This document shows, piece after piece, positions 1 through 64,000 of a stretch of DNA of 64,000 nucleotides. The position numbers and the translations under genes are program-made. Location of the stretch: positions 62,001 to 126,000 of the forward strand of contig CALGJV010000008.1 of NCBI GenBank assembly GCA_937928595.1, written 5' to 3'. Source of the stretch: an uncultured Phycisphaerae bacterium. GTDB lineage: Bacteria; Planctomycetota; Phycisphaerae; UBA1845; Fen-1342. Each line of letters opens with the position of its first letter. Position 1 is the first letter of the stretch. The notes beneath the pieces were generated by a model, which worked only from the letters and a program-made list of their open reading frames with translations, was not told the origin of the DNA and did not search any database.

Positions 1-1
1 G

Positions 2-472
2 TCGCTGATGACCGCTCCGGTGAGCGACTTCCAGATGGTCCTGGGCAAGTACCTGGCGGCGCTGGTGTTCTACCTGATCATGCTGGCCACCACGCTGCTG
101 TACGTCGTGCTCATGGGCGTCTACGGCAACCCCGACTGGGGCGCGACGGCCGCAACCTACCTGGGCCTCGTGCTGATCGGGGCGCTGTTCTCCGCGTTCA
201 GCGTCTTCGCCAGCAGCCTGACGGCCAACCAGGTCGTGGCCTGGATTCTCGGGTGGGTGCCGCTGCTGCTGTTCGCCTGCCTGGCGTTCTTCGTCGTGCG
301 GCAGGTCGAGGGCGTCTGGCGACAGGTGTTCCAGCAGGTCAACGTGATCGGGCGCTTCGATGACTTCAGCAAGGGCCTGATCACGACAGACGGCATCACG
401 TTCTTCGTGGCCGCTACGGCGTTGTTCGTGTTCCTGACGGTCAAGGTCGTGGAGTCGCGGCGATGGCGGTAA
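2..472 (+). CDS. ABC-2 type transporter permease, C-terminal part (GldF-like)
   Basis: This is the end of an integral membrane permease whose start lies outside the window; the frame is open to the left edge. The visible 156 residues contain about four hydrophobic segments, and the N-terminal SLMTAPVSDFQMVLGKYLAAL-type sequence is the typical loop-plus-helix of ABC-2 permeases, in which the word LMTAPVS precedes a helix. The stop codon overlaps the start of the GldG-like gene (ATGGCGGTAA, 463-472), so the two are translationally coupled. With the next two genes it forms a GldFG-like ABC exporter operon; the ATPase is expected just upstream, outside the window. The substrate is unknown. In Bacteroidetes, GldF and GldG act in gliding, but gliding is not implied here. 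Confidence 0.85.
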   Translation, partial: SLMTAPVSDFQMVLGKYLAALVFYLIMLATTLLYVVLMGVYGNPDWGATAATYLGLVLIGALFSAFSVFASSLTANQVVAWILGWVPLLLFACLAFFVVRQVEGVWRQVFQQVNVIGRFDDFSKGLITTDGITFFVAATALFVFLTVKVVESRRWR

Positions 473-2640
473 CCGGAACAACCAGCGTGGCGCGGCGGCG
501 GGTCTTCTACGGCACCAACGTCGGCCTGCAGATCGTGATCGCGGTCCTCGTCGTCGTGGCGGCCGTGTATTTCGCCCAGGGCTGGTTCAAGGGCCAGCTC
601 GACCTCACCCGCTCCGGCACCAACAGCCTCACCCCGCGCACGCGGCAGCTCCTCAAGAGCCTCGACCAGCCGGTCCGCGTGACGGCGCTGTACACGGTGC
701 TGAGCAAGTATGACACGCTGGCCCAGAAGCGCCAGAACATGATGCGCGACCTGCTCGCCCTGTACGAGGCGGGCGGCGGCGGCAAAGTGACGGCCGAGCT
801 CGTCGACCCGATGGCCGATACCGGCCGCATCCGGGCCGTGGTCGAGCGCCTCAAGAGCCTGAAGGCTTACACGGACGAGGCCCAGGCGCACCAGACCGCG
901 CTGGCGGACTTCAAGACGCTGGCCGACCGGCTGCGCGAGACGCTCACCGCCCAGCAGGACGAACTCAAGCGCGAGTTGCAGGCGCGGCCCGACCAGCGCG
1001 GCACCCCGTTGTCCGACATCAGCCGCGAGGTCGAACGCCTGCTGCGCACGGCCGCGGCGACCGAGGAGGACGTGCAGGCGGCCCTGTCGGGCGACCTGCC
1101 GGCCTACGGCCGTGCGGTCGAATCCGCCCGCAGCTTCGTGCAGGCCTTCACGTCCTATGTGAAGGTGTTCAGTGACTGGGCCAAGGACGCCGCCCGTCCC
1201 GAGCGCGGGGTCGACGCCGAGACGCTCGCGGTGGCGCAGCGGTTCGACGCGGGCTACCAGGGCGTCCTGCCCGATGCCAACGCCTGGCTCGACCGTACGA
1301 AGGACCTCAAGCGCCTCAAGCTCGAGGAGCTGGGCGACACGCTCAGCCGCTGGGCCACCGCGCCGGTCGTGCTGGTCGAGACGGCGGAGCGCGCCGAGGT
1401 CCTGTCCTACCAGGACGTCTGGCCGTTCCGCATGGACGCGAACGCGCCGCTGCCGCCCGACGGCGACCAACGCGAGTTCGCCGGCGAGCAGGCGCTCTCC
1501 TCCGCGATCCTCAAGCTCACGCAGAAGGACAAGACCGCCGTCGTTTTCACGCGATACGGCGGGCCCTCGCCCATCACGCCCGACTTCTCCAACGTCAACC
1601 TGAACATGCGGCAGCTCCCCCGGGCGCCCTACGGCCAGCTCAACGAGCTGCTGGGCAAGCAGAACTTCCTGACCGAGGACTGGGACGTCCAGACCGAGAA
1701 AACGTCGCCCACCGTGGAGGGCGCGACCCGAACCGTCTATGTCGTCTTCCCGCCGGCGCCGCCGCCCCAGCCGGACCCCCGCCGGCCGGTGCCGCCCCAG
1801 AGCATCACGCCCGAGGACGTGAAGCTCATCACGGACGCGATCGCTCAGGCCGCCGGTACGATCTTCCTGACCGGCTGGTCCGAACCGCCCGGCCCCTTCG
1901 CGCCCCCGACGCCTTACGCCTTCGCCGACTACCTGCGGAACACCTGGGGGATCGACCCCCTGACGGATTTCGTCACGCTGCACTTCCTGCCGACGCCGGA
2001 CGGGAACCTCTACTTCCCGCCGCGCAACACGCTGCTGCTCGACACCGGCCGCGCGCGCCTGACCGACCACGAAATCACGCGCCCGCTCCAATCCACGCCG
2101 GGCGGCTTCGAGCGCGTCTGCCCGCTCAAGCCTGTGACCTCGCTGCCCGCGGGCGTGCAGCATTTTCCGCTGATCGAGGTCAAGCCCAGCAACGACGTCT
2201 GGGCCGTGAAGGACGTCATGCGGCTCCAGGAGGACCTCCGCAGCCGCCAGGGCACGCAACGCATGGCGGACGACGTGGCGCCGCCTTTCCCCATCGCGCT
2301 GGCCGCCGTCGACGGCCAGGGCCGGCGGCTGGTGGCTTTCGGCAGCGTCGGTTTCGCCTCGGACGACCTGCTCGCGGCCCGTACGCTCATGCTCGTCGGC
2401 AGCGCGCTCGCGGCGGTGGAGCTCTACCCCGCCAACGCGGACCTGTTCCTCAACGCCCTGCACTGGATCACCAACGACGCCAGCCGCATCTCCGTCGGCG
2501 TCCGGGGCAGCGACGTGCCGCGCCTCAGCCGGCTCCAGGACGACGCCTGGCTGCGCTTCTGGCGCATCTTCATGGTCGGCATCTGGCCCGCCCTGGCCCT
2601 CGTCATCGGCGGCGGCGTCTGGCTCTTCCGCCGGAGGTAG
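463..2640 (+). CDS. GldG-like ABC transport auxiliary protein
   Basis: A 725-residue membrane-anchored protein of the GldG / 'ABC-type uncharacterized transport system' family. One transmembrane helix lies near residues 20-42 (GLQIVIAVLVVVAAVYF) and one at the extreme C-terminus followed by a short basic tail (GVWLFRRR). Between them is a large extracytoplasmic region that begins with the LDLTRSGTNSLTPRTRQLLKSL-like segment diagnostic of this family, then a helical stretch (about 120-220) and a long region rich in Pro around residues 425-450. It overlaps the permease gene by 10 bases and is followed after 3 bases by the DUF4340 gene, so the three are almost certainly one operon. It presumably forms part of the exporter complex on the periplasmic side; substrate unknown. 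Confidence 0.85.
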   Translation: MAVTGTTSVARRRVFYGTNVGLQIVIAVLVVVAAVYFAQGWFKGQLDLTRSGTNSLTPRTRQLLKSLDQPVRVTALYTVLSKYDTLAQKRQNMMRDLLALYEAGGGGKVTAELVDPMADTGRIRAVVERLKSLKAYTDEAQAHQTALADFKTLADRLRETLTAQQDELKRELQARPDQRGTPLSDISREVERLLRTAAATEEDVQAALSGDLPAYGRAVESARSFVQAFTSYVKVFSDWAKDAARPERGVDAETLAVAQRFDAGYQGVLPDANAWLDRTKDLKRLKLEELGDTLSRWATAPVVLVETAERAEVLSYQDVWPFRMDANAPLPPDGDQREFAGEQALSSAILKLTQKDKTAVVFTRYGGPSPITPDFSNVNLNMRQLPRAPYGQLNELLGKQNFLTEDWDVQTEKTSPTVEGATRTVYVVFPPAPPPQPDPRRPVPPQSITPEDVKLITDAIAQAAGTIFLTGWSEPPGPFAPPTPYAFADYLRNTWGIDPLTDFVTLHFLPTPDGNLYFPPRNTLLLDTGRARLTDHEITRPLQSTPGGFERVCPLKPVTSLPAGVQHFPLIEVKPSNDVWAVKDVMRLQEDLRSRQGTQRMADDVAPPFPIALAAVDGQGRRLVAFGSVGFASDDLLAARTLMLVGSALAAVELYPANADLFLNALHWITNDASRISVGVRGSDVPRLSRLQDDAWLRFWRIFMVGIWPALALVIGGGVWLFRRR

Positions 2641-2643
2641 ACG

Positions 2644-5028
2644 ATGAACCTGAAGACAACCGGCATCCTGATCGCCCTGCTCGTCGCGGCCGGCCTCATC
2701 TGGCTGTTCGCGCCGCACGCTTCCAGGGAACCCGCCGGCAAGACCCCCGCGCAGACCACACCCGAGCCGCAGAAGAAGGTGCTCGATCCGCCCGTCGACC
2801 CCGAGAAGGTCACGCGCGTGGAGATCGAGCACCCCGGCCAGCCCGCCCTCGTCTTCGAGCGCGTGCCGGCGGCCCCCGGCGCCCCCAGCTTCGCCCCGGC
2901 CGAGTGGAACATGGTCGCGCCGCTGAGCGTCCCGGCCGAGGGCATGCAGATCATGGCCGTCGTGCGGGCGCTCACCGACTTGCCGGCCGTCACGCAGTTC
3001 GAGCCCGGTACGGCCGGCCAGCCAACGGCCGCCGACGTCGGCCTGGAGCCGCCGACCGCCACCGTCGCGCTCACCACCGACGGCGGCACGCCGGTGCGAG
3101 TCGAGATCGGCAAGAAAGCCGTGATGTCCACCGACACGTACGTCCGCCTCGCGGGGAACAAGACGATTCACGTCGGGCAGCGCGACCTCGCCCAGGTAAT
3201 CAAGAAGGACCCGGGCGACTACCGGTCCAAGCGCTTGGCCTCGTTCCGCGCGGACGACGTGGTGGCGGCCGTGATCCGTCACGGCGGCCAGACCTACGAC
3301 CTCACGCGCGGCGCGGACAACGAATGGGTCCTCAACAGCCCGGTGCGCGCGCCGGCCGACCGCGAACGGGTCCGCACCCTCCTGACACGCCTCGCGAATC
3401 TGCGGGCCGACACGTTCGTCGCCGACAGCGACGCTGCGGGCGGATACGAGTTCGACCCGGCGTTCCTCACGTTCACGGTCACGACCGAGACCAAGCCGCC
3501 CGCGCCCGCCGGCACGCAACCGGACCCCGAGGCCCCCGCGGAAACGCAGCCGGTGCAGCGCACGTTCGGGCTCGTCGTCGGTGGGACCGCCGGTCTCAAG
3601 GGTGAGCAGCGCTTCGCGCGCCTGGCGGATCAACCGTGGGTCGTCACCGTCACCGCCGCGAGCGTCAACGACCTCGTGCCGACCCTGACCGGTCTGCGCG
3701 ACCCGCGCATCGTTCCCGTGAAGGCCGCCGCGGTCACCCGGCTCGAGATCGCCGCGGGCGAGCAGGCCGCCGCCGTAGAGAAAGTCGATGGCCGGTGGCA
3801 GGCGGTCGCGGGCGACCTCGGCGAGGTCGATGTCACGGCGATTACGGAAATCCTGGATGCGCTCGAGGGACTGCGGGCGGTGGACTACAGCGCCGAACCG
3901 GCCGACCCGGACAGGCACGGCCTCGCGACGCCCCGCGCGGCCCTGACCGTCACCGCCGCCGGGACGCTGGCCCCCATGACCTTGCGGATCGGCAACGAGA
4001 CCCGCAGCGGACGCAACGTCTACGTGCAGCGCGACGGCGACCCGACGGTGATCGTGACGACCCAGGCCCAGGTCGAGAAGCTCGTCACGACCCCCCTCGC
4101 GCTGCGCTCGCGCGAAATCTTCCGTTTCACGCCCGACCAAATCCAGCGCGTAGCCGTCCAGCGCGGCGAGATGCGGCGCGCGGCCGTCCGCGGCGAGAGT
4201 AGCTGGACGCTCGAGTTCCCCCCCGACGCGCCGCTGGCGACTGAGCGCATCCCCGTGCTGCTCGCCGACCTGGCGTACCTGCGCGCCGCGAAGGTCGTCG
4301 GCCGCGCCGACGACGCGAAGTTCGGCCTGGCGCAGCCCGCCCTGACGCTCACGTTCGACGTGGCGGCCCCGCCGGAAACGCCGGCGGCGGACACGCCGGC
4401 CGCCGTGCCCGCCGCCCCGACGACGACGCAGACGCACACGCTGCGTGTCGCCCGCGTCGGCAGCACGACGTACGCCCAGCGCGACGATGAACCGTTCGTG
4501 TTCGAACTGGACGAAACCGTATACCGCACGCTCGCCGGCGAGCTGATCGCGCCCCGCGTCCTGACGGCCGATGCCGACCGGATCGTGACAATCACGGTCA
4601 CGGGCCCGGACCTGAACCTCGAACTCGTTCGGGACGGCACGATCTGGAAGTACGCCCCGGAGCCGTACCTCGAGCTGGACCAGGCGAAGGCGCAGGAGTT
4701 GCCGCGGCTGCTCGCGAGCCTTCAGGCGGCCGAGTTCATCGCTTACCGCGGTGGGGATCTCGCGCAGGCCGGCCTCGCGTCTGCTCCCTATACCGTCTCG
4801 TTCAAACTTTCGGATGGCACGGAGCCGACGCTCAAGATCGCGGCGCCGGACGCCGGAGGCGAGACGACCGCGGCACTCGTCTCGGAACAGCGCATTTTCC
4901 GCCTCGGCGCGGAGGACCGGGAGAAGCTGCTCCGCGGTCTCGATGCATACCTCAAGTCTGCCGCGCCGCCGCCCCAGCCCGGCGCGCCGCGCATGCCCGC
5001 CGGCCAACCGTTCCCGCTGCCGGACTAG
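2644..5028 (+). CDS. DUF4340 domain-containing membrane-anchored protein
   Basis: A 794-residue protein with a single N-terminal transmembrane helix (residues about 5-24, ILIALLVAAGLIWLFAP) and a long extracytoplasmic part built of repeated DUF4340-type modules. Recurrent features are VTRVEIEHPGQPALVFER-like strands, 'FGLAQPALTLTF'-like strands and repeated 'VYVQRDGDPTVIVT / TYAQRDDEPFVFEL' hairpins, which indicate at least three related modules. DUF4340 proteins typically follow GldG-like genes, as here (3-base gap). The role is probably structural or substrate handling in the same exporter; no catalytic motif was seen. Linkers around residues 280-300 and 575-600 are rich in Pro, Ala and Thr. 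Two strong hairpins follow the stop codon. Confidence 0.85.
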   Translation: MNLKTTGILIALLVAAGLIWLFAPHASREPAGKTPAQTTPEPQKKVLDPPVDPEKVTRVEIEHPGQPALVFERVPAAPGAPSFAPAEWNMVAPLSVPAEGMQIMAVVRALTDLPAVTQFEPGTAGQPTAADVGLEPPTATVALTTDGGTPVRVEIGKKAVMSTDTYVRLAGNKTIHVGQRDLAQVIKKDPGDYRSKRLASFRADDVVAAVIRHGGQTYDLTRGADNEWVLNSPVRAPADRERVRTLLTRLANLRADTFVADSDAAGGYEFDPAFLTFTVTTETKPPAPAGTQPDPEAPAETQPVQRTFGLVVGGTAGLKGEQRFARLADQPWVVTVTAASVNDLVPTLTGLRDPRIVPVKAAAVTRLEIAAGEQAAAVEKVDGRWQAVAGDLGEVDVTAITEILDALEGLRAVDYSAEPADPDRHGLATPRAALTVTAAGTLAPMTLRIGNETRSGRNVYVQRDGDPTVIVTTQAQVEKLVTTPLALRSREIFRFTPDQIQRVAVQRGEMRRAAVRGESSWTLEFPPDAPLATERIPVLLADLAYLRAAKVVGRADDAKFGLAQPALTLTFDVAAPPETPAADTPAAVPAAPTTTQTHTLRVARVGSTTYAQRDDEPFVFELDETVYRTLAGELIAPRVLTADADRIVTITVTGPDLNLELVRDGTIWKYAPEPYLELDQAKAQELPRLLASLQAAEFIAYRGGDLAQAGLASAPYTVSFKLSDGTEPTLKIAAPDAGGETTAALVSEQRIFRLGAEDREKLLRGLDAYLKSAAPPPQPGAPRMPAGQPFPLPD

Positions 5029-5042
5029 CCCCGGCATCCACC

Positions 5043-5097
5043 CCCGACCGCAATCCGCGGTCGGGCTGCGCGCCGGGGCGGGCGGGGAGACCCGCCC
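5043..5097 (+). terminator. tandem hairpins after the GldFG/DUF4340 operon
   Basis: The first hairpin has a perfect 9-bp stem, CCCGACCGC (5043-5051) with GCGGTCGGG (5057-5065), loop AATCC, starting 15 bases after the stop codon. The second has a 7-bp stem, GGGCGGG (5080-5086) with CCCGCCC (5091-5097), closed by the GNRA-type loop GAGA. There is no U-run, so termination is inferred from position and stem strength. Confidence 0.55.
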
Positions 5098-5174
5098 TGC
5101 GGCCCGACACCGGCGGCCTACCCCTGACGCGGCCTTTCGGCGACGATGCGCTGCGGCCGTGACGGAGACAGCCC

Positions 5175-5444
5175 ATGCTGACGAATCGTTTCACATCGAA
5201 CTGGGCCGGGCCGCTGCTGGTCGGGGTCGTCCTGACGCTCGCGGCTCAGGCGGCCTTTCAGGCGCTCTGGACCCCGCGACCGGCGCTGGCACAGGTTCCC
5301 GACAGCGGCGCGCAGCGCAACGAGATGATCCAGCAGCAGCGTGTCACGAACCAGAAGCTGACGGAGATCGCCGCGTTGCTTCGGGAAATCCGCGACCGCC
5401 AGCCGGAAGCCCGCCGCGACGCCGCCCCGCCGAAGAAGCCCTGA
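5175..5444 (+). CDS. small membrane-anchored or exported protein, unknown function
   Basis: An 89-residue protein not recognised as a known family. Residues about 11-30 are hydrophobic (AGPLLVGVVLTLAAQAAF) and end in an Ala-rich segment with a possible AQ|V cleavage site near residue 40, so it is a signal peptide or anchor. The rest is a charged, probably helical segment (NEMIQQQRVTNQKLTEIAALL) that could form a short coiled coil, ending in a Lys/Pro tail. The start is supported by GGAG at 5164-5167, seven bases before the ATG. It lies alone between the terminator of the exporter operon and the convergent LOG-family gene, whose stop is only 3 bases away. Confidence 0.6.
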   Translation: MLTNRFTSNWAGPLLVGVVLTLAAQAAFQALWTPRPALAQVPDSGAQRNEMIQQQRVTNQKLTEIAALLREIRDRQPEARRDAAPPKKP

Positions 5445-5447
5445 TTC

Positions 5448-6224
5448 CTAGGGCCCGTGGGGTCGCGTCTGCCCGGGCGGCACGCCGTACCGCAGCCCCT
5501 CGAAGGTGAGCCGCTGGGGGGGCGGCGGCGGGTGCCCGGTGAGTGCGGGCGGGGCCCCGGTCTGCTCCGCGCACCGGACGTACGCGCCGCAAATGTGCTC
5601 CACCGCCTCGTCCGCGTCGTCCGTCAGCTTGAACAGCTCCAGGTCCGGCGGGGAGATGTTCCCGAACTGGCCCAGCACGGTCTCGCGCAGCCAGCCCACC
5701 AGCGGCCCCCAGAACGCGGTCCCGACCAGCGCCACGCCCATCGGCGGCGATTTCTGCGTCTGGAGCAACGTCATCGCCTCGAAAAACTCGTCGAGCGTGC
5801 CGAACCCGCCGGGGAAGCACACCGTCCCCACGGCGTACTTCATGAACATCACCTTCCGCACGAAGAAGTAGTGAAAATCAAGGGCGATGTTCTGGAACCC
5901 GTTGGGCACCTGCTCCAGCGGCAGCGCGATGTTGAGCCCCACGCTCTTGCCGCCCGCGTCCGCCGCCCCCTTGTTCGCGGCCGCCATGATGCCCGGCCCT
6001 CCGCCGGTGATTACCGCGAAGTTGCGCTCCACCAGCCGTCGCGCGCAGTACTCCGCCTGCTCGTAGTACGGGCTGCCGGGCGGCGTGCGCGCCGACCCGA
6101 AGATCGACACCGCCGGCCCCACGTGCGCCATGACATCGATCGCGTCCACGAACTCCGCCATGATGCGGAACAGCCGCCACGTCTCTTCCGCCGCGGTCCG
6201 ATAGGTAAACTCGCCGTCCGCCAT
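5448..6224 (-). CDS. TIGR00730 / LOG family Rossmann-fold protein (putative nucleotide 5'-monophosphate phosphoribohydrolase)
   Basis: A 258-residue protein of the LOG (lysine decarboxylase-like, misnamed) family, members of which cleave cytokinin riboside or purine nucleoside 5'-monophosphates into base and ribose 5-phosphate. The family signature PGGFGTLDE is present in the C-terminal half, preceded by the glycine-rich ITGGGPGIMAAANKGA segment and by SIFGSART near the N-terminus. The start at 6224 (MADGEFTYRT) was chosen because upstream in-frame residues are low-complexity and unlike the family. The in vivo substrate cannot be told from the sequence. It is divergent from maf and convergent with the small exported protein. 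Confidence 0.85.
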   Translation of the reverse strand: MADGEFTYRTAAEETWRLFRIMAEFVDAIDVMAHVGPAVSIFGSARTPPGSPYYEQAEYCARRLVERNFAVITGGGPGIMAAANKGAADAGGKSVGLNIALPLEQVPNGFQNIALDFHYFFVRKVMFMKYAVGTVCFPGGFGTLDEFFEAMTLLQTQKSPPMGVALVGTAFWGPLVGWLRETVLGQFGNISPPDLELFKLTDDADEAVEHICGAYVRCAEQTGAPPALTGHPPPPPQRLTFEGLRYGVPPGQTRPHGP

Positions 6225-6379
6225 CGCCGACCTCGCCTGCGCGCGTGTCCAGTCGGCAGCAGAAACCGCCGAAAGGCACCGCAGGCGGCAGTCTACACCG
6301 CTTCCGACACGATTTCCTTTGACCGGCCGCGCCGGCACGCGTCTAATAGTGGTGTCCGGGCGCTGTGGAAGGGCTGGAA

Positions 6380-7018
6380 GTGACCTCAAACCGCATCATC
6401 CTGGCCTCGGCGAGTCCGCGTCGGCGGGAGCTGCTCGCGCAGCTTGGCGTCGCGTTCGACGTCGTGCCCAGCCCGTTCGCGGAACTGGACCGCAAGCCCC
6501 CGGCCGTCGCGCCCGAGGCCTGGACGCAGGCCCTCGCGTACTTCAAGGCCCGCGCGGTGGCCGAGCAGCACGCGGACCGCTGGGTTCTTGGCGCCGACAC
6601 CATCGTGGTTTGTGAAGGACGCATGCTCGGCAAGGCCGCCACAGAGTCCGAGGCCCGGGAAATGCTGGAGCTTCAGGCCCGCTGCGAAAGCCGGGTCATC
6701 ACCGGCGTATGTCTCGTGCGCCTGGGCTTGCGGGCGGAGCGGCTCGGCGGCAGCGACACGACGCGGGTCTGGATGCACGACGACGCGACCGTGCGCGAGG
6801 CGTACCTCGCGAGCGGCGACTGGCGGGGCAAGGCGGGCGCGTACGGGCTCCAGGACGTGGGCGACCGCCTCGTGGCGCGCGTGGCCGGCAGTCCGTCGAA
6901 CGTGGTCGGTCTGCCGCTGGAGCTCGTCGCGCGTCTGTTGCGCTCGGCGCACGTGCCGGTGTGCCCCGTAACGCCGGGGCGACCGCCGTCGGTGCCGCGC
7001 GCGGGGCTGCCCGGCTGA
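6380..7018 (+). CDS. maf: Maf family nucleoside triphosphate pyrophosphatase
   Basis: Maf proteins hydrolyse non-canonical or specific nucleoside triphosphates to the monophosphate and pyrophosphate (house-cleaning; some members prefer dTTP/UTP or m7GTP). The hallmark motifs are present: IILASASPRRRELL at the N-terminus, GADTIV near residue 75, and KAGAYGLQD near residue 160. A GTG start at 6380 gives the usual short lead-in before IILAS and has GGAAGGG at 6367-6373, six bases away; a GTG at 6365 would add five residues. The C-terminus carries about 20 extra residues rich in Pro and Arg. Total length (212 residues) is slightly above the usual 190-200. Confidence 0.88.
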   Translation: MTSNRIILASASPRRRELLAQLGVAFDVVPSPFAELDRKPPAVAPEAWTQALAYFKARAVAEQHADRWVLGADTIVVCEGRMLGKAATESEAREMLELQARCESRVITGVCLVRLGLRAERLGGSDTTRVWMHDDATVREAYLASGDWRGKAGAYGLQDVGDRLVARVAGSPSNVVGLPLELVARLLRSAHVPVCPVTPGRPPSVPRAGLPG

Positions 7019-7149
7019 TAATGTGTAGCCCGCGCCGGGCCGCACGGCTAAGATGCTTTGCTGGTGAATCCGGTTGCGCGTCGCGTCGATACGAGCGGTG
7101 AGCCCCCGCCGCGGGGACGCCCGATCACTCGCCGAAAGGACGCGCTCCC

Positions 7150-8166
7150 TTGCTCCGCACGGCCGAAAAACGCATGCCCTCGCGACTCGACACGGCTCTT
7201 GGCGACTACCTGAAGCAGATCAAGAAGTATGCGCTGCTGACGGCGGAGGAGGAGCGTGAGCTGGCGTTGCGAATTCGGGCCAAGAGCGCCGCGGAAGCCC
7301 GGTTCCTCGCCGGGACCATCACGCCCCAGGAATACGAGCGCGTCCAGCGCGACGCCGCCGAGGCCCGCGACCGTATGATCCAGGCCAACCTGCGTCTCGT
7401 CGTTGCCGTCGCGAAGAACTTCCGCAACCGCGGCCTGCCGCTGGAGGATCTCGTCAACGAGGGCAACCTCGGCCTGATGAATGCCGTCGACCGGTACGAC
7501 CCCGACGTCGGTTCCCGCTTCAGCACCTACGCGGGTTACTGGATCGACCAGGCCATCCGCCGCGCCGTGCAAAACTCGGCGCAGATGATCCACATTCCCA
7601 GCTATCTCATCGAGCAGATCGGCGAAATGCGCCTGGCGCAGCGCGAGCTCGAGGCCCGCCTCGACCGTCCGCCCACGACCGCCGAGATCTGCGAGCAGAT
7701 GGCGATTCGCCGCGCGAAGAAGGAGCTCACGGCCCAGCTCAACCGCGAGCCCACCCCGGAGGAAATCGCCGAGCACCGCAAGAGCCCGCACTTCCGCCGC
7801 TACACGCAGCGCAAGGCCAAGGCCATCGGCCAGGCCATCCAAGCCTGCCGCTCCCGCGTGCAGGGCAGCGCTTCCCCCGACGGCGACGTCCTGCTGAGCG
7901 ACGCTCTGGAGGACACCCGCACGCCGGCCCCCTTCGACGCCGTCTTCAACCAGTCCGACGCCGAGTTCGTCCGCCGCCTGCTCGACCGCATCAACGAGCG
8001 CGAGGCGCTCGTGCTCAAGCTCCGCTACGGCCTCCAGGACCGCCGCGGCAAGCGCATGACGCTCAAGCAAATTGGCGAGGAAGTCGGCCTGACGCGCGAA
8101 CGCGTCCGCCAGATCGAGCGCGAGGCCAAGCAGAAGCTCGAGCAGTACATGAAGGAAATGCTGTAG
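7150..8166 (+). CDS. RNA polymerase sigma-70 family factor (RpoD/group 2-like)
   Basis: A 338-residue primary-like sigma factor without region 1.1. Region 1.2 (ALGDYLKQIKKYALLTAEEE), region 2 (ANLRLVVAVAKNFRNRGL; GLMNAVDRYDPDVGSRFSTY; YWIDQAIRRAV), region 3 and region 4 (MTLKQIGEEVGLTRERVRQI) are all present, so it should recognise -10 and -35 elements. Region 3 is odd: the RxPTxxEIxE motif appears twice, at residues 173-182 and 199-208, with an exact 26-residue period, followed by a basic stretch (HFRRYTQRKAKAIGQ). The start is a TTG at 7150 supported by AAAGGA eight bases upstream; an ATG at 7174 is the alternative. Whether this is the housekeeping factor or an extra group 2 factor cannot be decided here. 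Confidence 0.9.
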   Translation: MLRTAEKRMPSRLDTALGDYLKQIKKYALLTAEEERELALRIRAKSAAEARFLAGTITPQEYERVQRDAAEARDRMIQANLRLVVAVAKNFRNRGLPLEDLVNEGNLGLMNAVDRYDPDVGSRFSTYAGYWIDQAIRRAVQNSAQMIHIPSYLIEQIGEMRLAQRELEARLDRPPTTAEICEQMAIRRAKKELTAQLNREPTPEEIAEHRKSPHFRRYTQRKAKAIGQAIQACRSRVQGSASPDGDVLLSDALEDTRTPAPFDAVFNQSDAEFVRRLLDRINEREALVLKLRYGLQDRRGKRMTLKQIGEEVGLTRERVRQIEREAKQKLEQYMKEML

Positions 8167-8204
8167 CGCCCGGCCGTGCCGGCCGGCGTCCCCGCCCCGA
8201 ACCG

Positions 8205-8453
8205 ATGGAGCGACCCGAGGCCATGCCCCGCTACGCCTGCGCGACGTGTGGCCGCGAAACCGAGTACACCGGCGCCCTGCCGGCGCTCTACCCCTTCTGC
8301 TCGTCGCGCTGCCGCTGGGTGGACCTCGGCCGCTGGCTGAAGGGCGACTACACGCTGGACCGCGAACTCACGCCCGAGGAGCTCGCGGCTCTGCCGCCCG
8401 AGGAGCTGGAGCGCCTGCCGGGGCGGTCCGATCCGACGCCGCCCGCGCCCTGA
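8205..8453 (+). CDS. yacG: YacG-like zinc-binding DNA gyrase inhibitor
   Basis: An 82-residue small zinc protein. YacG binds GyrB and inhibits DNA gyrase in Escherichia coli. The four zinc ligands are visible as CATC (about residues 12-15) and CSSRC, and they are followed by the family signature WVDLGRWLKGDY. The C-terminal tail has two acidic PEEL words and ends in Pro/Ala. It follows the sigma factor by 38 bases on the same strand and may be cotranscribed. The start is uncertain: ATG 8205 has no obvious ribosome-binding site, whereas ATG 8223 begins just before the first Cys pair and is preceded by GGAG 12 bases away or CGAGG two bases away. Confidence 0.85.
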   Translation: MERPEAMPRYACATCGRETEYTGALPALYPFCSSRCRWVDLGRWLKGDYTLDRELTPEELAALPPEELERLPGRSDPTPPAP

Positions 8454-8489
8454 GGCCCGGCCCCACCGCCGGCGCTGCACGCGCCCGCC

Positions 8490-10412
8490 TCAGTGCCGGA
8501 AATGCCGCGTCCCCGTGAAGATCAGCGCCGCGCCGCGCGCGTCGCACGCCCGAATCGTGTCCTCGTCGCGCTTGCTGCCGCCCGGCTGGATGAGGGCCGT
8601 GATGCCGGCATCGAGGAGAATCTCCGGCCCGTCGCGGAACGGGAAGAACGCGTCCGACGCGGCGACCGCACCCGCCAGCCGCTCCCCGTGGCCGTTTTCC
8701 CGCGCCAGCCACGTGGCGATCCGGCAGCTCATCACGCGGCTCATCTGCCCCGCGCCGTTGCCCAGCAGCATCCCGTCGCGGCAGAGCGTGATCGCGTTGC
8801 TCTTGGTGTGCTTGCAGACCAGCCAGGCCAGCCGCAGGTCGGCGAGTTCCGCGGGCGTCGGGGCCCGCGCCGTCACGACCCGCCACTGCTCCTCGTCCAG
8901 TCCGACCAGGTCGGGCGACTGAACCAGCACGCCGCCCGCGATGCTGCGGTACAGCAGCGCCGCGGGGTCGGGCGCCGCCGCCAGGTCGCCGACGGCCAGC
9001 AGTCGCACCCGGCGGCCCCAGTCCTTCTGCGGCACGCCGCCCGGCAGCGCCGTCGGCGACGCGGGTCCGGCCTCTCCGGCCTCCGGGGCCGCGGCGGCCG
9101 CCGAGTATGTCCCGCGAATGAGCGCACATGCGTCGGACGTGAAGCGCGGCGCGAGCCACACCTCCACGAAGAAGCCGCCGGGCGCGTGCGGCGCGCCGGC
9201 GTCCTTCAGCGGTTTGCCGAAACGGGCGTACGTCTCGAGCACCAGCGCCGCGAACTCGACATCGACGTCGAAGTTGACCGCCAGAATGCCGCCCAGCGCT
9301 GCGTTCGGATCGCCCAGGTAGGCGCGGCGGTACGCCTCGGCGGCCGCCGCCCGGCCCGCCGCCGGCGTCCCGTCCGCGGCCGTCACCAGGCCGACGCCGC
9401 AGGCGTTCGTGTGCTTGATGAAGCACACGACCCGCGCGCACGCCTCCGCCTCCGCCCGGTGCCCCGTGAAGTCTGCCGCGGACCGGGCGGTTTCGGCGCG
9501 CTTCGGCCCCGAGCCCGCGGAGAACCCCCCGCCCGCCCCGCCCGCCATCGGCCGCCGCCACCCGGCCGCCCCCGCGCGCGCGAGCTCGGCGCAAAGCTCA
9601 AACGCCGCGCTGGCGTCGAGGTAATTGTTGAACGACATCCGCGGGCCCGCGAGATCCACCGCGACTTCACGTGCGACCACGCCCGGCGCGGCGCCGGCCG
9701 CCCCGCCCAGCCGCCGCACTTCGCCCGCCTGGTGCGGGTTCTCCGCGTAGCGCAGGGGCGCGCCGCCCGCCGCGTGCAGCTCCAGGAACCGCACCTGCGG
9801 CACGCCCGCCTCGTCGCGGCTCAGCCAGCTCGCCACCTTGCCGTCGTAGTCCGCGGTCAGCCGGTAGACCGCGAGCGCCCGCTCTGCGCGGTAGTTCTCG
9901 AACCGCGGATTGCCCGGATCACGCAGGTAATGCAGCAGGTCGCTGTGCTGCACCGGCCGACATTCGACCAGCACGTGCCGGTGGTTCTTCGCCGCGGCCC
10001 GCAGCAGGCACGGCCCGCCGATGTCGATCATCTCGATCGCCCGCTCGAACGCGCATTTCGGGTCGGCCACCGTCCGCTCGAACGGATACAGGTTCACGAC
10101 CACCACGTCGATCGGCGCGATTCCTTGCGCGGCGAGCTGCCGCATGTGCTCCGGGTTGTCACGGTCGGCCAAAAGCGCCGCGTGAATGCGCGGATGCAGC
10201 GTCTTGACGCGTCCGTCCATCAGCTCCGGGAACCCGGTCACCTGCTCGACCGGCGTGACCGGCAGGCCGGCACTCTGCAGCGCCGTCGCCGTGCCCCCCG
10301 TGGACAGGATTTCGAAGCCGAACTCCGCATGCAGCGCCCGGGCGAACTCCACCACCCCCGTCTTGTCGTACACACTGATCAGCGCCCGCCGCATCCGCAC
10401 CGCTTCGCCCAT
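8490..10412 (-). CDS. purH: bifunctional AICAR transformylase / IMP cyclohydrolase
   Basis: PurH catalyses the last two steps of IMP synthesis. The N-terminal MGS-like domain (ALISVYDKTGVVEFARAL, STGGTATALQSAG, GRVKTLHPRIHAALL) is the IMP cyclohydrolase; the C-terminal part is the formyltransferase with the catalytic Lys-His in FIKHTNACGVG and the end segment DAFFPFRDGPEILLDAGI. The protein is 640 residues, clearly longer than the roughly 530 of E. coli. Part of the excess is a Gly/Ala-rich, low-complexity insertion at about residues 270-327, just before VCFIKHTNACG, and another Gly/Pro/Ala segment in the middle of the formyltransferase domain. The start at 10412 has GAGGG eight bases upstream. 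It lies 80 bases downstream of the beta-propeller gene on the same strand. Confidence 0.93.
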   Translation of the reverse strand: MGEAVRMRRALISVYDKTGVVEFARALHAEFGFEILSTGGTATALQSAGLPVTPVEQVTGFPELMDGRVKTLHPRIHAALLADRDNPEHMRQLAAQGIAPIDVVVVNLYPFERTVADPKCAFERAIEMIDIGGPCLLRAAAKNHRHVLVECRPVQHSDLLHYLRDPGNPRFENYRAERALAVYRLTADYDGKVASWLSRDEAGVPQVRFLELHAAGGAPLRYAENPHQAGEVRRLGGAAGAAPGVVAREVAVDLAGPRMSFNNYLDASAAFELCAELARAGAAGWRRPMAGGAGGGFSAGSGPKRAETARSAADFTGHRAEAEACARVVCFIKHTNACGVGLVTAADGTPAAGRAAAAEAYRRAYLGDPNAALGGILAVNFDVDVEFAALVLETYARFGKPLKDAGAPHAPGGFFVEVWLAPRFTSDACALIRGTYSAAAAAPEAGEAGPASPTALPGGVPQKDWGRRVRLLAVGDLAAAPDPAALLYRSIAGGVLVQSPDLVGLDEEQWRVVTARAPTPAELADLRLAWLVCKHTKSNAITLCRDGMLLGNGAGQMSRVMSCRIATWLARENGHGERLAGAVAASDAFFPFRDGPEILLDAGITALIQPGGSKRDEDTIRACDARGAALIFTGTRHFRH

Positions 10413-10492
10413 GTCAACACCCTCGCCAAAGCAAAGCGGGCCGCCACCCGGCGACCCGCAGTCGTCCCACTCGGCGGCACCGGCCGCATCCG

Positions 10493-11791
10493 CTATTCCG
10501 ACTCGCCGCCGGCCCCGAACCCGCGCGAGACCTTGCTCCGCCCGCCCACCGCCGCGCCGCGCCGGTCGCTCTTCAGCGGGTCGCCCGCGGACTCCGCCCC
10601 CGTCGCGCGCTGCGCCGCGACGGCCGGTTGCGTCGTCGGCTCGACCGGCGCTCCCGGCGGACGCAGCGCGTTGACGATGTCCTCCGGCCTCAACGGCGGC
10701 AGGTTCCGCGGGCGGGCGCAAAAGATCCGCCCGTCCGGCGACACGAGAAACACCGTGTTGGTCGCCACGGCCGGCACGCCCAGCGTGAAGCCCCGCGCCG
10801 GGATGCGGACCGCGACGTCGCCGCCGGCCTTCCGCACCGCCAGCAGTTCTTCGTTCCGCGAGAGCACGAACACGGTGCCTTCGTGAACCGTCAGAGCCTG
10901 CCGACCCTCGCGGAGTCGCCACCGCAGCCGCTCCTCCACGCCCACCACGGCGTTCTCCACCGCGACCAGGCCGTCGTCCGCGCAGTACTGGTACACCACG
11001 TCCGGCGTGACCACCGGCGGCTCGAGCAATCGGCCGGAGAACCGGGCCCGCCAGCGCACCTCGCCGGTCTCGTGGAACAGCAGGTACAGCGACTGGTCGC
11101 GGCTCGCGACGTAAACGCCGTCGTCCGTGGCCACCAGGTCGGCGCTCACCGGGCCGAACACGCTCGTCTCCCACACGAGCCGCTTGTCAGCCCGCGTGCA
11201 GGCGTACACGCCCCCGGCCTCCGTCGCCACGTACACGTTGTCGCCGTGCAGCGCCGGCGTCGATGTGATGGGGCCGTTCGTGATCGAGCGCCACGCGTAG
11301 AACATGTGCGGCAGCGCCAGGCAGTACAGCCGCCGGTCGAGGCCGCCGACGAACAGGTGCTGACCATCACTCACGAGCGCGGAGCCGGGCGGGTACCGCA
11401 GGTCGTGCCGCGACAGTCCGTCGCCGGTCCGGCGGTCATACGTCTGAATGTCCACCGGCGTGACGAATATGACCGTGTCGCCGATGTGCGCGGGGCGCCG
11501 CACGTTGTACCCCGACCGCGTGACCGGTTGCAGCCAGCGCAGCACGCCCGTGTACGCATCCAGCGCATGCACGTAGCCGTCCTGCGTCGCCACGTACAAC
11601 GCGTCGTCCACGAGATGCACGTCCCGCACATACTGCCCCCGGTCGAGCGGCAACGCGAGCTGCCAGTACTTCATCAGCCCGGCGTCGTACAGCGCACCGG
11701 CCGGCAGGTAATCGCCGTCCGCAGCGCCGACCGAACCGGCCGTCAGCATCATCGCCAGCAGCGTCCCGAGATACAGGCGGAAGGACTTCAT
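10493..11791 (-). CDS. exported PQQ/pyrrolo-quinoline-type beta-propeller repeat protein
   Basis: A 432-residue secreted or periplasmic protein. Residues 1-24 are a signal peptide (MKSFRLYLGTLLAMMLTAGS, cleavage likely after VGAA). The mature part contains PQQ/WD-like blades: YVATQDGYVHALDAYTGVL, VYVATEAGGVYACTRAD, GVYVASRDQSLYLL and VFLVSPDGRIFCARP, each a four-stranded-sheet signature with a terminal Trp or aromatic. No catalytic residues for a PQQ dehydrogenase were seen, so it is probably a scaffold or sensor-like propeller (as BamB is). The C-terminal 60 residues are Pro/Ala/Gly-rich and likely disordered. The start is supported by AGGAAC seven bases upstream. It is divergent from the OmpA-like lipoprotein. 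Confidence 0.75.
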   Translation of the reverse strand: MKSFRLYLGTLLAMMLTAGSVGAADGDYLPAGALYDAGLMKYWQLALPLDRGQYVRDVHLVDDALYVATQDGYVHALDAYTGVLRWLQPVTRSGYNVRRPAHIGDTVIFVTPVDIQTYDRRTGDGLSRHDLRYPPGSALVSDGQHLFVGGLDRRLYCLALPHMFYAWRSITNGPITSTPALHGDNVYVATEAGGVYACTRADKRLVWETSVFGPVSADLVATDDGVYVASRDQSLYLLFHETGEVRWRARFSGRLLEPPVVTPDVVYQYCADDGLVAVENAVVGVEERLRWRLREGRQALTVHEGTVFVLSRNEELLAVRKAGGDVAVRIPARGFTLGVPAVATNTVFLVSPDGRIFCARPRNLPPLRPEDIVNALRPPGAPVEPTTQPAVAAQRATGAESAGDPLKSDRRGAAVGGRSKVSRGFGAGGESE

Positions 11792-12120
11792 GGGCGGTTC
11801 CTGCGGGCGGCCGCACCCCGCGCGCACGACCTCGGCGCAGCGCCGACGTGGCGGCCGGTCTCGGAAAGCAGACTAGCGCGCGGGGCGCCCGCCGTCAACG
11901 GTCGCCGCGGTGGACGAGGCGCGCGTCCGCAGCGGGGAGCGCGACGCCGGGCCGCGGCGACGGCGAATCCGTCGGCCGGTCGGGGCGGCGGCTTGCATCG
12001 GGGGGCCGGGCGTCCTATCCTGCCGCAAAGGTCGGACGGGCGCGGCTGTGTCCGGCCGGGCAGCGAGGCAAGTTACTGAGGCAGGGTGGCCTCGGCGCGA
12101 AAGGTGAAAAGGAGATCACG
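11792..12120. other. 329-bp divergent intergenic region with a candidate promoter
   Basis: This GC-rich stretch separates the divergent beta-propeller and OmpA-like genes. Toward the OmpA-like gene a TATCCT at 12015-12020 is preceded after 16 bases by TTGCAT (11993-11998), a plausible but weak sigma-70 promoter giving a leader of about 95 bases. An excellent ribosome-binding site, AAAAGGAG, lies six bases before the ATG at 12121. Nothing promoter-like was recognised toward the beta-propeller gene, and no small gene was recognised. Confidence 0.4.
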
Positions 12121-12825
12121 ATGACAGTGGCGCGGCGGTTGTCGAGCGGCGCCGTCGGGCTGCTCGGCGTGCTGATGCTCGCCGGGTGCCAGGCGGACCC
12201 GAAGGATCTGCAGATTCAGGCGCTCAACGAGCGGGTGGCGGAGCTCCAGCGGGAGAATGAAGACCTGCGCGCACGGCTTGCCCGGGCCATTACGGAACGC
12301 GACGAGGCGCGGCGCCAGGCCAATGCGCTCGCGGAGCAGGTGCGTATGCTCCAGGGCGAGCGCTCGAAGGCGCCGGAGGGCTGGGTCACCTCGGGCCCGT
12401 ACACGTGGACGTCGCTGAGCACCGACTTTCTGTTTGACTCGGGCAAGGCCACGCTGCGGCCGGCGGCACGGGCGGCGCTCCAGCAGGTGGTCAGCACGAT
12501 TCAGCAGAACTACCCCGACAAGTTCGTGCTGGTCGTCGGACACACGGACACGGACCCGATCAAGCGGACGAAGGATCTGTGGGCCGACAACCTCGACCTG
12601 AGCGTCAACCGCGGCATGACCGTCTTCCGCGAGCTCCAGAAGCTGGGCATCGCGCCGGAGCGCATGATCGCCGGCGGCCAGGGCGAGTGGTTCCCGGTGG
12701 CGACGAACGCCACGCGCGCCGGCAAGCAACAGAACCGCCGCGTGGAGATCATCGTCGTTCCGCCGCGCGAGTCGAATCCGACGTCAGGCGGTGCGACGGA
12801 GTCCGAGGTTGTGCCGCCCAAGTAG
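12121..12825 (+). CDS. OmpA-like peptidoglycan-binding lipoprotein with coiled coil
   Basis: A 234-residue protein with a lipoprotein signal (LMLAGC, lipidated Cys near residue 23), a charged coiled coil at about residues 30-80 (QIQALNERVAELQRENEDL onward), and an OmpA C-terminal domain at about 95-215. The OmpA domain has FDSGKATLRPAARAAL, VVGHTDTDPI and the peptidoglycan-binding NLDLSVNRGMTVFREL and QQNRRVEIIV segments with the conserved Asp and Arg. It should tether the outer membrane to peptidoglycan, like Pal or an OmpA/MotB-type protein. No Tol genes are next to it. A rho-independent-type hairpin follows the gene. Confidence 0.88.
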   Translation: MTVARRLSSGAVGLLGVLMLAGCQADPKDLQIQALNERVAELQRENEDLRARLARAITERDEARRQANALAEQVRMLQGERSKAPEGWVTSGPYTWTSLSTDFLFDSGKATLRPAARAALQQVVSTIQQNYPDKFVLVVGHTDTDPIKRTKDLWADNLDLSVNRGMTVFRELQKLGIAPERMIAGGQGEWFPVATNATRAGKQQNRRVEIIVVPPRESNPTSGGATESEVVPPK

Positions 12826-12870
12826 ACGCGGTGCGGACCCCGGAGCGCCTCGCGCTCGACCGGCAACCTC

Positions 12871-12911
12871 GGGACGTGCTCACCGCGCGGCGGGCACGTC
12901 CCGTGCCTTTT
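12871..12911 (+). terminator. rho-independent-type terminator after the OmpA-like gene
   Basis: Perfect 9-bp stem GGGACGTGC (12871-12879) with GCACGTCCC (12894-12902), followed five bases later by TTTT (12908-12911). It is one of the few hairpins here with a U-run. It lies between the OmpA-like gene and hisA, so hisA probably has its own promoter or relies on readthrough. Confidence 0.65.
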
Positions 12912-12948
12912 GAGGGATCGCGCCGCGCGGTCCCGGGAGCGGAGCGAT

Positions 12949-13680
12949 ATGGAAGTGCTGCCCGCCATCGACCTGCTCGGCACGCGCTGCGTCCGCATGA
13001 TTCAGGGCCGCTACGACCGCGTCATCGAGTACGACCGTGACGCCGTCGAGGTCGCCGGTCGCTTCCGGGCGGCCGGCGCCCGCTGGCTGCACGTCGTCGA
13101 TCTGGACGGCGCGCGCAACGGCCGCATCGAGAACCTCGCGACGCTGCGCGCCCTCGCCACGCAGACCGGCCTCCAGGTGCAGTTCGGCGGCGGCGTGCGC
13201 GACGAAGCCGCGATCGACGCCGCCCTGGCGGCCGGCGCCGCGCGTGTCATCGTCGGCACCCGCGCGCTGGAGGACTGGGCCTGGTTCGAACGGATCGCGC
13301 ACCGGCCGGATTACGCCGGTCGTCTCGCGCTCGGGCTCGACGCGCGCGTCGGCAAGCTCGCGGTCCACGGCTGGACGCGCGACACCGAGCGTCTCGCGAC
13401 GGATGTGGCCCGGGCGTTGCACGACTGGCCCGTGACCATCGTGTACACCGATATCGGCCACGACGGCCTGCTGCTCGGCCCGAACCTGCGCGCCGTGCAG
13501 GAGCTGCGCAGCGCCGCGCGCGTGCCCGTCATCGCCGCGGGCGGCGTCAGCGACGCCGACGACATCCGCCAGCTGGCGGCGATGGGGCTGGCGGGCGTCG
13601 TCATCGGGCGGGCGCTGTACGAAGAGCGTCTGCGGCTGGAGGACGCCTTGGCCGCGGCGCGCACCCCGCCCGCGGCGTAA
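12949..13680 (+). CDS. hisA: phosphoribosylformimino-5-aminoimidazole carboxamide ribotide isomerase
   Basis: HisA catalyses the fourth step of histidine synthesis, an Amadori rearrangement of ProFAR to PRFAR, on a (beta-alpha)8 barrel. The 243-residue length is normal. The catalytic aspartates are in LPAIDLLGTRCVRM at the N-terminus and in YTDIGHDGLLLGPN in the second half; the phosphate-binding FGGGVRD and IAAGGVSDADDI segments are present. The start at 12949 was chosen because MEVLPAIDL matches the family N-terminus and GGAG lies four to five bases before it. No other his gene is adjacent, so the pathway is dispersed. Confidence 0.93.
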   Translation: MEVLPAIDLLGTRCVRMIQGRYDRVIEYDRDAVEVAGRFRAAGARWLHVVDLDGARNGRIENLATLRALATQTGLQVQFGGGVRDEAAIDAALAAGAARVIVGTRALEDWAWFERIAHRPDYAGRLALGLDARVGKLAVHGWTRDTERLATDVARALHDWPVTIVYTDIGHDGLLLGPNLRAVQELRSAARVPVIAAGGVSDADDIRQLAAMGLAGVVIGRALYEERLRLEDALAAARTPPAA

Positions 13681-13718
13681 GACTCACCCGACGGGGAACA
13701 ACGACCGATATTTAAGCC

Positions 13719-14696
13719 GTGAGCAGTAGCCTGACATACCGCAAGGAGTTCATCGTCGTCGCCCTCGGAGGCAACGCGATCTCGCGCCCCGGCCAGGAAG
13801 GCAACGTCCCGCAGCAGTTCGAGAACACCAGCTACACCTGCAACTATCTGGCCGAGCTGGTGGCCGACGGTTACCAGATGCTCGTCACGCACGGCAACGG
13901 GCCGCAGGTCGGCAACGTGCTGCGCCGCGTGGAGCTGGCCGCCAAGGAACTGTACCGCCTTCCGCTGCACATTTGCGGCGCGCACACCCAGGGCGGCATG
14001 GGGTTCATGATCGCCCAGTGCTTCACCAACGCCCTGCTGCGGCGCGGGATCGACCGTAAAGTCTGGGCGCTCATCACGAGCGTCGAGGTCGATCGCCAGG
14101 ACCCGGCCTTCCAGAAGCCCACGAAGCCGATCGGCAGCTTCTACCGCAAGGACAAGGCCGAGGAGCTCAAGCGCGAGCACGGCTGGGAGATGATCTATGT
14201 CCCGCAGCACGGCTACCGCCGCGTGGTCGCGTCGCCGGCCCCGCGGGCGGTCGTTGAACTCGAGCTGATCCGGCGCCTGGTCGACTCCGGCGACCTGCTC
14301 GTCGCGGGCGGCGGCGGCGGGATCCCGGTCGCCCGCGACGCCGAGGGGCAGCTCCACGGCGTCGAGGCCGTGATCGACAAGGACCGCACCGGCGCGCTGC
14401 TCGGCCGCACGCTCGACGCCCCCACCTTCCTGATCGTCACCGGCGTCGAACGCGTCTGCCTCGACTACGGCACGCCGCGGCAACGGGCCCTCGACCACCT
14501 GACCGCCTCGGAGGCGGCGCGCTATCTGGCCGAGGGGCAATTCCCGCCGGGCAGCATGGGCCCCAAGATCGAGGCCGCGATCGAGTTCCTGCGCGACTGC
14601 CGCCGGGGGGACGCCCGCGTGATCATCTGCGACATCGAGCACATGGCCGACGCCCTCGCCGGGCGCAGTGGCACGTGCATCGAGCCGGACGCCTGA
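13719..14696 (+). CDS. arcC: carbamate kinase
   Basis: A 325-residue amino acid kinase-fold enzyme that interconverts carbamoyl phosphate plus ADP and carbamate plus ATP. Family features are VVALGGNAISRPGQ near the N-terminus, THGNGPQVGN around residue 65, the Lys-rich PTKPIGSFY segment, VASPAPRAVVE, and GGGGIPVARD and VIDKDRTGALLG in the nucleotide-binding half. It lies 38 bases after hisA and starts with GTG. No arginine deiminase or transcarbamoylase gene is adjacent, so the physiological direction is unknown. A strong terminator starts within the first bases after the stop. Confidence 0.9.
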   Translation: MSSSLTYRKEFIVVALGGNAISRPGQEGNVPQQFENTSYTCNYLAELVADGYQMLVTHGNGPQVGNVLRRVELAAKELYRLPLHICGAHTQGGMGFMIAQCFTNALLRRGIDRKVWALITSVEVDRQDPAFQKPTKPIGSFYRKDKAEELKREHGWEMIYVPQHGYRRVVASPAPRAVVELELIRRLVDSGDLLVAGGGGGIPVARDAEGQLHGVEAVIDKDRTGALLGRTLDAPTFLIVTGVERVCLDYGTPRQRALDHLTASEAARYLAEGQFPPGSMGPKIEAAIEFLRDCRRGDARVIICDIEHMADALAGRSGTCIEPDA

Positions 14697-14697
14697 C

Positions 14698-14719
14698 GCC
14701 CGGACCCCGGGCCGCTTTT
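14698..14719 (+). terminator. rho-independent terminator after arcC
   Basis: Stem GCCCGG (14698-14703) with CCGGGC (14707-14712), loop ACC, then TTTT at 14716-14719. It begins directly after the arcC stop codon. Confidence 0.65.
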
Positions 14720-14743
14720 CGCGCCGCCCTCCGTCCGGCGCGG

Positions 14744-14749
14744 TACAAT
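14744..14749 (+). promoter_or_regulatory. -10-like element upstream of uspA-like gene
   Basis: TACAAT flanked by GCGG and TCCC, 52 bases before the uspA-like ATG and just after the arcC terminator, the right position for a promoter. No -35 hexamer is visible at 16-18 bases. The same isolated -10 type recurs in the window. Confidence 0.5.
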
Positions 14750-14795
14750 TCCCAGGCCCCCGGGGCGGGCGACGACTTCGTCGTGGAGGTGCGTC

Positions 14796-15281
14796 ATGCG
14801 AGTCCAGGCCCAACGCATTCTCTGGCCCACCGACTTCTCCGCCCTCGCGCTGCACGGCGCCCGCTACGCCCGGGCGCTGCGCGAGCTGTTCGGCGCTGAA
14901 CTGCACGTGATCCACGTGCTCGCGCCGCCGCTCACGCCCGAGCTGTCCGCGGTCGTCGCGACGGACATCCCCATCGCCTACTCCGACCCCGAGCTCGTCG
15001 AAACGTGCCGCCGGACGCTTGCCCGCACCGTGGCCGAGCAGTTTCCCGGCCTCCCGCTCGTCAGCGAGCTTTGCTTCGGCCACCCCTGGTCCAGCATCTG
15101 CACCTACGCCGAGCAGCACGGCATCGACCTCATCGTCGTGGCCACGCACGGCCGCAGCGGCCTCCGCCGGGTGCTCATCGGCAGCACGGCCGACCGCGTC
15201 GTGCAGCACGCGCCCTGCCCCGTGCTGGTGGTCAAGAGCCCCGCAAAGGACTTTGTCCAAAATGGCGCGTCACCCGCCTGA
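14796..15281 (+). CDS. universal stress protein family (UspA-like)
   Basis: A 161-residue single Usp domain. The N-terminal RILWPTDFSALALHGARYA strand-helix and the C-terminal IVVATHGRSGLRRVLIGS and VVQHAPCPVLVVK segments are diagnostic; the GRSG...GS residues form the nucleotide-binding loop of ATP-binding Usp proteins. Such proteins accumulate under stress and modulate survival; the exact role is unknown. The start has GGAGG (14785-14789) six bases upstream. An isolated TACAAT precedes it and the downstream VWA gene begins 72 bases later. Confidence 0.88.
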   Translation: MRVQAQRILWPTDFSALALHGARYARALRELFGAELHVIHVLAPPLTPELSAVVATDIPIAYSDPELVETCRRTLARTVAEQFPGLPLVSELCFGHPWSSICTYAEQHGIDLIVVATHGRSGLRRVLIGSTADRVVQHAPCPVLVVKSPAKDFVQNGASPA

Positions 15282-15353
15282 GCCGCCGCGGCCGACGGAC
15301 GTCCGCCTGCGGTTGCGCGCGGACCCCGGTTCCGCCACGCCCGGAGCCCGCGC

Positions 15354-17759
15354 GTGAGCGGCCTGACGCTCACGCAGCCCGGCCTCGTCGGTCTCGCCGT
15401 CGCGGCCGCGTGGTTGCTGGCTGCCGTGCTTGCCCGGGCCCCGTCGCGCCCGGCCGCCCGCCGCTACGGACTGCCCGCCGGCCTGGCAGCGCTGGCGATA
15501 CTGCTTGGCACGGCGCCGCAGGGCCGCGCTCACCTGTTCCTGCTCGCGCTCGGCTTCGCAGCCGGCGCGGCTCTCGCGCGGGCCCGCGCCGAGCGCGATG
15601 CCGCCGTCGTGCCGACCGGCTCCGCCCAGCCCACGCACGCCGACGCGCGCACCGCCCGCAAGGCGGTCATCACGCTTCGCACGCTCGCCTGGTTGTGCGT
15701 CCTCTTCCTCGTCGGCCGACCGGCGTGCGACCGCACCGTGACCGAGTGGGATCGCCCCCTGCTCGTCGTCCTGCTCGACCAGTCGGAGTCCATGGGGCTG
15801 ACCGACGAAGCCCTCCCGGCCGCCGCCGGCCGGAGCCGGGCCGACCGCGCCAATGCGGCCTTCGCGGCCGCCGCCCCCCTGCGGGCGCGATTGCACGAGC
15901 TCTACGACGTGCGGGTGCTCGTCGTCGGCAACGCCGCCACGGCCTCCGCGGACGATTGGCTGATTACGCCCACGGCCCCCCTCACGCCGCTGGCTGATAC
16001 GCTGCGGACCGCCGCGACGCTGCGCTCCGGCAGCGGGCAGCCGCCGGTAGCGGTTCTCGTCGTGTCCGACGGCGCCGACAACGTCGCGGACCCGGCGGCC
16101 CTTCCGGCGGCCGCGGAGGCCCTCGCCGCGCTGGGCACCCCACTCCACGCCCTGGGGGTCGGGCCCGCGCCCGGCAGTCAGCCCCTGATTGACGTTTCGC
16201 CGCTCGCCGTTCCCGCCCGCATCGGCCTGCGCGACAAGCTGCGCGTCACGGTGAACGCCCGCGTCAGCGGCTACCCCGGCCGCACCGCGAACATCACCCT
16301 GATCTGGGACGACGCCCTCGCGGCCACGAACGACGTCACCTTGCCCACGGACCCCGCGCCGCTGGCCGCCGTCCTGACCGTCGACCCGCCCGGGCCCGGC
16401 GTGCACCGTCTTTCCGCCCGCGTCAGCGTGGACGACGACTCCGTGACCGCCAGCGCCCTCGTCGAGGTCGTCGTCGAGCGCGCCCGCGTCGTGTTCGTCG
16501 AGCGCAGTCCGTCACCCGATTTCGCGTTCGCGCTGCGGGCGCTGCCGGCGGAAGCCGACTTCGAGGCCGAGCGCCGCCTCCTCGGCACGCCCGGAGCCGA
16601 GCGCCTCACGGCCGCCTGCGCCAGCGCCGACGTCGTGGTCCTCGGCCGCCCGACGGACGACCTGACCTTCGCGGATTACGCCGACCTGCTCGACGCCGTC
16701 ACCCAGCGCGGCGTGGGGGTCTTTCTCGCCGGCGGTCGTGACCTGCTTGGCGGCCAAAATCCGCGTTCGGCCCCGCTCGCAACCCTGTTGCCGGCCGAGC
16801 CGCCCCGCGAGCGGCGCCTCTCCCCGAACCTCGTGCGGGTCACCCCCACGACCGCCGGCCGGCGGCATCCGCTTTTCACCGGCCCGACGCCGGAAACCGC
16901 GCCCGAACCCTGGCCGGAGCTGCCGCCGCTGACCGCCGCGCCGCTGTTCGGCTCCCCAAAGCCCGCGGCGGTCGTTCTCGCCGCGGATGAGCACAACCGT
17001 CCGCTCCTGCTCGCGCAAGATCTCGGCCGGGGGCGCGTGATGGCGGCCGCGTGGGAAGAGCTCTGGCCGTGGGCGCTGGCATCCGACGCGGGGCACGAAC
17101 TCCACACGCGGTTCTGGCGGCAGGCGGCCGCGTGGCTCGCGAATCGGCGTCCCACGGCGTGGCTCGTGACCGACCAGCCCCGCTACACCTCCGCGGCCCT
17201 GACCGGCGGACGGCGGCGCGTGCGGATCCGGGCCGGCCTGTCGGCCCCGCCGGAGACGGACGTGCCTGACCGCGGCCTCCCGCCACGGCTCAATCTCAGA
17301 ACTCCGGGTACCGAGTTGGACACGGACGTGCCGCTTCGGCCCGATGGCAACGCCTGGATCGCCGAGCTGCCCCTGCGCGGCGAGCCCCTGCCGGCCGGTA
17401 CCTACGAGCTGCGGTTCACCGTCCCGTTGTCCGCCGCCGGTGCGGCGCCCGCCGACGAGCTCACCGCCGCCACCCGCTTCGAAGTCGTCGCGGTGTCGCC
17501 GGAGTTCCAACCCCCGACCGCGGATCTCGCGATGCTCGCCGCCGCGGCCAACGGCACCCGTGCCGTCGGCGGCTCGTATCGACCCGTAGAGCGGCTGCCG
17601 GAGGTGCTGCGCGACCTGACGCGCGCGGACCGCCGCCGCCGGCTGGAGCGAACCGTGCGGACGGAGTGGGTTGCGTCCGACCCCTGGGGTCTGCTCGGCT
17701 GGCTGACCACCCTGCTCGCGGCGGAGTGGGTCGTCCGCCGACGCTGCGGCTGGGCCTGA
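15354..17759 (+). CDS. membrane protein with von Willebrand factor A domain
   Basis: An 801-residue membrane protein. Two to three hydrophobic segments lie within residues 1-120, followed by a VWA domain whose MIDAS motif is DQSESMG near residue 142 and whose later metal-binding region is VVSDGADNVAD. A second alpha/beta region (about 360-580) resembles the GATase1-like fold of related planctomycete and BatA-type proteins (VFVERSPSPDFAF..., GVFLAGGRDLLGGQ). A final transmembrane helix is at the C-terminus (LLGWLTTLLAAEWVV). Such proteins often accompany MoxR ATPases and DUF58 proteins, which would be elsewhere. The GTG start at 15354 lacks a clear ribosome-binding site. Function unknown. Confidence 0.75.
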   Translation: MSGLTLTQPGLVGLAVAAAWLLAAVLARAPSRPAARRYGLPAGLAALAILLGTAPQGRAHLFLLALGFAAGAALARARAERDAAVVPTGSAQPTHADARTARKAVITLRTLAWLCVLFLVGRPACDRTVTEWDRPLLVVLLDQSESMGLTDEALPAAAGRSRADRANAAFAAAAPLRARLHELYDVRVLVVGNAATASADDWLITPTAPLTPLADTLRTAATLRSGSGQPPVAVLVVSDGADNVADPAALPAAAEALAALGTPLHALGVGPAPGSQPLIDVSPLAVPARIGLRDKLRVTVNARVSGYPGRTANITLIWDDALAATNDVTLPTDPAPLAAVLTVDPPGPGVHRLSARVSVDDDSVTASALVEVVVERARVVFVERSPSPDFAFALRALPAEADFEAERRLLGTPGAERLTAACASADVVVLGRPTDDLTFADYADLLDAVTQRGVGVFLAGGRDLLGGQNPRSAPLATLLPAEPPRERRLSPNLVRVTPTTAGRRHPLFTGPTPETAPEPWPELPPLTAAPLFGSPKPAAVVLAADEHNRPLLLAQDLGRGRVMAAAWEELWPWALASDAGHELHTRFWRQAAAWLANRRPTAWLVTDQPRYTSAALTGGRRRVRIRAGLSAPPETDVPDRGLPPRLNLRTPGTELDTDVPLRPDGNAWIAELPLRGEPLPAGTYELRFTVPLSAAGAAPADELTAATRFEVVAVSPEFQPPTADLAMLAAAANGTRAVGGSYRPVERLPEVLRDLTRADRRRRLERTVRTEWVASDPWGLLGWLTTLLAAEWVVRRRCGWA

Positions 17760-17795
17760 TCCGGCTCGTGCCTGTCCGCGAGCGATACGCGAGGG

Positions 17796-17801
17796 TATGC
17801 T
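17796..17801 (+). promoter_or_regulatory. -10-like element upstream of TPR lipoprotein
   Basis: TATGCT in GGG/GGTG flanks, 61 bases before the ATG at 17857. No -35 hexamer is recognisable. Confidence 0.4.
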
Positions 17802-17856
17802 GGTGCGGCGCGGCCGCAGCACGGCGGCGCTTCGGGACTCGTGACGGACAACGGCC

Positions 17857-19710
17857 ATGAAACGACCGATCCCCTCGGTGTGCCTGATCGTCCTCGCGTC
17901 TTGTTCGACGCTGCTCCTGCCGACGGCCTGCAACAAGCCGGACAGCTCCGGCCGCAGCCCGGACACCCAACCGGCCGCCGGCGGTGCCGCGCCGACCGGG
18001 ACCGCGCCGGCAAGGACCCCGATCCCCGAGATCGACGCGACCAAGCTGTTCCCGAAGCTCGAGATCAAGATCGGCGCCGCGCGGCAGGCCGCGCGCGCCA
18101 ACCCGGATGATCCGGAGAAAATCGGCGAGCTCGGCGCGCTGTGCTTCACACACGGACTGCTGGACGCCGCACTCGCGTGCTTCCGCCGCAACAGCGAGCT
18201 GCGTCCGGACCAGTGGGAGTGGTGGTACTGCATCGGTCGGACGCAGGAGCTCCGCAACGACCCGGCGGCCGCCATCCCGGCCTACGAACAGACGCTCAAA
18301 CTTGAGCCGCGGTGCTCGCCGGCCGCCCTGCGCCTCGGGGCGCTGAAGCTGGAAAAGGACCCCGCGGCGGCCCGGGCCCTCTTCCAGTCGGCCGCCGAGC
18401 TCGAGCCCCGCAACCCAGTCCCGCCGTACGGGCTCGGACTCGTGGCGGCCCGGGAGGGACGCCCGGCCGAGGCCGCCGAGTACTACCGCCAGTCGCTCGA
18501 GCTGCTGCCCGATTACACCCCCGCCCACGCCGCGCTGGCGGGCGTGCTGGAGGCCGAGGGGAAGAAAGAAGAGGCCGCCTGGCACCGGCAGATCGGCGGC
18601 ACCGACACGACGCTGGTCGTCGTCGGTGACCCGATCGAGTTCGGCATCCGGCGCAAGGGGCTGGACGTGCAGATCCTGCTCAATGAGGCACTGACGTTCG
18701 CCCAGCAAGGCCGGGCCGACCGCGCCGACGACCTGCTGCTCCAGGCCGTCGACCTGGATGCGACCGGCGTGAACGCCCGCAACACGCTCGGCTGGGTGCG
18801 CCTCCGACAGAACCGCCTCAGTGAGGCGGAGGAGCAGTTCCGCGCTGCCCTCAAGGTCGAACCGCAGGCCCCGCCGGATCTGATCCCCGCCTTTGCGGTC
18901 GTCCGTTCAAATCTCGGTGAAGTCCTGATGCTCAAGGGCGACAAGGAGGAGGCGGAGCGCCTGTTGCGGGCGTCGCTCGAGCAGCGGCCGACGGACCTGG
19001 AGACGCTCGACCGCTTCGCCCGCCTGCTGGCCCCCCAGGGTCGCGGCGCGGACGTTGCGGTCGCCTTGCAGAAGGCGCTGGCCGCGGCGCCGGACAATCC
19101 GCGGCTGCACGGCGGTGTCGGCGACCTGTTCATTCGGCTCGAACGCTACGACGACGCGATTGCCGCGCTCCAGCGCGCCACGCAGCTCGCGCCGCAGTTC
19201 GCCCCCGCGTGGCACACGCTCGGGCTGGCCCATCGCGGCAAGGGCGCGATGGACGCGGCCGAGCGGGCCTGGCGCCAGGCGCTGGCCGCCGCACCGAACT
19301 ACATGCCGCCCCGGATGGCGCTGGTCGGCGTCCTGCTCGGCAAGGCGGACTACGCGGGGGCGGTGACCCTCATCGACGAGGGCATCAAGGCCAACCCGAA
19401 CGAGATGGAGTTGGTCAACGGGCTCGCCTGGCTGCTGGCGACGTGCCCGACCGACAACGTCCGCGACGGGCGGCGGGCGGTCCAGCTCGCCGAGCAGGCG
19501 TGCAAGGCCGCGTCCTTCCGCAACCACGCCTACCTCGACACGCTCGCCGCGGCTTACGCCGAAGCGGGCGACTTCGAGGAGGCGCTCAAGACCATCGGGC
19601 GAGCCATCCGCCTCGCGCGCGAAGCCGACGACGGCGAGGCCGCCCAGAAATACCAGCAGCGGCAGGCGCTGTACCAGCAGAACAGGCCGTGTCGCGACAA
19701 GCCCCAGTGA
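17857..19710 (+). CDS. TPR-repeat lipoprotein
   Basis: A 617-residue exported protein with a lipoprotein signal (LLLPTACN; lipidated Cys at about residue 25) followed by a short Pro/Ala linker and then about ten tetratricopeptide repeats. Clear repeat words are AALACFRRNSELRPDQWEWW, AIPAYEQTLKLEPRC, AEYYRQSLELLPDYTPAHAA, AIAALQRATQLAPQFAPAWH and AERAWRQALAAAPNYMPP. A break at about 240-280 separates two TPR blocks. It is likely a protein-interaction scaffold on a membrane surface. No enzyme domain was seen. A -10-like TATGCT is upstream and a bidirectional hairpin downstream. Confidence 0.82.
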   Translation: MKRPIPSVCLIVLASCSTLLLPTACNKPDSSGRSPDTQPAAGGAAPTGTAPARTPIPEIDATKLFPKLEIKIGAARQAARANPDDPEKIGELGALCFTHGLLDAALACFRRNSELRPDQWEWWYCIGRTQELRNDPAAAIPAYEQTLKLEPRCSPAALRLGALKLEKDPAAARALFQSAAELEPRNPVPPYGLGLVAAREGRPAEAAEYYRQSLELLPDYTPAHAALAGVLEAEGKKEEAAWHRQIGGTDTTLVVVGDPIEFGIRRKGLDVQILLNEALTFAQQGRADRADDLLLQAVDLDATGVNARNTLGWVRLRQNRLSEAEEQFRAALKVEPQAPPDLIPAFAVVRSNLGEVLMLKGDKEEAERLLRASLEQRPTDLETLDRFARLLAPQGRGADVAVALQKALAAAPDNPRLHGGVGDLFIRLERYDDAIAALQRATQLAPQFAPAWHTLGLAHRGKGAMDAAERAWRQALAAAPNYMPPRMALVGVLLGKADYAGAVTLIDEGIKANPNEMELVNGLAWLLATCPTDNVRDGRRAVQLAEQACKAASFRNHAYLDTLAAAYAEAGDFEEALKTIGRAIRLAREADDGEAAQKYQQRQALYQQNRPCRDKPQ

Positions 19711-19770
19711 GCGCGACGCGGCCCCGCGCGGGCCGATTCGCCCACCCGCGGCCCGACGCCCGAAAGCAGA

Positions 19771-19800
19771 ACGGGAGGCCGTCTCCCGACGACCTCCCGT
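19771..19800. terminator. bidirectional hairpin between convergent genes
   Basis: Perfect 8-bp stem ACGGGAGG (19771-19778) with CCTCCCGT (19793-19800); inside it GTC/GAC can extend the structure. It lies between the stop codons of the TPR lipoprotein (+) and the PEP-CTERM gene (-). Confidence 0.55.
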
Positions 19801-19849
19801 CCCGTGTTTCGCCACGTCGTGACCCACGGGTCACGCGCGGATCAGCCGA

Positions 19850-20869
19850 CTAGCGGCGGCGGAGCATCAGGCCCGCCAGCCCGATCAGCAGCAGCGACGC
19901 CGGCTCCGGAATGATCTGGCCGACGTAGAAGTGGTCCATCTGGACCCAGCGGTTGACGCCGTCATTCAGGTTCGGGCAGTTGAACGCAACCGACACGATC
20001 GGCACGGTCGACGTGAACCCGAAGAAGCTGTTGCCGGTCTGGCCGGTCAGCGTCCAAGTCGCGCCGTTCGCGTCGGTGATCGTGACGGTGCCCGGAATGA
20101 TGTTGCCGTTGATGTCGGTGGCAGTGAAGTTGCCGCCGATCGCCGTGACGGGGTTGTAGTTCGGGTCGAACGTCACAACGTTCGCCGTGTGGGCGCTGTT
20201 GGTCGAGAGCGCGCTCAGGTTCGACCAGAGCCCGTTCGCGTTCGTCACGGTGTACGCGTAGCCGTTCGTCGGGCCGTAGGCCTGGCTGGTCTGCGAGCCG
20301 TTCAGCGGGCTGCCGTACGTGTACGTGCTGTAGTCCTCGAGGTAGAAGTTCGGCTGAATGGCCGCGAGGAACGCCGCCTCCGAGAAGTAGTTGGTGTACG
20401 ACCAGCCGGCCGCCGCAGTGAACCCGAACGACAGGTTCGTCCAGATCGCGTCCACGGTGGTCGGGCCACCGTCATCAAAGCTCTCCCACGCCGCGAACGT
20501 CCACGTGCCGACCGACGTGCCGGTGTACGTAGCCGACAGGCCGGGGAACGTCGCCGAGATGGGCAGCGTGCCCACCCAGGTGCCCGACTGCGTCGTAGGC
20601 TGGAAGTTCGCGAACTGCGCGGCCGGGTTCGTCACCCGCCAGCGGGCCTCGCTCGGATACGAGCCCGCGCCGGTGCTGGTCAGATCGCCGCTGAAGTTCA
20701 GCGCGTTGGGCGTGAAGTCCGGCCCGGCATACGTGAACGTGAACGAGCCGTTGTTCGCGTTGCCGTACGGCGCGGCCGAGTTGATCGGCCCCGGATTGGT
20801 CGCCGTAAACTGCCCGAAGGCCACACCGGCCGCCAGCACGGCGGCCACCACAGTCAAAAGACCCTTCAT
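19850..20869 (-). CDS. PEP-CTERM sorting domain protein (paralogue A)
   Basis: A 339-residue secreted protein. It has an N-terminal signal peptide (MKGLLTVVAAVLAAGVAFGQ, cleavage after FG or GQ) and a C-terminal PEP-CTERM tag: IIPEPASLLLIGLAGLMLRRR. PEP-CTERM proteins are cut and sorted by an exosortase, here not in the window. The mature part is rich in Thr, Asn, Gly and aromatic residues. Residues about 40-150 (YAGPDFTPNALNFSGDL, PSEARWRVTNPAAQF, DDGGPTTVDAIWTNLS) match the neighbouring PEP-CTERM gene, while the C-terminal 150 residues differ. A perfect GAGGAGG lies seven bases before the ATG. Confidence 0.85.
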   Translation of the reverse strand: MKGLLTVVAAVLAAGVAFGQFTATNPGPINSAAPYGNANNGSFTFTYAGPDFTPNALNFSGDLTSTGAGSYPSEARWRVTNPAAQFANFQPTTQSGTWVGTLPISATFPGLSATYTGTSVGTWTFAAWESFDDGGPTTVDAIWTNLSFGFTAAAGWSYTNYFSEAAFLAAIQPNFYLEDYSTYTYGSPLNGSQTSQAYGPTNGYAYTVTNANGLWSNLSALSTNSAHTANVVTFDPNYNPVTAIGGNFTATDINGNIIPGTVTITDANGATWTLTGQTGNSFFGFTSTVPIVSVAFNCPNLNDGVNRWVQMDHFYVGQIIPEPASLLLIGLAGLMLRRR

Positions 20870-21036
20870 GAAATACCTCCTCACATTCCTCTCGCCGCGT
20901 CCGTCGCACATGCAGCCGCGCGGCGTGCCGCTCACGCAGCACCCATCTCTCAACTCGCCACTCGCTCGCAATCGCCCGAGTCGCGCCCATCGCGACCCGC
21001 AGCGTCCGAGTTCTTCGCACCTTGCTTCAACGCGGC

Positions 21037-21068
21037 GGGGATTCGTCGGTTCGCACCGTCGAATCCCC
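21037..21068 (-). terminator. long hairpin between the two PEP-CTERM genes
   Basis: GGGGATTCG (21037-21045) pairs with CGAATCCCC (21060-21068); after one T-T mismatch CGGT/ACCG extends the stem to 13 pairs with loop TCGC. It begins 37 bases after the stop of the upstream paralogue on the minus strand. No U-run, so it could also be an attenuator for paralogue A. Confidence 0.5.
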
Positions 21069-21104
21069 AGGCTGCGTCTTTCACATTCGTGCCACGCAGC
21101 CGGT

Positions 21105-22079
21105 CTAGCGGCGACGCAGCAGGGCACCCAGCGCCAGCAGCACGAGCGTCGCCGGCTCCGGGATGTTCGTATTGAAGTTCACGACGACCGTGCCGGTGTT
21201 CGTCGAGGTCGACGTCGCCGCGAAGCCGTCGCCGAACACACTGTTGTAACCGCCCACCGCCAGGTAGTACGTGCCGGCCAGCAGCGTGCCGTCGCGGCCG
21301 TTGTAGGCCAGGCCGTTGCCGACCGCCGGACGCGGACCCACGTCGCCGAACGTGAGCTGGCTCAGCAGCCCGCTGCCGTCGTCGTCATCTTCCGCGCGCT
21401 TCTGGCCGTTCGCCTTGTAAAGACCGATTTCCGTGTCGTTCGACGCCGCGAGGATCGAGCCCTCGGTGTCGATGTCGAGGAACGTGCCCGGGTTCACCGC
21501 GTCCGCACCAATCGTGAACTTGTACCAGATGATCTGCGCCGCGGCGAGGTTCGCGCTGACGGTCAGCGGACCCGTCAGCGTGCCGAGGTCGATGACGCCG
21601 CCCGGCGGCGGAACCGGCACGTAGTCCTGGACCTGAATCGACAGGTTCGACCACGACTGGTCGATCACCGTCGGGCCGCCGTCGTCGTACGACTCGTACA
21701 TCTCGAACGTCCACGTCCCGATCGTCGTGCCCGTGAACACCGCGCCCGCGCCGGTGATCGTCGTCGGCCCGACATGGATCGTGCCCGTGTAGCTCGTCAC
21801 CGACGTCAGCGCCGGCGTGAAGCCCACCTGCCCCGCCGGGTTCGTGATCTTGAACCGCGCCTCGCTGGCGTAGTTCCCACTCGCACCCTGGGTCAGATCG
21901 CCTTCGAAAATGAAGTTCCCAACGTCGAACTCCGGACCAGCGTACACGTACGTGATCACGGTGTTCAGAGCCGAGCCCGCCGGACCGGCCGAGTTACCGC
22001 TGAGCCCGGTCAGCGTGAACCCGGCCAGCGCCGTCGAAGCCAGCGCCGCCACTGCCACCATCTCCAAGAGTCTCTTCAT
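21105..22079 (-). CDS. PEP-CTERM sorting domain protein (paralogue B)
   Basis: A 324-residue secreted protein with signal peptide MKRLLEMVAVAALASTALAG and the C-terminal tag NIPEPATLVLLALGALLRRR. The first half (YAGPEFDVGNFIFEGDL, YASEARFKITNPAGQ, YDDGGPTVIDQSWSNLS) is paralogous to the downstream PEP-CTERM gene. The second half is a PPC-like beta-sandwich domain (WYKFTIGADAVNPGTFLDID, SNDTEIGLYKANGQK, GTYYLAVGGYN), commonly found in secreted peptidases. The start has GAGGAGGAG about seven bases upstream. A promoter with both boxes lies about 190 bases upstream. Confidence 0.85.
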   Translation of the reverse strand: MKRLLEMVAVAALASTALAGFTLTGLSGNSAGPAGSALNTVITYVYAGPEFDVGNFIFEGDLTQGASGNYASEARFKITNPAGQVGFTPALTSVTSYTGTIHVGPTTITGAGAVFTGTTIGTWTFEMYESYDDGGPTVIDQSWSNLSIQVQDYVPVPPPGGVIDLGTLTGPLTVSANLAAAQIIWYKFTIGADAVNPGTFLDIDTEGSILAASNDTEIGLYKANGQKRAEDDDDGSGLLSQLTFGDVGPRPAVGNGLAYNGRDGTLLAGTYYLAVGGYNSVFGDGFAATSTSTNTGTVVVNFNTNIPEPATLVLLALGALLRRR

Positions 22080-22579
22080 CGATGTCTCCTCCTCAGAAGA
22101 CGCCTCGCCCCGCCGAACGTGCGCGGTCCGCCGCGCACCCCGCAACCTCTCTCCATCCGCAATGGGCACGCAACTCACACCGCGTGCATTACGAACAAGA
22201 CCGGTCGGCAGATACGGCTCGAGCCCCCGATACTCCTCGTTCCTCTCTCAGCCTCTCTCCGATGAGCGCATCATAAGCCGTGGCCGCCCGCGAGGTCAAC
22301 CAAAATGTTTCACGCTCCCGTCCGTTTCGGGAGTGGTTGCTTCCGCTCATCTAAACCTGCCCCCCAACGCGTCCCGCGAAGCGCAGACGCTGCAAAAGTC
22401 GCCGAACGACCGATAAAATATGGACCCCCGTCTTGCCCTCCTGGAACACACGAAAAGTCGATGCCGACCCGCACGGCTTCCCAGCGACCCAGGCGCACAC
22501 CGGGCAGTTCCGCGATCGCGATCCACATGCGGTCATTGTCGCACGCGGGCCCGCGGTGCGCACCTCCGCGCTCCGCCCG
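22080..22579. other. 500-bp intergenic region upstream of PEP-CTERM paralogue B
   Basis: It lies between the PilB-like stop (22580) and the paralogue B start, both on the minus strand. It holds the promoter at 22270-22299, and a short hairpin CTCCCG (22315-22320) with CGGGAG (22328-22333) that could end transcription from the PilB-like gene. Around 22290-22320 and 22410-22420 the sequence is AT-richer than its surroundings (AACCAAAATGTTT, GATAAAATA). Short open frames here have no ribosome-binding site or convincing composition and are not called. Confidence 0.4.
22270..22299 (-). promoter_or_regulatory. sigma-70-type promoter for PEP-CTERM paralogue B
   Basis: On the minus strand TTGACC (22299-22294) and TATGAT (22275-22270) are separated by 18 bases; each box matches five of six consensus positions. 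It reads into the PEP-CTERM gene with a leader of roughly 185 bases. Confidence 0.6.
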
Positions 22580-23860
22580 CTAGAGCGTTCCGGTCCAGAT
22601 TTCCGAAACGCCCTGCATCAGCTCCTCGATCGTCGTGAGTCCTCGCAGCGCCGCCAGCTTGGCGGCCTGCGCGATCGTCATCATCCCGTCCGCGGCCGCC
22701 GCCTCGTACACCGCCCGCGACGGCGCCCCGCGGCTGATCATGCCGCGCAGGGGCTCGGTGGCCGTCAGGACCTCGAACACGCCGGTGCGGCCGCGATAGC
22801 CCGTGTGCCGACAGTGCGGGCAGCCGCGTCCCATCGACAGGACCGGTCGCTCGCCGGGCCCGAGCCAGCGGCGGATGTCGTCGAGCACGGCGGCGTCGTC
22901 CGTCTCTGCCAGCGGCACGGTGCAGTACGGGCAGAGCCGCCGCACGAGCGTCTGCGCGATCGCGCCGCGGAACGAGCGCGCCACGAAATGCGGGTGCGCC
23001 CCGAGCGCGATCAGGCTCTCGATCGCCGCCGCCGAATGCACGGCGTGCGTCGTCGCGAACACGAGGCGGCCGGAGTTCGCCGCCCGCACGACCGCGTCCG
23101 CCGTCTCCGCGTCGCGGACCTCGCCGATCATGATGACGTTTGGATCCTGCCGCAGCACGCTGCGGAGCAGCGTCGCGAAGTCGAGCCCCAGCTTCGCGTT
23201 CACCTGCGACTGGTCGATCTTCGGCAGGTCGTACTCGACCGGGTTCTCGACCGTCACGATCTTGCGGTCGTCGGACGCCAGCCGCTGGAGCAACGCGTAG
23301 AGCGTCGTCGTCTTCCCGGCCCCCGTCGCGCCGCTCACGAGCACCAGCCCCGCGGGCGACTCGATCAGGTTCCGAACCTCACCCAGTTGCGAGGGCGTGA
23401 AGCCCAGTTGCTCGAGTTCCAGCAGCCCGGCCTCGCGGTCGAAGATCCGCACCGCGACCGCCTCGCCGTGGTTGGTCGGCAGGATCGAGATGCGCAGGTC
23501 GATGGGGCGGCCGTCCAGCTCGAGCCCCGCGTGGCCGTCTTGCGGCCGGCGGCGCTCGCCCAGGTCGAGGCGCGCGAGCACCTTGACGTGGTTGCTCAAC
23601 CGCTGCCCGAGGTCCGTGGGCAATACGCCCTGCGGGCACAGTCGGCCGTCCACCCGGACCGCGACGTGCACGCCTGTCGCCTGGCAGGTCAGGTGTACGT
23701 CGCTCGCCTGCTCGCGGACGGCGACCGTGATGATCCGGTCCCAGATCGCCGAGGGCTCGAGCTCGGCAACGGCGAAGTCCTCGGCGTTGAACAGGCGGCC
23801 GGGCTCGGTCACAGTCGTCGCGGCCGCTGCCGGCCGCGGAGGCGTCAGGGTCGTCGGCAT
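22580..23860 (-). CDS. PilB/GspE-family secretion or pilus assembly ATPase, short form
   Basis: A 426-residue AAA-like secretion ATPase. It has the N2-type domain with ASDVHL near residue 55, Walker A SGATGAGKTTT (Lys at 183), the Asp box, Walker B DPNVIMIGEVRDAETAD, and the His box with FATTHAVHSAAAI. Two CxxC pairs (CPYC and CPHC before RHTGYRGRTGVFEVL) form the zinc site typical of GspE/PilB rather than PilT. The MshEN/N1 domain that normally precedes these domains is absent, so the protein is much shorter than PilB (about 560 residues). It follows the STAS gene by 52 bases in the same direction. It may energise a type II secretion or type IV pilus-like machine. Confidence 0.88.
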   Translation of the reverse strand: MPTTLTPPRPAAAATTVTEPGRLFNAEDFAVAELEPSAIWDRIITVAVREQASDVHLTCQATGVHVAVRVDGRLCPQGVLPTDLGQRLSNHVKVLARLDLGERRRPQDGHAGLELDGRPIDLRISILPTNHGEAVAVRIFDREAGLLELEQLGFTPSQLGEVRNLIESPAGLVLVSGATGAGKTTTLYALLQRLASDDRKIVTVENPVEYDLPKIDQSQVNAKLGLDFATLLRSVLRQDPNVIMIGEVRDAETADAVVRAANSGRLVFATTHAVHSAAAIESLIALGAHPHFVARSFRGAIAQTLVRRLCPYCTVPLAETDDAAVLDDIRRWLGPGERPVLSMGRGCPHCRHTGYRGRTGVFEVLTATEPLRGMISRGAPSRAVYEAAAADGMMTIAQAAKLAALRGLTTIEELMQGVSEIWTGTL

Positions 23861-23912
23861 GTCGTCCTCCCGGGTGGGTTCGCGGGTTTGGAGCGTGGTC
23901 GCGCCGCCGTTC

Positions 23913-24317
23913 TCAGGCCGTTTGCGCCCGGCCCGAGACACGATCGGCCTGCTGCTGTTCCTGGAGCCAGGCGGCGGCCTGCTCGACGGTCTCCGCCACG
24001 CCGCACAAGCGGTTCAGGCCCACGGCCCGGAACATCCGCACGATCATCGGCGGCACGCTCGCGAAGGCGAGCCGCGCGCCGTGGTCGCGCAGCCGCCGGT
24101 TCACCTGGAACAGGGCCCCCAACCCCGCCGAGTTGATGAACTCCAGTCCGGCCAGGTCGAACACCACGCCGGTGAGGCCCGGCCGATACTGGATGTGCTG
24201 CTCGATCTGCGCGGCGAGCAGGTCGCGGTCCTCCCACGACAGCCCGCCCTGGCAGCGGAGCACCAGGCCGGCGGATCCCAGATCTTGCAGCTCGAACTTC
24301 GCGTGCGTGGCCGACAT
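23913..24317 (-). CDS. STAS domain anti-sigma factor antagonist-like protein
   Basis: A 134-residue SpoIIAA-type STAS protein. The segment VVFDLAGLEFINSAGLGAL contains the phosphorylatable Ser (residue 63) at the position used by partner-switching kinases. AAGGAGGT before the ATG at 24317 fixes the start. Such proteins bind anti-sigma kinases or act in chemotaxis-like or exopolysaccharide switches; no kinase or phosphatase partner is adjacent. The pairing with the PilB-like ATPase 52 bases downstream suggests the two are cotranscribed. A second STAS gene begins at the right edge of the window. Confidence 0.85.
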   Translation of the reverse strand: MSATHAKFELQDLGSAGLVLRCQGGLSWEDRDLLAAQIEQHIQYRPGLTGVVFDLAGLEFINSAGLGALFQVNRRLRDHGARLAFASVPPMIVRMFRAVGLNRLCGVAETVEQAAAWLQEQQQADRVSGRAQTA

Positions 24318-24570
24318 GCAACCTCCTTCGGACGTTTTGATGGTGTGGGACACCGGGGCCGCCGTCCGCAGAGGCACTCGCCTCCAGGCGTTGCTGTCGC
24401 TGGTCATGGGGCGCTCGCTCCGTCGGCTCCGGGTCTGGCCGCGCGGGTCATACCGGCGGTCCCTGCTGGGCATATCGACCGGGCGCATGGGGTTCTGCAC
24501 GCGCCGCGCCCCGAAAGCGCGCCTGTCCCATAGATGGTGACAAGGGAACCCCGAGTCGCGCGCCCTGCGC

Positions 24571-24969
24571 TTAGCGGGCCTGCCGAACGACGAGCGCGCC
24601 GCCACACGTGAACGCGGTGAGCGTGGCGAGGAACAGCGGGAAGAACGCCATCTGGCTGAAAGCCTGCGCCGCCCAGGCGGTCAGCACCGGCAGCGCCACC
24701 AGCGCGACGGCCAGCAGGAGTGCGGCCCACAACGGCCAGTTGCGCCGCCCCATGAACGCGGCAAGCAGGAGGAACAACCCGGCGATGACGAACATCGGTC
24801 CCCCGGTCGCCAGCGTCGCCGTCGCGCTGACCTCCTCACCTTGCAGGCGCGCCCACACCGCCGGGACGAGACCCCAGACGAACAGGCCCACGCCCGACAC
24901 GACCGTCGCCAGTCGCGCCGCGCGCAATCCGTCGCGGGCCCGCACTTGCCGCAGCTCGGCCAGATTCAA
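24571..24969 (-). CDS. small four-helix membrane protein, unknown
   Basis: A 132-residue integral membrane protein with about four hydrophobic segments (ATVVSGVGLFVWGLVPAVW; GGPMFVIAGLFLLLAAF; WPLWAALLLAVALVALPVL; AFFPLFLATLTAFTCGGALVV). The start is a TTG at 24969, preceded seven bases away by GGAGG; upstream in-frame sequence is not protein-like. No family was recognised. It is divergent from the homogentisate dioxygenase family gene, 118 bases away, and 253 bases upstream of the STAS gene on the same strand. Confidence 0.6.
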   Translation of the reverse strand: MNLAELRQVRARDGLRAARLATVVSGVGLFVWGLVPAVWARLQGEEVSATATLATGGPMFVIAGLFLLLAAFMGRRNWPLWAALLLAVALVALPVLTAWAAQAFSQMAFFPLFLATLTAFTCGGALVVRQAR

Positions 24970-25045
24970 GCACAATCCTCCGCACCTGCTATCGGCCGGA
25001 CGGGCGTCCCACTTCGAGCGCCTCCGTTCGTTTCCCGACAGGTCG

Positions 25046-25051
25046 TATAAT
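25046..25051 (+). promoter_or_regulatory. -10 element upstream of the homogentisate dioxygenase family gene
   Basis: Perfect TATAAT in GTCG/CCCG flanks, 42 bases before the ATG at 25088. No -35 hexamer is recognisable at the usual spacing. Confidence 0.5.
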
Positions 25052-25087
25052 CCCGCACTCGGGCACCCAGCCGAGCCGGAGGCCGCC

Positions 25088-26296
25088 ATGCTGCACCGTC
25101 ACGCCCTCGGAGATTTCCCCCGCAAGCCGCACACCGCCCTCCGCGAAGCGGGTGGCCGCCTGCTCATGGAGCAGATGATCACCCGGGAGGGCTTTCACGG
25201 GCCGTACTCGATTCTCTACCACCGACTTCCCCCCATGCAGGAGTCCGGCGTGGAATCGATCACGCTGCCCGGCTTCGCGCCGGTCGAGCCGGCGGCCGAG
25301 CAGCCGCTGCGCCGCCGCCACATCCGGACCCAGAACCTGCCTCCCGCCGGCGACTACCTCACGGGGCGCCGGACACTGCTCATCAGCGCGTCGCTCGATG
25401 TGGGCGTTGCGAAGCCGGTGGAGAACACGCGCACGTTCTTCTGCAACGGCGACGGCGACGAGCTGTGGTTCGTCAAGTCCGGCGGCGGGGTGCTCGAATC
25501 CGTCTTCGGCCGCCTGCCGTTCCGCGAGCACGACTACGTTCTCGTGCCGAAGGGCACCTTCTACCGTCTCACCGTCACCCCGCCGGGTGCCACGCTGCTG
25601 TGCTTCGAAGGCCGGCCGGAGATCAAGATCCCGTCCGAGTATCGCAACGCGTGGGGCCAGCTCTCCGACTACGCTCCGTACTCGCACCGCGACTTCGGCT
25701 TGCCGACCGAGCTCGTCGCGTACGACGCCGCGGCGCACGGCCCGCCGCCCTTCGCCGTCGTGATGAAGCGCGGCGGAGCCCTGACGCGGCACACGTTCGA
25801 GCACTTTCCGCTCGACATCGCGGGCTGGGACGGCGCGGTCTACCCCGTGACGTTCAACATCCACGACTACCAGCCCAAGACGGGGCTGGTGCATCTGCCG
25901 CCGACGATCCACACGACCTTCGCGGGGACGCGCTTCGTGATCTGCTCGTTCGTGCCGCGCATCGTCGACTACCACCCCCAGGCGATTCCGTGCCCCTACG
26001 CGCACGCCAGTGTCGATATGGACGAGATCCTGTTTTACGTCGCCGGGAACTTCACGTCCCGCCGGGGGATCGACAGCGAGTCGATCAGCCTGCACCCCGC
26101 CGGCGTCACCCACGGCCCGCACCCGGGGACCTACGAGCAGTCCATTGGCACGCAGCGCACCAGCGAGCTGGCCGTCATGGCCGACTGCTACGACCCGTGG
26201 CGGCTCACCGCCGAAGCCCTCCGGCTCGAAGACCCCGACTACCACCTGACCTGGCTCGACCCCAAGCCCGCGGCCGGGGGCTGGCGGCCGGAGTAA
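25088..26296 (+). CDS. homogentisate 1,2-dioxygenase family protein
   Basis: A 402-residue cupin-fold protein of the homogentisate dioxygenase family, which opens the ring of homogentisate to maleylacetoacetate in tyrosine/phenylalanine breakdown. Compared from memory with the human enzyme, all three iron ligands are present: His342 and Glu350 in THGPHPGTYE, and His386 in DYHLTW. The segments FFCNGDGDELWFV and VPKGTFYRLTV are typical of the first cupin barrel. The start has GGAGG five bases upstream. No fumarylacetoacetase or other tyrosine catabolic gene is adjacent, so the substrate is inferred from family only. A hairpin follows the stop. Confidence 0.82.
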   Translation: MLHRHALGDFPRKPHTALREAGGRLLMEQMITREGFHGPYSILYHRLPPMQESGVESITLPGFAPVEPAAEQPLRRRHIRTQNLPPAGDYLTGRRTLLISASLDVGVAKPVENTRTFFCNGDGDELWFVKSGGGVLESVFGRLPFREHDYVLVPKGTFYRLTVTPPGATLLCFEGRPEIKIPSEYRNAWGQLSDYAPYSHRDFGLPTELVAYDAAAHGPPPFAVVMKRGGALTRHTFEHFPLDIAGWDGAVYPVTFNIHDYQPKTGLVHLPPTIHTTFAGTRFVICSFVPRIVDYHPQAIPCPYAHASVDMDEILFYVAGNFTSRRGIDSESISLHPAGVTHGPHPGTYEQSIGTQRTSELAVMADCYDPWRLTAEALRLEDPDYHLTWLDPKPAAGGWRPE

Positions 26297-26321
26297 CGCC
26301 GGCGCGCGGCCCGGCCGGCGT
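26296..26321. terminator. bidirectional hairpin between convergent genes
   Basis: Perfect 8-bp stem ACGCCGGC (26296-26303) with GCCGGCGT (26314-26321), 10-base loop, between the stops of the dioxygenase (+) and the adenine methylase (-). Confidence 0.55.
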
Positions 26322-26332
26322 ATTCCCGCGAC

Positions 26333-27433
26333 TCACCCGCCGGCCTCGGCCGGCTCGGCGCTGAGCGCGGCCGGTCGGCTGTCCGCCCCCGACAGCAGCG
26401 GCGCCAGCCGCGCCGCCGTGTCCGCATCGGTGACGACGTACAGAAACTCCGTGTTGCGCAGGTGGCTCACGCGCCCGACCTTCTCGCCGCGGGGGTTGTA
26501 GATGCCGATCTGCGCGCCGACATAGCGCTTGTAGTCGTGCGCCAGCGTCAACACCGTCCCGCGCGTCGCGAGCAGTGCTTCCATCGCCGCGCGCGACACG
26601 TAGCCTTCGTCGCTGAACGACACGAGCAGCGTGCGGGCCTGCGCGGCCGCCACGACGCCGCGCAGCGCGTCAACACACCGCGTGCGCGAGTTGAACACGC
26701 TGCGCCGCGTGCGGCAGTCCATTCGCTTGCACGCCACCCCGTATACCTCCGGCCGGTCCCAGCGCACCAGCGTCTCCCACACGTGGTAGTTCCCGAGGTA
26801 CGAGTGCTGGTTGTAGGGCGGGTCCAGGTACACGACGTCGCCGGCCAGCACCGCCGCCGCGGCCAGCGCGTCGCGCTCGTGCGCTTCGCACCGGCCGTGC
26901 GGCCCGCGCGGGAGCACATCCGGCAGCCGCAGTTCCAGCGGGCGCAGCGCCCGCGGGGCCCACTCCTTCAGGTAGGCCATCTGCACCCCCGTGGTCGAAT
27001 CCACCCGGTCGGCCGCCTCCATCAGCGCGACCAGCAGAACCGCCTCGAGCTCCGGGTTGAGGCCCTTCGCGGCGATGGCCGCCCGGATCGCATCAATCCG
27101 CTCGCCGTTGCGCGGATGGAAGAAGCGCGACCGGAGGCAGTACGTCTCCGTGAAGAACCCCGGGCGTCCCGGCAGCGCGTTGAGTTCGCGGATGAGGCGG
27201 GTCGCATCCGCCTGCACATCCTCGCGGTCGGCTTGGACGTAGCAGCGCGCCAGCGTGGCCGCGTACGCGTTGTGGTCGTTGGCCCGGACCCGGTAGCCCT
27301 GCCGCTTGAGCGCATGCCCGACCCGCGCCGTGCCGGAGAACAGGTCCACCACCGTGCGCACGTCCGGCAGGGCCCGCACCACGCGCAGAATCGATCCCAC
27401 CAGCAGGCGCTTGGAACCCAGGTACTTGATCAC
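26333..27433 (-). CDS. D12-class DNA adenine N6-methyltransferase
   Basis: A 366-residue alpha-class (Dam/D12-like) DNA methylase. An N-terminal VIKYLGSKRLLVGSI and motif I VVDLFSGTARVGHAL bind AdoMet, and the catalytic motif IV is DPPYNQHSYLGNY with Asp204. The GTG start at 27433 begins exactly at the family N-terminus, with GGGAG eight bases upstream. No restriction endonuclease gene is adjacent, so it is probably an orphan methylase for regulation or replication, or part of a split system. It is 28 bases downstream of the SAM methyltransferase and likely cotranscribed with it. Confidence 0.85.
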   Translation of the reverse strand: MIKYLGSKRLLVGSILRVVRALPDVRTVVDLFSGTARVGHALKRQGYRVRANDHNAYAATLARCYVQADREDVQADATRLIRELNALPGRPGFFTETYCLRSRFFHPRNGERIDAIRAAIAAKGLNPELEAVLLVALMEAADRVDSTTGVQMAYLKEWAPRALRPLELRLPDVLPRGPHGRCEAHERDALAAAAVLAGDVVYLDPPYNQHSYLGNYHVWETLVRWDRPEVYGVACKRMDCRTRRSVFNSRTRCVDALRGVVAAAQARTLLVSFSDEGYVSRAAMEALLATRGTVLTLAHDYKRYVGAQIGIYNPRGEKVGRVSHLRNTEFLYVVTDADTAARLAPLLSGADSRPAALSAEPAEAGG

Positions 27434-27461
27434 GCCGCGACTCCCGAAGCCGCGGCGGACA

Positions 27462-28724
27462 TCATACCGACGCCGGCGTCCCGCCGTCCGCCGCGCCTCC
27501 GATGCGCACGACGCCGAACAGCGCGTGCCCGCAGCCCACCGCATCCGGCAAACCCATTTCCAGGTTGCGGAGGACCATCGCGACCTGCGGGCCGACCACG
27601 CTGGCCCAGAAGTCCGCCACCGGAAAACGCGGGCCATTCCGGCACAGCCACGCCAGCATCTTCAGGTCGTCCGCCAGGCCCGGCGGGCTGGACTCGATCA
27701 GGAAGCGCACCTCGTCGTCGCGCTGGTTCATGAGCGCATCCACGTGCCGGATCACGGCGTTCCACTGCCGCGCGTATTCCGTCAGGCGCGCCGCCGGCGC
27801 CGGGCAGGCCGCAGCCGGCAGCGCCGGAGACTCCAGGTCGACGCGCAGGGCGTCAAGCTGCCCGCGGTAGCCGTGGTCCAGCAGCCGGTTCACCTGGTGC
27901 CGCAACGACCGCGGACGACCGTTGAACAGCCCGGTGTCGAAGTGTCGGCCGACGAAGATCGACCGGTCCGCGAGGACCTCGAACGCCAGCCCGCGGCCCG
28001 TCTCTGCCGCCACCGCGGCACAAGTCTCCCGCAACTCGGCCGCCGTCCAGAACGTGTTCGTGAACCATTCGATCTGCTCGGGCGTCCGCTGCTCGGGCGG
28101 CAGCAGGTACGCCATGTTGTACGGCAGCATGCGGCGGTTGTCGGCGGTCCAGTACGCGGGCCACTCGGGGGAATACCGGCCCAGCAGGTCGAACACGAGC
28201 AACGCCCCGTCGTCGGCGTGCCGCACGATTTCCGTCACGAGCCGCCGCAGCGCGTCCGCCGAAATGTGTGAGAGCGAGCCGTACGACGAGAAGTAAAGGT
28301 GAAACGGCGGCTCCTGCGCCAGCGGGAATCCGTGCCCCAGGTCGGCCTGCACGAAGCGGACGTTCGGCAGACCCGCGTAGTTCCGCGCGCCCTGCTCGAT
28401 CATCCCGGGCGACAGGTCGAGCCCCACATACTCCAGGTCCTCCGTCGCCATCAGGAACTCGTGCTCGCTCCGCTCGGCCGGCTCCACCGGGATGTGCGTG
28501 AGCAGCTCCAGACCCTCACCGCTCCCGCAACCGAGGTCCACGACGCGCACGGGACGGCGCGCGGCAACCCGCGCCGCCAGCAGCGGCCGCAGCCACAGCT
28601 TGATCGACATGTCCTCCCAGAACTTCCGGACGTTGTCTTTCTTGCCGGTCAGGCCGCTGCGGTCCACGCCGTAGAACCCGGCGCGAACCGCCACCTCGTA
28701 GAACTCGGTCTTCGGTGTCGTCAT
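27462..28724 (-). CDS. class I SAM-dependent methyltransferase
   Basis: A 420-residue Rossmann-fold methyltransferase. Motif I is VRVVDLGCGSGEGLELL (about residues 60-76), the Asp after strand beta2 is in YVGLDLSPGMIEQGARNY, and VRFVQADLGHGFPL follows. The C-terminal 180 residues are not typical of the minimal fold and may define the substrate; it is unknown. Two ATG codons in a row precede the protein; 28724 has GGGAG five bases upstream. The gene is followed after 28 bases by the adenine methylase and preceded by the small membrane protein on the same strand. Confidence 0.8.
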   Translation of the reverse strand: MTTPKTEFYEVAVRAGFYGVDRSGLTGKKDNVRKFWEDMSIKLWLRPLLAARVAARRPVRVVDLGCGSGEGLELLTHIPVEPAERSEHEFLMATEDLEYVGLDLSPGMIEQGARNYAGLPNVRFVQADLGHGFPLAQEPPFHLYFSSYGSLSHISADALRRLVTEIVRHADDGALLVFDLLGRYSPEWPAYWTADNRRMLPYNMAYLLPPEQRTPEQIEWFTNTFWTAAELRETCAAVAAETGRGLAFEVLADRSIFVGRHFDTGLFNGRPRSLRHQVNRLLDHGYRGQLDALRVDLESPALPAAACPAPAARLTEYARQWNAVIRHVDALMNQRDDEVRFLIESSPPGLADDLKMLAWLCRNGPRFPVADFWASVVGPQVAMVLRNLEMGLPDAVGCGHALFGVVRIGGAADGGTPASV

Positions 28725-28832
28725 CATCTCTCCCGGACCAGGTGCCGAAGCCGCGGCACGCGGCACGCCGGGACCGCCGGGTCGCGGGCCGACGCGAAAC
28801 GATCGCACACACCGCTCTGCCGGAGCGGTCGC

Positions 28833-29186
28833 TCAGGCCAGCACGTGGTTCCCGAGCACGTTGGCCGCCACCCACACACCCACCGCGGCCGGCACCAGCA
28901 CGCGCGTGTAGCGCCGCGTGTGCTCGACGGTGGCGGGCTCCCCGGTCGCGGTCGTCGCCGCGCCGGAGCGGAACTCGGCCCAGCGGCCCACCACCATCAG
29001 GGCCACGAGCCCGGCGAAGAGCGCGTCCCAGCCGGTGAGCCAACCGCGGCCGTTGACGATGATGGCGTACACCACGGCCGCGGCCAGGAGCGGGCCGACC
29101 AGAATCCAGGTGATCCGGGCCCCGAGGATCCACACGCTGCGGATCGGCGGGGGCTCGGGCGATGGAGCCAGGGGCGTGTCAGGCAT
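28833..29186 (-). CDS. small membrane protein, unknown
   Basis: A 117-residue protein with a Pro-rich N-terminus (PDTPLAPSPEPPP) and three hydrophobic segments (ITWILVGPLLAAAVVYAIIV; WDALFAGLVALMVVGRW; VLVPAAVGVWVAANVL). No family was recognised. The ATG at 29186 has GGGAG eight bases upstream. It is the first gene of a possible minus-strand operon with the SAM methyltransferase (108 bases away) and the adenine methylase. Confidence 0.6.
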   Translation of the reverse strand: MPDTPLAPSPEPPPIRSVWILGARITWILVGPLLAAAVVYAIIVNGRGWLTGWDALFAGLVALMVVGRWAEFRSGAATTATGEPATVEHTRRYTRVLVPAAVGVWVAANVLGNHVLA

Positions 29187-29730
29187 GGCGGCACTCCCGG
29201 TAACGGATGAGCCGGCTGCGGCGCGAAACTTGACCGCCCGCGCAACTCGCGGAAACGGTTCGCTCAATGGAGCCGGAGCCGTGGCTCGGGCAGGAATGGC
29301 GGCCCGACCATTCGGTGTGCCTGCGCTGCGCCCGCGCGCAACGCACCCAAGTGGAGTTCTTACTCCACCCGGTAAACGCTACCCGGAAACGGTCGAAAGT
29401 CAACTGATCGCTTCCCGCCCCGCCCTGAGCCGCACTGCCACCGGCCGCGCGGCGGCCCCGGTCCCGGCCAAAACGCGGAACGGCGTACCGGCCCCTTTCC
29501 GGCCGGCCAACGCCACATTCTGGGCCGGTCCCGCCCTTCCGCGCCGCATCGCGGGGCGGGGGTCCGATAGGCCGGCGCGGAACCGCTCAACCACCGCGAA
29601 TCGGGGAGTCGGATCGCGCCGAGCCGCGGGCCGATGCGTCAGGGACAGTCGAAAAACAACGGCCCCGTTGGTATACTGTTGAGTGAAGCGCTTCATCCGC
29701 CCGAGCCAAACACGCTGGAGGAAACAGCCC
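29187..29730. other. 544-bp divergent intergenic region
   Basis: It separates the small membrane protein (-) from the large HELGH protein (+). It holds a perfect dyad at 29351-29368 and, near the right end, TATACT at 29672-29677, which is 59 bases before the ATG at 29731 and a likely -10 element. A 46-codon open frame at 29267-29407 has no ribosome-binding site and is not called. No tRNA or other RNA gene was recognised. Confidence 0.4.
29351..29368. promoter_or_regulatory. perfect 18-bp dyad, possible operator
   Basis: GTGGAGT (29351-29357), TCTT, ACTCCAC (29362-29368). It lies about midway between two divergent genes. It could be an operator for either, or a hairpin at the end of a short transcript; the sequence cannot decide. 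Confidence 0.35.
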
Positions 29731-32700
29731 ATGCCGCTTTGTTCGCCCCGCCCACGCCGCGTTCGCCGGTTCGCCTCCCTCGTCATGCTCGCCGGCGTCG
29801 CCGCCGCCGCTGCCCAGACCGTCGATTTTGACGTGACCCACATCGAGCGCACGCCAAAGTACAACTACGACGCCACCAAGAAGTGGCCGGACCCCGGCGA
29901 GACGGTCACGTTTCACGGCTTCATCCGTTGCTGGGGCGATGCCGCCACGCCCACTGTCCCCACTGTGCAGTACCTCTGGCGCATCAACGGGCAGGTGGTC
30001 GCGAGCGGCACGATTACGAACTTCGAGCCGCTCCGGCCCCCGTTCACGTTCGACTACGCGGGCTACCCGAACCCGACCAGCGATAGCGCGCTGCGCAACC
30101 CCAACAACTACCCGAAGAATCCCGACGCCTTCCCGAATCCGCCGCCGACCGGCCTGCGGAAGGTGACCCTCCAGTGGGTGTGGCAGCCGGGACGGCACAC
30201 CGTGGAACTCATGGTCGACCCCGCCGGGCAGATTCCGGAACGCTCGGAGCTGAACAACCGCCGCCGCGACTTCACCGACGCCCTCAGCGCGGCGTTCTGG
30301 GTGGAGGAGACGACCTGGCGGTACTTCCATCTGTATCAGCATCAGCTCGGCATCGGCCGCAACTCGTGGGAGGACTGGATCCAGGCGCAGATGGCCAAGC
30401 AGAACGAGCTGTACGAGACGGCCATCTGGGACGTCACGCCGAACGGCTGCGTGGACCGCGTGCGCATCGACCGCATCATCGTGGTGCCCGACGGCCAGTT
30501 GCCGGTCAACGGCGGCCTACCCACGAACAACCCGGACAGCTCGGACAAGACCGTGGATCTCCAGTGGGGCTTCGTCGCCTACGACGACGCGAACAGCACG
30601 TACTACGACGACCACACGTCGTTGAACCTCGGAAACCCGTTCTTCATCGAGACGGGCGTGATTCACGAGCTCGGGCACGCCCGCTACCTGATCGACTCCT
30701 ACGGCTTCGACGTGCACGGTAACGCCGTGCAGATCCTTGAGAACGGCGCGCCCGTCGCCGGCACCCCCCTGATGCCCTTCGAGGCGTGGGGCGCCGTCTA
30801 CTACAACATCAGCGGCGGCGTCATGACGGGGCCGTACGGCTTCCGCTGGTCGCCCTATGAGGCCGCGATGCTCAACCGCATCGGCGGCCAGCGGGCCCGC
30901 TGCGGCAACATGAACGCGCCCTGCAACATCGGCGAATTCCTGCAGGAGCTCCCCCAGAACAACTTCTTCCGATTCACCGACCCCCAGGGCTGGCCGCGGC
31001 CGAACGTCAACGTCAAGGTCTACCAGGCCCAGGGCGACGGCCAGAGCTGGTACGGCAAGCAGTACGACAACGTGGCGGACCTCAACTTCACCGCCGACAC
31101 GAACGGCACGGTGAACCTCGGCCGCTGCCCGTTCGACAACGACGGAACGATCGAGCACAGCTGGGGCCGGGCCAACGGCGTCATCATTCTGCGGATTCAG
31201 GACGGCCCGCAGGTCTGGTACCGCTTCGTCGAGGCCAGCAGCTTCAACATCGAGTACTTCAAAGGCAACCAGCAGAACGCGTACTACACGCTGGCCTTGC
31301 CCGGCCCCTCGACGGACAACGACGGCGACGGGCTCGCCGACGGCTGGGAGTATCTCTACTTCGGCAACTTGTCGCGCAGCGGACCGGAAGACGACGACCA
31401 GGACGGGTTGACCACCCTGCTCGAGTTCCAGAACCGCACCGTGCCGACCGACCCCGACACCGACGACGACGGTCTGAACGACGGCGACGAAGTGCTGGTC
31501 TACGGTACCAACCCGCTCAACCCCGACACCGACGGCGACACGCTCACCGACGGCGACGAGGTCCACATCTACGGCACCAGCCCGACCTCGGCCGATACGG
31601 ACGGCGACGGCTGGAACGACGCCGTCGACAACTGCAAGACCGTTTTCAACCCCGATCAGGCCGATCTCAACGGCAACGGCATCGGCGACGCGTGCGAGAA
31701 CCTACCCCGGCTGGCCGCGGTCACGGCCCCGTCGCGGTTCCGCGTGCGGGTCGTCTTCTCCAAGGACCTCGACCCCGCCTCGGCCCAGGATCCCGCAAAC
31801 TACGCCGTCAGCGGCGGCGTCAGCGTGACCGGCGCGACCCTCGCCGCGGACCAGCGCACCGTCACGCTCGCGACGTCCGCGCTGACGACCGACGTGCCCT
31901 ACACGCTGACGGTCAACCATGTCCGTGACACCGACGTTCCGCCGAACGAGGTACTGCCCGACACGCAGGCCGAGTTCGGCTACTTCTCCGGCCAGCGCGT
32001 CACCGCGGGCCTGCAACTGCTCTACGACTTCGAGGAAGGGGCCGGCACGCTCGTGCGCGACGTGTCGGGCGTCGGGACCCCCTACAACCTCGTCATCCGC
32101 ACCCCCGCCGCAGTCCAGTGGACGCCCGGCGGCCTGCGCCTCGCGGCGCCGGTGCTCGTTTCCGGCAACTTGCCGGCCGACAAGCTGATTACGGCCTGCC
32201 TGGCGTCCGGCGAGCTGACCGTCGAGGCCTGGATCGTGCCCGCCGCGGCGAGCCAGACGGGCCCCGCCCGCATCGTGACGCTCTCGGGCAGCTCGACCGC
32301 CCGCAACTTCACGCTCGGCCAGGGCCCCGGCGGCGGCCCCGGCGACGCGTTCGAGTTCCGCCTGCGGGCGACGACCACGAACGGCAACGGCCTGCCGGCC
32401 ACCGCGACCCCCGCGGGCGTCGCGACCACCGGGTTGCAGCACGTCGTCTGCACCCGCACCGCCCTGGGTGAGACGCGCATCTACGTGGACGGCGTGTCCG
32501 TGGCGACCGGCTTCGTCGGCGGCGATTTCAGTACTTGGACGCCGTCGTACCGCGTCGGACTGGGCAGCGAGTTCCCCTCTGGCACGCCCTGGCTCGGCGA
32601 GTACCGGCTCGTCGCGCTCTACAGCGCCGCCCTCACGCCGTTCCAGGTCCGCCAGAATCACGCCGCGGGCAGCGAGCCGCGCCCGCCTGTCACGCCGGGC

Positions 32701-32883
32701 GACACCAACTGCGACGGTGCGGTGAACTTCGACGACATCGACGCCTTCGTGCTCGGGCTGTCGGGCGAGGCGGCTTACGCCGCCCAGTACCCGGATTGCC
32801 CCTACCTGAGCAACGACTGCAACGGCGACGGATTCGTGGACTTCGACGACATCGAGGCCTTCGTGGCGCTCCTCGGCGGCTAG
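29731..32883 (+). CDS. large secreted putative metallopeptidase with calcium-binding repeats, LamG-like domain and dockerin-like C-terminus
   Basis: A 1050-residue exported protein. The ATG at 29731 follows GGAGGAA by nine bases and begins a signal peptide (FASLVMLAGVAAAAAQ). Domains in order: a CARDB-like beta domain (VDFDVTHIERTPKY to about 170, LMVDPAGQIPERSELNNRRR); a region with the zinc-binding motif HELGH (residues 312-316, IHELGHARYLID); thrombospondin type 3-like calcium repeats at about 540-660 (DTDGDTLTDGDE, DTDGDGWNDAVDNC); an SbsA/Big_5-like Ig domain (about 670-760); a LamG/concanavalin-like domain (about 770-980); and a pair of EF-hand-like dockerin units (GDTNCDGAVNFDDIDAFV and DCNGDGFVDFDDIEAFV). 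Peptidase activity is inferred from HELGH only; the third ligand is not identified. Confidence 0.8.
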   Translation: MPLCSPRPRRVRRFASLVMLAGVAAAAAQTVDFDVTHIERTPKYNYDATKKWPDPGETVTFHGFIRCWGDAATPTVPTVQYLWRINGQVVASGTITNFEPLRPPFTFDYAGYPNPTSDSALRNPNNYPKNPDAFPNPPPTGLRKVTLQWVWQPGRHTVELMVDPAGQIPERSELNNRRRDFTDALSAAFWVEETTWRYFHLYQHQLGIGRNSWEDWIQAQMAKQNELYETAIWDVTPNGCVDRVRIDRIIVVPDGQLPVNGGLPTNNPDSSDKTVDLQWGFVAYDDANSTYYDDHTSLNLGNPFFIETGVIHELGHARYLIDSYGFDVHGNAVQILENGAPVAGTPLMPFEAWGAVYYNISGGVMTGPYGFRWSPYEAAMLNRIGGQRARCGNMNAPCNIGEFLQELPQNNFFRFTDPQGWPRPNVNVKVYQAQGDGQSWYGKQYDNVADLNFTADTNGTVNLGRCPFDNDGTIEHSWGRANGVIILRIQDGPQVWYRFVEASSFNIEYFKGNQQNAYYTLALPGPSTDNDGDGLADGWEYLYFGNLSRSGPEDDDQDGLTTLLEFQNRTVPTDPDTDDDGLNDGDEVLVYGTNPLNPDTDGDTLTDGDEVHIYGTSPTSADTDGDGWNDAVDNCKTVFNPDQADLNGNGIGDACENLPRLAAVTAPSRFRVRVVFSKDLDPASAQDPANYAVSGGVSVTGATLAADQRTVTLATSALTTDVPYTLTVNHVRDTDVPPNEVLPDTQAEFGYFSGQRVTAGLQLLYDFEEGAGTLVRDVSGVGTPYNLVIRTPAAVQWTPGGLRLAAPVLVSGNLPADKLITACLASGELTVEAWIVPAAASQTGPARIVTLSGSSTARNFTLGQGPGGGPGDAFEFRLRATTTNGNGLPATATPAGVATTGLQHVVCTRTALGETRIYVDGVSVATGFVGGDFSTWTPSYRVGLGSEFPSGTPWLGEYRLVALYSAALTPFQVRQNHAAGSEPRPPVTPGDTNCDGAVNFDDIDAFVLGLSGEAAYAAQYPDCPYLSNDCNGDGFVDFDDIEAFVALLGG

Positions 32884-32890
32884 CCCGCGC

Positions 32891-32914
32891 CGCCGCGCCC
32901 AACTGAACGCGGCG
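32891..32914 (+). terminator. hairpin after the HELGH protein gene
   Basis: CGCCGCG (32891-32897) with CGCGGCG (32908-32914), loop CCCAACTGAA, eight bases after the stop codon. No U-run. Confidence 0.4.
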
Positions 32915-33130
32915 CCGCCCCGGGCCGCGGGACCCCGCCGGCCGCCCGTCGGCCGTCCCGCAGCCCGGGGCCCAACCCGCTGGTCGCGCCCCGCGCGGCG
33001 CGGGGGACGCGCTTCCCCCGCCAATTCCCGCCCAACGCCAACGCACGCGCACACCGGCCGCCCGCGCCGCTCGCCCGTGCGACACCCTTCCCGTGCGGGC
33101 GCTCCCCCCGCGCCCGCGCAGGAGGCACGC

Positions 33131-33655
33131 ATGAATCAGCGGCACACGGAGTTCTTCGGACCGGACCTCGCCCGCGGCCCGTTCAGCTCGCAGCGGATCG
33201 AGACCAGCGCGCTCCAGATCGCCACCGCGCTCGCCCAGCTCCGCGCGCCCCTCACGCGCAGCGACGACGCCCTGCGCGGCCACGCGGCCTTCATCCGCGA
33301 GCTGGCCGACCGGCTGGCGCCCGACTGGGCTGCGAACATCGGCCTGGCAGTGCTGCCGGAGGTCTCGGACACGATCCGCCTGACGGTCACGACGCCGATC
33401 GGCACGCACAGCCTGCTCGAGCTCTGGCTGGCGGACGGGCCGGGCGGCGGCCTGACGACGCTGGCGCCGACGAGCGTGAGCTTCGGCGTGGGCACCGTGC
33501 TTGAGACCGTCGTGAACGGCAAGCACTACCGCGTGCTGACCTCGGAGGCCGGCGTGATCGATGTGACTGTCACGTACCCGGGCACGCGCTCCTGGTATTG
33601 GGCGGTGACCCGGCTGGGCCGCGTGTACTACTCGTCGCGGCTGTACTTCGCGTAA
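33131..33655 (+). CDS. unknown protein, 174 residues
   Basis: No family was recognised. The protein has no signal peptide or membrane segment. Residues 20-70 look helical (IETSALQIATALAQL; DDALRGHAAFIRELADRLAP), and from about residue 75 there are predicted beta strands (TIRLTVTTPIGTHSLLELWL; TVLETVVNGKHYRVLTSE; VIDVTVTYPGTRSWYWAV). The start at 33131 has AGGAGG five bases upstream. It sits between the HELGH protein and convergent mutS2, with 21 bases to the mutS2 stop. The composition is like the neighbours, so there is no sign of recent transfer. Confidence 0.6.
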   Translation: MNQRHTEFFGPDLARGPFSSQRIETSALQIATALAQLRAPLTRSDDALRGHAAFIRELADRLAPDWAANIGLAVLPEVSDTIRLTVTTPIGTHSLLELWLADGPGGGLTTLAPTSVSFGVGTVLETVVNGKHYRVLTSEAGVIDVTVTYPGTRSWYWAVTRLGRVYYSSRLYFA

Positions 33656-33676
33656 ACCACGTCGACAGCGGCGACC

Positions 33677-36484
33677 TCAGGTCGGCGCCGCCCCGGTCAC
33701 GTCACTGTCCGCCGAGGGCGGGGCATCTGTGACCGACGCAATGATCCGCCCGTCGGGTTCGGTCGATGGTGCCTCGGGTGATGGAGCCGCCTGTGCCTCG
33801 GTCGTGTCGATCGGCTCCGCCCCTTCCGCTGCCGCCGGGCCTTCGCCTGTCCGTCCGGCGGACGCCTCGCCGCCCTCGGCAGCCGTCGCCGACGCGTCGG
33901 TGACCGCGCTCCCCGCCGCGACCGGCCCGGCCGTCGCTCCAGCCCCGGAACCCGCAGCCGCAGGACTGCCGGTCGCACCGGCCGCGGATCGCTTCGGCGG
34001 CTCGGGCGGCGCGACTCGCGCCAGTCCGCTATACGGCACCTCGACCTCGAGCAATCCCACGCTCACCACGACGACCTGTTTGGCCGCCTTCACACGCACC
34101 ACGCGCCCTTCGCGGTGGAAGCGCTTGACGTAAACCGCCTCGAGCGGCTGAAGCGCTGCCGCCTGCGCGTCGCTGAGCGGCACAAGCCTCGGCTCGGGAC
34201 GCGGCGTCGGCGCGCCCGGTCCGCCGCTCCGCGGCCCCGCCGGCCGCGGGCCGCCCGGCCCCGCGCCGTGGCGCTCGCCGGCCCCGCCGCCCGGCCGCTC
34301 CCCGCGCGGGCGATCCGGTCGACCGGTGGGCACGCCGCCGCGCGGTCCTTCGGGGCGGGATCCCGGCGGACCCCCGCGCCCCTGCGAGCCCGGTCCGCCG
34401 CCGAGGCCCGCCCCCGGCGTGTCGCCGCGCTCCGGTGGGCCGTGCGCCTCGGCCCGGCCGCCGGCGAAGGCACCACCCTGCCGGGCCGCGTGCTGCCGCG
34501 CCCGGCGGCGGGCGCGCCGGCCGAGCTCGGTCGGGGCGACGGCGGTAGGCGGCGGGTTGCGGGGCGGCGGCGGGGGCGTCTCGGGCGGGAGGATGTCCCC
34601 GAGGGGCACCTCGACGGCGAACGCCCCCACGTCGACCTCGGCGCGGTGCTGGTCGAGCCGCATCCGCACGATCTTCCCGTCGCGGTCGAAGTTCCGCACG
34701 CGGACGGCGTCGCCCGGCTGGAGATGGACCACGCGCTGCACCCACCGGTGAAAATCCTGCTGCTGCCGCTCCAGGTGCGCGCGGGCCTCGTGGGCCGCGC
34801 TCTGCGCCCGGTCGGCGGCCAGGCGCGCGGTCTCGGCGTCGCGCCGGGCGTCCTCGGCGGCGCGCTTCACGCGGCGCGTGTCGTTCAGCGCCGCCTGCAA
34901 GGCGCGGGCCCGCGGCGACAGCGACCGCCGCGCGGCCGCGATCATCCGCTTGGGCAGGCCCAGGCGGGCGGCAACGTCGATGGCGTTGCTCTGGCCGGCT
35001 TCGCCGATGCGGACGTGGTAAGTTGGCCGCAGCGTCTCGATATCGAACTCGACGCAGGCGTTCTCCGCGCCCTCGTGCACGAGGGCGTACGACTTCAGCG
35101 CCCCGAGGTGCGTCGTCACGATCGCGCGGCAGTGCAGGCGCAGGAGCTCGTCGAGCAGCGCCCGGCCGAGCGCGGCGCCCTCGTCCGGGTCGGTCCCGGC
35201 GCCCAGCTCGTCGATCAGCATGAGCGCCCGCGGGCCGGCGTGACGCAGCATGTCGAGCAGGCGGGTCAGGTGTCCGCTGAACGTACTGAGCGACTGCTGC
35301 ATGCTCTGTTCATCGCCCACGTCGATGAGCACGTGGCTGAACAGCCCGAAGACGCTGCCCTCGTCCGCCGGCACCGGCAACCCGGCCTGCACCATCAGGC
35401 TGAGCAGCCCGACCGTCTTGAGCATGACCGTCTTGCCGCCCGTGTTCGGCCCCGTGACGATCAGGAGCTGAAAGTCCTCGCCGAGGCGGTAGTCGATCGG
35501 CACGACCTCGAACGGCGGCTCGCCCGCGGCCTGGCGGCGGCGCGCCAGGTCCACCAGCAGCGGGTGCCGGGCCTGCCGCACGCGAAGCACCGCGTCGTCG
35601 CTGATTTCCGGACAGCGCAGCTCGAAGTCGAGCGCGAAGCGCAGCTTGGCCGTGATCAGGTCGAGCACCGCCAGCGTATCGAGCGTGTGGCGGATCGCCT
35701 CCGCATTGAGGTGAATCTCGTGCGCGAGCTCCCACAGCAGCCGCCCGATCTCCTCCTGCTCCTCGCTCCGCAGGTTGGAGATGCGGTTGTTGAGCTCGAC
35801 GATCTCGGCCGGTTCCACGTACATCGTCGCGCCGCTGTCCGACGTGCGATGCACGATGCCGGGGACGCGCCCGCGGTACTCCGTCCGCAGCGGCAGCACG
35901 ATCCGGTCGCCGTGAAACGTGTGGTTCGGATATTGCAGGTAGCGCCGCACGTTGCCGTCGTGCAGCAGCTTGTCGATCGTCTCGCCGATCGCGCTCTCCG
36001 CCTCGCCGATCGCCGCGCGGATCTGCCGCAGCTTCGGGCTGGCGTCGTCGCGCACGCGGCCGCGCTCGTCGATGACGCTCCGGATGCGGTCCGCGATCGT
36101 GCGGAAGTCGCCGACGCGCCCCGCCAGGTGCGCGAGCTCGGGAAACTTCTCGGGCGACAGCCCGCGCAGGTATTCGGCGACGTTGTGCGTGCCGCCCAGC
36201 GTGTCGCCGATTCGGGCGACGTCCTCCACGGTCACGCGCAGCGGCGGCGCACAGCGCGGCAGCAGATCGCGGATGTCGCTGATCCCGCCGAAGGGCGGCA
36301 GGCCCCGCTCCTCCTTCAGCGTGCGGAGCTCCGTCACCTGCGCCAGCCAGCGCCGCACGAGCGCCGCCCGCGTGACCGGGTGTACGACGCTCGCGAGCGA
36401 CCGGCCCAGCCCCGACAGGGCGTACCCAGCCAGCAACTCGCGCACCCTGACAAAATCCAGCCGCTCCAGTGAATGCTCATCCAT
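33677..36484 (-). CDS. mutS2: MutS2 family ATPase with duplicated KOW-like module and no Smr domain
   Basis: A 935-residue MutS2-type protein (Bacillus MutS2 is about 785). The core domain III/clamp and ATPase are normal: Walker A TGPNTGGKT (Lys351), Walker B LMLIDELGAGTDPDEG, and THLGALKSYALVHEGAEN. A coiled-coil and KOW-like module follow (LQPGDAVRVRNFDRDGKIVR, about residues 580-630). Then comes an unusual Gly/Pro/Arg-rich linker (about 630-760), a second KOW-like module (LQPLEAVYVKRFHREGRVVR, about 770-820), and an Ala/Glu-rich acidic tail. The Smr endonuclease domain that ends canonical MutS2, with its LDLHG and HGxG motifs, is not present. MutS2 binds branched DNA or collided ribosomes depending on the species; here only the ATPase/clamp part is certain. 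Confidence 0.9.
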   Translation of the reverse strand: MDEHSLERLDFVRVRELLAGYALSGLGRSLASVVHPVTRAALVRRWLAQVTELRTLKEERGLPPFGGISDIRDLLPRCAPPLRVTVEDVARIGDTLGGTHNVAEYLRGLSPEKFPELAHLAGRVGDFRTIADRIRSVIDERGRVRDDASPKLRQIRAAIGEAESAIGETIDKLLHDGNVRRYLQYPNHTFHGDRIVLPLRTEYRGRVPGIVHRTSDSGATMYVEPAEIVELNNRISNLRSEEQEEIGRLLWELAHEIHLNAEAIRHTLDTLAVLDLITAKLRFALDFELRCPEISDDAVLRVRQARHPLLVDLARRRQAAGEPPFEVVPIDYRLGEDFQLLIVTGPNTGGKTVMLKTVGLLSLMVQAGLPVPADEGSVFGLFSHVLIDVGDEQSMQQSLSTFSGHLTRLLDMLRHAGPRALMLIDELGAGTDPDEGAALGRALLDELLRLHCRAIVTTHLGALKSYALVHEGAENACVEFDIETLRPTYHVRIGEAGQSNAIDVAARLGLPKRMIAAARRSLSPRARALQAALNDTRRVKRAAEDARRDAETARLAADRAQSAAHEARAHLERQQQDFHRWVQRVVHLQPGDAVRVRNFDRDGKIVRMRLDQHRAEVDVGAFAVEVPLGDILPPETPPPPPRNPPPTAVAPTELGRRARRRARQHAARQGGAFAGGRAEAHGPPERGDTPGAGLGGGPGSQGRGGPPGSRPEGPRGGVPTGRPDRPRGERPGGGAGERHGAGPGGPRPAGPRSGGPGAPTPRPEPRLVPLSDAQAAALQPLEAVYVKRFHREGRVVRVKAAKQVVVVSVGLLEVEVPYSGLARVAPPEPPKRSAAGATGSPAAAGSGAGATAGPVAAGSAVTDASATAAEGGEASAGRTGEGPAAAEGAEPIDTTEAQAAPSPEAPSTEPDGRIIASVTDAPPSADSDVTGAAPT

Positions 36485-36567
36485 GCCGATTGCCGCGCGG
36501 TGCCCTGCGTGCGAAAATGCCGTGGGACGCGACGGTCGTTGCGCATCCCGCCCGCGACGCTTAGGTT

Positions 36568-37680
36568 ATGCGAACCCGACCATCTTCTTCAAGCACACTC
36601 GGGCCGCTCCTGGCCGTTCTGGCCGTCGGAGCCGCGTGGGCAGAGCCGCCTGCGACGACCTCCGCCCCCGGCGAGCCCCCGCTCGTGGCCCGCGCCCGGA
36701 CGCTCCTCGCGGACGGCCAGGCGGCGGCCGCCGTCGACCTCCTGACCCCCCGCGCCGACGAGCTGCCGGCCGAGGGCGTCGCGCTCTACGCGGCCGCGTG
36801 CCGGGCGGCCGGCCGGTCCGCCGAAGACGTTCTCCGCCGCGCGGTCGCGCGAAGCCCCGGCGAGTCGGCGGTGCAACTGGCCTGGATCGACGCAGCCCTC
36901 GAAGCCGGGCTCTACGCCGTCGCGCTCCAGCGCATCGCGGCGGCCGGACCGCTCGCCGATCGGCCGGAGTTCGAGTGGCGGGCGGCGCGGGCGCACTTCG
37001 CGATGGGCGCGCTGCTCGGGGCCGCGGAGGTGCGCACGGTTCCGGGGGGGCGTCCCGGACAGTTCGTCGGCCGCCTGCTGGTCGTCGAGGAGCGCCCCGG
37101 CACCGACCGGTTTCTCTGCTGCCCGCCGGCCTCGGCGCTGTATCAACTCCGCCGGGCGCTGGACGACGGCTTCGACGAGCCCGCGGCGCACGTGCTTCAC
37201 GCGCGCATCTGGCAGCGCCTCGGCCGGTCGGAGGTCGCCTGGGCCGTCCTGCGCATGCGGGCCGCGGCGATCCTCGCGCAGGGGGACGACGAGGCCCTGA
37301 GAGAGTACGCCGACGCGGCCCTGCGGGCCGAAGCCGTCGACGAGTACCTGCGGGCCGTGCGGCGGCGAGCCGAGCGGAGCCCCGGGCAGCGCGCCGCCGT
37401 GCTGGCCGAGGGCTGCCGCGCCGTGGCCGACCACTACGCGCGCGCGGGCGACGAAACGCTGCACCTGCAATGGCTGTACCGGGCGCTCGAGCACGCCCCC
37501 GATGACGCCGCCCTGTGGTTGGCGGTCGGCGACGCGGAGTGGACCCGCGCCGCGCAGCCGGCCGCGCAGCGCGCCTACCGGCGCGTGCTCGCGCTCGCCC
37601 CCGACACCCCGCGGCGCGCGGAGCTGCTGGAGCGCCTCGCGGCCGAGCCGGCCGCCGACTCGCCGCGGCGGGGCGAGTAA
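36568..37680 (+). CDS. exported TPR-like repeat protein
   Basis: A 370-residue protein with a signal peptide (LGPLLAVLAVGAAWA, cleavage near AWA|EP) followed by TPR-like helical repeats. Recognisable units are ARTLLADGQAAAAVDLLTP, AWIDAALEAGLYAVALQRI and LWLAVGDAEWTRAAQPAAQRAY followed by a typical repeat end. No enzyme motif was seen. It is divergent from mutS2, 83 bases away, and followed by a -10 element and yceI. The role is probably a scaffold in the cell envelope. Confidence 0.65.
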   Translation: MRTRPSSSSTLGPLLAVLAVGAAWAEPPATTSAPGEPPLVARARTLLADGQAAAAVDLLTPRADELPAEGVALYAAACRAAGRSAEDVLRRAVARSPGESAVQLAWIDAALEAGLYAVALQRIAAAGPLADRPEFEWRAARAHFAMGALLGAAEVRTVPGGRPGQFVGRLLVVEERPGTDRFLCCPPASALYQLRRALDDGFDEPAAHVLHARIWQRLGRSEVAWAVLRMRAAAILAQGDDEALREYADAALRAEAVDEYLRAVRRRAERSPGQRAAVLAEGCRAVADHYARAGDETLHLQWLYRALEHAPDDAALWLAVGDAEWTRAAQPAAQRAYRRVLALAPDTPRRAELLERLAAEPAADSPRRGE

Positions 37681-37686
37681 CCGCGC

Positions 37687-37692
37687 TATAAT
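37687..37692 (+). promoter_or_regulatory. -10 element upstream of the YceI-like gene
   Basis: Perfect TATAAT in CGC/GCCG flanks, 91 bases before the yceI ATG and immediately after the stop of the TPR gene. No -35 hexamer is visible. Confidence 0.5.
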
Positions 37693-37777
37693 GCCGCGTT
37701 GCGGGCGCGGCGTCGGGGCGACGCCGCCGCCGCCGACGGCCGGCCGCGCGGACGGACCCGGCACGAAGGGAGCGCAC

Positions 37778-38386
37778 ATGCGACGCATCGGGATGTCGAG
37801 CGGAGTCGGTCTGGTACTGCTGGCGGGTCTGACGACGGCGGCGGCACAAGACCCGCCGCCGGCCGCGCCGCCGTCGGCGAGCGGCACGTACAAGCTGGAC
37901 CCGGTGCACTCGTCCAACGTATTCCGGATCAAGCACCTGAACGTGGCAAACTTCTACGGACGCTTCAACGAAATGTCCGGCTCGTTCACGCTTGACGAGG
38001 CCGCGCCGGAAAAGAGCCGGTTCGAGGTGACGATCAAGACGGCCAGCGTGGACACGAATAACGCCGACCGCGACAAGCACGTGCGTTCGCCGGAGCTGTT
38101 CGATGTCGAGAAGTACCCGGAGATGACGTTCCGGAGCAAGTCGGTGAAGCCGGCCGGCGAGAATGCGCTGGACGTGTCCGGCGAGCTGACGTTCCGCGGC
38201 GTGACGAAGCCGCTCGACGTGAAGATCGAACGGACCGGCAGCGGCCCGGGCATGCGCGGCGAGTTTCGCACCGGCTTCGAGACGACGTTCACGATCAAGC
38301 GCAGCGATTTCGGCATGACGGCGCTGCTGCCAGGGCTGGGCGACGAGGTGCGGATCACGGTGAGCGTCGAGGGCATTCGACAATAA
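37778..38386 (+). CDS. yceI: YceI family lipid-binding protein
   Basis: A 202-residue exported protein with signal peptide (GLVLLAGLTTAAAQ) and a YceI lipocalin-like barrel that binds polyisoprenoid or related lipids in characterised members. Characteristic segments are YKLDPVHSSNVFRIKHLNV, FYGRFNEMSGSFTLDE, FDVEKYPEMTFRS and DVSGELTFRGVTKPL. AAGGGAG lies six bases before the ATG. The pterin dehydratase gene follows after 47 bases, probably cotranscribed. The ligand is unknown. Confidence 0.88.
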   Translation: MRRIGMSSGVGLVLLAGLTTAAAQDPPPAAPPSASGTYKLDPVHSSNVFRIKHLNVANFYGRFNEMSGSFTLDEAAPEKSRFEVTIKTASVDTNNADRDKHVRSPELFDVEKYPEMTFRSKSVKPAGENALDVSGELTFRGVTKPLDVKIERTGSGPGMRGEFRTGFETTFTIKRSDFGMTALLPGLGDEVRITVSVEGIRQ

Positions 38387-38433
38387 TCGCACCCGCGGCC
38401 GGTCACCGGCGCAGCGCGGGAAGGGAGACGGGC

Positions 38434-38772
38434 GTGAGTGATTTGGCGCGGAAGCCGTGCGTGCCCTGCCGGGGTGGGATGGCCGCTCTGCGGCGGGACG
38501 AGTACGAACCCCTGCTGAAGCAGTTGAGCGGCTGGGAGGTGGAGGGCGACCACCACCTCCGCAAGCGCTACGCGTTTCCGGATTTCGTCACGGCGCTGGC
38601 GTTTGTCAACCGGATCGGCGCGCTGGCGGAACAGGAGGGCCATCACCCCGATCTGGGGCTGGCCTGGGGCCGGGTGGAGGTGCAGATCTTCACGCACAAG
38701 GCGGACGGCCTCACCGAGAGCGACTTCGTCCTGGCGGCCAAGATCGACGAGCTGCCGCGCGCCGGCGCGTGA
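38434..38772 (+). CDS. 4a-hydroxytetrahydrobiopterin dehydratase
   Basis: A 112-residue PhhB/DCoH-type enzyme that dehydrates 4a-hydroxytetrahydrobiopterin (or a related pterin) during pterin recycling. The family pattern is intact: LSGWEVEGDHHLRKRYAFP, FVNRIGALAEQEGHHPDL with the active-site His pair, and the later VQIFTHKADGLTESDF with His and Asp. The start is GTG with GGGAG upstream. No aromatic amino acid hydroxylase is adjacent; a homogentisate dioxygenase family gene is about 12 kb away in the window. It is convergent with ffh, 12 bases apart. Confidence 0.9.
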   Translation: MSDLARKPCVPCRGGMAALRRDEYEPLLKQLSGWEVEGDHHLRKRYAFPDFVTALAFVNRIGALAEQEGHHPDLGLAWGRVEVQIFTHKADGLTESDFVLAAKIDELPRAGA

Positions 38773-38784
38773 CGCCGGCGTCCG

Positions 38785-40212
38785 CTACCGTCGCCGGCGG
38801 CGCTTCTTCTTGTCGTCGCGGCGCGGGTTGTACTTGGTCGTGCCCTTCTTCAGCTTCGGCACGGCCCCGTCCATCAGCCCGGCCTGGCCGAGCTGCTGCA
38901 TCATCTTCATTCGGCCCACGAGGCCCTGCCCCGCCATCATCTTCATCACGCCGCGCATCTGCACGAACTGCTTGACCAGCCCGCTCACGTCCTGCGGCTC
39001 GACCCCCGCCCCCCGCGCGATCCGCCGGCGCCGGGACGCCTCGATGATGTCCGGGTTGGCCCGCTCCTTGGGCGTCATGGCGTGGACAATCCCGCGGATG
39101 CGGTCCAGCTCCTCCTCCGGCAAATCGAGTTCGCCGATCGCGCTGCCCACCCCGGGGATCATCTTCAGCAGCGACTTCATCGGCCCCATCTTCCGCATGC
39201 TCTCGAGCTGCGTGAGGAAATCGTCTAAGCCCATGGCCCCCTTGGCCATCTTCTCCTGGGCCTTGGCCACCTGCTCGGCGTCGAAAGTCTGCTGCGCCTT
39301 CTCCACCAACGACACGACGTCGCCCATGCCCAGAATCCGCCCCGCGATCCGCTCCGGGTGAAACTCCTCCAGCGCGTCGAGCTTCTCCCCCACGCCGATG
39401 AACTTGATCGGCTTGCCCGTCACCGACTTCACCGACAACGCCGCCCCGCCGCGCGTGTCCGAGTCGAACTTCGTCAGGATCGCCCCGTCCAGCTCCAGCC
39501 GCTCGTCGAAGGCCTTCGCCGTGTGCACCGCGTCCTGGCCGGTCATCGCGTCGAGCACGAGGTAGATCTGGTGCGGGCTCGTCGCCTGCGCCACCTGCGA
39601 GATCTCCGTCATCAGCTCGTCGTCGATCGCCAGCCGGCCGGCCGTGTCCAGGATCACCACGTCCCGGTCCAGTTTCCGCGCCGCGCTCACCGCGTTGCGG
39701 CACACCTTCACCGGGTTCTGGTGGTCGCGCTCCGTGTAGACCGGCACTTCGAGCTGCTTGCCCAGCACCTCGAGCTGGTCGATGGCCGCCGGACGCTTCA
39801 GGTCCGCCGCCACCAGCAGCGGCTTCTTGCCCCGCTGCATGCAGTACCGCGCCAGCTTCGCGCAGGTCGTCGTCTTGCCCGAGCCCTGGAGCCCCGCCAT
39901 CAGCAGGATCGTCGGCGGCGTCGCCACGAACGGGATCCGCGTCTCAATCGGCCCCATCAGCCGCACGAGCTCGTCGTGCACCACCTTGATCATGACCTGC
40001 TCGGGACGCAGGGTCTCGATCACCTTCATCCCGAGGGCCTTCTCCAGGCAGGCGTCGCAGAACTCCCGCGCCACCTCCACGTTCACGTCCGCTTCGAGCA
40101 GCGCCGTGCGCACCTGCCGCAGCGCGTCGCGCACGTTCGACTCGCTGATCTTGCCGCGGCCGCGGAGACTCTGAAACACCTCGCCGAGCTTGCTGGAAAG
40201 CGCATCGAACAT
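38785..40212 (-). CDS. ffh: signal recognition particle protein Ffh
   Basis: A 475-residue SRP54-type GTPase that binds signal peptides and 4.5S RNA for cotranslational membrane targeting. N domain (residues 1-90), G domain with GLQGSGKTTTCAKLA, DTAGRLAIDD, TKFDSDTRGGAA, and a Met-rich M domain (MRKMGPMKSLLKMIPG; MKMMAGQGLVGRMKMMQQ) are all present. The C-terminus ends in a very basic Lys/Arg run, longer than in many Ffh proteins. The start at 40212 is at the conserved FDALSSKLGEVFQSLRG. It is divergent from the glycosyltransferase gene. No ffs RNA gene was recognised nearby. Confidence 0.95.
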   Translation of the reverse strand: MFDALSSKLGEVFQSLRGRGKISESNVRDALRQVRTALLEADVNVEVAREFCDACLEKALGMKVIETLRPEQVMIKVVHDELVRLMGPIETRIPFVATPPTILLMAGLQGSGKTTTCAKLARYCMQRGKKPLLVAADLKRPAAIDQLEVLGKQLEVPVYTERDHQNPVKVCRNAVSAARKLDRDVVILDTAGRLAIDDELMTEISQVAQATSPHQIYLVLDAMTGQDAVHTAKAFDERLELDGAILTKFDSDTRGGAALSVKSVTGKPIKFIGVGEKLDALEEFHPERIAGRILGMGDVVSLVEKAQQTFDAEQVAKAQEKMAKGAMGLDDFLTQLESMRKMGPMKSLLKMIPGVGSAIGELDLPEEELDRIRGIVHAMTPKERANPDIIEASRRRRIARGAGVEPQDVSGLVKQFVQMRGVMKMMAGQGLVGRMKMMQQLGQAGLMDGAVPKLKKGTTKYNPRRDDKKKRRRRR

Positions 40213-40286
40213 GCCGCCAGTGTAGTCGCCCCGCGCGCCCCCCGAAAGCCGCGCCCCCGCCCCTCCCCCGCCCCGCCGGCGCCTGC

Positions 40287-40292
40287 TATCCT
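40287..40292 (+). promoter_or_regulatory. -10-like element giving a possibly leaderless mRNA
   Basis: TATCCT lies only eight bases before the ATG of the glycosyltransferase gene, so the transcript could start at or next to the ATG. No Shine-Dalgarno sequence precedes the ATG. No -35 hexamer is clear. Confidence 0.4.
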
Positions 40293-40300
40293 CTGCAGCC

Positions 40301-41374
40301 ATGGACGGTCCGCGGCCGGCGGCCCCTGAACCGCAGCGCATCCTGATCATCAAGCCCAGCTCGCTCGGCGACGTCGTCCACGCGCTGCCGGTGCTCGCGG
40401 CCGCTCGGGCGACGTACCCCCGGGCCTACCTGGCGTGGCTCGTCGGCACGTCGATCGCGCCCCTCCTGGCCCGCCACCCCCTGCTGGACGAGGTGATCGA
40501 GTTCGACCGCCGCCGCTACGGGCGCATGCTGCAAAACCCCCGCATCCTGGCGGAGTTTGTCCGGTTCGTGCGCGACCTCCGCCGCCGCCGCTTCGACCTG
40601 GTCCTCGATCTCCAGGGCCTCGCGCGCAGCGGGTTCCTCGCGTGGGCCACCGGTGCGCGGCAGCGCGTCGGCTTCCGCGCCGCCCGCGAGCTGGCCTGGG
40701 CGTTCTACACCCGCCGCGTCGTCACACCCGCCGGCGATACGCACGCCGTCGAGAAAAACGTCGCCTTGGCCCGAGCCGCGGGCCTGCGGCTCGACAGGCC
40801 GGAGTTTCCGCTCGGCCTCCGGCCGGAGGAGCTCGACCACGCCCGCGCACGGATCACGACGGCCGCCGGCGGCCCGCTCCCCGCGTTCACGGCCGTCGTC
40901 CCGGGCGCGCGCTGGCCCAGCAAGCAGTGGCCGGCGGAGAAGTTCGCGGAGCTGATCGACGCCCTCCACGCCGCCGGCCGGCCGCCGGTCGTGCTGCTCG
41001 GCGGCCCGGACGAACGGCCCCTGGCCGCCGCGATCGTCCGCGCAGTCCACGCGCCCGTGGTCGATCTGTGCGGTCAAACGGACGTGCGCGCGCTGGCGGC
41101 GGTTCTCGCGCTGGCGCAGCAGGTGATCTGCTGCGATTCCGGACCGATGCACATCGCGGCCGCGCTGGGTACGCCGATCGTCGCCGTTTTCGGACCCACC
41201 AATCCGGCCCGGACCGGCCCCTACGCCGCGGACGCGCAAGTGGTGTCACGCGCGCTCCCGTGCGCCCCCTGCTACGCCCGCCGCTGCCCGCTGGGGCACC
41301 ACGACTGCCTGCGCGGGCTCGCGGCGTCCGTCGCCCGGGACGCCGCGCTGCAATCAAGCCGCCGCCCCAAATAG
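40301..41374 (+). CDS. family 9 glycosyltransferase (heptosyltransferase-like)
   Basis: A 357-residue GT9 enzyme of the type that adds heptoses or related sugars to lipopolysaccharide core. The N-terminal RILIIKPSSLGDVVHALPVL and the C-terminal VICCDSGPMHIAAALGTPIVA and VFGPTNPARTGPY are the classic signature of WaaC/WaaF/RfaQ proteins. A C-terminal Cys group (CAPCYARRCPLGHHDC) is a frequent extension in this family. It suggests an outer membrane with glycolipid. The actual sugar is not predictable. The gene is divergent from ffh and may be translated from a leaderless mRNA. Confidence 0.88.
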   Translation: MDGPRPAAPEPQRILIIKPSSLGDVVHALPVLAAARATYPRAYLAWLVGTSIAPLLARHPLLDEVIEFDRRRYGRMLQNPRILAEFVRFVRDLRRRRFDLVLDLQGLARSGFLAWATGARQRVGFRAARELAWAFYTRRVVTPAGDTHAVEKNVALARAAGLRLDRPEFPLGLRPEELDHARARITTAAGGPLPAFTAVVPGARWPSKQWPAEKFAELIDALHAAGRPPVVLLGGPDERPLAAAIVRAVHAPVVDLCGQTDVRALAAVLALAQQVICCDSGPMHIAAALGTPIVAVFGPTNPARTGPYAADAQVVSRALPCAPCYARRCPLGHHDCLRGLAASVARDAALQSSRRPK

Positions 41375-41445
41375 CCGACCCGATAAGTGGACTCGACGTA
41401 CCAGCGGCCGCTTCGTCGGCCCCGGACCGTATTGGAGCCGCGCTC

Positions 41446-42963
41446 ATGGCCTGCCTCCCCTCGCCTCGCCGCGCCGGCGCGCTCGCCGGCGGTGTCGTCC
41501 TCGTCGCGGCCGCGGCCTGTGCCCCGGAGTACCGTCCGACCTGGCTCGGCGGCACCGGCGGCGGCGCGGGCAGCACGTTTTCGCGCGGCGGCGGCGCCTT
41601 CTCCGGCGTGCTGCTCACCGCCCGGACGTTCGTTGACGGGGTGGCCGTCACGACGGCGACCTTCCACGTCAACGACATGAGCCGGGCGCGGATCGGCGTG
41701 GACTTCAACCGCGACGGTCAGGTTGATCCGGTCGTCGCGTACGGCGGGACGCGGGGCGTCATCCAGATTCTCCTCAGCCAGGGCGGCGCGGGGCGGGTGG
41801 GCTTCGTCAACCTCACGCTCGACGGCGGCGAGAACGCCTGGAAGAACCTGGCCGATGTGGCCGTCGGCGACATCGACGGCGACGGCAACCTCGACCTGAT
41901 CGGCGCGTCGCAGGACGGCCTCATCTACCTGCGGCATCCGTCGGCCCCGTCCCGCACGCACGTGCTCAGCGAGTGGGGCCACGACCGCGGCGCGCTCGAG
42001 CTGCTGGCGGGCAGCACGGACACGCTCTCGCCCGACGAGCAGTTCGCCATCGTGCAGCAGAACCTGGGCCCGCTCGTGAACCTCGACAACTACGAGATCA
42101 CGGTCGAGCAGGGCTACACGCGGGTCGTCATCGCGGACTTCGACAACGACGGTCGCAACGACGTCGCCGCGTCGCGCCGCCTGCGGATGAACCTCGAACC
42201 GGCGCCGGGCAAGAACGTCGAGCCCCTCGCCATCATCGCCGGCTCGATCCAGGTGCTGTTCAACCCCGGCAACGCCCGGACGGGCGAGGGCTGGACCGCC
42301 ACGATCGTGAGCCAGCACGAGCGCCACGCGATGTCGGACCGCGAGGGGGCGGCCGGCCTGTTCGCCGCCGACCTCGACGGCGACGGCGACCTCGACCTCG
42401 TGTCGCTGGCCCGCGACGACGTGAACGTGCAGGTCGCCTGGTTCGAGAACCCGGGCGGACCCGGGCGGGTCGACCCGTCCGTGCCGTGGACGCAATACCG
42501 CATCGGCAGCATCCGCCGCGGGTTCGGCCTCGAAGTCGCCGACCTGACCGGCGACGGCCGGCTTGACGTGGTGGCGACCAGCCCCGAGCAGAAGCAGATG
42601 GTCCTGTTCGTGCAGCCGTCGACCGGACCGAAACGCACGTACGACTGGTTCAGCACGCCCATCGCCACCTTCGAGAGCTTCGAGCCGCTCGACGTCAAGG
42701 CGCTCGACGTGGACGCCGACGGCGTGCTCGAGCTGATTGTCGGCGGCAGCGGCGGCGCGCTGCGAGCCTTCGAGTCCCCGGCCGATCCGACCACGACCTG
42801 GACGGCGCGCGTCATCACGACCTTCAATCCGCCCGGTAACGTGGGCCTCATCGGCTACGGAGACCTCGACGGCGACGGCGACCTCGACCTGCTCGCCGTG
42901 GTCGACGCCGAAGACAACCTGAATGACCGCCTGATGTGGGTACGGAACGAACTGATTCCCTGA
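41446..42963 (+). CDS. FG-GAP/VCBS-repeat lipoprotein
   Basis: A 505-residue exported protein. The lipoprotein signal is GGVVLVAAAACAPEY, with the lipidated Cys near residue 25. After a Gly-rich linker it has about six FG-GAP/VCBS calcium-binding repeats: VDFNRDGQVDPVVAYG, VGDIDGDGNLDLIGAS, VIADFDNDGRNDVAAS, AADLDGDGDLDLVSLA, VADLTGDGRLDVVATS and IGYGDLDGDGDLDLLAVV. These make a beta-propeller of the integrin alpha type, usually for binding. The start has GGAG nine bases upstream. It begins a block of secreted proteins. Confidence 0.85.
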   Translation: MACLPSPRRAGALAGGVVLVAAAACAPEYRPTWLGGTGGGAGSTFSRGGGAFSGVLLTARTFVDGVAVTTATFHVNDMSRARIGVDFNRDGQVDPVVAYGGTRGVIQILLSQGGAGRVGFVNLTLDGGENAWKNLADVAVGDIDGDGNLDLIGASQDGLIYLRHPSAPSRTHVLSEWGHDRGALELLAGSTDTLSPDEQFAIVQQNLGPLVNLDNYEITVEQGYTRVVIADFDNDGRNDVAASRRLRMNLEPAPGKNVEPLAIIAGSIQVLFNPGNARTGEGWTATIVSQHERHAMSDREGAAGLFAADLDGDGDLDLVSLARDDVNVQVAWFENPGGPGRVDPSVPWTQYRIGSIRRGFGLEVADLTGDGRLDVVATSPEQKQMVLFVQPSTGPKRTYDWFSTPIATFESFEPLDVKALDVDADGVLELIVGGSGGALRAFESPADPTTTWTARVITTFNPPGNVGLIGYGDLDGDGDLDLLAVVDAEDNLNDRLMWVRNELIP

Positions 42964-43049
42964 CGCGGTCCGCCGCGCGGGACGGGGTGGCGCCCGGGGC
43001 CGACCCCGCAGCAGGCCGCCGCCGGCCGGCGGCCACGGAGTGTGCAACC

Positions 43050-44648
43050 ATGAGAACCAGCGTCCTCCGTTCGTCTCGCGGGCTGGTCGGCCTGCTGCTC
43101 GTCGCGGCCCTCGCCGGCGCCGCGCAGGCCCAGCTCGTCAAGATGTACCGCCTCGTCGAGCTGAACTCGAGCGACGGCACGCCCAGTCGCGCTTACGCGG
43201 TCAACGACACCGGCCACGTGGTCGGACTGGTCGGCCGCGGGAATGCCGTCCACTCGGCGCACTGGGTCGGGCGGGTCGTGACCGACCTGCACGGCATGGT
43301 CCACTTCGAGCTGCTGCACCCGTACCCGATGTTCGACCAGAACTACAGCATCGCCTATGGCGTCTCGAACGCCGGGCAGGTCGTGGGCACGGCCCGCGTG
43401 CAGAAGAAGTGCGGCGACGACATCCTGCTGCTGACGCAGGCGTACGTCGTGCGGGCCGCCGTGCAGACCGACATCGCGACCCCGTTTCCGGGCGACGCGC
43501 TGACGAACCTGCGCTCGTTCGGCGATCCCTGCCCCGGCAGCCCGAACGGCCCCGCCCCCGACAGCGTCGCCACCAACATCAGCAACAACAACCACATCGT
43601 CGGCTGGGCCGACCGCGCCGACGGCGTCATTCACGCCTTCCTGGTCGCGCCCCGCAACGGGCAGTTCTACGTCGACGTGCTGCCCCCCGTCGGGCCCAGC
43701 GGCAACCCCGGCGACGGCGTCAACGACCTGATGATCGATCTCGGCACGCTCGCGCCCGACGCCGACCCGGTCAGCAGCGCCACCGCCGTCAACGTGTTCG
43801 GTCAGGTCACCGGCTGGTCGTACACGCGGACGCCCGGCGGCCAGGCGGCCTACCACGCCTTCCTCGTCACGCCCCAGGACACGAACAGCGACGGCGAGCC
43901 GGACCTCTGGTTCATCGACGGCGGCGGCTACAACACCCTCATGCTCGACCTCGGCACCCTCGGCGGACCGAACAGCTGGGGCCGCGCCATCAACTCGCTC
44001 GGCCACGTCGTCGGCGAGTCCGACTACACCAACTCCGCCGGCGAGCACTACACGCGCGCCTTCCTCTGGCAGAGCGGCAGCATGCGCGACCTCGGCACCC
44101 TTCGCTCCAACCCGACCAAGGGCTTCTCCGCCGCCTCGGGCATCAACGACCAGGGCGTCGTGGTCGGCTGGGCCGAAAACGACAACTTCGAGCGCCGCGC
44201 CTTCATCTATGAGGGCGGCCAGATGAAAGACCTGAACAATTTGATTTACGTGATCGGCGAAAACGGCGAAGTCCAGTTGCCGCGCATCACGCTCACCGAG
44301 GCCCGTGACATCAACGAGGACGGCGTCATCGTCGGCTGGGGCACCGTCGGCTCCGCCAGCGCCGAAACCCGCGCCTTCCTGCTCAACCCCATCCTCGTGG
44401 ATCCCGCCACCCTTGTCGACAACGACGGCGACGGCACGCCCGACGGCGCCAACGGCCCCACCGGCGGCACCTCCGGCGGCTTCACCGGCCAGGTCATCAC
44501 CGGCACCCCCGGCAACCTGGTCGTGCGACCGGACAGCTCCGGCGGCACGCCCAGCCCGGCGCCGATCGGCCTGTGTGGCGCCGGCTCGCTCACCGCCCTG
44601 CCGCTGATCCTGGCCGGGCTGGCCGGCATGCGGTGGCGGCGCCGCTGA
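43050..44648 (+). CDS. HAF-repeat exported protein with Cys-containing C-terminal hydrophobic tail
   Basis: A 532-residue exported protein. A signal peptide (GLVGLLLVAALAGAAQAQ) is followed by HAF-type repeats ('extracellular repeat, HAF family'): MLDLGTLGGPNSWGRAINSL, DLGTLRSNPTKGFSAASGIN and DLGTLAPDADPVSSATAVN, each ending in GHVVGE- or VVVGWA-like words. The C-terminus is a Gly/Thr-rich linker and then LCGAGSLTALPLILAGLAGMRWRRR-like sequence: a hydrophobic helix flanked by a Cys-Gly and by Arg, not a PEP motif. This resembles GlyGly/MYXO-type sorting tails and may be a different sorting signal. The ATG is preceded by CGGAG nine bases away. Confidence 0.75.
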   Translation: MRTSVLRSSRGLVGLLLVAALAGAAQAQLVKMYRLVELNSSDGTPSRAYAVNDTGHVVGLVGRGNAVHSAHWVGRVVTDLHGMVHFELLHPYPMFDQNYSIAYGVSNAGQVVGTARVQKKCGDDILLLTQAYVVRAAVQTDIATPFPGDALTNLRSFGDPCPGSPNGPAPDSVATNISNNNHIVGWADRADGVIHAFLVAPRNGQFYVDVLPPVGPSGNPGDGVNDLMIDLGTLAPDADPVSSATAVNVFGQVTGWSYTRTPGGQAAYHAFLVTPQDTNSDGEPDLWFIDGGGYNTLMLDLGTLGGPNSWGRAINSLGHVVGESDYTNSAGEHYTRAFLWQSGSMRDLGTLRSNPTKGFSAASGINDQGVVVGWAENDNFERRAFIYEGGQMKDLNNLIYVIGENGEVQLPRITLTEARDINEDGVIVGWGTVGSASAETRAFLLNPILVDPATLVDNDGDGTPDGANGPTGGTSGGFTGQVITGTPGNLVVRPDSSGGTPSPAPIGLCGAGSLTALPLILAGLAGMRWRRR

Positions 44649-44684
44649 AACGCCCCCAATCCGTAACGGGGGAACACGGCGGCT

Positions 44685-44707
44685 GCGGACGTGCGTAACC
44701 CGTCCGC
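44685..44707 (+). terminator. hairpin after the HAF-repeat gene
   Basis: Perfect 7-bp stem GCGGACG (44685-44691) with CGTCCGC (44701-44707), 9-base loop, 37 bases after the stop. No U-run. Confidence 0.45.
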
Positions 44708-44792
44708 GGCCGCTCGCTTGCGCGCCCGGCGGTGTCCGATAACGGCTGAAGGTAATTCGCCTTCGGGACGGCGCGCCATCCCCGGCGGGCGG

Positions 44793-44798
44793 TACAAT
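44793..44798 (+). promoter_or_regulatory. -10 element upstream of the PEP-CTERM gene
   Basis: TACAAT in GCGG/GAACC flanks, 86 bases before the ATG at 44879 and after the HAF-gene hairpin. No -35 hexamer is visible. Confidence 0.5.
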
Positions 44799-44878
44799 GA
44801 ACCGGTATGGTCGGCAGTGTTGTGTTGTCTAGGGCATCGGAGGAGAGCCCCGCGTTCCCAACCCGAGGAGAGAGAGCC

Positions 44879-45511
44879 ATGCGACGTTTCATGATCACCG
44901 CTCTATTGCTCGCGCTGCCGTTGTCCGCGAGCGCGGCCGTTCTGAACGCGGATTTCGAGGATCAGCCCGGGCCGAAGTTCTCGAGCTGCAAGGATTGGCA
45001 GGTCGGGCTCGGCGGCGGGTGGGCGGACCACGCCACGTTCGCCGCGCCGAACAACGGCACGCTCGGCCTGAACTTCGGGTTCTACAGCGTCGACCTGAAC
45101 CAGATGCTCGGGCAGGTGACGACGGACGTCTTCGCGCCGAACACCATCTACACGTTCTCGACGTGGGCGATCGGTGGCGGCGGCAGTGACGTGACCATCC
45201 CGTACGAGATCGGTTACCTTTCCGGCGGCACGAGCGTGGCAAACAACTTCGTGCTGCTGGCCGGCGCCCTCAACGTCGCTCCGGGCCGCAACGCGGGTGG
45301 CGCCTGGGGCCCGATGGCCGGCGTGACGTACACGACCGGTGCGAGCGGGCCGGAGATCGGCCTCCCGATCGTCATCCGCCTCGGCGGCGTGAACCAGGGC
45401 GGCGCGGGCGGCGGCGGTGCGTGGGTCGACAACGCCTCGCTGACGATCATCCCCGAGCCGGCGGGCCTGGCCCTGCTGGCCGTGGGCCTGCTGGCGCTCC
45501 GCCGGCGGTAG
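44879..45511 (+). CDS. PEP-CTERM sorting domain protein
   Basis: A 210-residue secreted protein: signal peptide MRRFMITALLLALPLSASAA, a beta-rich middle (DFEDQPGPKFSSCKDWQVGL; PNTIYTFSTWAIGGGGSDV; GGGAWVDNASLTI) resembling carbohydrate-binding jelly-roll modules, and the C-terminal IIPEPAGLALLAVGLLALRRR-type tag for exosortase processing. GAGGAG lies eight bases before the ATG. It is convergent with the subtilase gene; two strong hairpins fill the gap. It is not similar to the pair at 20-22 kb outside the tag. Confidence 0.85.
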   Translation: MRRFMITALLLALPLSASAAVLNADFEDQPGPKFSSCKDWQVGLGGGWADHATFAAPNNGTLGLNFGFYSVDLNQMLGQVTTDVFAPNTIYTFSTWAIGGGGSDVTIPYEIGYLSGGTSVANNFVLLAGALNVAPGRNAGGAWGPMAGVTYTTGASGPEIGLPIVIRLGGVNQGGAGGGGAWVDNASLTIIPEPAGLALLAVGLLALRRR

Positions 45512-45537
45512 TCCGCGTTTGGATTAGCCCGCGGAGC

Positions 45538-45627
45538 GGCGCACCCCGCGCAGCCTGCGGGTGCGCCCCCGAGCCCCGAGGGTGCCCCACCCCGTCGCCG
45601 CACCGCACCACGGTCGGCACGGGGTGG
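45538..45627. terminator. two tandem hairpins between convergent genes
   Basis: Hairpin 1: GGCGCACCC (45538-45546) with GGGTGCGCC (45559-45567). Hairpin 2: CCACCCCGT (45587-45595) with ACGGGGTGG (45619-45627). Both stems are perfect 9-bp. They separate the PEP-CTERM gene (+) and the subtilase (-), so one may serve each direction. Confidence 0.6.
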
Positions 45628-45658
45628 AGGACCACCGAACACTCCCAATCCCACCTTC

Positions 45659-48600
45659 TCACGGACACCCGCACGCGCCCGCGAGACACGCCACGAACGG
45701 GTCGATGTCGTCGAAATCGACCGCGCCGTCGCAGTCCAGGTCCGCGTGGAGGTGCTCGCAGCCCGGGTACTGGGCGTAGTACCCCTCCGCCCCGCCCAGC
45801 GCCAGCACGAACGCGTCGATGTCATCGAAATCGACGCGCCCGTCGCAGTTGAGATCGCCCCGGATCGACGGCGGCGTGCAGGTGACGTGCTCGATCACGA
45901 AATCATCGACCAACGCCTCGATCAGCGAGCCCGGGTCCGTGTCATTCACCGTGAAGCGGACCTGCACGGTCGCGGTCGGCGTGATGTAGTCGCTCACCCG
46001 CCAGCGTGCGAAGACCCACTCGCTCGCGCTGCGCCGCACTTCCTCGACCGTCGTCCACTGCACGCCGTCCGCGGTGATCGCGACCACCAGGCTGTCGTCG
46101 AGGTTGATGCTCATGTGGTACCAGCGCCAGTAGCTCACGACCGCATCGCGCCCCGCCAGATCGATGACCGGCGAGATCAGGTGCGAGGGACCGCCGTCCA
46201 CGTCGAACTGCGACGGCTGCACGCCCGCCAGCGCTCCGGTCACGTAGCACAGATGGCCCGGATCGGGCGTGTGATCGTCCTCCGGCTGCGTGACGACCGT
46301 ACCGCTCACCACGCGCTGCGGATCCGCCCGCTCCCAGTTGCCGCTGATCGCTCCCGCGAACACGGTCCAGCCGCGCGGCTCCTCGAAGTCATCCGCCAGC
46401 AGCACGGTCCACGCGCCGACCGCGTGCGTGAACGTCTCAACCGGTGCGCCGGCCGGCAGCGTCACCACGCCCTGCGCCGTCGTCGCCACGCTCACGTAAT
46501 AGCTCGGCACCTCCCCGCAGCGGCGCGGTGGAAGCGTCACGCGGTACAGCCCGTCACCAAGCTCCGTCAGCGGCAGCGGCGCGAAGGCCCCGCCGTCCAC
46601 GCGGTACCGGAGCTGCGCGGTCCCCGGCACGATGCTCTGCCCGAAAACCTTGATCCGCACAGCAAGGTCCCACGGCGCGCCCGGCGCCACCACCTCCGGC
46701 AGCCCCTCGGGCAGAGTGATGACGGTCGTCACGTTCGTCGCCCCCGCCCCCACCAGCGCGAACGGCTGCGGGCCGTCCGGCACGCTCGTGCCGACCACCG
46801 CGATCGTCCACTCCCCCGCGGCGGGCTCGGCCACGACCACCTGCTCGATGTTGTTGCGCCGATCCGCCTGCGTCCGCACCGCCGGCGCCGCCGGGTTCAG
46901 CGGGTCGAGCGTCCACGGGTAGTACCGCGTGCCATCCGGCCCCGTGACCTCCAGGTCAAGATCGTTCACGAGCGTCACGGCCGCGTTCGGTACGGCCGGC
47001 ACGTCGTCCCACGCCAGCGTCGTCCGCAGCTCCGGCGTCCCCGGTGCGACCGTGACCGTCCGCACGTACCGGCCGCCCTGATCCACGGCCGCCTCCGCGA
47101 ACGCACCGCTGCGGAGCAGATCCACCGCGGCCTGCACGCGCACCGAGCCGTAGCCGAACTGGTAGTCCGGCCCCGGATTCCCGAGATCCACGGCCGTGTG
47201 TGCGAAAAGCGCCCGGATGAGGGCGTTGCGCGGCAGCGGCTGCCCGGGGAACTGGCGCATGAAGTCCTCGAGCACCAGCGCCGCCAGCCCGCAGACGGTC
47301 GGGGCCGCCATCGACGTCCCGCACAAGGTGGCGTAGGCCGTATCGCTCATCGAGCTGCACGAGGTTACGCCGAAGTCGCCGTCGCTCTGGCAGCCCGGCG
47401 CGCAGACGTCCGGCTTGATCCGGCCGTCGTCCGTCGGGCCCCAGCTGCTGAAGGTCGTCATCGAGTCGTCGTTGGAGTTCACCGCGCCGACGGTCAGATG
47501 GTTCTTGGCGCCCGCGGGCGGCGCGATGCTGTAGTACGCGTCGTAGCCCTCGACGTTGCAGCGCGTGCCGTAGCGCTCGTTGCCCCCGGCCCAGACCACG
47601 CGGAACGGCGTCCCGAGCGCACCGCGGACGATCCCGTCGATCAGAGCGTCCGTCACGCCGTAGTCGCCCTGCCACGCACAGTCGAACCCGTTCGCCTCCA
47701 CGTTGCTGCCCAGCGAAGCGTTGGCCAGCACCGCCCCGCCGAGGTGAATCGCGTCCGCAAAGTCCGTCTCCAAGTCGCCCGGGTTCGTGTACAGCGGCCC
47801 GCTCGACCCGGCCCCTTGAAGCCCGTACGACAGCAGCGTCACGCCCGGCGCCATGCCGCGATACAGCGGGGCGGCCACGCCGGCCCCGCCGATCGTGCCC
47901 GCCACGTGCGTCGCGTGCAGGCTCATCCCCGAGTTGTCCAGCGCGCTCAGCCGCCCCTGGAAGTCCACGTGCGTCGCGCGCGCCGTCCCGCCGTCATACA
48001 CCAGCACCGTCACCCCCGCGCCGGTCAGGTCGTACGGCGGCGCCTGCACCGCGTCCGCCTGTGTCCGCGCCCGGTTGCCGTCGTTCGTCGGCGTCAGCAG
48101 CGGCAGCGGCGGCTCGATCCACTGCACCGCATCCAACGCGGCCAAAGCCGCCACGGCCGTTTCCGGCAACTCCACGACCAGGCCGTTGACCGTCCGCAGC
48201 TCGGCCTGCACCGTCGCACCACACGCCGCGACCGCCCCACGCCCGACGCTCAGCTCGACGTCCGCGTGGAACACCACGTACGCGGCGATGCGGCGCGGTC
48301 CGGCCGCCGGCCGCTCCACGACCGCCCACTCCGGCGCGTCGCCCGCGGCCAGCGCGGGGTGCAGTTTCCACGCCGGCGCCGGCCGAACAACCCCGACCAG
48401 CCCCGGCAGCCCCGCCAGCCCCGACGCGTCCAGCGTCCGCGTGTCCAGCCTCGCGAAGTACGTGCCGCCCCCGAGCGCCCGCAGCAGGCGGACGCCGCGG
48501 CCCGCCAGTTCCGCCCGCTCCGCCGCGCTGCGCGCCCGGTCGAACTGGAGCACCACGTGCGGCCGCCCGGCCTGCGCGGCCGTCCACGCCGCGGCCACCG

Positions 48601-48742
48601 ACTCGACGTCCAGCGCCGGCACCACGGCCGACCCCGCGCGCCACGCCACGGCCTCCGCCCCCGGCGCGCGTGACACCGTTCCGGCCGCCAGCACCACCAG
48701 CCCGATCCAGAGGCCGCCCCGCATCCCTCGCCCGGTCATCAT
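45659..48742 (-). CDS. subtilisin-like (S8) serine peptidase with dockerin-like C-terminus
   Basis: A 1027-residue secreted peptidase. After a signal peptide (GLWIGLVVLAAGTVSRAPGA) and a long propeptide-like region (about 40-230), the S8 domain carries the complete triad: Asp250 in VLVYDGGTA, His276 in LHATHVAGTIG and Ser477 in GTSMAAPTV. A P/homoB-like beta domain follows (LVNDLDLEVTGPDG; WTIAVVGTSV). A further beta domain (about 700-950) resembles a jelly-roll. The C-terminus has two dockerin-like EF-hand units (GDLNCDGRVDFDDIDAFV, DLDCDGAVDFDDIDPFV). The first of two adjacent ATG codons has GAGGG eight bases upstream. It lies 95 bases downstream of the Cys-repeat protein gene on the same strand. 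Confidence 0.88.
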   Translation of the reverse strand: MMTGRGMRGGLWIGLVVLAAGTVSRAPGAEAVAWRAGSAVVPALDVESVAAAWTAAQAGRPHVVLQFDRARSAAERAELAGRGVRLLRALGGGTYFARLDTRTLDASGLAGLPGLVGVVRPAPAWKLHPALAAGDAPEWAVVERPAAGPRRIAAYVVFHADVELSVGRGAVAACGATVQAELRTVNGLVVELPETAVAALAALDAVQWIEPPLPLLTPTNDGNRARTQADAVQAPPYDLTGAGVTVLVYDGGTARATHVDFQGRLSALDNSGMSLHATHVAGTIGGAGVAAPLYRGMAPGVTLLSYGLQGAGSSGPLYTNPGDLETDFADAIHLGGAVLANASLGSNVEANGFDCAWQGDYGVTDALIDGIVRGALGTPFRVVWAGGNERYGTRCNVEGYDAYYSIAPPAGAKNHLTVGAVNSNDDSMTTFSSWGPTDDGRIKPDVCAPGCQSDGDFGVTSCSSMSDTAYATLCGTSMAAPTVCGLAALVLEDFMRQFPGQPLPRNALIRALFAHTAVDLGNPGPDYQFGYGSVRVQAAVDLLRSGAFAEAAVDQGGRYVRTVTVAPGTPELRTTLAWDDVPAVPNAAVTLVNDLDLEVTGPDGTRYYPWTLDPLNPAAPAVRTQADRRNNIEQVVVAEPAAGEWTIAVVGTSVPDGPQPFALVGAGATNVTTVITLPEGLPEVVAPGAPWDLAVRIKVFGQSIVPGTAQLRYRVDGGAFAPLPLTELGDGLYRVTLPPRRCGEVPSYYVSVATTAQGVVTLPAGAPVETFTHAVGAWTVLLADDFEEPRGWTVFAGAISGNWERADPQRVVSGTVVTQPEDDHTPDPGHLCYVTGALAGVQPSQFDVDGGPSHLISPVIDLAGRDAVVSYWRWYHMSINLDDSLVVAITADGVQWTTVEEVRRSASEWVFARWRVSDYITPTATVQVRFTVNDTDPGSLIEALVDDFVIEHVTCTPPSIRGDLNCDGRVDFDDIDAFVLALGGAEGYYAQYPGCEHLHADLDCDGAVDFDDIDPFVACLAGACGCP

Positions 48743-48775
48743 GGCCCATCCCTCGCGTCGCTCGTCCCGAAACAC

Positions 48776-48814
48776 GGCCGGCCGAGGACCACCGTGCGGC
48801 GATCCCCGGCCGGC
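48776..48814 (-). terminator. GC-rich hairpin after the Cys-repeat protein gene
   Basis: GGCCGGCC at 48776-48783 can pair with GGCCGGC at 48808-48814. It lies directly downstream of the 48838 stop on the minus strand and before the subtilase start. It contains no U-run. Confidence 0.35.
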
Positions 48815-48837
48815 GTCTCACGCCCGCACGGAAGAAA

Positions 48838-51138
48838 CTACCGCGACCCGATCAGCGCCACGAACGGATCGATGTCATCGAAGTTCACGGCACCGTCGAG
48901 GTTGCAGTCCGCGTTCCGCCAGTAGCAATCGACGTGCACCGCGTTGTACGCCGCGGCGCCGCTCAGCGCCAGCACGAAAGCATCGATGTCATCGAGGTCG
49001 ACCCGGCCGTCGCAGTTCAGATCGCCCGGCACCGGGCCCGGGGCCCACGCGGCCGCGTTCGTCGAGTTGCTCTCCGGGTACGGGTGCGTCATCGGCGTCC
49101 AGGTGCCGCCCGGTCCCTGGGCCAGATCATAGACGAACATCGGGTTCTCCGCGCCGTAGACCGTCAGCGCGTAGACCTTGTTGTACCCGCACGCCAGCCC
49201 CCGCGCCGCCGAGTTGCTGGACGGCACCGAGCCGGCCACGTGGGTGATCACGCCCGTGTCGATGTCGATCGACTTCAGCCCCCTGGGCGTCCCGTACTCG
49301 GTGTAGCCGTACAGCTTCCCGTCGGCCGCGTTGTAGTCCAGCGCGAAGAACAGGAACGGGTCGGTCGCGACCAGCAGCGTCATCGCGCCCGTGAGGGGGT
49401 TGATCTCGTAGATGCCCCGCGGGCTGGACCAGTTGGAGTAGCCGAACAGCCGCCCGCGTCCGTACGCCAGCGCGTGCAGGTCCCGTTCCGTATTGCACAG
49501 CAGCACCGGCGGGCCCTCGAGCGGCGCCAGGTAAAGCGGCGAGTGGCTGAAGTCCTCACCGCACATGTACACCGCCCCGTCCGGCCGGCCGGCCGCCCCG
49601 TTGATGGCCAACACGAAGCCGTCCTGCCACGTGACGTTCGGGAAGCCCGCCAGGTTCGTCGTCCGCGTCGGCAGGCTGCCGTACTGCACGCCCGTGAACA
49701 GCGGGCGCTGCGGTCCGGTCGGCGGGGGCGTCGTGGCGGGAACCACCGACAGGTCGTCGTAATAAACGGGCGTCGCGTGCGGCGCGTACAGGTCGATGTT
49801 GCCGATCTGAAGCTGCCCGACCGCGCCGACGATCCAGTCGCCGGTGTACAGGAGCTGATCGTTGTAATATTCGTGCACCGTGCCGAGGGTCGTGGTGAAG
49901 TCCACCTCGATACGGATCTCCACCCACTGGTCGTAAAGGATCGGCAGCGTGCTCGTGCCGCTCGGATCGCGCAGCGCATCCTTCACGCGCCCCGTCGCCG
50001 GGTCGAAGTGCAGTTCCACCGTCCAGAAATACGGCCCATTGTGCTGGTAGTAACTGTTCACGATGAAGTAGGTCGCGCCCGACAGCCCGCTCGGGATGTA
50101 CTGCCACGCCCGGATCGTCCAGCGTCCGCCGTCGAAGTTAGTGAACGGATGGATCGCGTCGGCCGTGTCGTTCACCACGATCGAGTGCGGCGCCGACCGG
50201 TACCGCGCGCTGGTGACCGTGCCCGCCGCCGCCGGGTCGTTGTCCCAGCCGGTCCAGCCGCCGACGTTGTACAGATAGGTGCCGTCCGCGTAGCTGTCGA
50301 AGTTGTCGCTCCACCCCCCGCCCGGCGGGCCCGCCACGCACGGGTTCGGCCAGCATGGGCTTCCGTCGCCCTGGTACGTGCCGCCGGCCGCCGCGCACCG
50401 GGCCGCCGTCAACTCCAAGCACCCCGCCGTCGCGAAACAGCACGCCCCGGTCAGCGGCGGCGGGCACGGGTTCGGCGTGCAGCTCGTGTTGTCGCCGTAG
50501 TACGCGCCACCCAGCGACGCGCAACCGCTGACGGTCACAACCACGCACTGCGCTTCACCGTAGCAGCAGGCCCCGGTCGGCGGCGGCGGCCCCTGCTGGG
50601 CGAACGACGCGCCCGTCAGTGCGATGCTGTAGGCCCCGCTGCCGCCCGCGCTGCCGGCCCAGCTCGCCAACGGACCCGGCGCGCCGGGCCCGTCCGGCGC
50701 ACGTTCGGTGCCCCACGGGGTGTCGTTCCAGATCTCCAGCCCGCCGGCGTTTCGCGGGTCGTAGTCGTACGCCGACATCGCGAGGTAGTACCGGCCGGGC
50801 GCGGTCACGAACTGCGACGTGATCCACGACGCCGCGCCGCACCCGTCCTCGGACATCGAGACGCCGTTCCCGTTCTCGTCGAACAGGTACAGGCAGCTAT
50901 CGATGCTCGTCAGTCCGCAAGTCTTCGCGGAGAACCCGGCCGGATCGTCGATCTGAATCGCATACAGGTCCACGTCGCTGCCGCTGGTCAGCGTGCCGGA
51001 AATGGTCGTCAGCACGCCGGGGCCCACCGTGATCTGGCCGGTAAGCAGGTCGGGCGCGTCGCCGTCTTCGACCCACGTCTGCCCGGGCGCCAACGAGGCC
51101 GCCAGGATCAGCACCGTCGCCAAGCCGAATCTTCGCAT
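48838..51138 (-). CDS. exported protein with Cys-rich GACC repeats and dockerin-like C-terminus
   Basis: A 766-residue secreted protein. It has a signal peptide (FGLATVLILAASLAPGQ), a PPC-like domain (residues about 25-190, SDVDLYAIQIDDPAGF; APGRYYLAMSAYDYD), and then two 40-residue Cys-rich repeats of pattern TGACC, C, C, GG-Y-GD, C-PNPC (about 195-290). A jelly-roll-like module follows (about 300-480) with a carbohydrate-binding look (FDSYADGTYLYNVGGWTGW), then a beta-propeller-like region (about 490-700). It ends in two dockerin-like units (GDLNCDGRVDLDDIDAFV, DCNLDGAVNFDDIDPFV). The start has GGAGG seven bases upstream. Substrate and partner are unknown. Confidence 0.78.
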   Translation of the reverse strand: MRRFGLATVLILAASLAPGQTWVEDGDAPDLLTGQITVGPGVLTTISGTLTSGSDVDLYAIQIDDPAGFSAKTCGLTSIDSCLYLFDENGNGVSMSEDGCGAASWITSQFVTAPGRYYLAMSAYDYDPRNAGGLEIWNDTPWGTERAPDGPGAPGPLASWAGSAGGSGAYSIALTGASFAQQGPPPPTGACCYGEAQCVVVTVSGCASLGGAYYGDNTSCTPNPCPPPLTGACCFATAGCLELTAARCAAAGGTYQGDGSPCWPNPCVAGPPGGGWSDNFDSYADGTYLYNVGGWTGWDNDPAAAGTVTSARYRSAPHSIVVNDTADAIHPFTNFDGGRWTIRAWQYIPSGLSGATYFIVNSYYQHNGPYFWTVELHFDPATGRVKDALRDPSGTSTLPILYDQWVEIRIEVDFTTTLGTVHEYYNDQLLYTGDWIVGAVGQLQIGNIDLYAPHATPVYYDDLSVVPATTPPPTGPQRPLFTGVQYGSLPTRTTNLAGFPNVTWQDGFVLAINGAAGRPDGAVYMCGEDFSHSPLYLAPLEGPPVLLCNTERDLHALAYGRGRLFGYSNWSSPRGIYEINPLTGAMTLLVATDPFLFFALDYNAADGKLYGYTEYGTPRGLKSIDIDTGVITHVAGSVPSSNSAARGLACGYNKVYALTVYGAENPMFVYDLAQGPGGTWTPMTHPYPESNSTNAAAWAPGPVPGDLNCDGRVDLDDIDAFVLALSGAAAYNAVHVDCYWRNADCNLDGAVNFDDIDPFVALIGSR

Positions 51139-51373
51139 GTTCCGTCCTCCAGGTTCCGTCGTCCCTGCCCCCGCCTCGCGCGAAACGCCCCGTCGGCGCT
51201 CCGCCCGCCTGTGCGGGCCGCCCTCGCCGGCCCACACGACCAATGGCTGCGGCCATCGTACTGCATTGCAAAATCCATTGCAATATCAGCATACTTACTC
51301 GTGTTAGACATAATCCATACAATGACTTGTATTGATGGTTGAAAACCGACCGCGCGTGCGTTAATGTCTCGGC
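51139..51373. other. intergenic region with an AT-rich island between divergent genes
   Basis: The left part is GC-rich, but from about 51260 to 51345 the sequence is markedly AT-rich for this genome. It contains two direct CATTGCAA words (51264-51271 and 51276-51283), the palindrome ATTGCAAT (51277-51284), CATAAT (51309-51314, a -10-like hexamer) and the ATACAA/TTGTAT dyad at 51317-51332. It is divergent promoter territory between the Cys-repeat protein (-) and the unknown 411-residue protein (+). Confidence 0.5.
51317..51332. promoter_or_regulatory. perfect dyad, candidate operator
   Basis: ATACAA (51317-51322), TGAC, TTGTAT (51327-51332). It lies 42 bases before the ATG of the 411-residue protein, in the AT-rich island. 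The spacing and symmetry fit a homodimeric regulator, possibly the product of that gene; this is inference. Confidence 0.4.
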
Positions 51374-52609
51374 ATGAACCCGGCCGTCAGGGCTCCGCCG
51401 CCCGCCGATTTCCCCGCCACCGCGGAAGTCATCATCCGGCGGCTTCGCAACGCGCTGGCCGCCGTGGTCGCCGGCGTGCCCGGCTTCACGTTTCGCCGCC
51501 CCAACGACCTCGCGTCGGAGCTCGGGCTGGATCCCAAGCTCGCCTGGAACGTCGGCCGTTGCCTGGAAACCCCCGACCTTTTCGCCTCGGTCCGCTTCCT
51601 GCCCGGCCCCACCGGAATGCGGGTCTTCCTCTGTGCCGCCCAGCGGCGGGCCGCGCCCGCCGAAGCCATCGCCGAGACGCGCGCCGCCTTTGCCGCCTTC
51701 CGTCAACTCGTCCGGACGCACGCCGGCTCGCGCAAGTACTTCAACATGCTGGCGGCCGGGCTCGCCGCGACTGGCGCCGCCCGAGCGGACATCGAGCACC
51801 GCCGCCTGCTGTTCGAGGGGAGCACCTACGTTTGGGGCGTTCAGACCCGCACGCTGTTCCGCGCGAACATCGTGCACCCCGCACCGGACACCGAAACGCA
51901 CGATCTGGTCACGCTCCGCGGCTTCATCGATTTCTGCCGCATGCGGCCCAACGTCGCGTGGCGGCTCGGGCAGTCGTTCTCCGTAGACCGCACGCACCGT
52001 GTCCACCACGACACGCGGCACACGCCGTTGGATCCAGCCTGGTCCGGTCCGGTGCCGTTGGTCCCCGCCTTCTGCTCGCAGCCGATACCGGCCTTCCGAC
52101 CGGTCCGCGGCGTCCACGGCAACACCGAGTTCGAGTTCGTCGAGAGCTCCGTCGGCCACACGGCGCGCATCACCTGCGTGACCGGCGAACTGCTCCGTGC
52201 GGTGGAACCGCGGTACCGCACGGACCTGTACGACGATTTCTGTGTCGCGTTCGCGATCCGCACCCCCGCCGAGGCCCTGGTGTTCGACCTCCTGCTGCAC
52301 CGCGACTTGTTTCCGGACGGAGGCGCGCCGCGGGCGGCGCTGTACAGCGACCTGTTCGGCGGCGGTCTCACGCTCCGGTACGAACCGACGGCCCGGCTGC
52401 CGCTGCACGACCCCGTCACCCGACTCGGGTCCGGCCCCGATGCGGCCTGCACCGCGGACATCCCGCGCTATGTGGACATGCTGCGTTACGCGCTCGCCCG
52501 CGCCGGGTGGAGCGGCGACGAGTTCGACGTGTACCGCCTGCGCATCCAGTACCCCCCCCTTCCCACGACGGTCATGCTGCGGCGGCCACTGCCCGAGCGA
52601 CCGGCCTGA
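51374..52609 (+). CDS. unknown 411-residue protein with possible N-terminal HTH
   Basis: Not recognised as a named family. The N-terminal 75 residues look like a winged or plain helix-turn-helix: AEVIIRRLRNALAAVV and then FRRPNDLASELGLDPKLAW, where LASELGLDPKLAWNVGRCLE resembles a recognition unit. The remaining 330 residues are mixed alpha/beta with no signal peptide or membrane segment (VWGVQTRTLFRANIVHPAP; FEFVESSVGHTARITCV; LYDDFCVAFAIRTPAEALVF). The AT-rich upstream region with a perfect dyad fits an autoregulated gene. No ribosome-binding site is obvious. It is convergent with the NhaD-type antiporter (10 bases apart). Confidence 0.65.
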   Translation: MNPAVRAPPPADFPATAEVIIRRLRNALAAVVAGVPGFTFRRPNDLASELGLDPKLAWNVGRCLETPDLFASVRFLPGPTGMRVFLCAAQRRAAPAEAIAETRAAFAAFRQLVRTHAGSRKYFNMLAAGLAATGAARADIEHRRLLFEGSTYVWGVQTRTLFRANIVHPAPDTETHDLVTLRGFIDFCRMRPNVAWRLGQSFSVDRTHRVHHDTRHTPLDPAWSGPVPLVPAFCSQPIPAFRPVRGVHGNTEFEFVESSVGHTARITCVTGELLRAVEPRYRTDLYDDFCVAFAIRTPAEALVFDLLLHRDLFPDGGAPRAALYSDLFGGGLTLRYEPTARLPLHDPVTRLGSGPDAACTADIPRYVDMLRYALARAGWSGDEFDVYRLRIQYPPLPTTVMLRRPLPERPA

Positions 52610-52619
52610 GCCGCGCCGC

Positions 52620-54113
52620 CTAGCCGCGGAAGAACAGGAACGTCAGCCCGAGGAACAGCGGGATCAGGACGCCGCACGAGTAAGCCATGTAGCCGAAGAA
52701 GCTCGGCATCTTCACGCCCGACTGCTCCGCGATCGCCTTGACCATGAAGTTGGGCCCGTTGCCGATGTACGTGTTCGCGCCCATGAACACCGCCCCGCAA
52801 CTGATCGCGATCAGCAGCTCGACCGGGATCTGGCCGGTGGCCGTCCGCACACCGGACAGAACTTGCAGGCCCGGCGGCGTCAGCGTACCGGCCGTCGTGA
52901 AGTACACCACGTACGTCGGCGCGTTGTCGAGGAAGCTGCTCAGGAGACCGGTGGCCCAGAAGAATTGCCACGGCCGCGCCAGGCCCAGCTCCCCGCCGCG
53001 CGCCTGGAGAATCTCGATCGGCACCTGCATCGTGATGAAGATGCCGATGAACAGACACGCCACTTCATTGATCGCGGTATAGTTGAACTGGTTCTCGCGC
53101 CGGTACTCGCGCGCCGTGGTCAACAGCGACAAGCCGGCCAGCACGAGCTGCACGATCTCCCGCAGGTGGTGCGGCGCCTCCCAGCTCGTCCCCGGGAACG
53201 TCTTGCCCGGACTCAGCGTCGCGACCGCCAGCACGACTCCCAGAATCCAGAGGAAGTTGATGCGCCCGGCGATGCTCAGCCCCTGACGCATCCGGTTGTC
53301 CATCTGGATCTCCTGCGGTGCTTCGTGTCGATACGCCCACGAGTCCCACAGGTAATAGATGACCAGCAGGCCGCCGACCATCAGCCCCCACTGCGGCCAC
53401 AGGCGCAGCGTCCACAGGAACTCCACGCCCATGAGGTAGCCGAGAAACAGCGGCGGGTCTCCGATCGGCAGCAGGCTCCCGCCGATGTTGGCCACGATGA
53501 AGATGAAAAACACGACCGTGTGGACCTTGCGCTTCCGCTCGGCGTTGGTGCGCAGCAGAAAGCGGATGAGCACCATGGCCGCGCCGGTCGTGCCGATCAG
53601 ACTGGCCAGCAGCCCGCCCGTCGCGAGGATCGCCGTGTTGACCGCCGGCGTCGCACGCAGGTCGCCCCGCACAACGATGCCGCCCGCAATCACGTACAGG
53701 CTGAACAGCAGCACCATGAAGGGGAAGAACTCCCCGATCACCGCGTGATGCAGCACGGCCTTCACCGTGGCCAGCCCCGGCTCCGTCCGCTTCTCCGCGT
53801 GCGCGGCCGGCGCGCCGGCCGCCGCGTTCGCGTGCGGAGCCGGCGCGGGTTCGTGTCCCTCCGCCTGCGCGGCAGCCGGGTCCCCGTGACCGTCATCGCC
53901 ATGCGTGACCACGCCGGTCGGCCGTGCGCCGTAGTAGGCGAGCGTCACCAGCGCCAAGGCACCGGCCACCAGCAGCTTGTTGCGGTTGTGCTCCCACCAG
54001 TGCGCCGCCGCGTGCACCAGCGGCAGGATCGCAATCGCCAGCAGCAACGCGACAAAGGGCAGGACCCCGAGAATGTGCGGGGCGTAGGTCGCGCTCTCGG
54101 CCAGCAGCAGCAT
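52620..54113 (-). CDS. nhaD: NhaD-type sodium/proton antiporter
   Basis: A 497-residue polytopic membrane protein of the ion transporter superfamily. Hallmarks are IGDPPLFLGYLMG (the GDPPL loop) and the second half SSFLDNAPTYVVY and MGANTYIGNGPNFMVKAI, which are typical of NhaD-like Na+/H+ antiporters. About 12 hydrophobic segments are present. A His/Ala-rich hydrophilic loop at about residues 60-115 (THGDDGHGDPAAAQAEGH) is an unusual insertion that could respond to pH or bind metals. The start at 54113 follows GAGGAG by seven bases. The specific ion is inferred from the family. Confidence 0.85.
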   Translation of the reverse strand: MLLLAESATYAPHILGVLPFVALLLAIAILPLVHAAAHWWEHNRNKLLVAGALALVTLAYYGARPTGVVTHGDDGHGDPAAAQAEGHEPAPAPHANAAAGAPAAHAEKRTEPGLATVKAVLHHAVIGEFFPFMVLLFSLYVIAGGIVVRGDLRATPAVNTAILATGGLLASLIGTTGAAMVLIRFLLRTNAERKRKVHTVVFFIFIVANIGGSLLPIGDPPLFLGYLMGVEFLWTLRLWPQWGLMVGGLLVIYYLWDSWAYRHEAPQEIQMDNRMRQGLSIAGRINFLWILGVVLAVATLSPGKTFPGTSWEAPHHLREIVQLVLAGLSLLTTAREYRRENQFNYTAINEVACLFIGIFITMQVPIEILQARGGELGLARPWQFFWATGLLSSFLDNAPTYVVYFTTAGTLTPPGLQVLSGVRTATGQIPVELLIAISCGAVFMGANTYIGNGPNFMVKAIAEQSGVKMPSFFGYMAYSCGVLIPLFLGLTFLFFRG

Positions 54114-54331
54114 CGCAGTCTCCTCGACCCGGAGCATCGCGGTCGCCCGATCGGGCGCACTCCCGCCGGGCGGTGCAGCGCGGCCGCAGTCTAGCGACGC
54201 GCCGCCGGCGCGCACAGGCGGTACGGACTAACCCTTTCGGCCGGGCGACGCGGCCGGCTGGCGGCCCGGTACCGCCGGGCGCGGCGCACGGGCAAGAGCT
54301 GCGCGTACCGCTTGCGGTCGGTCCCGCCGTT

Positions 54332-54366
54332 CCCGAGAATCCACGTTCTAGGAACCAACGAGAATC
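54332..54366 (+). promoter_or_regulatory. dyad and direct repeats upstream of the RHH-like gene
   Basis: CGAGAATC occurs twice, at 54332-54339 and 54359-54366. Between them is the dyad GTTC-TAG-GAAC (54343-54353). The second repeat lies close to the ribosome-binding site GAGGAG (54369-54374). This layout fits autoregulation by the small ribbon-helix-helix-like product. Confidence 0.35.
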
Positions 54367-54380
54367 TTGAGGAGCCGGCC

Positions 54381-54704
54381 ATGCCCGCCCGCAAGCCGCA
54401 GATCAACTTCCAGGTCGACCGCGCGCTGAAGTTGCTTTACGAGGAAGCGAAGCTGCACGGCCACTTCGTCACGCGCTTCTGCGCCGCCGGGCTGCTCCTC
54501 ATGGTCGAGCACCCCGACCTGCGGGCCCGCGCGCTCGACCGCCTGCGCGAGTGGGAGGACCGTTACGCCGACGCCGCGCCCGAGGCCATCCGGGCGTTCG
54601 TCGCCGGTGCGCAAGCCGCCGTGCAGCGTGGCGCTCGAGGTACTCCGCGAGCGCCGCGAGCTCGCCGTCCGCGAGCCAAGGCAAAACCCAGCCAATCCGC
54701 ATGA
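54381..54704 (+). CDS. small ribbon-helix-helix-like protein with basic tail
   Basis: A 107-residue protein. A beta strand (QINFQVDRALKLLYEEAKLH) followed by two helices (FVTRFCAAGLLLMVEH; RALDRLREWEDRY) matches the CopG/Arc ribbon-helix-helix layout, used by small DNA-binding regulators and antitoxins. GAGGAG lies six bases before the ATG. The last 25 residues (from about residue 82) are Arg/Ala/Pro-rich and are encoded by DNA that also encodes, on the other strand, the apparently better-conserved part of the neighbour. So the true C-terminus may be changed by a lost stop or a frameshift. Function: possible DNA-binding regulator. Confidence 0.65.
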   Translation: MPARKPQINFQVDRALKLLYEEAKLHGHFVTRFCAAGLLLMVEHPDLRARALDRLREWEDRYADAAPEAIRAFVAGAQAAVQRGARGTPRAPRARRPRAKAKPSQSA

Positions 54705-54750
54705 TGTGCCAGCCGCGCCCGCGGTCCAGCGCGGTTCCCGTGTCGGTCAT
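54499..54750 (-). CDS. possible small protein, antisense-overlapping and convergent with the RHH-like gene
   Basis: An 83-residue open frame. The first 45 residues look protein-like: MTDTGTALDRGRGWHIMRIG then WVLPWLADGELAALAEYLER. The ATG at 54750 has GGGAGG eight bases upstream, and a near-consensus promoter lies upstream at 54922-54949 in the same direction. The last 35 residues are Arg/Pro-rich and overlap the opposite gene. It is possible that the true gene ends earlier but lost its stop. No family was recognised. A longer GTG start at 54861 is possible. Confidence 0.4.
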   Translation of the reverse strand: MTDTGTALDRGRGWHIMRIGWVLPWLADGELAALAEYLERHAARRLAHRRRTPGWPRARRRRNGPPTRAGGRARGPAGRGARP

Positions 54751-54921
54751 CCCCATGACCTCCCGTACCGCCGCCGCGAACCGGTCGTCCGCGCGGCGGC
54801 TCGTGGCGGGCGGCCCGCCCTCCGTGGCGGCCGATTCCCTGGCCTGCTCGCCCCGCCCCACTGGTGGGTGGCATTCGCGCCCCCGAGGCTCCGCCCCCGC
54901 GGCGGCCGAATCGCTGCACCT

Positions 54922-54949
54922 ATTGTACGGAATTTGTTAGGAATGTCAA
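54922..54949 (-). promoter_or_regulatory. near-consensus sigma-70 promoter
   Basis: On the minus strand TTGACA (54949-54944, six of six) is followed after 16 bases by TACAAT (54927-54922, five of six). It is the best promoter in the window and reads toward the overlapping small gene, giving a leader of about 165 bases to ATG 54750. Confidence 0.65.
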
Positions 54950-55040
54950 GCACCGCCCGGGACCCCCAGTGCGCGGGCCGCTCCACGCGCTCCCCGCGAT
55001 ATCCGCAAACCATCCTCGCACCGGCCCCCCGGGCCGCCCG

Positions 55041-55046
55041 TATAAT
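55041..55046 (+). promoter_or_regulatory. -10 element upstream of the zinc-ribbon gene
   Basis: Perfect TATAAT in CCCG/TTCCC flanks, 31 bases before the ATG at 55072. No -35 is clear. The leader would be about 20 bases and contains AAAGGAG. Confidence 0.5.
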
Positions 55047-55071
55047 TTCCCGTAAAGGAGCCGGCCGGACC

Positions 55072-55512
55072 ATGTTCCGTCGCCACAAGCCATTGACCGT
55101 CGAAGACTACCGGGCCGTGCTCAAGGCGAAGGGCGAGATCCGCCTCGGGGGTTACGCCCGCCACGAAGCACGCCGCCGTGTCCTCCTCACGCTGATCGGG
55201 CTGGTTCTCATCGGCGGCGCCGCCGCGCTCTACTTCGCCCTTCGACCGCGCGACGGCGAGGCCCCGGAGACGGTGCCGGTGCCGATCGAATGCGTCGCCT
55301 GCCACTACCGCGGCAACATCAAAGCCTCGCCGACGACGGTGTACCCGCTGTCGTGCCCCAAGTGCCGCGCGCGCTCCTGTTACAAGCTGTGGCAATGTCG
55401 CGACTGCGGCCACGTTTTCCTGCCCCGGGCCGGACAGTCGCTGGCGTGCCCGAACTGTCGCAGCGCACGGGTCGGGACGGCGGAACCGCTGCCGGAGCCG
55501 GCCGGACCGTGA
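55072..55512 (+). CDS. membrane protein with double zinc-ribbon domain
   Basis: A 146-residue protein. One transmembrane helix lies at about residues 37-60 (VLLTLIGLVLIGGAAALYFAL) after a charged N-terminus. The C-terminal half has four CxxC knuckles: ECVACHYRG, SCPKCRARS, QCRDCGHVF and ACPNCRSAR, which would bind two zinc ions. The topology probably puts the zinc domain outside the cytosol, but this is inference. AAAGGAG lies 11 bases before the ATG. Function unknown; such modules bind nucleic acid or protein. Confidence 0.7.
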   Translation: MFRRHKPLTVEDYRAVLKAKGEIRLGGYARHEARRRVLLTLIGLVLIGGAAALYFALRPRDGEAPETVPVPIECVACHYRGNIKASPTTVYPLSCPKCRARSCYKLWQCRDCGHVFLPRAGQSLACPNCRSARVGTAEPLPEPAGP

Positions 55513-55646
55513 GGAGCCCGGCGACAGCATTCGACACGTTCGCGCGAACCCGAGCGGAGCCGTGGCCGTCTCACGAATGAAAATGCCGTGTAGGTGCCAC
55601 GTGGGAGCGGTCGATAATTGATTGCGCCCCGAGTCGGACCGCCGCG

Positions 55647-55675
55647 TTGACGCGACTGCGCGCGGTTCATAGCAT
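55647..55675 (+). promoter_or_regulatory. candidate promoter upstream of prkA
   Basis: TTGACG (55647-55652) and TAGCAT (55670-55675) are separated by 17 bases. The -35 matches five of six and the -10 four of six. It lies about 100 bases before the prkA ATG. The 261-bp gap to the zinc-ribbon gene holds nothing else recognisable, apart from a short AT-rich word GATAATTGATTG at about 55611-55622. Confidence 0.4.
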
Positions 55676-55773
55676 CACCACGACCCGGGGGCGAGAACCG
55701 AACGCCGACCGTCCCGGCCCGGCCGGAGGCGGATTGTCGGCCGGTGCCCGGCGCCCGGCCCGGAGGCGAACCG

Positions 55774-57834
55774 ATGTCGAACCGTGACGCGATCCTGGCG
55801 GTGATCGACCGTCATCTGGACGGCGCCCGTTTCCGCCAGCAGCACTGGGAAGGGACGTTTTTCGACTACCTGGACATGGTGACGGCGAACCCGGCGATCG
55901 CCCGGAACGCCTTCCAGCGGGTGTACGACCTGATCCTGCACTTCGGCACGGAGAAGTACCGGTACCTGAAGCAGGAGTTCGTGCACTACAAGTTCTTTGA
56001 CGACCCGTTCGACAACGGCGCGGACGCGGTGTACGGGCTGGACGCGTCGCTGATGCGGCTGGTGGAGTTCTTCAAGTCGGCCGCCCAGGGGTACGGCACC
56101 GATCGCCGCATTCTCCTGCTGCACGGGCCGGTGGGCTCGAGCAAGAGCACGATCGCCCGGCTGCTCAAGAAGGGGCTGGAGTACTACTCGCGGCTGGACG
56201 AGGGCGCGCTGTACAGTTTCACGTGGAAGCTCACGGGCGAGGACGGTGCGGTCGAGCAGCATCCCTGCCCGATGCACGAAGAGCCGCTCAAGCTCATTCC
56301 CCGCCCGGCGCGCAAGGAGATCCTGGCGCAGCTCAACGCGGACCTGCCGGAGGATCGGCAGGTGCGGGTGGACGGCGACCTTGACCCGTTCTGCCGCAAG
56401 ACGTTCGAGGACCTGCTGCTGCGGTACGGCGGGGACTGGCGCAAGGTGCTCGAGCACGTGGTCGTGCGGCGGCTGGTGCTGTCGGAGAAGGACCGCATCG
56501 GGATCGGCACGTTCCAGCCGAAGGACGAGAAGAACCAGGACTCCACCGAGCTGACCGGCGACATCAACTACCGCAAGATCGCGCAGTACGGTTCGGACAG
56601 CGACCCGCGGGCGTTCAACTTCGACGGCGAGCTGAACATCGCCAACCGGGGGCTGTGCGAATTCATCGAGGTGCTCAAGCTCGACGTCGCGTTCCTGTAC
56701 GACCTGCTCGGGGCGTCGCAGGAGCACACGATCAAGCCCAAGAAGTTCGCGCAGACCGACATCGACGAGGTCATCATCGGGCACACCAACGAGCCCGAGT
56801 ACAAGAAGCTCCAGTCCAACGAGCTGATGGAAGCCTTCCGCGACCGCACGATCAAGATCGACATCCCCTACAACATCCGGCTGTCGGACGAGATCAAGAT
56901 CTACGAGAAGGACTTCGGCAAGCACAAGGTCCGCGGCATCCACATCGCGCCGCACACGATCGAGACCGCGGCCATGTGGGCCGTGCTGACGCGTCTGGAG
57001 GAGCCCAAGAAGGCCGGCCTGACGCTGATCCAGAAGCTCAAGCTGTACGACGGCCGCAACATCCCGGGCTTCACCGAGGATTCGGTCAAGGAGCTGCGGG
57101 CGGAGGCCCCGCGCGAGGGCATGCAGGGCATCAGCCCGCGCTACATCCAGGACAAGATCTCCAACGCGCTGGTCGGCGAGCAGGCCCAGAAGGACCGCTG
57201 CATCAATCCGTTCATGGTGATGAACGAGCTGGAGAACGGGCTCTCGCACCACTCGCTGATCACGGACGAGGAGCAGAAGAAACGCTACCGCGAGCTGCTG
57301 AGCGTGGTCCGCGAGGAATACGAGGACATGCTCAAGGCCGAGGTGCAGCGGGCCATCTCCGCGGACGAGGACGCCATCCGCCGCTTGTGCACCAACTACA
57401 TCGAGAACGTGCGGGCCTACACCCAGCACGAGAAGGTGCGGAACAAGTACACCGGCCGCGACGAGGAGCCCGACGAGCGCCTGATGCGCGCCATCGAGGA
57501 AAAGATCGACATCCCGGAGTCCCGCAAGGACGACTTCCGGCAGGAGATCATGAACTACATCGGCGCGCTGGCACTGGACGGCAAGAAGTTCGAGTACAAC
57601 ACGAACGCCCGGCTCCACAAGGCGCTCGAGCTCAAGCTGTTCGAGGACAGCCGCGACACAATCAAGCTCAAGAACGTCGTGTCGGGCGTGGTCGACGACG
57701 AGACCCAGGCCAAGATCGACGTCGTCAAGCAGCGCCTGATCAAGTTCTTCGGCTACAACGAGACCAGCGCGACGGACGTGCTGAACTACGTGGCGAGCAT
57801 CTTCGCCCGCGGCGACACGAAGCGCGAGGACTAG
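55774..57834 (+). CDS. prkA: PrkA family serine protein kinase / AAA+ protein
   Basis: A 686-residue PrkA (YeaG-like) protein, with an N-terminal AAA+ ATPase domain and a C-terminal kinase-like PrkA domain. Walker A is [16 protein letters not shown] (Lys124). Other family words are [58 protein letters not shown] and [15 protein letters not shown]. In E. coli YeaG with YeaH acts in nitrogen-starvation and stress responses; in Bacillus PrkA affects sporulation. CGGAGG lies seven bases before the ATG. The YeaH-like gene follows 79 bases later. Activity as a kinase, a protease or an ATPase cannot be told from sequence. Confidence 0.93.
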
Positions 57835-57913
57835 CCCCGGCCCCGCCGCCCCTTCCGGCCCCGCAGCACCGGCCGCGCCGGGCGGCGCCGCCGGCGGCCG
57901 AGCGAGTGACCCT

Positions 57914-59017
57914 GTGGACATCGGTCCGCTGAAAATCGAGAAGGACCACCAGCGGTTCCGGCAGATCGTCAAGGGCCGCATCCGCAAGGACCTGCGCCGC
58001 TTCCTCACGCGCGGCGAGCTGATCGGCAAGGAGGGCAAGCACCTCGTCAGCATCCCCGTGCCCGGCATCGAGCTGCCGCATTTCCGCTACGGCGACAACA
58101 ACGATCAGGGCGTGGGGCAGGGTGACGGCGACGCCGGCCAGGCCGTCGACGGCGCGGGCGTGGGCCCCGGCGGCACCGAGCCCGGCCGGCACCTGCTCGA
58201 GGTGGAAATCTCGCTCGAGGAGCTGGCCGACATCCTCGGCGAGGAACTCCAGCTCCCGCGCATCGAGCCCAAGGGCCAGCACAACATCACGGCCGTCAAG
58301 GAGCGGTACAGCAGCATCCGCCAGACCGGCCCCGAGTCGCTGCGGCACTTCAAGCGCACGTTCCGGCGGGCCCTGCGCCGGCTGATCATGTCGGGCGTCT
58401 ACGACCCGGACAACCCGCGGATCATCTTCGAGCGCTCCGACAAGCTCTACCGCAGCTGGAAGCCGATCCGCAAGCCGCAGTCCAACGCCGTGATCGTCTA
58501 CATGATGGACGTGTCCGGGTCGATGGGCCACGAGCAGAAGGAGCTCGTGCGGCTGGAGGCCTTCTGGATCGACGCCTGGCTCCGGCGCAACTACGACGGC
58601 ATCGAGAGCCGCTACATCGTGCACGACGTCCGGGCCCAGGAAGTCGACCGCGAGACCTTCTTCCACCTCCGCGAGGACGGCGGCACCAAGATCTCCAGCG
58701 CCTTCCGCTGCTGCCAGGAACTGCTCGACAAGCACTACGCCGCCAGCGAATGGAACATCTACCTGTTCCACTTCTCCGACGGCGACAACTCGTCCGAGGC
58801 CGACTCGCGCGAGTGCTGCCAGATCCTGCGCGAGGCCCTGCTGCCCGTCTCGAACCAGTTCGGCTACTGCCAGGTCGCCAGCGCGTACGGCAGCGGCCAT
58901 TTCATCAACGTCCTGCGCGAGCAGCTCGGCACCGCCGAGAACGTGGTCACGTCGCGCGTGAACACCAAGGACGACATCTACGACAGCATCAAGGCGTTCT
59001 TCGCCAAGGGCCGCTGA
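57914..59017 (+). CDS. yeaH: YeaH/YhbH family (DUF444) VWA-type protein
   Basis: A 367-residue protein of the DUF444 family, the usual partner of PrkA. It has a basic N-terminal part ([20 protein letters not shown]), a Gly/Asp-rich linker at about 57-80, and a VWA domain whose MIDAS motif is [12 protein letters not shown] (Asp199). Later segments [15 protein letters not shown]-like and [14 protein letters not shown] complete the metal site region. The GTG start at 57914 gives [15 protein letters not shown]. The third member of the usual trio, SpoVR, is absent; shikimate kinase follows instead after 10 bases. Confidence 0.9.
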
Positions 59018-59027
59018 CCGGTGCCCC

Positions 59028-59606
59028 ATGCCCGAGCTCTGCGCGCGCGTCGCCCGCCGCCTGGCCGCCGTCCGCGGCGGCAACCTCGTGCTCATCGGCT
59101 ACCGCGGCTGCGGCAAGTCGGCCGTCGGCGCCGTCCTCGCCGCGCGCCTCGGCTGGCCCCTCGTCGACAGCGACCAGCGCATCGCGGCCGAAGCGGGACG
59201 CGCGATCCGCGCGCTCTTCGCCGCCGAGGGTGAGGACGCCTTTCGCGACCGCGAGACCGCCGTGCTGGCCGCACTCGCGCAGGCCCGCGGCCAGGTGCTC
59301 AGCGTCGGCGGCGGGGCCGTCCTCCGCCCCGCGAACCGGACCCTCCTGCGCGCCGCCGGCACCTGCGTCTGGCTCACGGCGCCCGCCGAGGAGCTGCTCG
59401 CCCGCATCGCCGCCGACCCGGCCAGCGCCGAGCAGCGCCCGCCGCTGACCGGCCGCGCGCCGCTCGACGAAGTCCGGCACTTGCTCGCCGAGCGGGAACC
59501 GTTGTACGCTGCCCTCGCGGACCACGTCATCGACACCAGCGGCCGCGCGGTCGCCGCCGTCGCCGATGCGGTTCTGCGGGCCGTGGCGGCGCCGGACAGC
59601 GCATGA
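59028..59606 (+). CDS. aroK: shikimate kinase
   Basis: A 192-residue P-loop kinase that phosphorylates shikimate at the 3-hydroxyl in aromatic amino acid synthesis. Walker A is [12 protein letters not shown] (about residues 23-34), the shikimate-binding Asp is in LVDSDQRIA, the FRDRE motif follows, and SVGGGAVL binds substrate. The LID-like segment [13 protein letters not shown] contains the expected Arg residues. It begins 10 bases after the YeaH-like gene and overlaps the prepilin peptidase by 4 bases (ATGA). No other aro gene is adjacent. Confidence 0.9.
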
Positions 59607-61069
59607 ACCCCCACGTCGTCAGCGAACTCGTGCTCGGCCTCCTGGGGCTGTGCGTCGGCAGTTTCCTGAACGTCGTCATCTACCGCCTGCCCGCCGGGCT
59701 CGCGCTGACCCGGCCGGCCCGGTCGTTCTGTCCGCGCTGCCGCACGCCGATCGCCTGGTATGACAACCTCCCCGTGCTGAGCTGGCTGCTGCTACGCGGC
59801 CGCTGCCGCCGCTGCCGCGGGTCGATCAGCGTCCAATACCCGCTCATCGAAGCGCTCTGCGGGCTGGCGTTCGTGCTGGTCTATCACCTGCTCTTCGTCA
59901 TCGGCGCGCGCGGCGGGGGCGGCCCGGCGCATCTGCCGTGCGACGCGCCCCTTCTGCTGGCCTGGCTCACGCTGGTGGCCGCGCTGCTCGCTTGCGCCGC
60001 GATGGACATCGCCTCCTACACCGTCGACGTGCGCGTCACGCTCGTGGTCGTCGCCGCGGGACTGTTCTGCCACGCCGTCTGGCCGCGGACGCCCATCCTG
60101 CTGCCGGTCGCGGCGACGGCGGCGGGCGCCGGGCTGCTGGCCGCGGGCGTCGTCTCGCTCGTCGTGCTGGTGTGGGCATTGCGTCGGCCGGAGGAGGAGG
60201 CCCCGTTGCCGGAGTCCGCTCCCCCGCCCCCCGCAGCCGAATCGAATGGTACGCGGGTCGGCGGCCTGCTGGGCACGCTCGCCGCGCTGGGCCTGGCCGC
60301 CTGGGCGGTCGCCTGCGCCGTTGATCCGCCGCGGACGATCGTGCATTTCGATCCGGTCGCGGGCGGCGGGTTGGTCCTCTTGTTCCTCGCCACCGTCGTC
60401 GCCGGAAGTCAGCGTCGCGCGGCCGACGAGGAGATCCGGCAGGCCATCGAGGACGAGCAGCCCGCCGCGCGCCGCACGGCCCTGCGCGAGCTGCTGGCGC
60501 TCGTCCCCGCTATCGCCGTCGCCGGCACGGTGTGGCTGACGATTCTGCGACTGCCGCCCGCGGCCGCCGCGTGGCACGATCTCGTACACTGGACGCCGGG
60601 GCACGGTCTGGCCCCCATGGCCGGGCTCACGTACGCCGTGTGCGGCGCTCTCACAGGCGCCGCCGCCGGCTGGGTGCTGCGGATCGTCTTCACGCTCGTG
60701 TTCGGCCGCGAGGCGTTCGGCACGGGTGACATTTACATCCTCGCGGCGGCCGGAGCGGCCGGGGGCTGGGACATCGCCCTGCTCGGGTTGCTGCTGTCGG
60801 TGGGGGTTGCGCTGGCCGGCTGGCTGCTGAGCCTGGTCGGCAAAAGCAGCGTGATGATCCCGTTCGGGCCGTGGCTGGCGGTGGGGGTCCTGATGGCGCT
60901 CTGGCTACGGCACCCGGCCGGCGATGTGTTCGCCCGCTATGGCGAGACGCTGCGCGTCGCGTGGCAGGAGCAGCCGCAACTGATCGCGGTCGCCGGCGGG
61001 TTGATGCTCGTGGCCAGCGCCGGGGCGGTCGCCCTCGCGCGCCTCGTACGCCGGTTCGTCGCACGGTGA
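59603..61069 (+). CDS. pilD: prepilin peptidase / N-methyltransferase, greatly enlarged
   Basis: An A24-family peptidase that cleaves the leader of type IV pilins and pseudopilins. The N-terminal DiS_P_DiS domain is clear: [18 protein letters not shown], zinc-type CPRCRTPI and [10 protein letters not shown] with [12 protein letters not shown]. The two catalytic aspartates are Asp135 in [11 protein letters not shown] and Asp376 in [11 protein letters not shown]. They are about 241 residues apart, against roughly 64 in TcpJ (Asp125 and Asp189), so about 175 residues are inserted. The insertion has several hydrophobic helices, a Pro/Glu-rich loop ([17 protein letters not shown]) and a charged helix ([17 protein letters not shown]). 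Total length is 488 versus about 270-290. A 4-base overlap couples it to shikimate kinase. Confidence 0.88.
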
Positions 61070-61379
61070 GGAACCGGCAAAACCGACGGCCCGTCCGGAT
61101 TCGCGCGGTTTGCCCTCACACCCTCGTCGATACGTGCGGCACATCCGCCGCGGAGGCAGATGGGGCACATCCGGCACGTGGGGCCGGACAAGGCGCGTCC
61201 CACGCGGGAGCAGGCAGGGCACGGCCGGCGCCTGTCCGGCACCGACCCCCAGCGGCACGGGGTGGACTCCGGCGCCCCCTCAATCCCTCCGTCCCTCAAT
61301 CCCTGGCTCCCCGAATCCCCGCACCTCCGTGCCTTCGTGCCTTCGTGCCCCCGTGCCTCCGCGACTTCGCGCCTGTTTC
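61070..61379. other. 310-bp intergenic region with repeats
   Basis: It lies between the prepilin peptidase (+) and the DinB-like stop (-). It holds two direct GGCACATCCG words at 61138-61147 and 61164-61173 and the 8-bp periodic array at 61280-61375. No convincing gene or RNA was recognised. Confidence 0.4.
61280..61375. repeat. 12 imperfect 8-bp tandem units
   Basis: Units in order: TCAATCCC, TCCGTCCC, TCAATCCC, TGGCTCCC, CGAATCCC, CGCACCTC, CGTGCCTT, CGTGCCTT, CGTGCCCC, CGTGCCTC, CGCGACTT, CGCGCCTG. The period is exactly 8 with drift from TNNNTCCC to CGTGCCTY. It ends five bases before the DinB-like stop codon. One strand is pyrimidine-rich, so the array may be a slippage or structural element. 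Confidence 0.6.
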
Positions 61380-61868
61380 TCAGAACAACGGCGCCTTGCC
61401 GAGCTTGCGGCGAATCGGCACGAACTGCCCCGCGTGCATCAGCTTGTGCGTCCCCAGCAGCGTGAACACGGCGCCCACCGTCGGCGCGTACGCCCGCATC
61501 GACTCCGGCCCCGGCTGCTCGAGCTGCGACTCCGGCGTCCGGGCCAGCGCGGCGAGTGCGGCGGTCCTCTGCGCGTCCAGCAGCTTCACGTACTCGGCTT
61601 TCGACCGGAACTTGGCCGGATCGTCCGACGTCGCCGCTTCCTTGCCGTGCGACTCGGCGAACCCGTCCGGCAGCGGCGCGACCGTGCCGCCGAGCGCCTC
61701 GAGCATCCGATGCTCGTTGGCGATGAGGTGCCCGAGCTGCCACGCGATGTGGTTCGTACCGGGCACGGACCGGACCAGCAGTTCCCGGTCCGTCAAATCG
61801 CTGATGTACTGACGCAGCAGGCCGTCGCAGAACTCGATCACGTTGCGGATGGCATCTTTCGCGGTCAT
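61380..61868 (-). CDS. DinB-like superfamily protein
   Basis: A 162-residue four-helix bundle protein of the DinB/YfiT-like superfamily. The conserved metal-binding histidines are visible in TNHIAWQLGHLIANEH and LLGTHKLMHAGQFVP. Members include thiol-dependent transferases and stress proteins; the specific function is unknown. The start at 61868 follows GGAGGAG by six bases. It is divergent from folP, 73 bases away. Its stop is preceded (downstream in transcription) by an 8-bp periodic array. Confidence 0.82.
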   Translation of the reverse strand: MTAKDAIRNVIEFCDGLLRQYISDLTDRELLVRSVPGTNHIAWQLGHLIANEHRMLEALGGTVAPLPDGFAESHGKEAATSDDPAKFRSKAEYVKLLDAQRTAALAALARTPESQLEQPGPESMRAYAPTVGAVFTLLGTHKLMHAGQFVPIRRKLGKAPLF

Positions 61869-61917
61869 GGCCGCTCCTCCCAGCAGAAACCGGCCCCCGC
61901 GCCGGACACCCATGCCG

Positions 61918-61923
61918 TATCAT
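61918..61923 (+). promoter_or_regulatory. -10-like element upstream of folP
   Basis: TATCAT in GCCG/AGCC flanks, 24 bases before the ATG at 61942. The leader would be about 10 bases, with only a weak GAG before the ATG. Confidence 0.4.
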
Positions 61924-61941
61924 AGCCGCGCGAGACGCCCC

Positions 61942-62826
61942 ATGCAGATTCTCGGCATCGTCAACATCACGCGCGACTCGTTCTCCGACGGCGGCCGCTA
62001 TCTCGACCCGTCCGCGGCGGTCGCGCACGCCCGCGCCCTCCGCGCCGCCGGCGCCGACATCCTCGACCTCGGCGCCGAGTCCACGCACCCCGACGGCGCC
62101 GACGTCAACGCCGAGGAGGAATGCGCCCGCCTCGCACCGGTCCTGACGGCGCTCAAGGCTGAGAGCGCGGTAGTGTCGGTCGACACGAGCAAGCCCGCCG
62201 TGATGCGTTTCGCCCTCGCGCACGGCGCTGACTTCATCAACGACGTCACGGCGCTGCGCGATCCCGAGAGCGTCGCCGCCGTGCGCGCCGCGCCCGCCCG
62301 CCTCATCCTGATGCACTCCGTCGTCCCCCAGGCCCGCGCACGGCGCAGCCCCCTGCCGGGCGCGACACCGCCCGACCCCGCCGACCTCGTCGCCCACATC
62401 CGCGACTTCTTCGCCGAGCGCATCGCCACGCTTACCGCGGCCGGTATCGACCGGGTCCGCCTGATCCTCGACCCCGGCATGGGTTTCTTCCTCGGCCCGC
62501 GGCCCGAGCACAGCCTGGCCGTGCTCCGCAACCTGCGCGCGTTAGCGGCCCTCGGCTGCCCGCTGTGCGTTAGCACATCCCGCAAGTCGTTCATCGGGGC
62601 GCTGCTGGGCGACGCCGCCGGCCCGCGCCCGGTTGACCGGCGGGCCGCCGGTACGCTGGCGACGGAACTGTGGGCCGCGACGCAGGGGGCGGATTTCATC
62701 CGCACGCACGAGCCGGGCCCGCTGCGCGACGCGTGGACGCTCTGGCAGGCGCTCGCCCGGCCGACCGGATCCCCCCGCTACTCCGGGAACCGCCACTCCT
62801 GTCCCGACCACGGAGCGACCCTGTAG
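61942..62826 (+). CDS. folP: dihydropteroate synthase
   Basis: A 294-residue TIM-barrel enzyme that joins p-aminobenzoate and dihydropterin pyrophosphate in folate synthesis. Signature 1 is [20 protein letters not shown] and signature 2 is [16 protein letters not shown]. Other landmarks are [22 protein letters not shown] and STSRKSFIG. The start at the MQILG word has only a weak ribosome-binding site; an ATG at 61913 would add nine residues. The last 16 residues overlap the 3' end of the convergent pseudopilin gene by 49 bases, and the [16 protein letters not shown] tail is not family-like. Confidence 0.93.
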
Positions 62827-63662
62827 TCGACATGCAAGTCCAGGCGGTAATACGGGCTGTGCGGCTCGCCGGCCGGGTCGAACCCCAGTCCGTTCCACAG
62901 CGCGTTGTCGCGATACGCGACGCGCGGCTCGAGCGGCCCGGCGTGTCCGTCCACGTACACGGCCGAGGCCTTGCCCAAGTGCCGCGGGCCCAGGTACGAC
63001 CGGAAGTTCATGAACGCGTACGGCTCCGTCGTCGTCTGGCCCTGCGACACGAGGCTGCGCAGGGGGATGAACGTCGGGTCCAGCAGGTACCCCGCGTTGC
63101 CGAGGCGCGCGATGTCGCCGTCGCCCCGCGGCGGGTCCGGCGCCCACGGCTTCTCCCACCCCGTGCCGTCGCAGTCGGCCACCGCGAGCGTGGCCGCCGG
63201 AGCCCGCACTTCGCGGACGGGAAACGTCTCGAACGGCGTGTGCGGGCTGCCGTCGGTCTCGTTGTGGCGCGAGCTGCCGAGGTATTTGTAGTTATAGCCG
63301 AGCGAGTTGTTCCGCCCCACCGCCCAGTCCGCCACGGACGGGCAGGCCTGCACGCGCGGCCCCGCCAGGTATTCGGCCAGGATGTCCATCCAGCGCAGCG
63401 GCGGGCCGGCGGCCGCCGTCCACTCGTGCGGCGGGTAGCACCGCCATTCGTTGTGGTACAGCGCCAGGCCGCGCGACACTTCGCGCACCTGCGCCAAGCA
63501 CTGCACGGCCCGGGCCTGCTGCCGAGCCCGCCCCAACGACGGCAGCAGCACGGCGATCAACAGCGCGATGATCGCCACCACGACCAGCAGTTCGATCAGC
63601 GTGAAACCCCACTGCCGAGCGGCAGCCGGGCCGGCCCATGCGCCACGAGGAGCGCGCACCAC
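62778..63662 (-). CDS. type II secretion/pilin-like (H-X9-DG type) pseudopilin
   Basis: A 294-residue protein with the prepilin leader: cleavage is expected in [19 protein letters not shown], followed by the hydrophobic helix ending [12 protein letters not shown] globular beta domain follows with [30 protein letters not shown] and [14 protein letters not shown], where VDGH recalls the H-X9-DG domain of planctomycete pseudopilins. The start is GTG 63662, with AAGG about seven bases upstream. Such paralogues are numerous in planctomycetes. The prepilin peptidase in the window could process it. Confidence 0.82.
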
Positions 63663-63833
63663 CCACCATCCTTCCCGGCTTCACTCCCTCGCCCACGATC
63701 GTAGCCCGTTCCGGGCCCTCGGCAAGCCAATTCCGGCGGCCGCGTTGTCGGCCGGCCGGTCCATGACTACGCTACCCGCGGGCTGCGCCGGCGGTCGGCC
63801 GGTGGGGCCCCGCCGCAGTCACGGAGGTGTGTG

Positions 63834-64000
63834 ATGCACGTCAACGTCAGCCGACAGGGCGCCGCCGCCGTTCTGCGCTTGCAGGGCGAGCTCACCGAGC
63901 AAAATCAGGGCGGGTGGGTGGACACGGCCACGAACCTGCTCAGCACGCGGGGCGCCCGGCTCGTCGTGGACCTCGCGGCCGTGCCGTTCGTGAACTCGAC
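63834..64000 (+). CDS. STAS domain anti-sigma antagonist-like protein, N-terminal part
   Basis: The gene runs off the right edge. Visible residues 1-55 form the start of a STAS domain: MHVNVSRQGAAAVLRLQGEL and LVVDLAAVPFVNS, where the last Ser is the phosphorylation-site position of SpoIIAA-type proteins. GGAGG (63822-63826) lies seven bases before the ATG. Together with the STAS gene at 24 kb, it shows that partner-switching-type control is used more than once. Confidence 0.75.
   Translation, partial: MHVNVSRQGAAAVLRLQGELTEQNQGGWVDTATNLLSTRGARLVVDLAAVPFVNS

Follow-up and report, generated by a model that had tools for sequence, protein, structure and literature searches.

Can a MutS2 protein that lacks the Smr domain rely on a second KOW barrel instead, and for what? 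The question is raised by a gene of an uncultured bacterium of the Phycisphaerae (Planctomycetota), found in the 64,000-nucleotide stretch of contig CALGJV010000008.1 that was analyzed here (positions 62,001 to 126,000; hereafter the window). The original prediction, made from the sequence alone, described a canonical MutS2 that had exchanged Smr for a duplicated KOW-like module, possibly in place of nuclease function. The best-studied relative is MutS2 of B. subtilis, which splits collided ribosomes. Its KOW domain binds uS10, and its Smr domain mainly recruits; deletion of Smr strongly reduces ribosome binding (PMC10897456). Mutants in KOW or Smr lose binding and keep partial function, whereas ATPase mutants do not (PMC10897456).

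A MutS2 core with two KOW barrels

The mutS2 open reading frame has its boundaries exactly at 33677 and 36484 and lies on the minus strand, which had not been specified before. The gene and the parts of its product are as follows:

33677–36484 (−): mutS2 gene, 935 aa; open frame, TIGR01069 643.5 bits
35465–36484 (−): MutS2 core, lever and clamp, residues 1–340; TIGR01069 match starting at residue 3, phmmer match to 7qv3/8qpp
34919–35464 (−): ATPase (MutS domain V), residues 341–522; PF00488 102.1 bits, Walker A GPNTGGKT with Lys351
34730–34915 (−): shortened helical arm, residues 524–585; AlphaFold2 model, spacing table and alignment
34583–34723 (−): KOW1, MSSS SH3-like barrel, residues 588–634; PF20297 38.2 bits, local profile at 588–634
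34181–34582 (−): Gly/Pro/Arg-rich basic linker, residues 635–768; 134 aa, net charge +12, 48% Gly+Pro
34013–34153 (−): KOW2, second MSSS barrel, residues 778–824; PF20297 27.0 bits, profile match to KOW1, AlphaFold2, Foldseek
33680–34009 (−): low-complexity, Ala-rich acidic C-terminal tail, residues 826–935; net charge −11

The whole protein scores well above the curated cut-off of 400 bits for the NCBIfam family TIGR01069 and thus belongs to MutS2, with the best stretch of the match stopping at profile position 568 of 790. Residues 3–565 match the B. subtilis MutS2 chains 7qv3 and 8qpp (phmmer, E about 1e-112). The ATPase is intact and has its Walker A lysine at residue 351, as first described, and a Pfam scan of the protein gave no match to the mismatch-recognition domains MutS I and II. 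Downstream of the ATPase, a KOW domain is recognized by PF20297 (MSSS) at residues 590–631.

MSSS denotes an SH3-like domain that occurs in MutS2 and in Smr proteins. When the two copies are scanned apart, the second also exceeds the gathering cut-off of this family (27.0 bits for a cut-off of 26.8), and its AlphaFold2 model is a five-strand, SH3-like barrel with a mean pLDDT of 89.5, which places KOW2 in the family as well. Profiles of KOW1 and KOW2, both built from the same 12 genomes of relatives, match each other with a probability of 98.7 (E 3.5e-16, 36% identity over 50 columns). The second KOW-like segment was therefore correctly anticipated: the protein is a MutS2 core without Smr that carries two genuine KOW-type barrels. 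The top Foldseek match of the KOW2 model is the KOW domain of B. subtilis MutS2 on a collided disome (8r55_z). Tudor and NusG/Spt5-type KOW barrels score close behind and resemble the model about as well, so the partner of KOW2 cannot be read from the fold alone. Sequence searches of KOW2 and of the arm plus KOW1 against solved structures returned no real relative.

Conservation differs strongly along the C-terminal half. KOW2 is present in all 13 members of the window's family with a complete C-terminus, has invariant residues and shows a mean identity of 59%, whereas the linker reaches 36% and the tail 29%. The linker, whose length and composition agree with the roughly 130-residue Gly/Pro/Arg segment first described, carries a positive net charge in each of the 13 proteins compared (+4 to +13); its sequence is poorly conserved and its length varies from 49 to 134 aa, and the long Gly/Pro/Arg form of the window's protein is not conserved as such. 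The acidic character of the tail holds for the window's protein and is not a conserved trait, as tails in relatives range from net −7 to +3 and from about 4 to 110 aa. In B. subtilis MutS2, the uS10-facing KOW loop has been mutated (Q668xxILK; PMC10897456). This loop reads QIGILK in the solved sequence (Q668-I-G-I671-L672-K673) and has as its aligned counterparts DVGAFA in KOW1 and SVGLLE in KOW2. Both KOW families retain a hydrophobic residue at the position of L672, and Lys673 corresponds to an invariant Glu in KOW2. KOW1 aligns to residues 640–683 of B. subtilis MutS2 through a broader KOW1 profile, and weakly (E 0.026).

The genes around mutS2 gave no functional link. A gene divergent from mutS2 at 36568–37680 (+) has weak TPR similarity and, by eye, a signal-peptide-like start; it is syntenic in ten relatives at 39–50% identity. 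A small convergent gene at 33077–33655 (+) is 59–60% identical in five relatives and has no family match. Farther away, an nhaA-I riboswitch lies at 29294–29348 (−) (Rfam RF03057, 51.5 bits vs a gathering score of 37).

Loss of Smr in Planctomycetota

Pfam scans of the protein found no Smr domain (PF01713), in agreement with the original prediction, and the C-terminal Smr of the canonical core–ATPase–KOW–Smr architecture is missing. A search of the whole 3.69-Mb genome (97.9% complete) also found no Smr match, stand-alone genes included; the same kind of search was positive in 9 of 14 known genomes used as a control. An Smr domain with DxH/GxG motifs, as in Smr nuclease proteins, was found neither in the protein nor in the genome.

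This absence is not special to the window's protein. Smr loss is old and common in Planctomycetota. MutS2 above cut-off occurs in 47 of 149 planctomycete genomes, and only three of these (G033, G081 and G115) have Smr in the MutS2 frame; since the 47 include partial matches, the remaining 44 Smr-less proteins are an upper figure. An Smr match anywhere in the genome was found in 17 of the 149. Within Phycisphaerae, both types of MutS2 occur, with Smr-bearing proteins (L104, L106, L110 and L111) in families f83 and f90. Smr-less MutS2 is already known in plants, where MutS2A lacks Smr like the window's MutS2 and is a plastid-derived paralogue beside the Smr-bearing MutS2B; the passages on it mention no second KOW (PMC12292046).

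Distribution and order of KOW gains

The number of KOW domains was surveyed in samples of 149 planctomycete genomes, 298 Phycisphaerae genomes and 392 genomes across the phylum. In the window's family, 12 of 15 genomes have an MSSS match and 11 have two, which in one genome (G391) lie on separate contigs. Another genome, G252, shows one MSSS at the search threshold, and the same C-terminus read as L009 shows a second by the local profile. Exactly one KOW was found in all 47 genomes of the same order that have a match (families f78–f82). Two MSSS matches appear again in families f89 and f95, which belong to Phycisphaerae but not to the window's order; their proteins (L084–L103), when read through, have after KOW1 a second helix that comes with a degenerate KOW, and then a third KOW behind a linker. 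Among the 392 genomes across the phylum, the window's genome alone has two MSSS matches in one frame.

Other Smr-less planctomycete MutS2 proteins (for example L028, L032 and L016) share the core with the window's protein. They have one KOW where the window's protein has two, and those examined end shortly after it. The arm of L016-type proteins is also short, whereas outside the window's group it is mostly long (about 298). The three-KOW proteins of f89/f95 resemble the window's protein in the missing Smr, the short arm and the extra C-terminal KOW modules, and differ from it in the helix with a degenerate KOW and in the third KOW. One further protein, L039 (G065), is Smr-less with a single KOW and has a long RGG-rich C-terminal tail. 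Both the extra KOW module and the shortened arm are peculiar to small planctomycete groups. Titles and abstracts of openly accessible papers yielded no literature on a multi-KOW MutS2 variant; the multi-KOW form and the two arm lengths described below seem to be new, although Smr-less MutS2 as such is not.

The order of events was read from a tree of the MutS2 core (65 proteins; IQ-TREE quick with SH-aLRT only), unrooted apart from the use of the Smr-bearing rows as outgroup. All Smr-less proteins fall on one side of a branch (SH-aLRT 97). The window's two-KOW clade (99) is nested among single-KOW, Smr-less lineages, and f89/f95 form a separate clade (100). The simplest reading of this tree is one loss of Smr followed by gains of KOW. 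Because single-KOW, Smr-less relatives surround the two-KOW clade, the second KOW is on this tree later than the loss of Smr, and it is therefore not a direct one-for-one swap for the nuclease. Independent gains of extra KOWs in two lineages are favored by parsimony, and a tree in which all multi-KOW proteins are constrained together is not rejected (p 0.43). In a KOW-only tree, poorly resolved with its 52 columns, one clade (99/99) unites the second copies from the window's family, and their grouping with the first copies of the same family is weakly rejected (p 0.04). Thus, of the duplication first proposed, the two barrels are genuine, whereas KOW2 does not clearly appear to be a copy of KOW1 of the same protein.

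A shortened arm of fixed length

AlphaFold2 models the arm of the window's protein as one 62-residue helix that continues into KOW1. This arm is about 54 residues shorter than that of Smr-bearing and other planctomycete MutS2, and the alignment shows that a distal block is missing from short-arm proteins. Measured from Walker A to KOW1, the spacing is 244 aa both in all 13 two-KOW proteins and in the single-KOW proteins that represent f78–f82 and f87, 243–244 aa in L030 and L049, and 244–262 aa in f89/f95. It is 297–299 aa in the other Smr-less planctomycete MutS2 proteins measured and 294–313 aa in Smr-bearing MutS2. One relative, probably L008, is an outlier with a spacing of 208; in the G391 copy of L008, some bases of the arm are unread. 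Since arm length hardly varies, these values suggest that geometry constrains the arm to one of two states.

Ribosome quality control in the phylum

RqcH and MutS2 are reported to co-occur strongly across bacteria (PMC11633108). In Planctomycetota, an RqcH-type NFACT_N domain scores above cut-off in 67 of 149 genomes. It is present in 33 of 44 genomes with Smr-less MutS2 vs 31 of 102 without MutS2 (p 7e-7, from genome counts that ignore kinship), and, when counted by family, in 24 of 34 families with MutS2 of any kind vs 12 of 43 (p 2e-4, relatedness being handled by the family counts only). This co-occurrence suggests a continued role in ribosome quality control for MutS2 that lacks Smr. Phycisphaerae are the exception: none of 298 genomes, the window's own included, has NFACT_N above cut-off. 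The window's genome reaches 20.7 bits vs a cut-off of 31; it contains SmpB, and RF-1 domains occur in four of its genes, two of which are in short frames.

Proposed function and alternatives

The preferred reading, to which we give about an even chance, is that the protein may be a MutS2-type ATPase that splits stalled or collided ribosomes and is recruited by KOW barrels without Smr. The window's protein shares core, clamp, ABC ATPase and one KOW, in the same order, with B. subtilis MutS2 (PDB 7qv3, 8qpp, 8r55; PMC10897456), and differs from it by the missing Smr, the second KOW on a basic linker and a genome without RqcH. The analysis itself establishes the domain layout, the lack of Smr, the conserved KOW2, the constant arm length and the sequence of events on the tree; from what is known of the family in B. 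subtilis, we infer ribosome binding, splitting, dimerization and uS10 as a partner. Recruitment would then depend on the KOW barrels, in place of an Smr domain inserted between the two ribosomes, with KOW1 positioned at the tip of the shortened arm and KOW2 on the flexible basic linker. If the protein is a dimer like other MutS2 proteins, each dimer would have four KOW barrels, and several weak contacts, at least that of KOW1 with the uS10 site, could provide the affinity given by Smr in Bacillus; ATP turnover would drive the splitting. That KOW2 also contacts the ribosome is a guess.

The ATPase, KOW1 and the family relationship support ribosome splitting, which is weakest on the role of KOW2 and on the lack of RqcH. 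Phycisphaerae are just the group without RqcH, which usually acts as the downstream partner, KOW2 has Glu where B. subtilis has Lys673, and the strong loss of binding upon Smr deletion in B. subtilis also counts against it (PMC10897456). KOW2 is not required for the role of the protein, because single-KOW, short-arm relatives exist. The missing RqcH would fit a rival reading, in which the protein is a MutS2 that binds DNA and works on recombination intermediates, its additional KOW and basic linker increasing the affinity for DNA or RNA. The MutS2 of some bacteria binds branched DNA, according to the summary in PMC12292046; the linker has a positive net charge in all proteins compared, and the KOW2 model also resembles the Tudor-type barrels of chromatin proteins. 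Such a role is nevertheless unlikely: the core matches chains of MutS2 bound to the ribosome, no structure matches KOW2 better than the KOW of MutS2 on a collided ribosome, and in the rest of the phylum Smr-less MutS2 goes along with RqcH.

SH3-like barrels bind many kinds of partner. KOW2 and the linker could thus form a regulatory or oligomerization appendage, for example one that binds a partner in the manner of NusG, and take no part in recruitment to stalled ribosomes. The similar scores of NusG and Spt5 KOW barrels, the variable linker length, which fits a loose tether, and the relatives that manage without KOW2 all agree with this idea. The NusG KOW is itself an SH3-like barrel, with a fold similar to KOW2, but it is a domain of a transcription factor in an unrelated protein context, and it binds uS10 (PMC10897456). 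The conservation of KOW2 across the family and the retention of the hydrophobic loop position used for uS10 make a mere appendage improbable. Least credible, and very improbable, is the strong form of the original idea, in which KOW2 functionally replaces the Smr nuclease. KOW2 does occupy the C-terminal place of Smr in other MutS2 proteins, and no Smr is left in the genome. On the tree, however, the loss of Smr precedes the extra KOW, and the same-order genomes make do with a single KOW and, in those examined, no Smr. The nuclease premise is itself doubtful, as B. subtilis MutS2 has Smr yet no mRNA cleavage was seen (PMC10897456). KOW barrels are not known to have nuclease activity.

Implications

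The ribosome-splitting reading has a broader version, possible though doubtful: MutS2 of Phycisphaerae may be a differently built rescue machine, without Smr sensing, with a second fixed arm length, with KOWs added at least twice and without RqcH, so that split ribosomes would be handled by another route. The work in B. subtilis left open to what extent MutS2 needs Smr, as the domain recruits and apparently does not cut mRNA. Planctomycete MutS2, nearly always Smr-less, with one, two or three KOWs and two arm lengths, is a natural set of variants that allows tests of which part senses collisions and of what the length of the arm measures. The class-wide absence of RqcH makes Phycisphaerae suitable for studying the role of MutS2 apart from the RqcH pathway.

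Follow-up and report, generated by a model that had tools for sequence, protein, structure and literature searches.

A Planctomycetota family of probable DNA-binding regulators encoded beside exported surface proteins

Local one-component regulators of the LysR, TetR and GntR types are encoded divergent to their targets. The locus described here resembles them in that the putative regulator adjoins its target and the operator would lie between the two genes, close to the -35 box of the target. Unlike those types, the new family has exported proteins as its putative targets, and searches of 50 members with the Pfam domains for TetR, LysR, GntR and MarR returned a single weak TetR_N line (E 0.027) and none for the other three.

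Control of exported proteins has its own described precedent. The PEP-CTERM/EpsH genes of proteobacteria are described as having a shared sigma-54 site and the regulator PrsR (PMC1569441), and one PEP-CTERM gene is reported to be sigma-54 dependent (PMC9850573). In the account of PrsK-PrsR, a conserved control site lies upstream of PEP-CTERM genes and the regulator family has a matching distribution, a likeness to the present case; there, one sigma-54 enhancer-binding response regulator with a shared site is proposed for many genes (PMC1569441). By contrast, the putative promoters at the planctomycete loci are of the sigma-70 type, the protein encoded next to each target is unrelated to PrsR and the dyad differs from clade to clade, and the receiver and sigma-54 interaction domains of the PrsR type were found by Pfam in 0 of 50 members at E 0.1. 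For planctomycetes, dockerin-based complexes are proposed for a Phycisphaerae lineage (PMC6461901) and a PEP-CTERM gene is noted in a gene cluster (PMC7293339); among the papers listed on planctomycete PEP-CTERM, exosortase or dockerin regulation, none describes such a regulator family.

The locus lies in the window, a 64,000-nucleotide stretch of DNA from an uncultured Phycisphaerae bacterium. Its 411-residue product is, we believe, probably a one-component regulator of an undescribed planctomycete family that is dedicated to the divergent exported surface protein, and the arrangement points to a private switch for such a surface protein. The choice that planctomycetes make among PEP-CTERM and dockerin-type surface proteins thereby becomes directly testable, with the family naming both target and control site.

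The window locus and the putative partner promoter

A gap of 235 bases separates the regulator ORF from the divergent partner gene. The GC content is 39% in 51250-51349 and 70-78% in the flanking 100 bases on each side. The features of the locus are as follows.

48838..51138, minus strand: divergent partner gene; 766-residue protein with a signal-peptide-like N-terminus, a DVUA0089-family domain and Cys repeats
51138 and 51146-51150, minus strand: partner start ATG and its GGAGG, read from the sequence
51255..51260, minus strand: putative -10 box TACGAT of the partner promoter, placed by conservation and the family-wide spacing peak
51260..51345: AT-rich island between the regulator and partner genes, read from the sequence
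51264..51271: second CATTGCAA, inside the promoter spacer of the partner; absent as a conserved element in orthologues
51278..51283, minus strand: putative -35 box TTGCAA of the partner promoter, placed by conservation in orthologues
51278..51288, no strand assigned: conserved TTGCAATATCA; the -35 box with adjoining bases, putatively the core or the edge of the sequence that the regulator binds
51317..51332, no strand assigned: dyad ATACAA-TGAC-TTGTAT; extended form 51313-51336, 9/10 arm pairs
51339..51367, plus strand: possible regulator promoter, TTGAAA (51339-51344), 17 bp, TAATGT (51362-51367), by eye
51374..52609, plus strand: 411-residue regulator ORF; member of an unnamed Planctomycetota family, without a curated family
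51494..51568, plus strand: HTH-like segment, residues 41-65, deduced from helices 45-50 and 54-65 of the structural model

The sequence-only reading had described the AT-rich island, its direct repeats, the dyad and the 411-residue ORF, and all are present as described: CATTGCAA occurs twice (51264 and 51276) and ATTGCAAT once, at 51277. A dip of this kind is typical of the regulator family and is stronger than at control genes, the median drop of the lowest 60-bp GC being -0.26 in 119 members and -0.11 in 172 control genes.

The dyad itself did not survive as an operator. Dinucleotide shuffling produced one as good in 87 of 1000 trials on the island and in 96 of 1000 on the whole intergenic region, a chance level of about 0.09, and it was absent from all four orthologues (L004-L007) even when two mismatches were allowed; we therefore rejected it as a functional site. 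Footprinting of the island across relatives, which had been proposed as a check, gave a divided answer, for the dyad is not kept and the element TGMTA-TTGCAR, a -35 box with its upstream edge, is kept in 5/5 orthologues (the window and L004-L007) and occurs once elsewhere in 61 genomes. Palindromes in single sequences were uninformative more generally: only 21 of 120 upstream regions of the family beat all 20 of their own shuffles, so that the case rests on alignment and motif and not on single dyads.

The conserved element has the form of a promoter facing the partner. TTGCAR-17-TAnnnT on the minus strand is found in all five orthologues, at near-equal distance from the gene, and in 0 of 4000 random 280-mers; in the window the putative promoter reads TTGCAA-17-TACGAT. 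Because orthologue conservation places the -35 box at 51278-51283, the CATTGCAA copy at 51276 would contain it. Over 61 genomes, the full pattern TGMTATTGCAR-17-TAnnnT has six matches, five of them at the orthologues, and its control pattern has none. The shorter YTGCAATAKCA alone, with 17 matches in 5 genomes (5 at the orthologues) and 9 for its control pattern, was discarded as too short to be diagnostic. A strict sigma-70 consensus scan of the window found 0 promoters, the partner's and the regulator's candidates included; those candidates were placed by conservation and spacing instead.

Several neighbours were also noted. Adjoining the partner, a second large ORF (45659-48775, minus strand) has a signal-peptide-like start and two terminal GDLNCDGRVDFDDID-type dockerin-like repeats, and its product resembles, by eye, a secreted subtilisin-type protease. 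The convergent gene 3' of the regulator (52620-54215, minus strand) matches CitMHS_2 (Pfam, E 1.6e-153), a putative transporter, and is outside the regulator-partner pair. Farther along, a 130-residue ORF with an Arg/Ala-rich end (54312-54704, plus strand) belongs to no family above cut-off (best TetR_C_28, E 0.011), and the ORFs at 55744-57834 and 57914-59017 (plus strand) resemble what we take to be a PrkA kinase and YeaH pair.

The protein family and its exported partners

The 411-residue protein is single-copy in its own genome (3.7 Mb), and its nearest named relatives are Phycisphaerae MAGs. Of 61 close genomes, 31 contain family relatives (1-10 matches each, some partial), as do 72 of 298 genomes in a sample of the class and 24 of 294 in a sample of the phylum; 16 of these 24 lie outside the class. 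Thus the protein, by sequence, is no orphan and belongs to an undescribed Planctomycetota family, and the earlier suggestion of a lineage-specific regulator does not hold for a family that occurs widely in the class and also outside it. The loci yielded 127 family ORFs, of which 123 were used, almost all of them spanning the whole of a single 394-position profile; L027, L033, L127 and L128 were excluded as broken or duplicate, and the duplicates L002, L003 and L126 had already been set aside. The pairing count used 119 of the 123 and the palindrome and motif analyses 120, the remainder having too short an upstream sequence. At L049 and L068, two family members share one short stretch in the same orientation, each with its own diverged upstream region.

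That the ORF had no recognised family was borne out by Pfam and NCBIfam, neither of which contains one; its sole Pfam line was NNH6 (E=0.09, below that model's cut-off). Scans of 50 members with Pfam, NCBIfam and PADLOC likewise gave single-member lines only and no curated family. The three NCBIfam families had one member each, and the best match (E 0.0008, a ketoacyl reductase model) was taken for chance. A role in defence was set aside, as PADLOC gave four families, each in 1 of 50 members and with a best E of 0.028. We also set aside a mobile-element origin: PHROGs produced 0 matches among the 50 members, and the window protein was without a match in phages, plasmids and viral contigs (the last by peptide patterns). 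A profile search of PDB sequences with the family returned nothing significant.

Structure prediction, the check suggested for the 411-residue protein, gave a helical N-terminus with a putative HTH. The AlphaFold2 model of residues 1-126 has a mean pLDDT of 87 and helices at 13-33, 45-50, 54-65, 69-75, 79-91 and 96-125, the second and third of which form an HTH-like pair. Fold matches of this model in the PDB are weak and mixed, the best being to a helical bundle at Z 6.3. XRE/Cro-CI (lambda-repressor-like) proteins share with it an all-helical N-terminal domain in which the HTH is the second and third helix; against this likeness, the XRE-type matches lie below the level of relationship and are tied with unrelated bundles (3f6w, Z 5.4, 82 residues, rmsd 4.8; further matches are 4i6u, Z 4.2, 75 residues, rmsd 4.2, and 7t5u, Z 4.0, 66 residues, rmsd 2.9), and XRE-type HTH models of Pfam matched 0 of 50 members at E 0.1. 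A full-length model was confident for about residues 13-115 only (mean pLDDT 47), and fold searches with it gave nothing usable; the C-terminal domain (about residues 130-411) is predicted, without confidence, to be beta-rich. On this model, the 411-residue protein is probably a DNA-binding regulator whose helical N-terminal domain contains an HTH-like pair.

What recurs among the neighbouring ORFs of the family is a signal-peptide gene, most often a divergent one. Such a neighbour was called for 72 of 119 members and for 24 of 172 control genes (Fisher p about 1e-16), the controls being drawn from 20 genomes that carry the family, in stretches that hold no family member; by this crude test, 47 of the 119 members lack a divergent partner. 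Among 29 members from outside the class that played no part in finding the pattern, 18 have a divergent signal-peptide gene, a figure for members only. It is highly improbable that the pairing is a product of chance or annotation, overcounted from abundant secreted proteins and false ORFs in GC-rich sequence. The gene and signal-peptide test is a crude home-made one under which control genes score 14%, and at least 2 of the 18 held-out partner calls (L204 and L213) look, by eye, like membrane or unrelated proteins; yet the same test, applied equally to members and controls, separates the two sets, the motif and spacing described below are independent of partner ORF calls, and the complete partners mostly have recognisable ends.

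Those ends were read from the 39 of 72 partners that terminate inside their own short locus, a set in which long partners are under-represented. Thirty are PEP-CTERM-like and 3 have dockerin-like repeats; 4 of the remaining 6 end, by eye, in a PTP-type variant. At NCBIfam cut-offs, 4 of 10 partners passed TIGR02595 PEP-CTERM and 1 dockerin_GC; at Pfam cut-offs, 2 of 10 passed PEP-CTERM and 1 Dockerin_1. The window's own partner passes only the DVUA0089-family model and has no Pfam dockerin match, and two C-terminal GDLNCDG-type (dockerin-like) repeats can be read in it by eye. The partners are exported proteins from several different families.

Family motif and putative clade-specific operators

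A palindromic motif obtained by expectation maximization across the family reached a log-likelihood of 341, compared with 63-67 in five shuffled sets given equal restarts; its unsymmetric form is tctt..CAAgt.TcT.t.gagAaAtTTtt.gaaA. Of the 120 upstream regions, 72 contain it at 11 bits or more and 48 do not; at that score it is seen once among 800 random stretches and never among the regions upstream of the 172 control genes. Because the motif was trained on these 120, the held-out loci (40, one dropped for short upstream) provide the fairer figures: outside the class 6 of 29 have it at 11 bits, 2 of these with a -10, and in the same class 5 of 10 have it, 3 of these with a -10. The dyad symmetry of the sites is conserved: 29 of 72 pair at 6-7 of 7 positions, whereas 300 column shuffles gave 4.6 such sites on average and never more than 12, and 110 other offsets gave no more than 6. 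Conserved symmetry of this sort would be expected from a dimeric protein whose specificity diverges.

With the motif as common reference for alignment, 27 of 72 sites have a minus-strand -10 box exactly 17 bp from the -35 and 47 of 72 have one at 16-18 bp, whereas counts at other offsets have a mean of 0.5 and a maximum of 3. The conserved CAAG of the motif corresponds to the minus-strand -35 box, 17 bases from the -10, and this fixed offset places the dyad at the upstream edge of the divergent partner's -35 box; the putative target promoters have the sigma-70-type form TTGnnn-17-TAnnnT. The same alignment bears on a classical autoregulator, in which the dyad at 51317-51332 would serve mainly the regulator's own promoter and effects on the secreted gene would be incidental. 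That dyad does lie just upstream of the possible regulator -35 (51339), and in one clade, discussed below, the dyad precedes the regulator gene; the spacing is nevertheless fixed to the partner's -10, no plus-strand -10 peak relative to the motif was found in the aligned family sites, and the window's dyad is unconserved and at chance level. We consider such an autoregulator very unlikely.

The reading we prefer is a regulator of the divergent partner. That the island controls the divergent secreted protein is the best supported of the earlier claims, as pairing, motif spacing and promoter conservation in orthologues agree on it. In the mechanism that we propose, the regulator would act as a dimer: its N-terminal helix-turn-helix domain would contact DNA where the -35 box of the partner's putative sigma-70-type promoter has its upstream edge, and the bound protein would gate RNA polymerase at that promoter. 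The C-terminal domain presumably serves in signal sensing or in dimerisation. We lean slightly to repression of the partner, given the overlap of the longer dyads with the -35 box; an activator would also suit the fixed distance to the -35.

Upstream of the window's own regulator no match to the family motif scores above -0.1, so the operator of this clade is deduced from position: TTGCAATATCA sits at the same place relative to the partner promoter as the family dyad does elsewhere. As aligned, the conserved part in this clade is the -35 edge only, and part of that appears to be simply promoter. One could therefore suppose that the conserved element is the secreted gene's promoter and nothing more, that the dyads serve other regulators and that the 411-residue protein has another cytoplasmic job, for example to chaperone or process the exported protein encoded next to it. 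The window clade's conserved bases, mostly -35 and -10 boxes, agree with this, as do sequence searches that find no DNA-binding family. A promoter as such fails, however, to explain the dyad symmetry upstream of the -35 box, the occurrence of clade-specific dyads almost only beside family genes, and a dyad that precedes the regulator's promoter where the partner is downstream; we judge this explanation improbable.

The clades with their own dyads include GTTTC, TGTCA and TTTCTCTAGAGAAA. In 7 whole genomes, TTGTTTCNGAAACNNT has 5 matches, all adjoining family genes (control pattern 0). With one mismatch allowed, CAAGTGTCANNNNTGACA has 7 matches in 6 genomes, again all adjoining family genes (control pattern 2), and CAAGTNTCNNNNGNGAAAA in 6 genomes has 5 exact matches by family genes and 2 one-mismatch matches elsewhere (control pattern 1). 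Since the clade patterns were built from these same genes, the informative part is the scarcity of other matches: in the genomes searched, the four tested clade operators occur almost only beside family genes. Similarity of operators follows that of the recognition helix (partial r 0.08, with 0 of 200 label permutations as high) no more closely than that of the C-terminal domain (0.08), and we discarded this covariation as uninformative. The clade-specific dyads would provide a natural set of matched protein-DNA pairs for studying how specificity diverges. A bolder version of the preferred reading is a radiated family of switches, with one co-evolving dyad per surface protein, up to ten non-interfering pairs in a genome, and a C-terminal domain that monitors the exported partner or its ligand. 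If true, each such surface protein would have its own feedback sensor; we think this version unlikely.

One clade departs from the divergent layout and so serves as a natural control. Thirteen members with a GTTTCnGAAAC-type dyad were picked from motif and tree before the downstream count, although after some of their downstream partners had already been recognised, and all 13 have a same-direction signal-peptide gene just downstream, as compared with 26 of 177 control genes and 15 of 109 members in the rest of the family. Of those with enough upstream DNA, 10 of 11 lack a divergent partner, the candidate at L061 being 628 bases away, and a minus-strand -10 was found in 0 of 8 scored sites. 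Instead, 12 of the 13 members have a plus-strand [CT]TGnnn-16/17-TAnnnT located 10-12 bases past the centre of the dyad, a pattern seen at 2 of 2000 random starts. The tree clade has a 14th member, L060, which lacks the dyad and, by the test, has no partner. Here the dyad precedes a promoter that would read both regulator and partner, and the site thus follows the secreted gene. The earlier proposal of autoregulation accordingly divides: the window's conserved site is tied to the partner promoter, and autoregulation is suggested only for the GTTTC clade, where regulator and partner follow one shared, one-direction promoter.

Finally, some family regulators look leaderless. A -10-like box lies 5-8 bases before the start in 35 of 120 members and in 6 of 120 under a shifted-frame control; in the window (51362-51374), the TAATGT box at 51362-51367 is, by eye, six bases 5' of the regulator ATG, which would make for a leaderless transcript.
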